Assembly: GCA_947652925.1 (NCBI GenBank)
Contig: CANTEW010000029.1
Span: 1 to 32,393, forward strand
Source: an uncultured Lachnospiraceae bacterium
GTDB taxonomy: Bacteria; Bacillota; Clostridia; Lachnospirales; Lachnospiraceae
DNA: 32,393 nt
Direction: 5' to 3'
Position 1 is the first letter of the stretch. Each line of letters begins with the position of its first letter. This document shows positions 1-32,393 of the stretch, one piece after another. The position numbers were made by a program, and so were the translations under genes. The notes under the pieces are model-generated. The model had not been told where the DNA came from and did no database searches. It was given only the letters and a program-made list of their open reading frames with translations.

Positions 1-102
1 ACTGACCAAAACGTTCTGGTCTCTGCTGGAGAGGAACAGGTCTCTGCCGGAAAGTATATTCCCTGTATCCAAAAGATGATACGGGAGCCAAAGATATTCC
101 AT
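1..102 (-). CDS. Possible start of a further gene, cut by the window edge
   Basis: An ATG at 102-100 opens a frame that stays open to the window edge (34 codons, beginning MEYLWLPYHLL). It lies three bases after the TAG (108-106) of the acyltransferase gene, the tight spacing seen between most genes of this locus. No strong ribosome binding site is visible; only a GTGAAG lies upstream. No family is recognisable from so short a piece. It could be a real next gene of the operon or chance coding. Confidence 0.3.
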   Translation of the reverse strand, partial: MEYLWLPYHLLDTGNILSGRDLFLSSRDQNVLVS

Positions 103-105
103 GAT

Positions 106-1187
106 CTATATCTTCACTTTATTGCTTTTTCCAAAGCAGATAAAGTTCAATATCGGAATCTGATCGATCACTTTTGTTATACCCATTGATATAAAGATAC
201 TGAATATAAATGAAATAATACTATCCATGATAATATCATCAGTATAATCTCTGATCAAAAAACTTTGCAATATATATATTTCCAAGGTATATCTCCCACA
301 AATAGTGATAAAATTTTTTACATGACCTATTGGAAATATAAAGATCAAGATAAAAGAAGTTAAGATTCCCAATACTGGGACAATATATTTATAAATAATT
401 ATGATAATCTTACAGAAAAAATAGCCTATCATATCGTTACCCAGAATTGTATATAGATTTATTGAGAACGAAGGCTCATCATTAAATTTCCAAAATATAA
501 CTAATATTGCAAATAATGCTAATACCCCCCTCAAAAAAGATCTTTCTTGGGTAATGATATTAGTGAAATTTTTACATTTCTCAGAAATATATTTGATCCA
601 GTATCCTCCAAAATAGAAAAAGGAATGCCAACCTAGCAAGCCCAATCCACAGATCCCTATTACCTTTCCTACACATTTACAAATAAAAACACTTAATATT
701 ATGATGATCGTCCTCAAATATACAATATCTATCAGCGTCTTCTTTTGGATATTCTTTATCAGAAATCCAATCCCAAAAAGTATCGCGCAATTATAAAACA
801 GAACGAGCAAAAACCAGTATCCCTTATCAGGATATATCAATATCTCTAAGAAATAGTGGACCAATCCTATAAAATTTATATTTTTATAAAAAATACTTCC
901 AAATGACCAATCGATCAATATCCATGAAAAGAAAGGGATCAGCAATCTTTTTACCCTTTCTAATAACCACTTAAATCAAAATCCTCTCTATAAGACAAAT
1001 ATCCGCTAATAAACATAAACAAAGGCATATGGAAAGAGTAGATGATACGAAAGACCATATTTTCAAATGGATCTTCTTTACAAATTATACATTGTATAAT
1101 ATGACCTACAACAACTAATAACGCTGCTACTCCTTTGATTGCATCAATATTTTCATTTCTATCTTTTATTTTTTGAACATCACTCAT
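106..1187 (-). pseudogene. Acyltransferase family 3 (OafA-like) membrane protein, frameshifted
   Basis: Two adjacent frames together make one acyltransferase-3 protein of about 355 residues. The first frame (1187-960) carries the family start, with NIDAIKGVAALLVVVGH and FHMPLFMFISGYL. The second (from about 959 to 106) continues with RVKRLLIPFFSW and many hydrophobic helices. The frames join at GGTTATTAG (966-958), where one extra T restores reading as GYLERVKRLL. Such proteins usually have about ten membrane helices and O-acetylate surface sugars; the His in VVGH belongs to the conserved catalytic region. A GGGAGAATGAGCGT sequence precedes the ATG. Family is clear. Whether the break is real, a sequencing error or a switch cannot be told from one sequence. 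Confidence 0.8.
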
Positions 1188-1500
1188 ACGCTCATTCTCC
1201 CTTCCCCCAACTATACGATATAAATATCCCCTAAAATTTTTATCATATCTTCATCCACATCTGGATCGGATCTTCTGGCAAACATCATGGGAGACGAACA
1301 TGATCTATTACGGCCAGCTTTAGTAAAGATATAAGACTGTCCACGTTACTGGCCAATGAATCACATGATCGCGTTTGGGTCATTATCGAAGGATATATAG
1401 TATGACTTTTCTTTGTAAGAGTGATCTACGACAATTATATTTAAAAACCTTACTATTTGGTCACTAAATCTTCTATCTTTTTCGATATCCTTATCACGGA
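1188..1500 (-). other. Gene-poor stretch with possible decayed coding remnants
   Basis: No intact gene is visible between the methyltransferase stop and the acyltransferase start. On the minus strand, about 44 codons (roughly 1497-1366, including SYYISFDNDPNAIM) read open before a stop. Other frames nearer 1250-1200 (for example SDPDVDEDMIKILGDIYIV) also look protein-like. This suggests an eroded gene, but I do not recognise a family. Confidence 0.3.
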
Positions 1501-2232
1501 TCAATTCGATGCAACGATATAAATCTCCCCAGCGATATCTGGATATCCTTCACCCAGCCTTAAAAACGCGCCTATCATCTCCGCATTCCAATCTTCTTCA
1601 ATCTGCCCATTTGATAAGGGTTTTAACCAATAACCCCCACATTTTTGTATTTGAAGACCAGCATTTAGAAAATCTTGTTTTAGTGACCCCATATCATAGA
1701 TCCTCCGATGGCCATTTTTGATATCCGTAGGATTTAGCTGTTTAGTCGTCTCCAGCATCCCCATTATCACAGCTGCCTGTCTATGGATACTTTCTGAGTT
1801 AGGAACGGCTGCAATAATCGTACCTCCACCCACGCTCAACCAGGACATAGCCTTTTTTAAGATATAGACAGGGTCTTTGACATGTTCCAGCACATGTCCC
1901 ATAATGATATTATCAAACTGTCTATCTGGTACAAACTCTTCAAATAAGCTTACATAACCCCGTATATTTTTATGACGTTCCATGATCTTCTTGATAAAAA
2001 GATCAGCTCCATCCACAACTGTATAATCATCATAAAAAGGATATAAAAGGTCTGTCATCACACCTTCTGCAGGTCCTAGCTCAAGTATACTCCCGGGTTT
2101 CAGATATCTCTTAAATATTTCCCCACAATATTCTGTAGCCATACGCATGATCTTGCTATCGGAATAATGTGCATATCTTGAACACTTTTCCACCCTGATC
2201 TTTTCTTTATCATCCATGTCTTCCACCTTCAT
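1501..2232 (-). CDS. Class I SAM-dependent methyltransferase (Methyltransf_11/23 type)
   Basis: A 243-residue soluble protein with a class I methyltransferase fold. SAM-binding motif I is ILELGPAEGVMTDLL (about residues 50-64). The acidic motif II region is around YTVVDGADLF, and GHVLEHVKDPVYILKK is the usual motif after strand 4. The C-terminal part (PNSESIHR, NGHRRIYDM, GGYWLKPLSNGQ) is typical of sugar methyltransferases in O-antigen and capsule loci. The ATG overlaps the stop of the frame-corrected upstream gene as ATGA; an alternative ATG at 2220 has GGTGG six bases upstream. It probably methylates a nucleotide sugar or glycan residue, substrate unknown. A decayed relative of its C-terminal half lies at 7950-8332. 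Confidence 0.8.
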   Translation of the reverse strand: MKVEDMDDKEKIRVEKCSRYAHYSDSKIMRMATEYCGEIFKRYLKPGSILELGPAEGVMTDLLYPFYDDYTVVDGADLFIKKIMERHKNIRGYVSLFEEFVPDRQFDNIIMGHVLEHVKDPVYILKKAMSWLSVGGGTIIAAVPNSESIHRQAAVIMGMLETTKQLNPTDIKNGHRRIYDMGSLKQDFLNAGLQIQKCGGYWLKPLSNGQIEEDWNAEMIGAFLRLGEGYPDIAGEIYIVASN

Positions 2233-3225
2233 TTTGTAATGATCAAAGTACCTTCTTCATCTGGAAGAGGGACTTTTGGCATCCGTATATTATTTGATCG
2301 TTCATATTCATCAACAGCTTTTTTTATCCCAGCAGAAAATTTATCATTGTTATAATCGTGGAGCATAATATAACCCCCTTCAGAAAGTCTGGGGTAAAAA
2401 AATCTAATCCTTTATAAATGGGCGTATACAAGTCGCAATCCAAAGATACAAGAGAAAAATGTGATCTTGTTCTGATATTATCCGGGATAGATCCTGGAAA
2501 TAAACCTTTACATATAACGACTCGTTCTGGGTATTTCATTTTATCTATGACCGTTTGGACACTCGTATCTGCAAAAGAGCTATGTACTATATCTTTTCTG
2601 CTAGAAAAACCTCTTGCTATATTTTCATTTTCTTCAATCTCTGAAAATCCTTCGAATGTATCGAAAAGATAAAGCATTCTATCCGGAAGATAGGAATTCA
2701 TGTATCTTGCAAAATCACCTTTATACACACCAAGTTCAGCAGTATCGCCCATGATATTTCGTGCTGATATCTCCTCAACGAGAAGTTGCAATGTCCCTAA
2801 TCGGAAATAATCTTTGTTAAGGATCACACTATTTTTGCCCAAATACAATATTTTATCTCCCAGTATCCCTGAATGGAAAAATTTACTGGTAAGGACTGCG
2901 GGAAGCTTAAACTTTACATCAAGTATCCCATTTTCTTCAACGTATCTCTCCACTAATCCAATGTAGCAAAGAACAACTTTATTCTTTTCGACGCCGCATT
3001 TCCATAACTGTAACACTGTTTCATAATGTGAATTTGCTATGTGGATCTCATCAAAGTCTATCCGTTCAAGATCCTTTAGTGAGTATACAGGTTTGTCATG
3101 ATATCTGTTTCCATCCCCCCACTCTCTCCAGACTCCAAAAAACCAATGACAGATGTGGTGATATTTCCATATGTATGCAAATATGTATCAGCAACAACGC
3201 CCATACCAAATATTAAAATCTTCAT
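2229..3225 (-). pseudogene. Two-domain TylF/MycF-family methyltransferase with two frameshifts
   Basis: Three frames on the minus strand join into one protein of about 330 residues. The start is ATG at 3225, ten bases after AGGAG. The N-terminal part (MKILIFGMGVVADTYL, then YSLKDLERIDFDEIHIANSHYE) looks like a small Rossmann-type domain. The central part has the TylF signature: GDTAELGVYKGDFARYMN, LYLFDTFEGFSE and SLVSLDCDLYTPIYKGLDFF. The C-terminal part, in another frame, reads GGYIMLHDYNND. Breaks lie at a six-G run (3115-3120 on the plus strand as C) and a seven-T run (2396-2402 as A); one extra base in each restores the frame. The final stop overlaps the next ATG as ATGA. TylF enzymes O-methylate sugars. 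Confidence 0.8.
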
Positions 3226-3255
3226 CTCTTCATAACTCCTTATATCGAAATATAT

Positions 3256-4944
3256 TCAACTCTCATATACATATATCGTATATGGTGAACCTTTTCCACG
3301 ATAAACACCTCTCTCATTCAATCCGAGGATCTCCGCATTTAATATCTCCACTCTCGAAAATACATATTTCCCACCCATTTCACAAAATACATCTGGGTCA
3401 ATGAGCATATCCGCTTTCTTTGGCTCTATATCTCTGTCTGGTGCATAAGTAATGTCTTTTGAAAAAATATATGCCCGACCTCCCCATGAGTCAAAATACT
3501 CCCTGTTGACTGGATCGACTTTCAACTCTGGCTCGATCAGTGTCCGAAATTTTTCTTTGTATTTTTTTGGATAGTAGGACATGTATCCGTCCAATGATGC
3601 TATCCCATTGTATTCGATGATCGAAGGATGCATCCCGAATGCGATCGACCATTCACCACTATATCCAATATCATTTTTGATCTTATCAAACAGATCCGTG
3701 GAATAAAATTCCCCATATGAAAGGTGATCCAACGTCTTTGCACCAATGCAGTTAGGTCGTATATGATTATATGTACTAGGATACAGGCACGCCACGATAA
3801 AAGCAACACTGCATAAGACAAATTTTACAACTTTTTTTAAATCAAGCCTGCAAAGGATCATCATGAAGGCAAAATACCAGATAAATGGACTGAACCAAAG
3901 TGTGCGGGCAAATGAAAACCCTTTGAGTGGAGGGAAGATCAAAGCGATGATATCCTTTATCACCTTTATATTGTCAAGTCCATATATCATACAATTAAAT
4001 CCTTGCCAGACCATCAGCCAGTTGAAAGGATCTAGACACACTTTTTTCCAACTTCGTCCTTTTATATAGTTACGATTCATATAAATAAAATAGATAAAAC
4101 AGATTGGGAGTATAATGACCGTATGCTGGGAACCACTATGGTATTGTCCAAAGAAAAATGCATCCAAGATATCTTTTGATGCTTCTCCCCATCCTTTGTA
4201 TCCGATCATTCCTGATGCTTTTAATGAATCTTCATTCGAAAACAATATCGCGTAAAATAATCTCCACTCTGTGGCAATGTAACCCACGGATAATGCTATC
4301 AATGCAAGAATGGATCGCCATGCTATCTTTCTCGCAGATATCGAATAGGCAACAAGAAATATAGAGAGATAGCCACAAATAAATATACCAAAAAAAGAAA
4401 GATCAGAAAAAATGGGATACACCAATAACACCAATATATATTTCCACTCAAAATTGCGATGTGATCTGATCAGTACCGCAAGTAAAAACGGCAATGATGC
4501 AAATCCCAGAGGTGTTGGCGGATATGTTGGGAGTATCCCATAGATCAGTCCGCAGATAATAAAAATATTTATATCTTTCGCATGTCCATATATGGTCTTT
4601 CCAAGAAATACAAAACCAGCGATAGACATCAGTATCTTTAAATACCATCCGATCACAATGGCTGGAAAAGTTGGAAAGATCATATGGATCCATGAATATA
4701 CTTTGAGATCAGACAGCATAAGGTCACGGTCCACTCCACCTAAAAATGGCAATTCCGTACCAAATGTCCAAAATGATCTATTATCTTTAAACATCTTAAA
4801 TACTGCTGCATACCCGTCTAAATAGTCATGTATCTGAAGATAAATACCATCTCCTTTGATAACAATATAGATCATTGTTATCACTATAAATAAAGCAGCG
4901 ATAAACATGGCCCAATTATCTATGATCTTATTTTTAACTTTCAA
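3256..4944 (-). CDS. Large multi-pass membrane protein, YkoS/DUF6044-like, probable GT-C glycosyltransferase
   Basis: A 562-residue protein with about ten hydrophobic helices, then an outside-type C-terminal domain of about 150 residues (from about YGEFYSTDLFD, with NGIASLDGYMSYYPKKYKEKF). The DYLDG motif in the first loop is the position where GT-C enzymes carry catalytic acidic residues. The pattern resembles Bacillus YkoS (DUF6044). Those proteins work with a GtrB-like partner that makes polyprenyl-phosphate sugar, and this window has such a partner at 6026-6979. The start is TTG (4944-4942) after AAGGTG, 17 bases past the acyltransferase stop. Likely role: transfer of a lipid-linked sugar onto a glycan outside the membrane. 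Family call is from memory of sequence style, so moderate. Confidence 0.55.
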   Translation of the reverse strand: MKVKNKIIDNWAMFIAALFIVITMIYIVIKGDGIYLQIHDYLDGYAAVFKMFKDNRSFWTFGTELPFLGGVDRDLMLSDLKVYSWIHMIFPTFPAIVIGWYLKILMSIAGFVFLGKTIYGHAKDINIFIICGLIYGILPTYPPTPLGFASLPFLLAVLIRSHRNFEWKYILVLLVYPIFSDLSFFGIFICGYLSIFLVAYSISARKIAWRSILALIALSVGYIATEWRLFYAILFSNEDSLKASGMIGYKGWGEASKDILDAFFFGQYHSGSQHTVIILPICFIYFIYMNRNYIKGRSWKKVCLDPFNWLMVWQGFNCMIYGLDNIKVIKDIIALIFPPLKGFSFARTLWFSPFIWYFAFMMILCRLDLKKVVKFVLCSVAFIVACLYPSTYNHIRPNCIGAKTLDHLSYGEFYSTDLFDKIKNDIGYSGEWSIAFGMHPSIIEYNGIASLDGYMSYYPKKYKEKFRTLIEPELKVDPVNREYFDSWGGRAYIFSKDITYAPDRDIEPKKADMLIDPDVFCEMGGKYVFSRVEILNAEILGLNERGVYRGKGSPYTIYVYES

Positions 4945-4961
4945 TCGACACCTTCTTTTCC

Positions 4962-6033
4962 TTAACTATCAGTTTTCTCGTAAGTCCTTTGTCTTATGGG
5001 AGCATATGACCATTCCACTTTGTTTATGATCAGCTTTAATATAAACTCCAACGCTATCGATCCTCCGATCATGACCACAAAATAAAATATCCTCCGACAC
5101 CACAGGTTATGGATCAAAACATGCGGCAAGACCCAATCTATGAACAACCTATGATACAAAAAAATATATAATGAATGACTGCCCAGGAACTGTATGCCAC
5201 TCAGGATCTTTCTAGTGTAATGACTTAACATGAACAGATCGGTCAGACCCCAGATCAACAATAGCATAAAAATCGCTGACAACATAAAACAGATGCTGGG
5301 TGGATTTGATCCTTCCCCAAATGGGAAACACGCATCTATCTCAACACGATGGATACATTCCACCCTCCACCACAAAATATATGCTGTTCCGCTAAATGAT
5401 ATCAGACCAGAACTGATCGATATCGAATGTTGTCTGTTTACCAAATGCTTTGCAGATAACATACTGTGACAAATAAGATCAAATATGTCCCACCGAATAA
5501 CTTTCCGCCTCCGCCATACACATCAAGTATATTTGTATAGTTAGTTGTGATCACGGCGGCCAATACTACTATACACCAGATAACAGCTTCTTTTATAAAA
5601 CCATTTACTGTATCATCACACATACTGAACAGTTTATAGAGTGGCCAAAAGATCAACATCAACTCAATATATAAGAGTACAAAATAAAATGGCCCCGAAG
5701 CATTAAATCTTACCAATCTATTGACATAGATCAAGAGGTCAAATGATCCATCAAAACAGATCCCATATATAAATGTTGCGATGCAATATGCTGTTATCAT
5801 CTTTCTCGTTTTTTTCAGGAAGGCTCTGCCCCCGCATTTTTACAGACATATTTTTCCGCTGACAGATAAGATGTTATACCCGCGAGAAGGATAAAAAGTG
5901 AAACGGAATAATCAGAAGCTATAGCAACATCCATATCCGCATATAATATTCCTTTTGTATGATCTATCATCACCGCAACAATAGCTGCAAATTTTGCACA
6001 ATCGATCCAGACCAGTCTATGATCGTCACCCAC
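4962..6033 (-). pseudogene. Second acyltransferase family 3 (OafA-like) gene, broken twice
   Basis: Three successive frames make one acyltransferase-3 protein of about 356 residues. Frame one (GTG at 6033) has RLVWIDCAKFAAIVAVMIDHTKG and LAGITSYLSAEKY. Frame two starts at about 5820 with FLKKTRKMITAYCIAT and ends at 5438. Frame three runs from about 5462 to 4962, with LGSHSLYIFLYHRLFIDWVLPH. The first break is at a five-G run (5829-5833 as C on the plus strand), where one more G joins them. The second is near 5450-5480, and a single added base again restores reading. The GTG overlaps the stop of the GtrB-like gene by eight bases. Role by family: O-acylation of a surface sugar; helices suggest the inner membrane. 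Confidence 0.78.
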
Positions 6034-6979
6034 CTTTTTTTAGATCCTCCATATTTTTTCTATCTACTTGGTCTTCGATTATATATGGCGGTCTTCCTCT
6101 TGCCGAATCAAATATCCGCCATAAGTACTCCCCTAAAATTCCTAACGTCATCATGATCACGCCAAAACTCAATAAATTAAATATAAATGAGGTGACCCAT
6201 CCGATCACGGTTATCTTACCGGTCAACTTTGCTACTACCTCGATCACAGTCCATATTATCGCTCCTACGATAGAAAAAAAGCCAATCATCTCTACCAGTT
6301 TAATAGGAAACATAGAAAAACTAAACATAGTATCCGAAACAAGTCTGATCTTTTTCTTCAATGTCCATTTACTTTCTCCGATCTCTCTCGCCTGCCTATA
6401 ATATCCAACATGGGCTGTTTTAAATCCACTCCATAAGATCTGGCCTGTTAATATGCTGTTTTTCTCGTCCAAAACTGTGAGTACATCCACAACTTTGCGG
6501 TCGATCAGATAGACATCGAATCCATGTTCCGGCATATTATTTAATGCTGTTTTTCTAACGATCCAATAGTATGTATCCGCAAAAAATGTCTTTTTTTTCC
6601 CCTCATCCCTTCCCTCTCTGATTGCAAGAACAACATTATTTCCCTGCTTCCATCTTTCAACCATTTCTAGGATCAGCTCTGTGGGTTCCTGAAGGTCAGC
6701 GGCTTTGACCGCAACACAATCTCCTCTGCTCTTTTCAAGTCCGCACAATATGGCTGCGTGAGAACCAAAATTTCTAGACAGCCGGAAGATCCGGACATTT
6801 TGATCCTTATCTGCTAGTTCCTTCATTTTGGCAAAACTGTCATCTTGTGAACAATCATCGACCATGATGATCTCATATTCATAATCTATGACATTGATCA
6901 GTTTTTCTTTAATATCTTCATACAATGGATGTAGATTAGGTCCGTTAAAATATACTGGAATGACTATAGAAAGTTTCAC
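6026..6979 (-). CDS. GtrB/ArnC/YkoT-type polyprenyl-phosphate glycosyltransferase (GT2)
   Basis: A GT2 protein of 317 residues. The start is GTG at 6979, five bases after a perfect AGGAGG; the open frame extends further upstream only because it runs into the inverted-repeat element. The GT-A domain has LSIVIPVYFN, the DD of IIMVDDCSQDD, LSRNFGSHAAILCGL and ADLQEP, as in DPM1/GtrB. Two membrane helices follow near residues 215-290 (FFSIVGAIIWTVIEVVAKL and a second after VTSFIF), then the usual ILGEYLWRIFDSARGRPPYI tail. Enzymes of this type move a sugar from a nucleotide donor to undecaprenyl phosphate. Together with the GT-C-like protein at 3256-4944 it resembles the Bacillus YkoT/YkoS or CsbB/YfhO pairs. 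The donor sugar is unknown. Confidence 0.85.
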   Translation of the reverse strand: MKLSIVIPVYFNGPNLHPLYEDIKEKLINVIDYEYEIIMVDDCSQDDSFAKMKELADKDQNVRIFRLSRNFGSHAAILCGLEKSRGDCVAVKAADLQEPTELILEMVERWKQGNNVVLAIREGRDEGKKKTFFADTYYWIVRKTALNNMPEHGFDVYLIDRKVVDVLTVLDEKNSILTGQILWSGFKTAHVGYYRQAREIGESKWTLKKKIRLVSDTMFSFSMFPIKLVEMIGFFSIVGAIIWTVIEVVAKLTGKITVIGWVTSFIFNLLSFGVIMMTLGILGEYLWRIFDSARGRPPYIIEDQVDRKNMEDLKKGG

Positions 6980-6996
6980 TACAACCTCCTGTTCTG

Positions 6997-7162
6997 CTAG
7001 AATGTGTCTTAAAAATGCTTTATGACAACTGTGCGCCACAATTTGTGGGAGATTTATCCCAAATGAGGGCGGCGTAGCGGACTATGGCAACCGAAAGCGG
7101 GAATGATCTCCCGCAAAGTGGGGCGTACAGGTGGCGTGAATGATTTTTAAGACACGCTCTAG
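6997..7162. mobile_element. 166-bp MITE-like palindromic element with CTAG ends
   Basis: CTAG occurs at both borders (6997-7000 and 7159-7162), possibly a target duplication. Just inside are terminal inverted repeats: AATGTGTCTTAAAAAT on the left and AGCGTGTCTTAAAAAT on the right (reverse complement), two mismatches in 16. Pairing continues inward: the left arm has GTGCGCCACAATTTGTGGGAGAT and the right arm, reverse complemented, a nearly matching GTACGCCCCACTTTGCGGGAGAT. The element is therefore one long imperfect hairpin with no coding capacity. It ends about seven bases upstream of the AGGAGG of the GtrB-like gene. Confidence 0.7.
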
Positions 7163-7246
7163 TACTCCATCCGGCCAGAGAACAGAGTCCTGCTCTGCCT
7201 GATCCGCACCATTGGATCGTTAAAATTTCTTACCGGATAGAACATC

Positions 7247-7482
7247 AGAGCATGTTTGAAAACCATCTAAATTCTGTAAATAGATTTGATTTTACAAATA
7301 TTTGATACGATCCACGGCCGTTCTGATCTTTTCTATGTACTTTTTTGCGAGAAAAGTACCAAAAACGCCGGGGATCATAGATTTCCCCCGGACTCCTTAA
7401 AACGCCGTTTTTGGAATGTACATGTTTATTATCTGTAAATTTTCTATAATTTAAGTATATTTTAGGCTTTCAAACACTCTCT
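7247..7482. mobile_element. 236-bp second MITE-like element with nested hairpins
   Basis: Terminal inverted repeats AGAGCATGTTTGAAAACC (7247-7264) and, reverse complemented, AGAGAGTGTTTGAAAGCC (7465-7482) match at 15 of 18 positions. Inside are perfect stems: GTACTTTT with AAAAGTAC (7337-7344 / 7352-7359), CCAAAAACG with CGTTTTTGG (7359-7367 / 7406-7414), and CCGGGG with CCCCGG (7368-7373 / 7386-7391). There is no coding frame. The terminal sequence differs from the neighbouring element, so this is a separate family. Such hairpins could also affect transcription between the FdtA-like gene and the GtrB-like gene. Confidence 0.6.
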
Positions 7483-7502
7483 AAGATCATTTTATTATAT
7501 CT

Positions 7503-7916
7503 TCATTTTGATACTTCTCGCACAAATTCACCATAATCACGGATATATTCTCCCGGGTCATAGTGCGTACTCGCTAAGACTAAAAGGACTGAATCCTCAC
7601 TAAAATCATACATATCTTTCCATACCATTGCAGGGATGTAGACACCTGTATGTGGCCGGTCCAGGCAGTATATCGCCTCATTGCCCACTCCGTCTTTGAC
7701 TTTTATCTTACTTTTTCCGGCAACATTGATAAGAACAAACTCACTTTCTCGATTAGCATGTTGCCCTCTGATAACTTTTGGATCCGATCCATATATGTAG
7801 AACACTCTTTTTATATCAAAAGAAATATCCTGTTCCCCTTCTACGATGACTAAATGCCCTCTGTTATCTCCTTTTTGTGAGAATTCGAGCATCTGTATCT
7901 TGTTCATCTTATGCAT
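7503..7916 (-). CDS. dTDP-4-keto-6-deoxyglucose 3,4-ketoisomerase, FdtA/QdtA-like (WxcM cupin)
   Basis: A 137-residue single-domain cupin close to the usual length of FdtA/QdtA. The family pattern is clear: GDNRGHLVIVEG near the start, KRVFYIYG, the RGQHAN histidine motif, VLINVAGKSKIKVKDG and RPHTGVYIPAMVWKDMYDFS, then VLLVLAS. These enzymes move the keto group of dTDP-4-keto-6-deoxyglucose to C3, giving the substrate for a 3-aminotransferase such as the gene at 11433-12551. Whether the product is the galacto (FdtA) or gluco (QdtA) form cannot be decided by eye. ATG at 7916 lies seven bases after GGGTGG. It is separated from its aminotransferase by the FkbH-ACP-GNAT-VOC genes. Confidence 0.85.
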   Translation of the reverse strand: MHKMNKIQMLEFSQKGDNRGHLVIVEGEQDISFDIKRVFYIYGSDPKVIRGQHANRESEFVLINVAGKSKIKVKDGVGNEAIYCLDRPHTGVYIPAMVWKDMYDFSEDSVLLVLASTHYDPGEYIRDYGEFVREVSK

Positions 7917-7949
7917 TTAATATCCACCCTTTGTACTTAATATTTATCA

Positions 7950-8332
7950 TTACTATGATATAAATTTCCCGGTCATATCCGGATATTTATCTTTCCTCCA
8001 AGCTGGTTAAATGCATCGGCCATATTGTCCGTTCCAATTTTTGTTTATCCGCGTATTTGCTCCTGGCTTCAACCAACATCCACTGCCTATGATCCTGCCG
8101 AGTACAAACCCCAAAAAATCTCTTTTCAGAATCTCCATATTGCAGACCCACTGATCTCCATTGCTTATATATCTTTTGTTTAAGTGTTTTTCTGGACCGA
8201 TCGATCCTATATGGACTGCTATTGGGATAACAGTCAATATGGCCTTTCCACCCCCCCCTTATTCTGCAACCGTTTTTTTGATTTTTCTAATGTATTTACC
8301 AGATATTCCATCTGATTTTTTTCACTATGCAT
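7950..8332 (-). pseudogene. Decayed C-terminal half of a SAM methyltransferase
   Basis: Scattered frames on the minus strand resemble the second half of the methyltransferase at 1501-2232. The pieces are MEYLVNTLEKSKKRLQNKGG (from an ATG at 8332), then in another frame AILTVIPIAVHIGSIG, NMEILKRDF and GCWLKPGANTRINKNWNG, then MADAFNQLGG. They match the order LKKAMSWLSVGGGTIIAAVPNSESIHR ... GSLKQDF ... GGYWLKPLSNGQ ... AEMIGAFLRLGEG (given here in parts). The first break is in an eight-G run (8251-8258 as C). The N-terminal SAM-binding half is missing, so this is a true remnant, not just a sequencing slip. Confidence 0.65.
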
Positions 8333-8349
8333 AATAAATCCCTCTATGA

Positions 8350-8751
8350 TCATTTGTCCATTTCTATGATCTCAAATAGACCGATCTCTCCACTATATAA
8401 AAATGCTACGTCTCGACCACCTATTGCGATCGCTGGCTGTGGCTCTTTTATGAGTATACATTTATCATCCATGACCAATCTATCTATTGTTTTTTCAATA
8501 TGGTCGCACTCGAAGCAAAGATGATATGGCGTATTTTTTAACTGTTTCAATCCTTCACCAATGTCTACACTGCCTTCTCTTGGTGAGACAAGTTCGATCA
8601 ACATCTCCCCTGCACTTATAAAAGCGATATCGAGCAGTCGCTCCTTATCAAAGATGATATTTCCGACCATTCTCCCTATCCCCCATTTCAAAAACGCATG
8701 GATAGAACGGTCTATATCTTGTACCAGATAGCCTATATGATGTATCTTCAT
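8350..8751 (-). CDS. VOC/glyoxalase-fold protein (methylmalonyl-CoA epimerase-like)
   Basis: A 133-residue protein beginning MKIHHIGYLVQDIDRSIHAFL, the standard first strand and helix of the vicinal oxygen chelate fold, with ELVSP near the middle, PYHLCFECDHIEKTIDRL in the second half and FLYSGEIGLFEIIEMD at the end. H4/H5, E77 and the final FEIIE are where this fold binds its metal. ATG at 8751 overlaps the stop of the GNAT gene as ATGA and has GGAG six bases upstream; an in-frame upstream start is less likely. Its place after FkbH, ACP and GNAT genes suggests it acts on the acyl group or acylated sugar (epimerase, isomerase or lyase). The actual reaction is unknown. Confidence 0.75.
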   Translation of the reverse strand: MKIHHIGYLVQDIDRSIHAFLKWGIGRMVGNIIFDKERLLDIAFISAGEMLIELVSPREGSVDIGEGLKQLKNTPYHLCFECDHIEKTIDRLVMDDKCILIKEPQPAIAIGGRDVAFLYSGEIGLFEIIEMDK

Positions 8752-9350
8752 CTCACACTCCAATAATCGATCAAATCAGAAAATCTTATCCTGTTTTCAT
8801 GATAATCTTCAACAGTCAGCGATCGATGTCTATAACTAACATTATTTATCTGCCTGATGGATCCTTTGTCAAAACCCAATCGATCATCGATACCGTTCAT
8901 CACTTTATTGTCTGAACGATTATCATTTACCACAGTTTTGATCTGTAGACTATCAAATGCTATGTCTAATGCCAGCATCTTGGATTCCACGGCATAAGGC
9001 GCTTCATCCGCATAGTCTTCATCGATCATATAGCTCCCTTCCTCGCAGGATCTGCCGTTCAGATCTATCTCGTATAAACGGATCGTACCAAGGAACGTAT
9101 CTGTTCCCTTTTTATAAATCCCCCAATAAATATCATTGTTTTTTTTATCATATCCTTCAAACCAATGCTCCTGATCGGCAACAGTAAGTTCACAGCTCTG
9201 TGAAAGGAAATACCTGTTGCGTGGTTTATTGCGGAGCCTGACGATATCCCCGCTATCAGCTTTCGTCAAAGGTTTCAGATAAATGATCTTCCCATTGACC
9301 GTCTCTTTTCGGAACCTTAAGATAGAAGAGACCCGTTCATCCTGATCCAT
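8748..9350 (-). CDS. GNAT-family N-acyltransferase (RimJ/RimL-like), candidate sugar amine acyltransferase
   Basis: About 200 residues with a GNAT layout: IYLKPLTKADSGDIVRLRNK at the start, QEHWFEGYDKKNNDIYWGIY, then FLGTIRLYEIDLNGRSCEEG, and the helix of the acyl-CoA site around SKMLALDIAFDSLQIKTV. Two roles are possible. It could be PseH, the N-acetyltransferase missing elsewhere from the pseudaminic acid pathway. Or it could transfer an acyl group from the adjacent ACP to the amine of the dTDP-3-aminosugar; its position next to ACP favours this. ATG at 9350 has GGGGTG six bases upstream; an alternative GTG at 9359 would overlap the ACP stop as GTGA. Confidence 0.7.
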   Translation of the reverse strand: MDQDERVSSILRFRKETVNGKIIYLKPLTKADSGDIVRLRNKPRNRYFLSQSCELTVADQEHWFEGYDKKNNDIYWGIYKKGTDTFLGTIRLYEIDLNGRSCEEGSYMIDEDYADEAPYAVESKMLALDIAFDSLQIKTVVNDNRSDNKVMNGIDDRLGFDKGSIRQINNVSYRHRSLTVEDYHENRIRFSDLIDYWSVR

Positions 9351-9355
9351 ACTAT

Positions 9356-9598
9356 TCACCCCACGCTCTTTTGGATAATATCAAAAAGATGACCAACATT
9401 TTTCGTATCACGTATCTGCGCCGTAGTTAATTTTATGCCAAAGCATTGTTCCACTTCCATAATCAATTGCAAGTGGGTCAATGAATTCCATCCATCGATA
9501 TCCTCTGATGTCATACTGTCAGTAAGTTCAATATCTGTACATGCAAATACATCTTTAAAAATATCTTTAACTTTTTCTTTGATCTCATCCCTACTCAT
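9356..9598 (-). CDS. Acyl carrier protein of an FkbH cassette
   Basis: An 80-residue acidic helical protein. The phosphopantetheine site is IDGWNSLTHLQLI, with Ser39 as the attachment residue (D-x-x-S/N-S-L pattern). The MEVEQCFGI sequence that follows is helix III of typical ACPs. ATG at 9598 lies seven bases after GAGGAAG and overlaps the end of the FkbH gene; ATG at 9601 is also possible. Stand-alone ACPs next to FkbH carry the acyl unit that FkbH makes, so this is probably the carrier for an unusual hydroxyacyl substituent of a surface sugar rather than the fatty acid synthesis ACP. Confidence 0.88.
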   Translation of the reverse strand: MSRDEIKEKVKDIFKDVFACTDIELTDSMTSEDIDGWNSLTHLQLIMEVEQCFGIKLTTAQIRDTKNVGHLFDIIQKSVG

Positions 9599-11387
9599 CA
9601 TACACTTCCTCGATCGCATTCTCCCACTCGGTCTGTTCTATATCCATAAGTTCCAGTTCATAATCTTTTGTATCCCCTGAACTTTTAATCTGGTCAAATC
9701 CCAACTGTTCAAATATACAGCTCACCATATCATTTTTTTCTGTCCTGGCATAATGTCCGATGATCTTATCGCATCCATGTTGTAGCGCCATCTGGACGAT
9801 CTTCTTGATCGTAAAGAGTTCAACACCCTTTTTTAAAACACGACAACTCATACACCAATCTGATATGTCGCAGACGTTATCCATAAATCTCAAGATGATA
9901 CATGCTATGATACCATACCTGCTAAAGCGATCCTCCATTTGGACCGCATACAAACCATAGCTCGTATCTTTTTGCATGGATACGATCTTTGCTTCGGGAT
10001 AGCGGTGTGTCAAAAGATTAAATTGATTCGTTTTATTGATCAATTGCGTAAATCTGTTTACAGACTTTTCATCGATCTCAAAAAACTGCGCTTTCATTTC
10101 CAAGCTTTGCAAAAATTCTTGATAGTCCTTGAATCCTGTCTGCAGATCACTCCGTTTCAGTTCACTGACATATGTATCTGTCCTTCCTGCATCTTCTCTT
10201 GTGATCCTGTTCCATTCAAACGCATGGATATCATACAGATCCCTGACATACAGTGCAGGATCTTCTGACACATTGACTACTTCCACATCGGGAAGCACCT
10301 TCCTGACCAATTCCCTTTCCGTCGGATTATCATCGAAAAATATCATGCTGTCTGTCCCGATGTTCAACATACTAGAAATCTGCCGTATATTACTCGCTTT
10401 ATCTTTCCAGTTACAGACGAAACAAGCAATATCATCCATTGAAAGTTTCATAAAGATATTTTTCTTGAATACTTCTTTTGCGATATCTTCATCATTTTTG
10501 CTGCAGACAGCAAGGAGTACACCCCTCTTTTTCAAACTTAAAAGAAAATCTTGGAACGCTTGATACGCTTCACCTTCTGCATCATTGGGATCGAGATTGA
10601 CGCCATCAGACCCGACATCTCCTACAATCCCGCCCCATATCGTATCATCAAGATCAAACACAATGCATTTTTTTATCTTGCCCTTTATAGCCATGATCTG
10701 TTTGAGTAACATATCACAAAAATAACCGATATATCTTAAAGAGAATCCTAATTTACTCAGATAATATTGTCCTTCATCAAACCAGTTCCTCTTACCGATC
10801 TCCCTTGATAATCCTTCAGTATCTATGATCGTGACATGATCAGGTTTTGATACTGCAAACATAAGATTGATCCGATCATAAAACCCTGTCTCTGAATAAG
10901 CTACGTTTGCATTGATATTCCCCAGACTAGAAGGATAGGGGACAACAATATTGGAGAACAGGATCTGTGTGTTTTCCAAGCGTCCATGGATCTGCTCAAC
11001 TAGACGTCCCAGACCAGCTACTGCTTCTTCTACTTTTTGCTCCACTGTGTTTGGATCATCAAATAGATCTGGCAGGTTCTTGATATCCCGGTGATCCGGG
11101 AGCAATATCACAATGTCAGGCCTGAATGAGTACATCCCAGACTCATCATCGAACACTTCCATGATCATACTGTTATAATGACCTTCATATATATCTGCTG
11201 ATATCCTATTACATAGCAACATTGCTTTTAGCACAGAAGCGATATATTGTGTACTGCATGTCCCCACTAAGGCTATCCTCAATCCAGGATCATCATTGAT
11301 GTTTCTATTGACTATCGCGGCTTTTTTTAGGATAGCCAGATGGTCATCAAGAGCTGTATTTAAAAAATCATTGTACAGAGTCTGCAA
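9591..11387 (-). CDS. FkbH-like protein: HAD-IIIC domain with C-terminal GNAT-like domain
   Basis: A 598-residue protein with three parts. Residues about 35-215 form an SGNH-like N-terminal region (IALVGTCSTQYIASVL). The HAD-IIIC core starts at FDLDDTIWGGIVGD (244-257) and includes LAVCSKNDEDIAKEVF, MIFFDDNPTERELVR and VPDVEV-like LPDVEVV. Residues about 430-598 are GNAT-like, with NQFNLLTHRY. FkbH proteins convert 1,3-bisphosphoglycerate to an ACP-bound glyceryl unit, or make related hydroxyacyl-ACPs. Here the ACP gene overlaps the end of this one. Start is TTG at 11387 after AGGGGGTG; no closer ATG fits. This gene makes it likely that the glycan bears a hydroxyacyl group on an amino sugar. 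Confidence 0.88.
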   Translation of the reverse strand: MQTLYNDFLNTALDDHLAILKKAAIVNRNINDDPGLRIALVGTCSTQYIASVLKAMLLCNRISADIYEGHYNSMIMEVFDDESGMYSFRPDIVILLPDHRDIKNLPDLFDDPNTVEQKVEEAVAGLGRLVEQIHGRLENTQILFSNIVVPYPSSLGNINANVAYSETGFYDRINLMFAVSKPDHVTIIDTEGLSREIGKRNWFDEGQYYLSKLGFSLRYIGYFCDMLLKQIMAIKGKIKKCIVFDLDDTIWGGIVGDVGSDGVNLDPNDAEGEAYQAFQDFLLSLKKRGVLLAVCSKNDEDIAKEVFKKNIFMKLSMDDIACFVCNWKDKASNIRQISSMLNIGTDSMIFFDDNPTERELVRKVLPDVEVVNVSEDPALYVRDLYDIHAFEWNRITREDAGRTDTYVSELKRSDLQTGFKDYQEFLQSLEMKAQFFEIDEKSVNRFTQLINKTNQFNLLTHRYPEAKIVSMQKDTSYGLYAVQMEDRFSRYGIIACIILRFMDNVCDISDWCMSCRVLKKGVELFTIKKIVQMALQHGCDKIIGHYARTEKNDMVSCIFEQLGFDQIKSSGDTKDYELELMDIEQTEWENAIEEVYDE

Positions 11388-11432
11388 AAATACACCCCCT
11401 ACTAAAGCGTGGTCGAGTTGATAAAAATAGGC

Positions 11433-12551
11433 TTATTTTTCAAATATATTTATCGCATCGATCACTTTACTCTGTTCTGTTTCTGTCATGCCATTAAAGA
11501 TCGGTATAGAACATACCGTATCTGCATAATCTTCTGTGATCGGAAGAAAACCTTTACAATGCCCCAAATAACTATACGCCTCTGATAAGTGTGGTGGGAT
11601 CGGATAATGGATCAGTGTACCGATCCCCCTAGTCATTAAGTGATCTATCAGAGCTTTCCGTTTTTTGCATCTTATAACAAACTGGTGCCAGACAGTACGA
11701 TCCCCAGGACCAGTCCTTGGCATAGGTAAGATGATCGCATCATTATGGATCTCGTTTAGATATCTCTCTGCGATCCTTTCCCTTTCTTGTGTGAGCTTTT
11801 CCAAATGTTTCAACTTTACACGGAGCAGACCTGCCTGCATCTCATCTAACCGGCTATTGACCCCTATAACTTCGTTCTGATACCTTTTTTTGCTCCCATA
11901 GTTCCTAAACATACGGATATCAGACGCGACCTTTCCATTTTCCGTTATGATAGCGCCGCCATCACCAAAAGCTCCTAGATTTTTTGATGGGTAAAATGAA
12001 AAACATCCAATATCCCCAAACGTCCCAGTCATTTTTGTTCCATATGTCGTTCCATGAGATTGGGCACAGTCTTCCACTAACCGCAGACCATACTTTTGAC
12101 AAATGGCGGTCACTTTATCCATCCTGGCTGGGATACCATATAGATGTACAACAAGTATTGCTTTTGTACGTTTTGTTATTTTTTCTTCGATCTTATCTGC
12201 ATCAATACTGTAATGTTCATCTGGTTCAACAAAAATAGGAGAAGCGCCATTTATTGTGATCCCCATCACACTTGCGATATATGTATTGCCTTGCACAATG
12301 ACTTCGTCGCCTTCACCTATCCCTAAGGCACGAAAAGCTAATATCAATGCATCCAGACCACTATTCAGAGCAACACAGTATCTACTCCCACAGTGAGCTG
12401 CCCATTCTTGCTCAAATGCCTCAACCTCTTTTCCTAAAACATACCAGCCTGAACGGAGGATCTCTATTGCTTTTTCCTCATATTCCTTTTTATGAAGGTT
12501 GAACCCTCTGCCGAGGTCATTCGACATTATCTGTTTTTTCTCGGTCATCAT
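11433..12551 (-). CDS. dTDP-3-amino-3,6-dideoxyhexose aminotransferase, FdtB/QdtB-like (DegT/DnrJ/EryC1/StrS)
   Basis: A 372-residue PLP-dependent sugar aminotransferase. LNSGLDALILAFRALGIG and VQGNTYIASVMGI are the cofactor phosphate and ring contacts, VEDCAQSHG holds the PLP aspartate, and FSFYPSKNLGAFGDGGA carries the Schiff-base lysine, K190. The N-terminal FNLHKKEYEEKAIEILRSGWYVLG and the NSRLDEMQA motif match the 3-aminotransferase group (FdtB, QdtB, DesV) more than the PseC group. With the 3,4-ketoisomerase at 7503-7916 it would form dTDP-3-amino-3,6-dideoxyhexose. No rmlA/rmlB genes are in the window, so the dTDP-4-keto sugar must come from elsewhere. ATG at 12551, with AAGGA ten bases upstream. 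Confidence 0.87.
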   Translation of the reverse strand: MMTEKKQIMSNDLGRGFNLHKKEYEEKAIEILRSGWYVLGKEVEAFEQEWAAHCGSRYCVALNSGLDALILAFRALGIGEGDEVIVQGNTYIASVMGITINGASPIFVEPDEHYSIDADKIEEKITKRTKAILVVHLYGIPARMDKVTAICQKYGLRLVEDCAQSHGTTYGTKMTGTFGDIGCFSFYPSKNLGAFGDGGAIITENGKVASDIRMFRNYGSKKRYQNEVIGVNSRLDEMQAGLLRVKLKHLEKLTQERERIAERYLNEIHNDAIILPMPRTGPGDRTVWHQFVIRCKKRKALIDHLMTRGIGTLIHYPIPPHLSEAYSYLGHCKGFLPITEDYADTVCSIPIFNGMTETEQSKVIDAINIFEK

Positions 12552-12584
12552 ACAATTCTGTCCTTGCCCCCTCCTGTGTATCCA

Positions 12585-13649
12585 TCAACGCTTCTTTCTG
12601 TCATACTGTTCGATCTTTTCCACTATCCTGTCACAGCCTTTCCCATCTACCAATGCCCGCTGCTCTGCGGCTATCTTTTTCCGTATATCGGGATGTCCCA
12701 TCAGGTATAGGATATGATCGATCAGCTTTTGTCCGTCCAATCTGTCGTGATACCCAATATATCTCAGCAGTCTTTGCCGTTCCAATGCTCTTATATGGAG
12801 GAGCTGGTTATCCGCGTATGCAAACGCGGCGGTCGGGATACCGCATGCTGCGAGTTCATATAATGTGGACCCTCCAGCAGATACTGCCAGATCACATCCT
12901 GACATGATCCCACACATATCACTTGGACGATCGTACAACAGGACTTGTCCATTATCCCTGAGTCCTGGATCGGTCCATATATCTTTTTCAAACCCGCCCC
13001 CGACTATGACATGGTATCTCAATCCCGAGAACCTCTCCTCTGACAGTACTATCCCCAAGATCTTTTCGGTCATATGGAATGGATCCCCATTCCCTGTCGT
13101 GATCAATACATCTGTGGCATCCTCTCTGACATCCTTTAGCGACTGATCAGAAAATCCTCTCCGCACTTGGTTATATCTAAGCCCTAATAAGAGCTGGGCG
13201 TCCTGCGTTCTTTCATAACCCATATCAAAAGCTGAGGCCGTGCCATTGACTAAGATATCTACCGGGTAAGGAAAAAGATCCAGGTCATCGATATAGACCA
13301 GACGATCTGTCAGATCCCTTAAACCTTTTAAAAAGTCGATGGATATATTATAATCATCAACGATCATGGCATCAGCTCTTTGTCTGATCTGTCCACGGAT
13401 AGCCATGAGATCGTCTTTCAATCCCTCAGGAATCCCATAAAAAAAAACCTGACCCTCAAAATGTGGTCCAGATGGTATCCTGACCACCTCTATCCCTGCT
13501 TTTTCTATAAGAGAGATCCCTTGTCCATACTTGCTAAAGAAGATGACTCTATGCCCGTGTCTCTTAAAGGCTTCTGCCAAAGAAATAGAACGCATGATAT
13601 GGCCCATGCCAGTCTGGGCGTTGCCATGTACGATAAAATATATCCTCAT
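12585..13649 (-). CDS. pseG: PseG: UDP-2,4-diacetamido-2,4,6-trideoxy-L-altrose hydrolase
   Basis: A 354-residue GT-B-fold protein. GMGHIMRSISLA (residues 14-25) is the PseG glycine-rich loop with the catalytic His17. DAMIVDDYNIS and LVYIDDL follow, and SAGGSTLYELAACGIPTAAFAYADNQ-type sequence (about 263-288) is the UDP-binding region. The enzyme removes UDP from the pseudaminic precursor, giving 6-deoxy-AltdiNAc for PseI. The start at 13649 overlaps the stop of the formyltransferase gene as ATGA, with GGAG upstream. The LegG hydrolase of the legionaminic pathway is of the NeuC type and looks different, which supports the Pse call. Confidence 0.85.
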   Translation of the reverse strand: MRIYFIVHGNAQTGMGHIMRSISLAEAFKRHGHRVIFFSKYGQGISLIEKAGIEVVRIPSGPHFEGQVFFYGIPEGLKDDLMAIRGQIRQRADAMIVDDYNISIDFLKGLRDLTDRLVYIDDLDLFPYPVDILVNGTASAFDMGYERTQDAQLLLGLRYNQVRRGFSDQSLKDVREDATDVLITTGNGDPFHMTEKILGIVLSEERFSGLRYHVIVGGGFEKDIWTDPGLRDNGQVLLYDRPSDMCGIMSGCDLAVSAGGSTLYELAACGIPTAAFAYADNQLLHIRALERQRLLRYIGYHDRLDGQKLIDHILYLMGHPDIRKKIAAEQRALVDGKGCDRIVEKIEQYDRKKR

Positions 13650-14218
13650 CTCTTCAGCACTCCCCTCATCCTATGATGATATATGGTCTCTTGGAGGTCT
13701 AGCGCCTTTCCTCCCAAAAGTTGGACCAATTCCTGCTTTTTATGGCAAGAACCTTCTCCTATCTGTTCCTTTGGCACGATCGACTGCTCTTTGATCCTCT
13801 CCCAATTGTCTTGGAAGAGGATCGATATCTCTTTATTCAATGTGTCATATGTTGTCTGGAATGTCTCGACATGTTCATCAAAAAATAATTCTTTTTGGAC
13901 GAGGATGCTCCCCTGATCCAACCCACTCGATACTCTATGGATCGTCACACCTTTTGGGGTGTCATCCATAAAACTCCAGAAATTGGGATCCGCGCCTCTG
14001 TTCCATGGGAGATATGATATATGTAGATTGATGATGCGGTCTCCGATCTCTCTGATGATCTCTCCGGGTATGATATGTCTGTAATTATAGCTGATCACAA
14101 AACTAGGCGAATAAAAGCGGATCTGAGATCCTGACAATCTGCCGCTAAAAAAATATACAGTCTCTCCCTGTTTCTCCAGCCATCTGCATAAGGGGAATGC
14201 ATTTTTATTATTGCTCAG
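13646..14218 (-). CDS. Formyltransferase-fold protein (Fmt-like), likely sugar N-formyltransferase, with probable CTG start
   Basis: About 190 residues. NLHISYLPWNRGADPNFWSF holds the catalytic Asn64 and His66 of the 10-formyl-THF transferases, and SSGLDQGSILVQ gives the third residue, Asp101. Family members usually start with a strand like ILILSNN. Here the matching SNNKNAFPLCRWLEKQGE is in frame, but no ATG, GTG or TTG precedes it before a stop at about 14229. CTG at 14218-14216, six bases after AGGGGGG and overlapping the TGA of the ATP-grasp gene, is the best start. The only other start, TTG at 14137, would delete the first strand. Likely role: N-formylation of a pseudaminic acid precursor. 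Confidence 0.78.
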   Translation of the reverse strand: MSNNKNAFPLCRWLEKQGETVYFFSGRLSGSQIRFYSPSFVISYNYRHIIPGEIIREIGDRIINLHISYLPWNRGADPNFWSFMDDTPKGVTIHRVSSGLDQGSILVQKELFFDEHVETFQTTYDTLNKEISILFQDNWERIKEQSIVPKEQIGEGSCHKKQELVQLLGGKALDLQETIYHHRMRGVLKR

Positions 14219-15243
14219 TAGGATCCCCCCTTTCTATCAAATCCTTCTTTTTCGATCCATGTGTTTGCAAGGTCTATATCTTGTCCGATCCCTTCTTTGA
14301 AGATCCTCTCGCCCAATACCCTTATACCGACCATAGGGGTTCTTTCATCGACATACTTTATCTTCTCTCTTTTACCGTCCAAAAGATCCAGCCACCATTC
14401 TACGTCCTTAAAACCAAGCTGGTAACGGAATCCCACTGTGCTGGATATCCTTGGATTTATCTCGAAGACATAGTAATCCCCATCCTGCTTGCGCATCTGG
14501 ATATTTATCGCACCCCTCAACTGGAGATGTCCAGCCACTCTCTCACAGATCTCCTGTATCCTCGGATCCATGACCCTCTCGACCCGCACACTCATGCCCC
14601 CAAATCCCAGACTCCTCTTGAATGCTATAGATAAGATATCTGTCCCATCTGAAAAGACCCCTGCTGTATATTCTTCATCTTCCGTGCCGATATATTCCTG
14701 GATGATCCCATCTTCTGTCTGTTGTAAGGATGACTCCAATGAAGGAGGATCATATGCGATCTTCACGGATCTGGATCCACATCCAGTATCTGATTTGATG
14801 ACCACAGGAAAATCCAGGCCATCCATGACCTCTCCCGGATACCATGTCCTTGGAGACGGCAGACCTAATCCCCTGACCATCTTGGCTGTCTTGTATTTAC
14901 TAAAAGATGTTGCAAGGATATGATGGTCATTTATCATCAGCTTGATCCCAGCATCATGGAACCTCTCCCGATGACTGTCAAAAAGCCGGATCTCCCCCTC
15001 GGTCATTGGCATTATACATGTTATGTCCCGCTTGATGCATTCTGCATATATAGCTTCTATATATCGTAGCCCTTCCTTATACGGAGGGGCCAAAAAAAAT
15101 CCATTCACATAGTCATAGCCTGCTACATATGGTGTGATATCGCATCCGACAAGATCACCCTCCCCATATGCCTGCCACATACAACGGGCAACACTCGAAC
15201 CGATATCCCCGCCTATCGCTGTGATCAGATACCGCTCTTTCAC
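14215..15243 (-). CDS. ATP-grasp ligase (CarB-like) in the pseudaminic acid cluster
   Basis: A 342-residue protein with a preATP-grasp Rossmann region (YLITAIGGDIGSSVARC, then MPMTEGEIRLF) and an ATP-grasp domain from about residue 110 to 300. FPVVIKSDTGCGSRSVKI is the nucleotide-binding loop, IIQEYIGTEDEEYTAGVF the adenine hinge, and FEINPRISSTVGFR the metal-binding Glu/Asn. ATP-grasp enzymes join a carboxylate, through an acyl phosphate, to an amine or thiol. Here it may acylate an amino group of the nonulosonic acid or its precursor with an amino or organic acid. GTG at 15243 overlaps the metallophosphoesterase stop as GTGA, with GGAGG seven bases upstream. Substrate unknown. Confidence 0.83.
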   Translation of the reverse strand: MKERYLITAIGGDIGSSVARCMWQAYGEGDLVGCDITPYVAGYDYVNGFFLAPPYKEGLRYIEAIYAECIKRDITCIMPMTEGEIRLFDSHRERFHDAGIKLMINDHHILATSFSKYKTAKMVRGLGLPSPRTWYPGEVMDGLDFPVVIKSDTGCGSRSVKIAYDPPSLESSLQQTEDGIIQEYIGTEDEEYTAGVFSDGTDILSIAFKRSLGFGGMSVRVERVMDPRIQEICERVAGHLQLRGAINIQMRKQDGDYYVFEINPRISSTVGFRYQLGFKDVEWWLDLLDGKREKIKYVDERTPMVGIRVLGERIFKEGIGQDIDLANTWIEKEGFDRKGGSY

Positions 15244-15938
15244 ATCCCTACCTCCGATCTCTTCCGGATATATGCCACGAGTCTCCCATCCTCTTCCCGC
15301 TCCATCAGATCAGCGATCAAGGCTCCTGTGTCCAATCCTACTGTGTGGAAAGAAGGATCGACAGACTCTGTATCCAATATACAATAACTGAACCCTTTAT
15401 GGTCCCTCGGCTGCCCTAATGAACCGGGATTCAGCACTATGGTATCCCCCACATATCTCATCATCTGATAATGGGTATGCCCTAATATCACGATGTCGTA
15501 TCCAGTATATAGATCTGTAGCATCGATCCTCGTATCTGGATATATCCGGCCATTGAGATGATCCGTCAGATCCCCATGGGCCACTGCGACCTTCAGCCCA
15601 TCAAGGCAGAGTTCTAACATATCGGGCAGACTGTATATAAACCCAACTACACTTTCAGAGGGGTTTAAGAGATAACTCATCCCATATCTATCGACATATC
15701 TATCCCTTTTTCCAAGGTCATCCAATGAGTCCAGGTACTGGGCATCATGGTTCCCTCTCACTGCATATAGTCCCGATATATCATCCAATCTCTCGATCAC
15801 CTCTTGTGGATGTGGGAGATATCCAAATATATCCCCGCAAAATATATATCCTGCTACATCGATCCCTTTTGTCTGGGAGAGCATCCCATCCAATGCCATC
15901 TTATTCCCATGTATATCCGAAAAAATAACATATCTCAT
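15240..15938 (-). CDS. Calcineurin-like metallophosphoesterase (YfcE/MJ0936 type)
   Basis: A 232-residue phosphoesterase with all the metal ligands: FSDIHGN (Asp8, His10), FCGDIFG (Asp36), VRGNHDAQ (Asn63, His64), AHGDL (His121) and GHTHYQ (His154, His156), then the NPGSLGQPRDH tail common in this subfamily. It is unusual to find such an enzyme inside a sugar pathway. Here it is coupled to both neighbours by ATGA/GTGA overlaps, so it probably removes a phosphate from, or hydrolyses a phosphodiester in, an intermediate of the same pathway. The ATG at 15938 has only a run of A with a G upstream. Confidence 0.85.
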   Translation of the reverse strand: MRYVIFSDIHGNKMALDGMLSQTKGIDVAGYIFCGDIFGYLPHPQEVIERLDDISGLYAVRGNHDAQYLDSLDDLGKRDRYVDRYGMSYLLNPSESVVGFIYSLPDMLELCLDGLKVAVAHGDLTDHLNGRIYPDTRIDATDLYTGYDIVILGHTHYQMMRYVGDTIVLNPGSLGQPRDHKGFSYCILDTESVDPSFHTVGLDTGALIADLMEREEDGRLVAYIRKRSEVGM

Positions 15939-16663
15939 CTTTTTTTATGATCTGCATGGAAACTATCTGTATCCCAGTCTAAGATGAACCGATCGATGAC
16001 ATCCTTTGCGATGATACTGGGGTCTTTTAAGATCCCATCCTTGTGATACGTTTTAAACAGATCTACATCGCCAAATTCTTCTCTTTCCGTTCGACGGATC
16101 TCTGCCTGCATAGGCGTGTCCACAACACCTGGCTCGTAAGAGACCACTCTTATATCTGGGTCTTCCAATCGCAACGTCTTTAAGAACATGTTCATATATG
16201 CCTTTGAAGCTGAATATAATGACCAGCCTTCTAATGGCCTGTAAGCCGCGCCACTGTCAAAATTGATGAACCTCAGTCTCACCCCATATCTTTTTTTATA
16301 TCTCATCAGAGCATCAGACAACATGATCGGATCGACCAGATTGATGTATAGATTCTCTAGCAGCCTTTCTTTTGGGAGACCGCCTATCCTCTTTATCGGG
16401 GATATTGAAAAAGCAGTAAAGATACAAGCTACATCAGCGGGACCGTTCTGTCGAAGATCACAGATCAGATGTTCTGTATCCTTGGACGGATCCCCCGTCC
16501 GCTCTTCCATCATCACTTTTGGATCGGTCTCTCCATACATCCCAATGAACTTTTTTCTGTCCCTGAACTGGCAGTATATCCTATCGATATGATCATCTGG
16601 GAGCAGCTGACTGACCAAAGGACCACCTATCCCCCCAGTAGAACCTGTTATGATAACATCCAT
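15935..16663 (-). CDS. Short-chain dehydrogenase/reductase (SDR)
   Basis: A 242-residue classical SDR. GSTGGIGG (residues 7-14) is the dinucleotide-binding glycine motif, FDSGAA supplies the catalytic serine region, and YSASKAY gives Tyr150 and Lys154. The substrate segment (EPGVVDTPMQ) is typical of oxidoreductases acting on small sugars or keto acids. PtmA-like SDRs occur in nonulosonic acid clusters, which is the closest parallel, but the substrate here is unknown. ATG at 16663 is one base after the PseI stop, and its stop overlaps the phosphoesterase start as ATGA. Confidence 0.83.
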   Translation of the reverse strand: MDVIITGSTGGIGGPLVSQLLPDDHIDRIYCQFRDRKKFIGMYGETDPKVMMEERTGDPSKDTEHLICDLRQNGPADVACIFTAFSISPIKRIGGLPKERLLENLYINLVDPIMLSDALMRYKKRYGVRLRFINFDSGAAYRPLEGWSLYSASKAYMNMFLKTLRLEDPDIRVVSYEPGVVDTPMQAEIRRTEREEFGDVDLFKTYHKDGILKDPSIIAKDVIDRFILDWDTDSFHADHKKR

Positions 16664-16664
16664 C

Positions 16665-17699
16665 TCATCTGCCCCCTATCTTTTCATAAGTCAGAGGTTC
16701 CCCATAAGATATCTCTTCTTTGGCTATCCTGCCCAATATATCTCCATATTCTCTCGGGGGCAGGCCATATCCAGGCCGGATCACCCGAATATTCTCACTG
16801 GTGAACCTCTCACCCTTTTCTATATCCTTCACCGCAAAGATCGAGCGTCTGAATACAAGGCTCCCTTTTTCTTGTTCTGAGGGTCCATACCTCACCACCC
16901 CCATAGCCTTTTCAGCTGCACGTATATCAGTGACCATCTGCCTGAACTCCTCCGGTTCCATTGAGAAGGAGGCATCCGGATTCTCGATCTCCCTGCTCAG
17001 GCAAAAATGTTTCTCGATCACCCGGGCACCCAGGGCCACCGCTGTAATGGCTGCCACTGACCCTAAGGAATGGTCAGACAACCCTACGGGGACACCAAAA
17101 TGATGTTCCATATCCTTTATAGTCACAAGATCCATCTCGTCTGAGACAGCTGGGTATGCGCTGGCACAGCGTAACAGGACGATCTGGTTATTCCCTTGTT
17201 CCCTTATAGCATCTACTGCTCCCTGTATCTCCTCAAGAGTCCCCATCCCTGTTGATAAGATGACCGGTCTCTTTTTCGAGGCTACATATCTGATCAGTGG
17301 GATATCCACCAGTTCGAATGAAGCGATCTTGTAAAAGTCCAACCCCATATCTTCCAGGAAATCCACAGATGTACGGTCAAAAGCGGTAGAAAGGAAATCC
17401 AGGCCTATCTTTTCAGCTTCTTCCTTCAACTCTGGCTGCCATTCCCATGGGGTGTACGCTTTCTGATATAACCGGTATAGATTCTCCCTATCCCATGTAC
17501 CCCCATCTATCTGGAAATACTCATTATCACAATCGATCGTCAGAGTGTCAGCAGTATAAGTCTGGATCTTGATGCAGTCGGCTCCAGCCTCTTTAGCTGC
17601 ATGTATGATTTCTTTTGCCCGCTCCATGCTCCCTGCATGGTTTGCTGACATCTCTGCAATGATATATACTCTATCTCTTAAACGTTTGATCAGATCCAT
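16665..17699 (-). CDS. pseI: PseI: pseudaminic acid synthase (NeuB family with C-terminal SAF domain)
   Basis: About 344 residues. The N-terminal NeuB barrel starts VYIIAEMSANHAGSMERA, with DCIKIQTYTADTLT, and has the PseI-type YQKAYTPWEWQPELKE rather than the NeuB/LegI form. FLSTAFDRTSVDFLEDMG, YKIASFELVDIPLI, GLSDHSLGSVAA and ALGARVIEKHFCL follow. The C-terminal SAF (antifreeze-like) domain spans about 285-344 (RRSIFAVKDIEKGE). The enzyme condenses 6-deoxy-AltdiNAc with phosphoenolpyruvate. Start chosen at ATG 17699 because GGAG lies nine bases upstream; an ATG at 17714 lacks a binding site. Confidence 0.9.
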   Translation of the reverse strand: MDLIKRLRDRVYIIAEMSANHAGSMERAKEIIHAAKEAGADCIKIQTYTADTLTIDCDNEYFQIDGGTWDRENLYRLYQKAYTPWEWQPELKEEAEKIGLDFLSTAFDRTSVDFLEDMGLDFYKIASFELVDIPLIRYVASKKRPVILSTGMGTLEEIQGAVDAIREQGNNQIVLLRCASAYPAVSDEMDLVTIKDMEHHFGVPVGLSDHSLGSVAAITAVALGARVIEKHFCLSREIENPDASFSMEPEEFRQMVTDIRAAEKAMGVVRYGPSEQEKGSLVFRRSIFAVKDIEKGERFTSENIRVIRPGYGLPPREYGDILGRIAKEEISYGEPLTYEKIGGR

Positions 17700-18166
17700 C
17701 CCACTATTCTCCATTGAAAAAATATTCTTTTATTTGCTTACTTTATTAAACTCAACCACTATCGGCTAAAGCAATCTAAAGTTGTCCCTGTTCAAAGTTA
17801 TTTCTTGTTTTTTTCGTTTTATCCTACTTCAAGGCTATCAAAAAATATTGCCTATGGTACTTTGTTACCTAAATTAGATAATATTTAATAACAGTTGTAC
17901 CACAGTATGTCTGTCCATCTCTCATTGATTTTATATAGCTTTCACTCCAAACTTATTACCCCAACCTATAATCCGATCCAAAGTTAAAGCTATGGTGTTG
18001 ACCTAAAGGTTTCGCCTTAGGGCAAGGGTTTTATCCCCCCCTTTATACAAAAAATAAAATGAAAACACTATATAAAAGACCATCATCCTCAATATGTCAA
18101 TCCTTTTTAGATTTATAGCCATCCACAATCTTTCATTCTATATTCTTTTGTATTATCTTTTACCTT
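17700..18166. other. Long non-coding gap splitting the Pse genes
   Basis: No gene is visible. The stretch is AT-rich between GC-richer Pse genes on its left and AT-rich ones on its right. It holds an imperfect hairpin (CCTAAAGG 18002-18009, CCTTAGG 18015-18021) and a seven-C run (about 18035-18041). A weak minus-strand promoter (TTGACA, 18100-18095) could drive PseI and the genes after it. Protein-like fragments appear on the minus strand in broken frames, so this may be where a gene or insertion element was lost. Confidence 0.4.
18072..18100 (-). promoter_or_regulatory. Candidate promoter for the pseI-side operon
   Basis: TTGACA (18100-18095) is a perfect -35 box; after 17 bases comes TTTTAT (18077-18072), a 4-of-6 match to a -10 box. 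It lies about 370 bases before the PseI start, in the longest gap of the transcription unit. The -10 box is weak, so this is tentative. Confidence 0.3.
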
Positions 18167-18862
18167 TTAGTTTATCCACCCTTTTATCACCCTATATTTC
18201 ATTTCTGCTATCTCCCAATCTTCCAGATTATCGATATCTTGTACTTCTAGATCACTCATGATCATAGGGAGGGCTTTTTTACCTATGATCGTTCCTGTTT
18301 TTAAAAAAGAGTTTATGTTAAATACATAGAACTGTCCACTATCATGGTAGACAGGACGTAAATCTTGTGAACGTACATTTAAATTTTCTGGAAACTGAAA
18401 TTTTGCGACCCCATTCTGTATAATGATTGCCCTTTGTGGCGGAAAAGAATAAGCAACTATGGGAAATACTGTATCTACATCATGTTCCTCTATCATTGTC
18501 ATAGCTTTATCTAATTTTTCTGCAGTTATAAATGGGGCTGTCGGATAAATACAACAACCATAATCAAATTTAATGTTATCTTTAATATAAATATCTAATA
18601 CCTCTTTTATCACATCTGACGTAGTTGCATGATCATTAGAATTCTCTTCCGAACGAAAGAAAGGGACATTCGCACCCGCTCTTAAAGAAATTTCGGCAAT
18701 CTCTTTATCGTCTGTAGATACCATAACTTCGTCAAAAACAGAACTTTCTAATGCTGCTTCTATTGAATAAAGAATAATTGGTTTACCACAAAAATTTTTT
18801 ATATTTTTCTTTGGGATGCGTTTGCTCCCTCCTCTAGCAGTTATGATAGCTATATTTTTCAT
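18167..18862 (-). CDS. pseF: PseF: CMP-pseudaminic acid synthetase (cytidylyltransferase)
   Basis: About 231 residues, the usual PseF length. The start MKNIAIITARGGSKRIPKKN holds the CTP-binding loop, KPIILYSIEAALES and VMVSTDDKEIAEI follow, and CCIYPTAPFITAEKL is the conserved YPTAP segment. HDSGQFYVFNI and LEVQDIDNLEDWEIAEMKY close the protein, as in PseF. It activates pseudaminic acid with CTP to CMP-Pse for the transferase. ATG at 18862, or the one at 18868, fits the family start and a GAAAG upstream; the open frame reaches further up but without a binding site. It is separated from PseI by 467 bases. Confidence 0.87.
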   Translation of the reverse strand: MKNIAIITARGGSKRIPKKNIKNFCGKPIILYSIEAALESSVFDEVMVSTDDKEIAEISLRAGANVPFFRSEENSNDHATTSDVIKEVLDIYIKDNIKFDYGCCIYPTAPFITAEKLDKAMTMIEEHDVDTVFPIVAYSFPPQRAIIIQNGVAKFQFPENLNVRSQDLRPVYHDSGQFYVFNINSFLKTGTIIGKKALPMIMSDLEVQDIDNLEDWEIAEMKYRVIKGWIN

Positions 18863-18911
18863 GATCATTATCGTACTTTCTTTTGTCTTATTTTGAAATA
18901 CCATATTAATA

Positions 18912-19073
18912 TCATCCTCTATTTCGAAGATTTTCAATTTGGATAATATCTATCCCAAGTGGACTGATAAGCAGATATTTCATTTCTTCAGGAGAGTATA
19001 TAGAAATGCCTATCTTGTTTATTTTTTCTTTACTTTTATCATATGATCTATCTATGACATAAAAGCATTTTTA
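18912..19073 (-). pseudogene. C-terminal remnant of an unknown gene
   Basis: On the minus strand, 53 codons read open without an upstream start codon (CFYVIDRSYDKSKEKINKIG, then ISIYSPEEMKYLLISPLGID) and stop at 18914-18912. The amino acid mix is protein-like, and the frame begins at the end of a perfect inverted repeat, as if the rest of the gene was lost there. I do not recognise the family. A nonulosonic acid transferase would be expected in such a position, but nothing in the piece shows that. Confidence 0.35.
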
Positions 19074-19091
19074 CATTATAAAATGTAAAAA
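19068..19091. repeat. Perfect 10-bp inverted repeat (TTTTTACATT)
   Basis: TTTTTACATT (19068-19077) and AATGTAAAAA (19082-19091) pair perfectly around ATAA. The stem is AT-rich with T/A runs on both strands, so it could work as a weak two-way terminator or be an operator. It sits between the GT2 gene at 19506 and PseF. Confidence 0.4.
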
Positions 19092-19505
19092 AGTGAGAAC
19101 AATACAAGTCAATTTAACCAACAAAGGATCGTTTACATGAATATTCAAATCTTTTTGTCAAGGAGAACTCGTCTAGATCAACTGAATATTTTGCGCAAAT
19201 TCAAAACCTATATCCAATCTCCCCTTGAAATTTTCCAAATAACTATTACTATTTCTGGATTTCATATGCAGACATCGTAAACCAGTTGAGTTATATAACA
19301 ATTATATCACCTATTTTGCTATTTTCCGCATTGTCGTCAATCGATGTAGACACCGATACGCATCACTTCTCCGTCTTGATAAAAGACTAAATATCCGACA
19401 CATTTTATTATAAAAGGCAACTTGTTAATTCACTAGCTTTTGTTTATTTAATAACTCTTTAGGATACTTTGTCTTTCTCTATTGCAATTATGTTCAGATT
19501 ATTCT
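19092..19505. other. Non-coding stretch between GT2 and PseF
   Basis: No intact frame or family match is visible. On the minus strand a TTGACA at 19162-19157 with TGTAAA 18 bases on could be a weak promoter for PseF. Short frames such as YQDGEVMRIGVYID (about 19380) read like decayed protein, but no family can be named. Confidence 0.35.
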
Positions 19506-20582
19506 TCATGTTTGCATGATTTTTCTAATGGATATATTTTTTAAGTGTTTCTTAATGATATGGCACATTGCATATTTTTTTGGAAATCTAGCTACTATTT
19601 TATGTTTACGTTTTATATCGTTGGATGTTAATTCCTGATAATATCTATTTTTTTTCCATTGCGGGAATATTGATTTTAAATCTTCCATAAGAGACACCAT
19701 TGTTTTAACAGGTGTTATATCAAAAGTATCTAAAAATAAAAAATAACTATTAAAAGCAAATCTAAATGTAAACATGTATTCCCATGCAGTATGATATCTT
19801 TTGAAAAGCTTTTTTTTCTGTACATCTTCTAGTAACCTTTTTTCTATTGCTACCCGGTCTAAATGATAGGTCTTATCCTGACTATGAGTCGTAGAATTTG
19901 GATTGTATCTATAATAATACATTATATTGGGAATAAACGTTACTTTTGTAATATAACATTTGATTAAACTTCCCCAATAATTATCTTCATACTTTAAATC
20001 TTCTGGAAAAAAAATTTGATTTTCAATTATGATATCTTTTTTCCATAATCCACAAACAATCCCTCCTATTGGATAGCTCATCAGATCCATGCGCCCTTTA
20101 TCATCTAACTCTAAAGAATCCAATGCAAGGATTTTTTCATTCCATTGGATCAATGGTATACCTCCCCCCCTCATTTTTCCGGAAGATTCAAAGTCTTCAG
20201 GTATGGAAGTGTATTGTATAAAGGCTACATCTGCATCTGCTGTAGTTATTTTTTTATATAATACTTCAAACATATTTGGATCTACAAAATCATCGCTATC
20301 AACGAATCCAATGTATTTTCCATTTGCAGCCTTGATCCCAAGGTTTCTTGCTCCCCCTTGGCATAAATTTTTTTCTGAGTTAATGATCTTCATCTTACCT
20401 GGATTTTTTTTAGCGTTCTTTTGCAAGATCTCTAATGAATAATCTGGTGATGCATCGTTTACAAATATCAATTCAATATCTTTTAACGATTGCTCCAAAA
20501 GGCTATTTATACATGTTTGTAAATATTTCTCCACATTATAGACAGGGATCACAATACTCACCTTTGGTGTATTTTCTGACAT
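19506..20582 (-). CDS. GT2-family glycosyltransferase (358 aa)
   Basis: A GT-A enzyme with all the family 2 marks: KVSIVIPVYNVEKYLQTCI at the start, ELIFVNDASPDYS with the nucleotide-binding aspartate, GGARNLGIKAANGKYIGFVD then SDDFVDPNMFEVLY (DXD-type metal site). The C-terminal half includes EDNYWGSL, with an ED pair where many GT2 enzymes carry the catalytic base, and YYYRYNPNSTTHS. It lies ten bases after PseC, so it belongs to the same unit; ATG at 20582 is seven bases after GAGGAG. It probably adds one sugar of the repeat or glycan in the cytoplasm; donor and acceptor are unknown. Confidence 0.85.
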   Translation of the reverse strand: MSENTPKVSIVIPVYNVEKYLQTCINSLLEQSLKDIELIFVNDASPDYSLEILQKNAKKNPGKMKIINSEKNLCQGGARNLGIKAANGKYIGFVDSDDFVDPNMFEVLYKKITTADADVAFIQYTSIPEDFESSGKMRGGGIPLIQWNEKILALDSLELDDKGRMDLMSYPIGGIVCGLWKKDIIIENQIFFPEDLKYEDNYWGSLIKCYITKVTFIPNIMYYYRYNPNSTTHSQDKTYHLDRVAIEKRLLEDVQKKKLFKRYHTAWEYMFTFRFAFNSYFLFLDTFDITPVKTMVSLMEDLKSIFPQWKKNRYYQELTSNDIKRKHKIVARFPKKYAMCHIIKKHLKNISIRKIMQT

Positions 20583-20592
20583 AAATAGCTCC

Positions 20593-21789
20593 TCATTTCC
20601 GATAATTTTCAGTAACTTTTATTACAGCATGGATCACATCTTCAACATCCTGATCATCCATTTTAGGATATAAAGGGATACTCATGATGTTTTGATATAT
20701 TTCCTCTGCTTTTGGACATAACCCTTTTATATATCCGAGTCTCTGATAATATGGAAACCAATATACGGGTATATAATGGACCTGACACTGTATATTTTCA
20801 GCTGCCATAGCATTAAAAAATCCCTCTCGTGTACAGTTCAGTCTCTCCTGAACAAGACGTATGATATATAGATGGTGGCATGTATCAGATTCTGGGATCT
20901 CCTGTTGGAGAATGATCTCTGGTAATCCCATAAAAGCTTCATCATAAGCTTTAACAATAATTTTACGCCGTTCAATAAATCGATCGATCTTATTCATTTG
21001 ACTAGTGATCAATGCCGCCTGAAAATCTGTGATACGATAATTATACCCCAAAGAAATTTCTTCATAATACCAAGGTTCTTTTTGTGATACATCTGACATC
21101 ATTGATCTATCGCGTGTTATACCATGTGTGTGTGCCAATATTAATTTTTGATACAGTCCTTTTTTATTAGTGAGGACAGCACCACCTTCACCACCGGTGA
21201 TTGTTTTCACAGGATGAAAACTAAAACACGTCATATCTGCAAGTGATCCAACACATCTTCCATTATATTTTGTACCGATCGCATGAGCCGCATCTTCAAT
21301 AAAAATCAGGCCATATTCATTACATATATCTCGTATTTCTTTATTTCTGATCGACTGACCTGTAAAATCTACTGCAATGACAGCTTTTGTTTTTTCAGTC
21401 ACATGCGCACGGATACTATCTGGATCGATATTATATGTATCTGGATCGATATCAGCAAATACAGGGCGGGCTCCACAATATAACACACAATTTGCACTAG
21501 CCGCAAAAGTGATCGGGGTTGTGATCACCTCATCACCATATCCTATATCGGCTGCTATACATGCACAGTGTAATGCAGCTGTTCCATTGGATACAGCAAC
21601 TGCATATTTTGCCCCTGTATATATCTCCAGAGTGTGTTCTAACTCTTTTATCTTTGGACCACATGTAAGGTGATCACTGCGTAGCACTTGACTGACTGCT
21701 TCGATATCATCTTCTTCTATACATTGATGCCCATAAAAGATTTTTTTTTCACGAACAGGGTTGCCCCCATGGATCGCTAATTTTTCCAT
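20593..21789 (-). CDS. pseC: PseC: UDP-4-amino-4,6-dideoxy-N-acetyl-L-altrosamine transaminase
   Basis: A 398-residue DegT/DnrJ aminotransferase. LAIHGGNPVREKKIFYG and SDHLTCGPKIKELEHTLEIY are typical of PseC. SNGTAALHCACIAADIG binds the PLP phosphate, FIEDAAHAIGTKY gives the PLP aspartate, and SFHPVKTITGGEGGAV carries the Schiff-base lysine (K195). It transaminates the PseB product at C4. It follows PseB by 19 bases, with GGGGGC before its ATG. Its PLP-lysine motif HPVKTITGGEGG separates it from the 3-aminotransferase at 11433-12551. Confidence 0.92.
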   Translation of the reverse strand: MEKLAIHGGNPVREKKIFYGHQCIEEDDIEAVSQVLRSDHLTCGPKIKELEHTLEIYTGAKYAVAVSNGTAALHCACIAADIGYGDEVITTPITFAASANCVLYCGARPVFADIDPDTYNIDPDSIRAHVTEKTKAVIAVDFTGQSIRNKEIRDICNEYGLIFIEDAAHAIGTKYNGRCVGSLADMTCFSFHPVKTITGGEGGAVLTNKKGLYQKLILAHTHGITRDRSMMSDVSQKEPWYYEEISLGYNYRITDFQAALITSQMNKIDRFIERRKIIVKAYDEAFMGLPEIILQQEIPESDTCHHLYIIRLVQERLNCTREGFFNAMAAENIQCQVHYIPVYWFPYYQRLGYIKGLCPKAEEIYQNIMSIPLYPKMDDQDVEDVIHAVIKVTENYRK

Positions 21790-21808
21790 TCTGTAGCCCC
21801 CATAATGA

Positions 21809-22804
21809 TCAATGTCTATCCAATGTTTCTTTTAAGAGAGCTTGGATATCTTTGATACTTAACCATTCCACATTAGTCCCTGAACTATATTCAAACTCCG
21901 GAGTGACCAGCTCTCCGCCTGGGATGATATCTTTCTGTCCCCACCAATTATAATTTGGATATATAATATAATGTTTTTTATATTCAAATGTACGCATAGA
22001 ATCTTCCCTAGTCACCATGATCTCATGTAACTTTTCACCTTCCCTGATCCCTACCTCCGGCATATCGCACCCCGGTAGCATTGCTTGTGCAAGATCGGTA
22101 ATCTTAAATGAAGGGATCTTTGATATAAAAGTCTCACCACCCCTTGCTTCTTTTAGTGCTTTTATCACCAACTCTACCCCCTGTTCGAGACTGATCCAAA
22201 AACGAGTCATACGGAAATCAGTAATTGGTAGTTTTGTCCCTCCATTATTAATGATGTCTCTAAAAAAGGGGATCACAGATCCACGACTCCCTGCAACATT
22301 ACCATATCTAACAACGGCAAATCGCGTACCGTCACCTCCAGAATATGCGTTAGCCGCTATGAACAATTTATCAGATACTAATTTTGTGCCTCCATAAAGA
22401 TTTATTGGATTTACTGCTTTATCTGTGGATAAAGCGACAACCTTTTTGACTCCTGCCTCTAAAGCCGCAGTGATGACGTTCATTGCGCCGTTTACATTCG
22501 TTTTGATCGCTTCGTTTGGATTATATTCACAAGCCGGGACTTGTTTTAAAGCTGCAGCATGTATCACATAATCGACACCCTTCATAGCCATTTTAAGTCG
22601 TGCTTCATCCCGTACGTCACCAATAAAATATCTCAATGTATCACGATACTTTTTATATTCATTCTCCATAATAAATTGTTTATATTCATCTCTAGAATAT
22701 ATTATTATTTTCTTTGGATTGTAATGGGCAAATATGTAATCAATAAATTGATGGCCAAATGAACCTGTACCTCCTGTTAATAAAATCGTTTTATCGTTTA
22801 GCAT
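21809..22804 (-). CDS. pseB: PseB: UDP-N-acetylglucosamine 4,6-dehydratase (inverting)
   Basis: A 331-residue extended SDR. TILLTGGTGSFGHQF is the NADP-binding loop, IYSRDEYKQ and YFIGDVRDEARL follow, HAAALKQVPACEYNP is a hallmark of PseB/FlaA1, STDKAVNPINLYGGTK holds the catalytic Asp/Lys and Y137-K141, and RFWISLEQGVELV closes the active site. It makes the 4-keto-6-deoxy sugar, with C5 inversion, that PseC transaminates. Both are first steps to pseudaminic acid. ATG at 22804, with GAGGGAT six bases upstream, 49 bases after the ABC transporter gene. Confidence 0.93.
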   Translation of the reverse strand: MLNDKTILLTGGTGSFGHQFIDYIFAHYNPKKIIIYSRDEYKQFIMENEYKKYRDTLRYFIGDVRDEARLKMAMKGVDYVIHAAALKQVPACEYNPNEAIKTNVNGAMNVITAALEAGVKKVVALSTDKAVNPINLYGGTKLVSDKLFIAANAYSGGDGTRFAVVRYGNVAGSRGSVIPFFRDIINNGGTKLPITDFRMTRFWISLEQGVELVIKALKEARGGETFISKIPSFKITDLAQAMLPGCDMPEVGIREGEKLHEIMVTREDSMRTFEYKKHYIIYPNYNWWGQKDIIPGGELVTPEFEYSSGTNVEWLSIKDIQALLKETLDRH

Positions 22805-22853
22805 ATATTATCCCTCGCTTAGATCACATGGTTTTTATTTATAAAATAGTTAT

Positions 22854-24593
22854 TTAAATCTCAGAAATTTTAGTTTTCACAACTTTATGATCAGCAACTT
22901 TATATACAATGTCGCAGTTTTTGACTGTAGATAATCTATGTGCAATGATCAACATTGTTTTCTTTCCATTGAAACTTTCGATTGCTTCCATAACTGCAGA
23001 TTCTGTCTCTGTATCCAGAGCAGAAGTAGCCTCATCTAAAACGAGAACTTCTGGATTATTGTATAATACTCTCGCAATCCCTATCCGTTGTCGTTGTCCC
23101 CCTGATAATTTCATTCCACTCTCCCCGATATTTGTATCCAACCCATTTTCTAATGTTTCAACAAAATCTTTTAGTTGTGCTTCTTCTAAAGATTTCCATA
23201 CCTTTATATCGTCTATGGCTTCTTCAGATATTCCAAAAGCCACATTATTTCTTAAAGTATCATCCATAATGTAAATAGATTGAGGTATATATCCCAATTT
23301 CATATGCCAAGAATCTATCCCTGATTGGATGTCTTTCCCATCTACCAAGATCTTTCCTTCCTGTGGATCTAAAAGACCCAATATCAAATCTACTAAAGTC
23401 GTTTTTCCAGCCCCCGAGGATCCAATAAAGGCTACTGATGAATTTTTAGGTATCTTCAAATTGATTTTCTCTAAAATGATCTTATCCGATCCTGGATATG
23501 TAAATGTTAAATCTTTAACATTGATATCTTGACAAAAATCTAATTTTATCCCTTCTTCCAGATTCTTTTTTTCAATATATTCTTCAGTCTGTTTTAAATC
23601 AGAATATATCTTATCTACTGCTGTCCGATTAAACATGACTATATTCATATTACTTGTAATACGATTAAATGATGGGAGCATACGAAAAGCTGCTATAGCA
23701 AATACAGATAGTATTGGTATGATATTATCCAATTCAACACCATATAATAAACGGATGGTTACTACACACAATAATCCTGTAACACAAAACATTTCTAATA
23801 TAGGTCTGGGTAGTATGCCTAATAAAGAATATTTCCGTTGGCTTTCCGCATATAAATAATAAAATTTTTCATACTGTTTGCCAAAAAAAACTTCACTATT
23901 CATAACTTTTATTTCTTTAATACCACCCATAGCTTGTAACATCCATTTATTCATTTCTGTTTGATAATTACGTGATCTTAATCCCATTTCTTTCAATTTT
24001 GTGCGGAATGATCCCATAAATCCTGTGGCAAAAATGCCGAGCAAAATTGATACACCGATCGTTATCCAGACATCCATAAATAATAAAAATATAACCAAGA
24101 CAAAACACACAGATATTTCTGTAAATAATTGAAGGATTGCCAATACAACTTGAAAGAAAATAGATACATCTACATTTACATTTCTTAATAATTCTGAACT
24201 ATTATGTTCCACATGAAAAAGATAACTTTCCTTAAGATAAGAACGCAATAGTTTGGAAGAAATCCTACATTGATTACGATAAGTGAAGCGATATTGTACA
24301 TCATACATCAAGGCGATATATAAGTTTTTTACAATATATACTATGATCAAAAATATCCCTAAAATAATTATAAAATCATTTGCCGAGTCAAAGTTAAACA
24401 AGCCATAAAAAAAATCCAAATAGGGAGTTGTTTTGATTGAATCTGGATCCATTACGACATTAATAAATGGCAAGATTGCACTAACTCCAAGTAATTCAAA
24501 TAAGGCACCTATCACAATGATCATTCCCAGCTGGATGAGTCTGATTTTTTGTTTTCGATCAAATATATATCCAATTTTATGTATCAAATCCAT
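22854..24593 (-). CDS. PglK/MsbA-type ABC transporter, probable lipid-linked oligosaccharide flippase
   Basis: A 579-residue half-transporter with a fused ATPase. About six hydrophobic helices fill residues 20-320, with ELLGVSAILPFINVVMDP early on, as in PglK. The ATPase has Walker A GSSGAGKTTL (391-400), Q-loop YIPQSIYI, signature LSGGQRQR (496-503), Walker B VLVLDEAT and the switch His552. PglK-type enzymes flip undecaprenyl-linked oligosaccharides, used in protein glycosylation and in some surface polysaccharides. No wzx or wzy is in the window, so this may be the export route for the glycan. ATG at 24593 is seven bases after TAGGAGAT. Confidence 0.82.
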   Translation of the reverse strand: MDLIHKIGYIFDRKQKIRLIQLGMIIVIGALFELLGVSAILPFINVVMDPDSIKTTPYLDFFYGLFNFDSANDFIIILGIFLIIVYIVKNLYIALMYDVQYRFTYRNQCRISSKLLRSYLKESYLFHVEHNSSELLRNVNVDVSIFFQVVLAILQLFTEISVCFVLVIFLLFMDVWITIGVSILLGIFATGFMGSFRTKLKEMGLRSRNYQTEMNKWMLQAMGGIKEIKVMNSEVFFGKQYEKFYYLYAESQRKYSLLGILPRPILEMFCVTGLLCVVTIRLLYGVELDNIIPILSVFAIAAFRMLPSFNRITSNMNIVMFNRTAVDKIYSDLKQTEEYIEKKNLEEGIKLDFCQDINVKDLTFTYPGSDKIILEKINLKIPKNSSVAFIGSSGAGKTTLVDLILGLLDPQEGKILVDGKDIQSGIDSWHMKLGYIPQSIYIMDDTLRNNVAFGISEEAIDDIKVWKSLEEAQLKDFVETLENGLDTNIGESGMKLSGGQRQRIGIARVLYNNPEVLVLDEATSALDTETESAVMEAIESFNGKKTMLIIAHRLSTVKNCDIVYKVADHKVVKTKISEI

Positions 24594-24752
24594 TTTTCAA
24601 TCTCCTATATTTTAATCTGTAGATGACCTTATATTTGGACTATTAAATCGCTGCAAAAATCAAATGACAATACTGAAAATATCCAATATTCACAATGAGC
24701 GGAAATAATAATTCGTCGATATTGTATTTTTTCTAAATAAAAATATAACCTT

Positions 24753-25503
24753 TTAATTTTTTTTGAAACAAAACAACCTACAATCATAATTTCCCAATCG
24801 ATCTTCAATGTTATATATTTCATTTACTGCTATATTAAGTATATGATTTTTATGTATATATGAAAAAGAATATAATTTCATATCATCTAATGTAGATATA
24901 ATAGTACTTGGTCGGAATATACGATGTGCATTAAAACAAACAACATTTTCATATCCAACCGGAACAGATAAGTAAAAAGTCCCCCCCTTGATTTTTCTTT
25001 GTATCGATTTCAATGCTTTTTCCCATGCATTTGGATCTATATGGTCACCATATCGTCCTAACCCAAAATGTTCAATCGCATGTAAAGAGGAGATACTCTC
25101 TATACTTCCGTCTGTTATTTCACCAAGCATTGTAGCATCTGTATGTATAAAATCTAATCCAGGTATTTTGATCGATAAAGGTCTTATATCAAGCATTGTT
25201 ACCTTAGTTCCTGCACTCAATAATTGAGCTATAAATCCATCGATACAACTGCCAATATCATAATGCATGTTTATTTTTGCAATTTTCATTGATCATGTGT
25301 GAAAAATAGATATCTTGTAAAAAATAATGTTCATCTATAGATGCTGCCTCTTCACTATCATTATATATAGGAAAACAATATTTCTTTTTAATCTGGAAAA
25401 GATCACTGTCTTTACATAAAGCATTATAAGCTTTCATATCCTTTACAAACCTTTTATTATGTTTTGATTTAAGAGTATGATATAATTTCTTTACTTTATT
25501 CAC
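24753..25503 (-). pseudogene. DUF268-family protein, frameshifted
   Basis: Two overlapping frames form one DUF268 protein of about 250 residues. The first has NKVKKLYHTLKSKHNKRF and DEHYFLQDIYFSHMINEN. The second has YDIGSCIDGFIAQLL, LDIRPLSIKIPGLDFIHTDA, SSLHAIEHFGLGRYGDHIDP and LSVPVGYENVVCFNAHRIF, the core of the family with a methyltransferase-like fold. They cross at 25258-25289. Removing one A from the AAAAA run (T at 25274-25278 on the plus strand) joins them. GTG at 25503 lies seven bases after GGAGG; an ATG at 25518 has none. DUF268 genes are common in O-antigen and capsule loci, function unknown. Confidence 0.82.
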
Positions 25504-25559
25504 TATATCTACCTCCATTAAATATCTTATTTGTTTATGATCATATTTTTAAATATTCA

Positions 25560-26414
25560 TTATACTTTTATGGTCATCCAACTATTACATGCTATATTTT
25601 TATATTTGTATCGATTGTCAAAATATGATGGAGCAACTACAATCTTATCAGAATGTCTATTCAACCATCCTCCCCACCAACTAAAAGAACTATTCGCAAT
25701 AATATTATGGTGACATTTACTCATAATGTACATGTCATACCAGTCATTGTATGAATCAAATAAATCTTTTTCTATATACATGGCATTATGAATATTGAAA
25801 TTTCTTTTTGCCCAATCGATATCATCACTAAAAATTATATAATTAGCTTTTATTTTGCGTTCAATATGGTCGATTGCTTTACTATAATAGTCTGTGGTGC
25901 ATATATCTCCATAAATTTCTGGTTTATATAGATAATCTCCTCTTCGTATGTGTATACTAACAGATTTTTCATCTAGAGATGCAATAAGTTCTTGTAGTTT
26001 TTCTTCGCCGTATGGAAATGTAAATTCATCTTTGATCTTATCTTCGACTATTTTAAAATATAATTCATTTTGAAAATATCCAGAAAGGATCACATCATTA
26101 AACTCATATAATGTACGATCAATACACTTTCTTTCATTTTCGTGATAATAAAAATGATTAGTTTTAACAAATAACTTGTTGATTATTTTATTCATAATAT
26201 TACGATTTCTATGCATATAAAGTAATTCTTTATATTTCAGATCATTAACACATTCAAAGTTCACCTTGGGAAAAATATTCAATTTAAACAGGCGATGTTC
26301 ATCCTCATTTGTGATTTTGCATTTTACATTTTTACCGTAAAAAAGCAAACTTTTATAAAAAGCATATTGAAACATTTGATTTCCCAATCCACCTTTAAAC
26401 TCTAAAATTAACAT
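25560..26414 (-). CDS. Alpha-1,2-fucosyltransferase (GT11)
   Basis: A 284-residue enzyme with the GT11 marks: EFKGGLGNQMFQYAF at the N terminus, HIRRGDY (residues 155-161) which binds GDP-fucose, and NSSFSWWGGWLNRHSDKIVVAP near the C terminus. Length is typical of bacterial alpha-1,2-fucosyltransferases. The donor GDP-L-fucose is normally made by Gmd and Fcl; neither gene is in the window. It shows that the glycan very likely contains a fucose (or closely related 6-deoxyhexose) branch. ATG at 26414, with AAGGA upstream; 41 bases from the DUF268 gene. Confidence 0.92.
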   Translation of the reverse strand: MLILEFKGGLGNQMFQYAFYKSLLFYGKNVKCKITNEDEHRLFKLNIFPKVNFECVNDLKYKELLYMHRNRNIMNKIINKLFVKTNHFYYHENERKCIDRTLYEFNDVILSGYFQNELYFKIVEDKIKDEFTFPYGEEKLQELIASLDEKSVSIHIRRGDYLYKPEIYGDICTTDYYSKAIDHIERKIKANYIIFSDDIDWAKRNFNIHNAMYIEKDLFDSYNDWYDMYIMSKCHHNIIANSSFSWWGGWLNRHSDKIVVAPSYFDNRYKYKNIACNSWMTIKV

Positions 26415-26522
26415 GTGTTTATATATTCCTTATTCTATCTTATATTGATCATTGGCAAATTTATATATTTTTTAATATGTCATAGGTGTCGAAGATATAT
26501 TGATATGATCATTTGTATTATT

Positions 26523-27683
26523 TTAAATACCAATCGAATCTCTCAAAAGAAAGTATTTAATATTATCTTGTCTGGAACTACTTTTTTTCCAAAATTCTAA
26601 TTTTCTTTCTATTATTTTTGGTATGATTTCTGTATTATAATGTGCTAGATGATATATTTCTTTCAATAATTCAAAAATAATTTTAACTTCCTCTCTAGAT
26701 TTTATGCAACTCTCGCCACCCCAAAATTCATTATATAATTCTTTTTGTAATTTGAATTGTTCCTGTGTAAAGTCTAATGTTTTACTATGAAATGCTTTTT
26801 TGAATCTATAATAGTTATCCAAAAGCCGTATATCATCAAAGTTTGGTTTTTCTCCCTCTTCCATATATATTGGTTTATTCATATATATACAATAACCTAT
26901 GTTAGTTCCGATACCATCCACAACTATTGTGTCTGCTAATTTTATTATTGTCTTTAATCTTTTGATAAAATTTTCATCACCTCTAAATCCTGCACTTACT
27001 AATTTTGCACCTCTTTTTTTAAAATCTTTTACAAAAGGGTCATTAACATCGTGCCAATAAATACAAACCATGATGCTGTCAAAAATAGAAGAATATTTTT
27101 TATAGATCATTTCAACAAATGTTTCTTCTCTTTTTATTTTACTCCCTTCATATGTATGACTTGGAAAGACAAGTAAAGTTTTTCCCATTTCTCGTTTTAT
27201 TTCCATACATTTATCAGTTGGATAATAACTTTCTGCATAATGTATATATGGTCCAAATGCAAAAATAGGTTTCCATGGATTTATTTTATGTACCTGTGAA
27301 ATACGATTTTTTCCTTGACATGCATAGCATAAATTATCCTCTGAACACTCCCATTGATGAGATGAAAAACAAATTCCATGGTTTAACGCGGGTATTAATG
27401 ATACATTGTGATTTTTTAAACCAGCATATTGTGTGAGCGCTTTATAATGTCCATATAAATGGCTTTCTTTTTCATTTCTTCTATTAATCTGCATTTCTTT
27501 TTCAGGCAAAATCTTTTCTATCATATTTACAAAAAGATCATAATCTTTAATTGAATCAATTTTTCCTATTGCCTTTACAAATCTTTCGTATTGCATTTCT
27601 TTTTTATCAAAAAGATATATAAAATTTTTAATCTGAGACCATATATATATATTTTTTTTGATCCTCTTTACTATTTTGCGCAT
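26523..27683 (-). CDS. Unrecognised 386-aa protein, possible GT-B-type glycosyltransferase
   Basis: I do not recognise a named family. The basic N-terminus (MRKIVKRIKKNIYIWSQIK) could sit on the membrane. The centre has a cysteine-rich stretch, ECSEDNLCYACQGKN. The second half resembles a GT-B nucleotide-binding domain: KTLLVFPSHTYEG, DSIMVCIYWHDVND, then ADTIVVDGIGTNIGYCIYMN and KPIYMEEGEKP, where a glycine-rich loop and a glutamate follow a strand. Such layout occurs in capsule transferases. It lies between a GT2 and the GT11 gene. With no recognised pseudaminyl transferase elsewhere in the window, this is one candidate, by elimination only. ATG at 27683, eight bases after AAGGTG. Confidence 0.6.
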   Translation of the reverse strand: MRKIVKRIKKNIYIWSQIKNFIYLFDKKEMQYERFVKAIGKIDSIKDYDLFVNMIEKILPEKEMQINRRNEKESHLYGHYKALTQYAGLKNHNVSLIPALNHGICFSSHQWECSEDNLCYACQGKNRISQVHKINPWKPIFAFGPYIHYAESYYPTDKCMEIKREMGKTLLVFPSHTYEGSKIKREETFVEMIYKKYSSIFDSIMVCIYWHDVNDPFVKDFKKRGAKLVSAGFRGDENFIKRLKTIIKLADTIVVDGIGTNIGYCIYMNKPIYMEEGEKPNFDDIRLLDNYYRFKKAFHSKTLDFTQEQFKLQKELYNEFWGGESCIKSREEVKIIFELLKEIYHLAHYNTEIIPKIIERKLEFWKKSSSRQDNIKYFLLRDSIGI

Positions 27684-27690
27684 TAAACAT

Positions 27691-28629
27691 TCACCTTATG
27701 TGTTTTAAAGAATCTTTATTTACATTATTACATTTATTAAACATAATAGTTTCTAAAATATTTATATATAAATATGGATTACAAAATATATTGATAAGAG
27801 TTTTGTAGTCAAATTTTTTTCCTTTGATCTGATCTTTATGCTTATTATAATAAGTATATTTTTCTTTCTTTTTTTTAAATTTCTGTGATCTGCGATAGCT
27901 TTCAATCTGTTGCTCTGTGATCATAACTATATTTTTCATGTTATGTGCTAGATAATGTTTCAGTAAATATTGATCTATATGATTGCTTTTTGAGATACCA
28001 TTACAACGTATTTTATATATAAGCCCAACATTGGACATATTCCCAACTTTATATCCCAATCCAATAGTCCTCAGAATAAAATCATAGTCTTCACAATATG
28101 ATATATTTCGATATCCTCCTAAGTTTTCATATAAATTCCTTTTTACCATCCATGTAGGATGCGCAATACAATTGTACCAATATATATATTTCTTTATTTC
28201 TTTTTCTACGGTCGGAAAATATATATGATCAGATAAAGTTTTTCCAACTTCATTTACTATTCTTATATCGCAACCAAGCAAATCATAATCTTCTTTTTGA
28301 AGTAAATCAAGTTGATTTTCTAATCTATCCTCCACCGAAATATCATCGGCATCCATTCGAGCTATCACATCCCCATTTGAAGCTCTCCATGCACGATTTA
28401 AACTATATACTAATCCAAAATTTCTTGGATTAGTAAGTATGTGTACGCGTTCATCTTTGATTGAAGATAAAAAATGATTCAATACATTATTTTTCGGATT
28501 ATCATTTACAATAATAAATTCTATATTTGAATAAGTTTGTTTTAGAATTGAATTTATACTGGATGATAGCTCTTCTTCTGATTCGTTATATGTACTCATT
28601 ATAACGGAGATCAATATATTTTTTTTCAC
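27691..28629 (-). CDS. GT2-family glycosyltransferase (312 aa)
   Basis: A GT-A enzyme: ILISVIMSTYNESEEEL, IEFIIVNDNPKNN, NFGLVYSLNRAWRASNGDVI and RMDADDISVEDRLENQL (metal site DADD) are typical of the WcaA/LgtD-like group, and GGYRNISYCEDYDFILR supplies the ED pair of the catalytic region. The C-terminal 80 residues are basic. GTG at 28629 was chosen because AAGGTG lies six bases upstream; another GTG at 28638 is inside that site. Likely adds a hexose or HexNAc to the growing lipid-linked glycan. The donor cannot be told. Confidence 0.85.
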   Translation of the reverse strand: MKKNILISVIMSTYNESEEELSSSINSILKQTYSNIEFIIVNDNPKNNVLNHFLSSIKDERVHILTNPRNFGLVYSLNRAWRASNGDVIARMDADDISVEDRLENQLDLLQKEDYDLLGCDIRIVNEVGKTLSDHIYFPTVEKEIKKYIYWYNCIAHPTWMVKRNLYENLGGYRNISYCEDYDFILRTIGLGYKVGNMSNVGLIYKIRCNGISKSNHIDQYLLKHYLAHNMKNIVMITEQQIESYRRSQKFKKKKEKYTYYNKHKDQIKGKKFDYKTLINIFCNPYLYINILETIMFNKCNNVNKDSLKHIR

Positions 28630-28694
28630 AAGATCCACCTTATCTATAAAATCATATATAAATATTTTATGGATATAATCACTTTTATACGGCT

Positions 28695-29720
28695 CTAAAT
28701 CTTCAGATTTTTTATTTTCAATAAAATATCTATTAATCTATAATGCTCGGATAAAAATAAAGAACACATTATTTTGTGGCTATTTTGTAATCTAAAAAAA
28801 ATTCTTTTATAATACTGTTCGTATTGTTGGATAAAAGAATCTTTTCTAAGATTTTCCAAATATCTCTTTCGTTCTTTGAAGTTCATTTGGATATCTAATC
28901 TGCTTTGCGTAATAGCACGTCCAACAATCGAAAATAGTTTTGATGCCATTAACCAATCTACATTATCAAGATCCCATCGTTTGATCTGATCTTGTATACA
29001 ATTAAATACCTCTTTGTATTGATAATAAAAATTTTCTTGATATTTTTCAGTCATACCCGACCCCATACGATAATAATAAAGAGGCTTATTGGTATAAGTA
29101 AACGTTTGAGCAAGAGTATATATCTCTGCAGACTGCATTGTGTCTTCGCCATAATTCAATCGTCCATATGGACTATAATCATAATCAAGATCTAGACAAG
29201 AACGCCGGAATGTTTTACCACACATGCTTACAGCTTTATATGATGATTTATACATATATTCCACTAGTACATCTTTTTTATTGAGCATCGAAGACTCTTC
29301 ATTTTTAAACATTTTCCGATAATATATTTCTTTTTCGCCGTTGTCTTTTAAAATATAAGAATTGAAAAATATAACATCTGCATGTGTTTTTTTGATTATT
29401 TTTTTCAGATCATCGAGCTGGGTCTGTACACACATATCATCAGAATCACAATTTATTATGTAATCCCCTCGTGCTTTACAAAATCCAAATCTCCGTGTTA
29501 AAAGAAGACCTTCGTTTTTTTTGTGGAATACATGTACGATATCTGGATGCATCTCATGATATCTATCACAAATTTTTACGCTTTGGTCTTCGGAGCCATC
29601 ATCTACCAGGATCATTTCTGCCCCCGCACTAAAATTGATAATCTGCGGGAGTATAGATTTTATGCAATCTTCTAAATAATCCTGCGAATTATAAACAGGT
29701 ATCACAATACTGAACAGCAT
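28695..29720 (-). CDS. GT2-family glycosyltransferase (341 aa)
   Basis: A GT-A enzyme: LFSIVIPVYNSQDYLEDCI at the start, EMILVDDGSEDQSVKICD, GLLLTRRFGFCKARGDYI, then NCDSDDMCVQTQLDDL with the DSDD metal motif, and RLNYGEDTMQSAEIY (GED) in the second half followed by YYYRMGSGMT. These place it among the EpsJ/WchA-like capsule transferases of Gram-positive bacteria. ATG at 29720, eight bases after GGAT; the upstream stretch holds the GT2 remnant. Donor and linkage unknown. Confidence 0.85.
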   Translation of the reverse strand: MLFSIVIPVYNSQDYLEDCIKSILPQIINFSAGAEMILVDDGSEDQSVKICDRYHEMHPDIVHVFHKKNEGLLLTRRFGFCKARGDYIINCDSDDMCVQTQLDDLKKIIKKTHADVIFFNSYILKDNGEKEIYYRKMFKNEESSMLNKKDVLVEYMYKSSYKAVSMCGKTFRRSCLDLDYDYSPYGRLNYGEDTMQSAEIYTLAQTFTYTNKPLYYYRMGSGMTEKYQENFYYQYKEVFNCIQDQIKRWDLDNVDWLMASKLFSIVGRAITQSRLDIQMNFKERKRYLENLRKDSFIQQYEQYYKRIFFRLQNSHKIMCSLFLSEHYRLIDILLKIKNLKI

Positions 29721-29726
29721 TAAATT

Positions 29727-29954
29727 TCATCCTTTTAATAAATATTTTGATCTATCCAGGAGTATTCTATGTAATCCTTTATCATACCTATTTTCACAGA
29801 TATGATTGAAAAATATCTCATATCTTTCTCCCCTCATAAAAAACATACTGTATTTTTTTGCATTGCATTCATATATTATATATTGTTTAATACATTTTAT
29901 TTTGGATATACAGTCATGTCTTAAAGCCGATTGATATGTATTCTCTGCACTCCA
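29727..29954 (-). pseudogene. C-terminal remnant of a second GT2 gene
   Basis: About 75 codons on the minus strand, ending at TGA 29729-29727, match the C-terminal part of the intact GT2 at 30326-31225. The intact protein reads NTVGLKHDIISQIKRAKEYI, then EYKILVDHICKYRYNRESRN, then ILLDKR; the remnant reads NTYQSALRHDCISKIKCIKQ, then RYEIFFNHICENRYDKGLHR, then ILLDRS. A TAA just before the matching region (29957-29955) closes the frame, and no start is present. It is evidence for a lost, related rhamnosyltransferase-like gene that once lay here. Confidence 0.65.
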
Positions 29955-29976
29955 TTAAGTTTTTCTACACCTACTC

Positions 29977-30329
29977 TTAGACATTTCTTGCAAATTCGTC
30001 TGTGATGTCAAAATATGCAGATTCAATCCATATGGTACTCCCTATATCACGTTTAATACCCAAAATCTTTTGTGTCTCTACAAGTGCTTTCCTTACTATC
30101 TTATTAACTTTGTTTCTACAAAAAAATCCTGAAAAAAATGATAATACTGAATACGTTCCAAAAATTTTTCAGGATATACACCGCAGCTGATGGATTCAAT
30201 CTTTTTATGATCATCATAAAACCTTAATATTTCATTTTGGCTTTTTAAAGGAAAATCTGTACCAGTGATCAAATAAGCATGCTTATCCATATATACATTT
30301 ATACCTTTTTTATCTGGATGTATCTTCAC
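29977..30329 (-). pseudogene. Truncated GT14 (core-2/I-branching GlcNAc-transferase-like) gene, frameshifted
   Basis: The first frame (GTG at 30329 to 30096) reads HAYLITGTDFPLKSQNEILRF and LERIQYYHFFQ, the middle of GT14-family bacterial transferases (YHLLSG-DLPLKSQ region). After a seven-T run (A at 30120-30126 on the plus strand) the second frame continues with ETQKILGIKRDIGSTIWIES and FDITDEFARNV, the family end. One extra T would join them. The first 100 or so residues of the family are missing, so the gene is truncated even if the frame is corrected. The GTG overlaps the upstream GT2 stop as GTGA. Likely an eroded branching transferase. Confidence 0.6.
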
Positions 30330-31225
30330 AGTTTATTCAGTCTCACTTTTGTCCTATATGTAAGATTTAATCCCCAATCATAAAAATCAATATATCGTTT
30401 GTCCAGGAGTATATTGCGAGATTCCCTATTATATCTATATTTACAGATATGATCAACGAGTATTTTATACTCATCGACCATCATGTCATAATATCCTTTT
30501 TTTAACTCAGACATTTGCCTCTCTATATGATATTCGAATATATATTCTTTAGCACGTTTTATTTGTGATATGATATCATGTTTTAATCCGACTGTATTAC
30601 CTCCGTGCTGACGATAATCTAAATGGGGTTCCGGATCGACTATAACATGACCTCCCAATGCGAGACAAACTTTTAATATCCAAGTATCATGCATCAACAT
30701 ATATTTGGGCTTATACGCCAATAGATACGTTAGTAAAGACCTATTAAATACTGCCGTACACCCTGCTATATCTGAGAGGATAAATCGGCTGGCCAAGGAA
30801 CGTTTTTCGTTTAATCGATGTTCTTCTATAAAATTTAATTTCTTATCAACCAAACGCTGTCCACAATAATAAAGTGCTGGAATATCTGCATGAATCTGTA
30901 TCAAATTACAGACAGCGATACTTAGTTTATCACCATCCCATACATCATCTTGATCGCAAAACGCAAGGTAATCTGCATCGTGATCCTCTACTCTTTCCAT
31001 GAGATTATAGAAACTATATCCAACATTTAAATGTTTGCCTGTATACCATTCTAATCGTCCAGATGAGCTATATTCTTCAAGTATATGTACCGTATCATCT
31101 TGGGATCCATCATCCCTCACTAGGATTGAAACAGATATGCCCGTCTGTGCTAAAAGACTCTCTATCTGTTTTCTGATGTATCGTTCCCCATTATAGGAAG
31201 ACATTAAAACTACGACTTTCTCCAA
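30326..31225 (-). CDS. GT2-family glycosyltransferase (rhamnosyltransferase-like, 299 aa)
   Basis: A GT-A enzyme: KVVVLMSSYNGERYIRKQIESL and SILVRDDGSQDDTVHILEE, then NVGYSFYNLM, and DYLAFCDQDDVWDGDKLS with the DQDDVW motif that marks the rhamnosyltransferase-like GT2 group. YMLMHDTWILKVCLALGGH and LDYRQHGGNTVG are also typical of this group. TTG at 31225 after GAGGAT. It comes 25 bases after the Alg13-like gene, so it probably adds the third sugar of the unit. Part of a second copy lies at 29727-29954. Confidence 0.87.
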   Translation of the reverse strand: MEKVVVLMSSYNGERYIRKQIESLLAQTGISVSILVRDDGSQDDTVHILEEYSSSGRLEWYTGKHLNVGYSFYNLMERVEDHDADYLAFCDQDDVWDGDKLSIAVCNLIQIHADIPALYYCGQRLVDKKLNFIEEHRLNEKRSLASRFILSDIAGCTAVFNRSLLTYLLAYKPKYMLMHDTWILKVCLALGGHVIVDPEPHLDYRQHGGNTVGLKHDIISQIKRAKEYIFEYHIERQMSELKKGYYDMMVDEYKILVDHICKYRYNRESRNILLDKRYIDFYDWGLNLTYRTKVRLNKL

Positions 31226-31250
31226 TCTTCAATATCCTCACTTATTACAT

Positions 31251-31748
31251 TTACTCAAATAGACCTTGGACCAATTCCTCAAATTTTTCATTAAATATAT
31301 TATTATTACTCTTTATACCAATCTTCATTTTCTTTATTATATCGTTATAACCTACTATCACATCTTGGATGTTTTCAATCTTTTCAACTACTATGATATT
31401 TTCATACTTTTTGGCGACGTTCCTAGAAAAGTCCAACTGGTGTTCATTTATGTGTTCCCCAAATTTTTTTTGCCTTGGTACAACGATCGGTATCTTTCCT
31501 GTCTGTAATACTGCTATAAAACTAGAAGGACCTCCATGAGTGATGACTATTCTTGCATCCTTTATCTTTTCCATCATTTCCTGATAAGTATAAAATCTAC
31601 TGAAAGTACAGTATCTAGGTTCGTATGTACTGAAACCGATCTGCATGATGATCTCTTCCTTACTGAAAAAATTTTCTTTCAGTATGTCCATATACCTTAT
31701 GAGACGGTCAAATGGTTGCTCATGTGTCCCAACAGTCACAAATATCAT
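31251..31748 (-). CDS. Alg13/PssE-like catalytic subunit of a two-part glycosyltransferase
   Basis: A 165-residue GT28-type C-terminal domain. MIFVTVGTHEQPFDRLI is the family start; IVITHGGPSSFIAVLQTGKIPIVVPRQ is the UDP-sugar-binding glycine loop, followed by GEHINEHQLDFS. With the Alg14-like protein of the next gene it forms the heterodimer seen in many Gram-positive capsule loci (EpsF/EpsG, CpsF/CpsG pairs), which adds the second sugar to an undecaprenyl-pyrophosphate-linked first sugar. ATG at 31748 lies four bases after GGAGAG, 38 bases past the partner gene. Confidence 0.87.
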   Translation of the reverse strand: MIFVTVGTHEQPFDRLIRYMDILKENFFSKEEIIMQIGFSTYEPRYCTFSRFYTYQEMMEKIKDARIVITHGGPSSFIAVLQTGKIPIVVPRQKKFGEHINEHQLDFSRNVAKKYENIIVVEKIENIQDVIVGYNDIIKKMKIGIKSNNNIFNEKFEELVQGLFE

Positions 31749-31786
31749 AGTCTCTCCATATGTTTGATATTACCATTATGTCAGCT

Positions 31787-32236
31787 TCAAAATATGCTCC
31801 CGAGGTTGATCGCTTTGGGGTAGACTCTCTTCATCTCTTCCCATTCAACAATGAACAGATCAGTAATAGGATAGACCATCCTCCCCGTTACTGTTGCTTT
31901 ATCTATGCGATCGAACACTTCAATATATACCACTTTTGATCCAAATAATTTGCCCAGATAGAAAAAAGGGACAGCAACAGCTGCGCCAGACGATATTATA
32001 ATGTCTGGTCTTTCCATTTTTAAGATCTTGTATGCTATCTTTGTATTTATAAACAGAGCCTTCAAACTTCTATTTGTAGGAAAATAGCAAGGATACATTT
32101 TTTCATCTTTTAGAATACTTCTCGCATCCTCTTTATCAAAAGTCACCCAAAATCTTTCTTTATCTCCCCAAAACGGTTTGAGCATATATAAATGCGTTAA
32201 ATGACCACCAGATGAACCAACCAGACAAACTTTCAT
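31787..32236 (-). CDS. Alg14/PssD-like membrane-anchoring subunit of a two-part glycosyltransferase
   Basis: A 149-residue protein with MKVCLVGSSGGHLTHLYML, the start of Alg14/PssD-type proteins, DIIISSGAAVAVPFFYLGKL and KVVYIEVFDRIDKATVTGRM (ER-membrane-type Alg14 shares the last segment), and FIVEWEEMKRVYPKA at the end. It brings the acceptor lipid to the Alg13-like partner encoded next. The start at 32236 was chosen over ATG 32257 because GGAG lies nine bases upstream and the family starts there. It is the first minus-strand gene visible; no initiating phosphoglycosyltransferase is in the window. Confidence 0.87.
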   Translation of the reverse strand: MKVCLVGSSGGHLTHLYMLKPFWGDKERFWVTFDKEDARSILKDEKMYPCYFPTNRSLKALFINTKIAYKILKMERPDIIISSGAAVAVPFFYLGKLFGSKVVYIEVFDRIDKATVTGRMVYPITDLFIVEWEEMKRVYPKAINLGSIF

Positions 32237-32344
32237 CTTTTGATTCTCCATATTCATTTGGATAGTGTTTTTGTTCCATGATCTTTATATAAACTTTACT
32301 TTTCCTATAAATTTGTAGTAAATAAGCATTGACTTCCCTTTTCA

Positions 32345-32353
32345 TGATATAAT
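32345..32353 (+). promoter_or_regulatory. Extended -10 promoter pointing right, out of the window
   Basis: TGATATAAT (TGnTATAAT, with the consensus -10 at 32348-32353) is an extended -10 box. A TTGACT lies 13 bases upstream, too close for a normal -35. Downstream, AAAGGAG (32379-32385) and an ATG at 32389 suggest a plus-strand gene that begins at the window edge, although the three-base spacing is short. It points away from the glycan genes, so this is probably a divergent boundary of the locus. Confidence 0.5.
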
Positions 32354-32372
32354 GTCGATCACCAAGTCGACA
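32353..32372. repeat. Inverted repeat TGTCGA/TCGACA next to the edge promoter
   Basis: TGTCGA (32353-32358) and TCGACA (32367-32372) flank eight bases, directly after the -10 box. The position fits an operator or a 5' hairpin of the edge transcript. Only six base pairs match. Confidence 0.35.
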
Positions 32373-32393
32373 TCCTCGAAAGGAGCCAATGCT

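Follow-up and report, generated by a model that had tools for sequence, protein, structure and literature searches.

A pseudaminic acid locus combining a PseJ-type formyltransferase with an ATP-grasp/phosphoesterase/SDR module: candidate routes of N-acylation

Genes of the locus

The window, i.e., the whole stretch of 32,393 nucleotides that was analysed, belongs to an uncultured Lachnospiraceae bacterium. It contains PseB, C, F, G and I of the canonical pathway for pseudaminic acid (Pse), all of them exceeding their NCBIfam cut-offs. The genes lie on the minus strand and encode the dehydratase/epimerase PseB (21809..22804; TIGR03589, 522 bits, cut-off 407.75), the aminotransferase PseC, which supplies the 4-amino group (20593..21789; TIGR03588, 467 bits, cut-off 423.5), the CMP-Pse synthetase PseF (18167..18937; TIGR03584, 291.5 bits, cut-off 205.7), the pseudaminic acid synthase PseI (16665..17714; TIGR03586, 475 bits, cut-off 340) and the UDP-sugar hydrolase PseG (12585..13649; TIGR03590, 164 bits, cut-off 154). 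Between pseI and pseG, four further minus-strand genes encode a classical SDR (15935..16663), a calcineurin-type phosphoesterase (15240..15938), an ATP-grasp ligase with a GTG start (14215..15243) and a PseJ-type formyltransferase (13646..14218). The six genes from pseI to pseG adjoin and mostly overlap: one base (16664) separates the pseI stop from the ATG of the SDR gene, and the following junctions are ATGA (SDR/phosphoesterase), GTGA (phosphoesterase/ligase), CTGA (ligase/formyltransferase) and ATGA (formyltransferase/pseG). Both this arrangement and the identities of the six genes had been given in the initial annotation; the coordinates and junctions hold on the sequence, and the identities are supported by HMM searches. 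The GC content of the four-gene block is above that of the window.

The formyltransferase (Formyl_trans_N, E 4e-16) belongs to the known PseJ type and is predicted to transfer a formyl group to a Pse precursor. Its best match among 59 PDB sequences is PseJ 6ci2 (E 2.4e-37), followed by linear gramicidin synthase subunit A (E 4e-29), an enzyme with a formylation domain that modifies an aminoacyl group. Residues N64, H66 and D101, which we take to be the catalytic Asn-His-Asp motif of formyltransferases, are invariant in five aligned sequences. The reading frame is open; where the homologues begin, the only choices of start are CTG (14218), from which 190 aa are counted, or ATC, neither being canonical. 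This start region adjoins a minus-strand run of six G (14225..14230), located within the last codons of the ligase gene and 6 bases before the CTG.

The ATP-grasp ligase (ATP-grasp_3, E 1e-14) resembles the carbamoyl-phosphate-synthase-like family PRK12767 (E 2e-57), remaining under the curated cut-off (194.7 vs 218 bits). Its 342 aa comprise only ATP-grasp and PylC-like N domains according to Pfam (PF02655, PF15632). K116, K150, E191, E261, N263 and R265 are kept in 25 of 25 sequences, the last five presumably being ATP/metal residues. As the initial annotation proposed, the protein is predicted to be a carboxylate-amine ligase, its most likely product being an amide; the proposed substrate is a 4-amino sugar. 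The phosphoesterase (Metallophos_2, E 3e-28; YfcE over its cut-off) is a proposed phospho-acid phosphatase in which D8, H10, D36, N63, H64, H121 and H156 are kept in 24 of 24 sequences and H154 in 88%. The SDR is of sepiapterin/benzil-reductase type (adh_short, E 3e-14; NF005381, 150 bits, under its cut-off of 258) and is a proposed accessory reductase of the ATP-grasp module. Its S137, Y150 and K154 are invariant in the three aligned SDRs from trios of SDR, phosphoesterase and ligase.

Elsewhere in the window are a PseH-like GNAT (8748-9359; 35 bits, cut-off 93.1), a WxcM-like protein (7503-7916) and the aminotransferase DegT2 (11433-12551), a candidate maker of a second amino sugar together with the WxcM-like protein. 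No PseH over the TIGR03585 cut-off (93.1) was found in the genome of the window, where the best of five matches (53.7 bits) lies on another contig; this cut-off is strict, being passed in one of 14 control genomes, so that the absence of PseH is indicated weakly.

Recurrence of the ATP-grasp module in other loci

The phosphoesterase and the ligase were found together in 24 loci, the window included, and an SDR adjoins the pair in 20 of these. A search for the same genes with pseG and pseI in other genomes, suggested by the initial annotation, recovered the order SDR-phosphoesterase-ligase between pseG and pseI in L044, L045 and L199. Given this repeated order and the 24 loci with the pair, the arrangement is beyond chance. 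The trio occurs without PseJ in L044 and L199. Conversely, L041 and L223 (18-19 kb viewed) carry a PseJ-type formyltransferase and pse genes and no recognised SDR, phosphoesterase or ligase; the same applies to L040, a locus at a contig edge. The phosphoesterase and the ligase are a separate, widespread pair, distinct from the formyltransferase.

The initial annotation regarded an occurrence mostly away from Pse genes as evidence against its reading. In part this was found: no NeuB-family gene was detected within eight genes in 16 of the 24 loci, some on short contigs. However, the version of the module with a classical SDR was observed in Pse loci only, in all four annotated cases (the window, L044, L045 and L199). 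Five other matches to the classical SDR (E <= 1e-25; G633, G761, G857, G750 and G728), from the class sample and in one case on a 6.4 kb contig, have no recognised glycan genes beside them, so the classical SDR alone is no marker of the module. The extended SDR found beside the pair was rejected as a single co-evolving family, since the tree of 30 rows requires five label changes; its adjacency is nevertheless clustered (shuffled mean 10). In the ligase tree, with rows and partner labels picked by the analyst, the phosphoesterase-partnered ligases form one side of one branch with support 98/96, the window ligase being inside.

ATP-grasp ligases in the place of PseH

The acylation step was compared across 36 loci whose PseI exceeds the family cut-off; they come from 150 genomes in the same order as the Jeotgalibacillus genome (L054). 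PseI was the sole criterion, and sixteen weaker NeuB-family matches were excluded. A GNAT was present in 22 loci (two fused to PseG), a formyltransferase in four and an ATP-grasp ligase in ten. Not one locus carried a GNAT or formyltransferase along with the ligase, and not one had neither (one-sided Fisher p 3.9e-9, assuming independent loci). This strict exclusion, 26 against ten, means that the ligase stands in for PseH in this set of Pse loci. Since the ten ligases are spread over three separate lineages in the tree, the replacement happened more than once. Bacillosamine-like rows (L193, L194) consist of DegT, a PglC-like protein, the ligase and a HAD protein, with no GNAT or formyltransferase found.

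The exclusion is not universal, and a minority of ligase loci elsewhere also have an acyltransferase. The window itself combines PseJ, the PseH-like GNAT and the ATP-grasp module. In an HMM scan for GNAT and formyltransferases only, one of these shared a piece with the ligase in 5 of the 24 pair loci (the window, L045, L062, L063 and L080), in 2 of the 24 other loci of the ligase search (L201 and L202, the latter with a PseI-like gene under the family cut-off), and in L164 and L254. L254, which came with the sampling of the order to which the Rubrivivax locus L061 belongs, has a PglC-like protein, the ligase and a HAD protein in a row; for a HAD phosphatase behind Neisseria pglB2 this is only suggestive.

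A phosphatase gene lies at most two genes from the ligase in 7 of the ten ligase-bearing PseI loci and comes from four families: calcineurin (L054, L199), HAD (L208-L210), histidine phosphatase (L241) and ComB (L245). None was found near the ligase in L205, L207 and L206, the last on a contig of 5.6 kb. The phosphatase partner tracks the ligase phylogeny. L241 and L245 also carry ComA, phosphosulfolactate synthase, and it is therefore plausible that the phosphatase supplies the ligase with a hydroxy acid. A WbmS-like deacetylase family was observed after the ligase in L059, L060 and L069 (by clustering, with Pfam on the L069 member).

Proposed N-acylation and comparison with known systems

It appears somewhat probable that the window encodes two interchangeable routes of 4-amino acylation, a probability slightly lowered by the exceptions to the exclusion. 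The acceptor would be the 4-amino group of UDP-2-acetamido-4-amino-2,4,6-trideoxy-L-altrose, which becomes N-7 of Pse. PseJ would place a formyl group on it. In the other route, the phosphoesterase would dephosphorylate a phospho-hydroxy acid (phosphoglycerate being the simplest candidate), the SDR would adjust a keto or hydroxy group on the acid, and the ligase would activate the acid as an acyl phosphate and couple it to the amine of the sugar, so that an N-glyceroyl-like Pse results. We infer the order of steps, the acid, the role of the SDR and the running of both routes in this organism. From the initial view that the four genes build an unusual substituent, the N-substituent survives as the best guess, whereas the joining of all four in one pathway does not.

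One unlikely alternative is a serial route, in which the ligase attaches an amino acid, for instance serine set free by the phosphatase, at the 4-amino group, and PseJ then formylates the amine of this amino acid. The CTGA overlap of the two genes within one coupled run, the aminoacyl-formylating gramicidin synthase as next-best match, and a GNAT directly after the ligase in L045 and L164 are consistent with it; however, L044 and L199 yielded neither a formyl- nor an acetyltransferase beside their trio in the locus, and L223 has PseJ without the ligase. Equally unlikely is that PseJ alone serves Pse while the trio acylates another amine, such as that of the DegT2/WxcM-like amino sugar. A close DegT2 relative (61% identity) does occur in L045, likewise a two-acylator locus, and in most pair loci no NeuB-family gene was found nearby, but the trio sits between pseI and pseG, and L044, L054 and L199 combine the pair and the pse set with PseC as the single DegT-type aminotransferase in view. 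Less probable still, the phosphoesterase could be a recycling phosphodiesterase or nucleotidase outside acid synthesis, the ligase taking a free metabolic acid. Its PDB relatives include diadenosine tetraphosphatase and phosphodiesterases by name, and HAD or phosphoesterase genes directly adjoin the ligase in 11 of the 25 genomes of the ligase search and not in the other 14; against this, the dedicated phosphosulfolactate phosphatase ComB and HAD enzymes occupy a similar place, and phosphoesterase-partnered ligases are one group in the tree. That all four genes serve one fixed pathway leading to a single substituent is very improbable, for despite their tight overlap and raised GC, the formyltransferase and the trio separate in other Pse loci.

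The two-route reading may be extended to a more tentative idea, somewhat short of probable, that the N-acyl position of Pse is a plug-in slot, filled either by acetyl- and formyltransferases or by repeatedly and independently acquired ATP-grasp ligases with their own acid supplies. If so, each supply would include a phosphatase, drawn from one of at least four families, and in some cases an SDR or ComA as well; N-sulfolactoyl-Pse would be expected in L241 and L245, and the window organism would form acyl-Pse together with formyl-Pse, or else an acyl group that combines the two. No description of such predicted Pse species was found in the literature searched. PseH has been reported missing from Geobacillus flagellin islands (in the cited part of PMC5109656). 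For some Pse clusters without recognised PseH, which are a published gap, the ATP-grasp/phosphatase module is a testable answer, and it offers a rule by which unusual nonulosonic acids might be predicted from gene content. Such sugars occur on flagella and surface polysaccharides, where N-acyl chemistry may affect host or phage recognition.

The formyltransferase shares with PseJ (PDB 6ci2, 6ci4) the compact size of about 190 aa, the conserved N, H and D and the pse neighbourhood, and differs in having no canonical start codon and an ATP-grasp module as neighbour. Over the 36 loci compared, the ligase occupies the operon slot of PseH with the same proposed acceptor amine; unlike this GNAT, whose donor is acetyl-CoA, it is from an unrelated family and would use ATP and a free acid. 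Pse with a trihydroxyhexanoyl group occurs in Treponema denticola; the term was not found in the literature search among the matches listed, and the case was set aside as evidence.

Identity of the trio with Acinetobacter baumannii acinetaminic aciABCD was dropped, since the paper describes the latter as a Leg-based module that has short-chain dehydrogenases and nowhere uses the term ATP-grasp (PMC5595891). A parallel with the Bordetella wbm locus, for which the WbmS-like family had been considered, was dropped as well, the cited part of PMC3849452 giving no gene functions. Clostridium difficile type B flagellin CDR20291_0245 is a carbamoyl-phosphate-synthetase-like ATP-grasp protein near an FdtB-like aminotransferase, but the glycan is described there as a sulfonated peptidylamido-glycan and not Pse (PMC5207246). 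The Shewanella sfmABCDE flagellin modification (a NulO glycan, its substituent thought to be nitrogen-free) likewise includes a reductase gene and one for an ATP-grasp protein; this protein, however, is of the ATP-grasp_4 family and 412 aa long, the locus also encodes a PseI-like protein and a methyltransferase, and the cited passages mention no phosphatase (PMC3765264).

The proposed hydroxy-acid acylation of a UDP-sugar 4-amino group by the ligase is modelled on the proposal for Neisseria PglB2, an ATP-grasp/phosphoglycosyltransferase credited in the cited text with glyceramido-acetamido trideoxyhexose (GATDH) (PMC11130364). Compared by description, an ATP-grasp enzyme would in both cases act on a UDP-4-amino-4,6-dideoxy sugar where an N-acetyltransferase otherwise does, and with pglB2 an extra gene, ORF8, was inserted (PMC11130364, PMC6959607). 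A reading of ORF8, the gene after pglB2, as a HAD phosphatase found no confirmation; the passage cited names it a conserved hypothetical protein (PMC3338715). The PglB2-like pattern, ATP-grasp without N-acyltransferase, is found in all ten ligase loci of the 36 and not in the window, L045 and some others. PglB2 is fused to the phosphoglycosyltransferase and serves the bacillosamine route, whereas the window ligase, whose Pfam domains include no such fusion, is free-standing in a Pse route and, unlike PglB2, is accompanied by a calcineurin-type phosphatase and an SDR.

ATP-grasp ligases and N-acyltransferases in PseI loci

Replacement of PseH, the GNAT-type N-acetyltransferase of pseudaminic acid (Pse) synthesis, by an ATP-grasp ligase was examined with PseI (TIGR03586) as the marker across 150 genomes from the order to which Jeotgalibacillus belongs. 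Above the cut-off there were 36 loci in 33 genomes, all of which were inspected (L206, L224 and L229 are short pieces); 16 weaker matches were excluded. Acylating enzymes were called from BLAST annotation, Pfam and six-frame HMM scanning (E 1e-5, models trained partly on the same 36 loci), and in L232 the ORFs were checked as well. GNAT was present in 22 loci, a formyltransferase in four (L219, L221, L223, L231) and an ATP-grasp ligase in ten (L054 of Jeotgalibacillus, L199, L205-L210, L241, L245). No locus had both kinds and none had neither. The one-sided Fisher test for this exclusion gives p 3.9e-9, a value overstated by the relatedness of the loci. The ten ATP-grasp proteins fall into three distinct tree lineages with several long branches, and thus the replacement is not a single inherited event. 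The proteins of L241 and L245 are distant from the references (BLAST E 5e-10 and 2e-6), and Pfam assigns ATP-grasp domains to them.

Two of the 22 GNAT loci encode PseG-GNAT fusions (L226:9539-10966 and L234:6743-8410), in which the hydrolase and the N-acetyltransferase are joined in a single protein. Three genes stand together at L228:9490-11420, namely the GNAT, one that looks deacetylase-like by eye, and a second acylator candidate with a weak formyltransferase-like match, a set that suggests exchange of the N-5 acyl group. At L209:8265-8926, the HAD gene adjoining the ATP-grasp gene is broken into two ORFs.

The phosphoesterase and ATP-grasp pair across genomes

Relatives of the calcineurin-type phosphoesterase are rare: at E 1e-15 they occur in 7 of the 150 genomes sampled from the family, and at 1e-25 in 3 of the 398 from the phylum, with the window counted in both. 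Scanning a species-genome collection gave at least 254 relatives, and among the best 80 loci, which were retained, 21 had an ATP-grasp gene within two genes. Together with the window, L044 and L045 these form a set of 24 loci, several on short contigs. The catalytic residues of both enzymes are conserved in the alignment. In 20 of the 24, the pair has an SDR gene directly adjacent (17 extended, 3 classical). Within eight genes, a DegT aminotransferase occurs in 18 loci and a NeuB-family gene in eight (the window, L044, L045, L046, L054, L063, and L056 and L057, which resemble each other); the pair is therefore a general amino-sugar module that entered Pse loci. The row pseB, pseC, spsF, pseG, SDR, phosphoesterase, ATP-grasp, pseI is shared by L044 and the flagellar locus L199 of another genome. 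In the flagellar Pse loci L166 and L167, retrieved by ATP-grasp searches, the ligase is paired with a HAD phosphatase rather than the phosphoesterase.

The same acylator HMMs were then applied to the remaining ATP-grasp loci. A GNAT or formyltransferase lay on the same piece in 5 of the 24 paired loci (the window, L045, L062, L063 and, on the other strand, L080), in 2 of 24 loci from a separate ATP-grasp search (L201, L202), and also in L164 and L254. Nothing recognised in L062, L080, L164, L201 or L254 marks them as Pse loci; L202 and L063 have a NeuB-family gene. Hexapeptide acyltransferases, outside the HMM scan, occur in L046, L047 and L203. Replacement is strict within the PseI set and looser elsewhere. 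PseH above the strict TIGR03585 cut-off was found in none of five genomes (those of the window, L044, L045, L054 and L046), all of which have weaker GNAT matches, the best in the window's genome reaching 53.7 bits.

In L202:7953-12092, a NeuB-family gene, an ATP-grasp gene, a deacetylase-like gene (by eye) and a GNAT gene stand in a single row, ATP-grasp and acetyltransferase together. The row at L254:7704-13969 (PglC-like, ATP-grasp, HAD, formyltransferase, DegT, PglF-like) is a further case of an ATP-grasp ligase, a phosphatase and a formyltransferase encoded together, here in a bacillosamine-like setting.

PseJ and the ATP-grasp ligase in the window

The window comes from contig 29 of a draft assembly of 2.9 Mb, divided into 100 contigs. 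Its minus strand carries pseB, pseC, a glycosyltransferase gene, pseF, pseI, SDR, phosphoesterase, ATP-grasp, formyltransferase, pseG, a second DegT aminotransferase, FkbH-like, ACP, GNAT, VOC and WxcM-like genes (the last two labels partly by eye), and all five Pse enzymes passed the NCBIfam cut-offs. The initial annotation listed overlaps between the genes running from pseI to pseG, and every one proved real in the sequence. GC in the pseI-to-pseG block (12585-17714) is 43-48%, vs 36% in the window and 33-38% in pseB, pseC and pseF; this elevation makes import of the block as a unit likely. The genes at 7503-12551 (second DegT, FkbH-like, ACP, GNAT, VOC, WxcM-like) point to a second amino sugar, probably a 3-amino-3,6-dideoxyhexose with an ACP-borne acyl group.

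The closest solved-structure relative of the formyltransferase is PseJ (6ci2, E 2.4e-37). Matches at 1e-10 occur in 26 of 150 family genomes, and below 1e-30 in three besides the window. Two of these lie among pse genes (L006/L040, L007/L041); at L005/L039, the remaining one, the genes nearby are ACP- and FkbH-like and no pse gene was recognised across 18 kb. Among ten other genomes with the phosphoesterase/ATP-grasp pair, eight gave only weak matches (8.6e-12 to 9.5e-7) in longer frames and two none at 1e-6. Homologues start with M-K-[IV]-L or close to it. At that point the window's frame is without ATG, GTG or TTG, and only ATC or CTG is present; the CTG lies six bases past a six-G run, within the overlap of the ATP-grasp and PseJ frames (14216-14230). 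This may reflect a CTG start, slippage or frameshifting at the G run, phase variation of the tract, or an indel introduced in assembly. Speculatively, a weak start codon may lower PseJ's share.

The window holds PseJ, the trio of SDR, phosphoesterase and ATP-grasp ligase, and a GNAT. PseJ and the ligase may compete for one amine, work in series or serve different sugars; competition is ranked first because each is found without the other elsewhere. The L045 row consists of a GNAT, the trio, a class-III aminotransferase cluster protein and an aldo-keto reductase (partly by eye), and the last two could be the source of a second amine. No class-III aminotransferase was seen among the 20 window proteins scanned.

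The proposed transferred acid and known systems

In 7 of the 10 PseI loci with the ligase, the ATP-grasp gene has a phosphatase gene no more than two genes away; these phosphatases belong to four families (calcineurin, HAD, histidine phosphatase, ComB). In the separate ATP-grasp search, a HAD or phosphoesterase gene was directly beside the ligase in 11 of 25 genomes and absent from that position in 14. ComA, (2R)-phospho-3-sulfolactate synthase, is present in two flagellar Pse loci, with histidine phosphatase or ComB beside ATP-grasp (L241:5920-8439, L245:5750-8494). ComA and ComB (2-phosphosulfolactate phosphatase) point to sulfolactate, a 2-hydroxy acid, and the predicted product is N-sulfolactoyl pseudaminic acid. 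They give the clearest hint of a route in which a phospho-acid would be dephosphorylated by the phosphatase and the hydroxy acid passed to the ATP-grasp ligase. The ligases of L241 and L245 are distant from that of the window, so the hint transfers by analogy only.

In the bacillosamine-like rows L193 and L194, DegT and a PglC-like protein are followed by ATP-grasp and HAD genes; the scan of these pieces found neither GNAT nor formyltransferase. Neisseria PglB2 unites ATP-grasp and PglC-like functions in one protein, and PMC11130364 and PMC6959607 attribute the glyceramido sugar GATDH to it. By analogy with this literature, and with the jejuni paper PMC3068675, glycerate would be a tentative first guess for the acid.

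No description of an ATP-grasp/phosphatase pair replacing PseH was found in the accessible text of the open-licence PMC literature. PseJ itself is an already known enzyme, and the idea that an ATP-grasp enzyme acylates a 4-amino sugar was put forward earlier for PglB2 (PMC11130364, PMC6959607).
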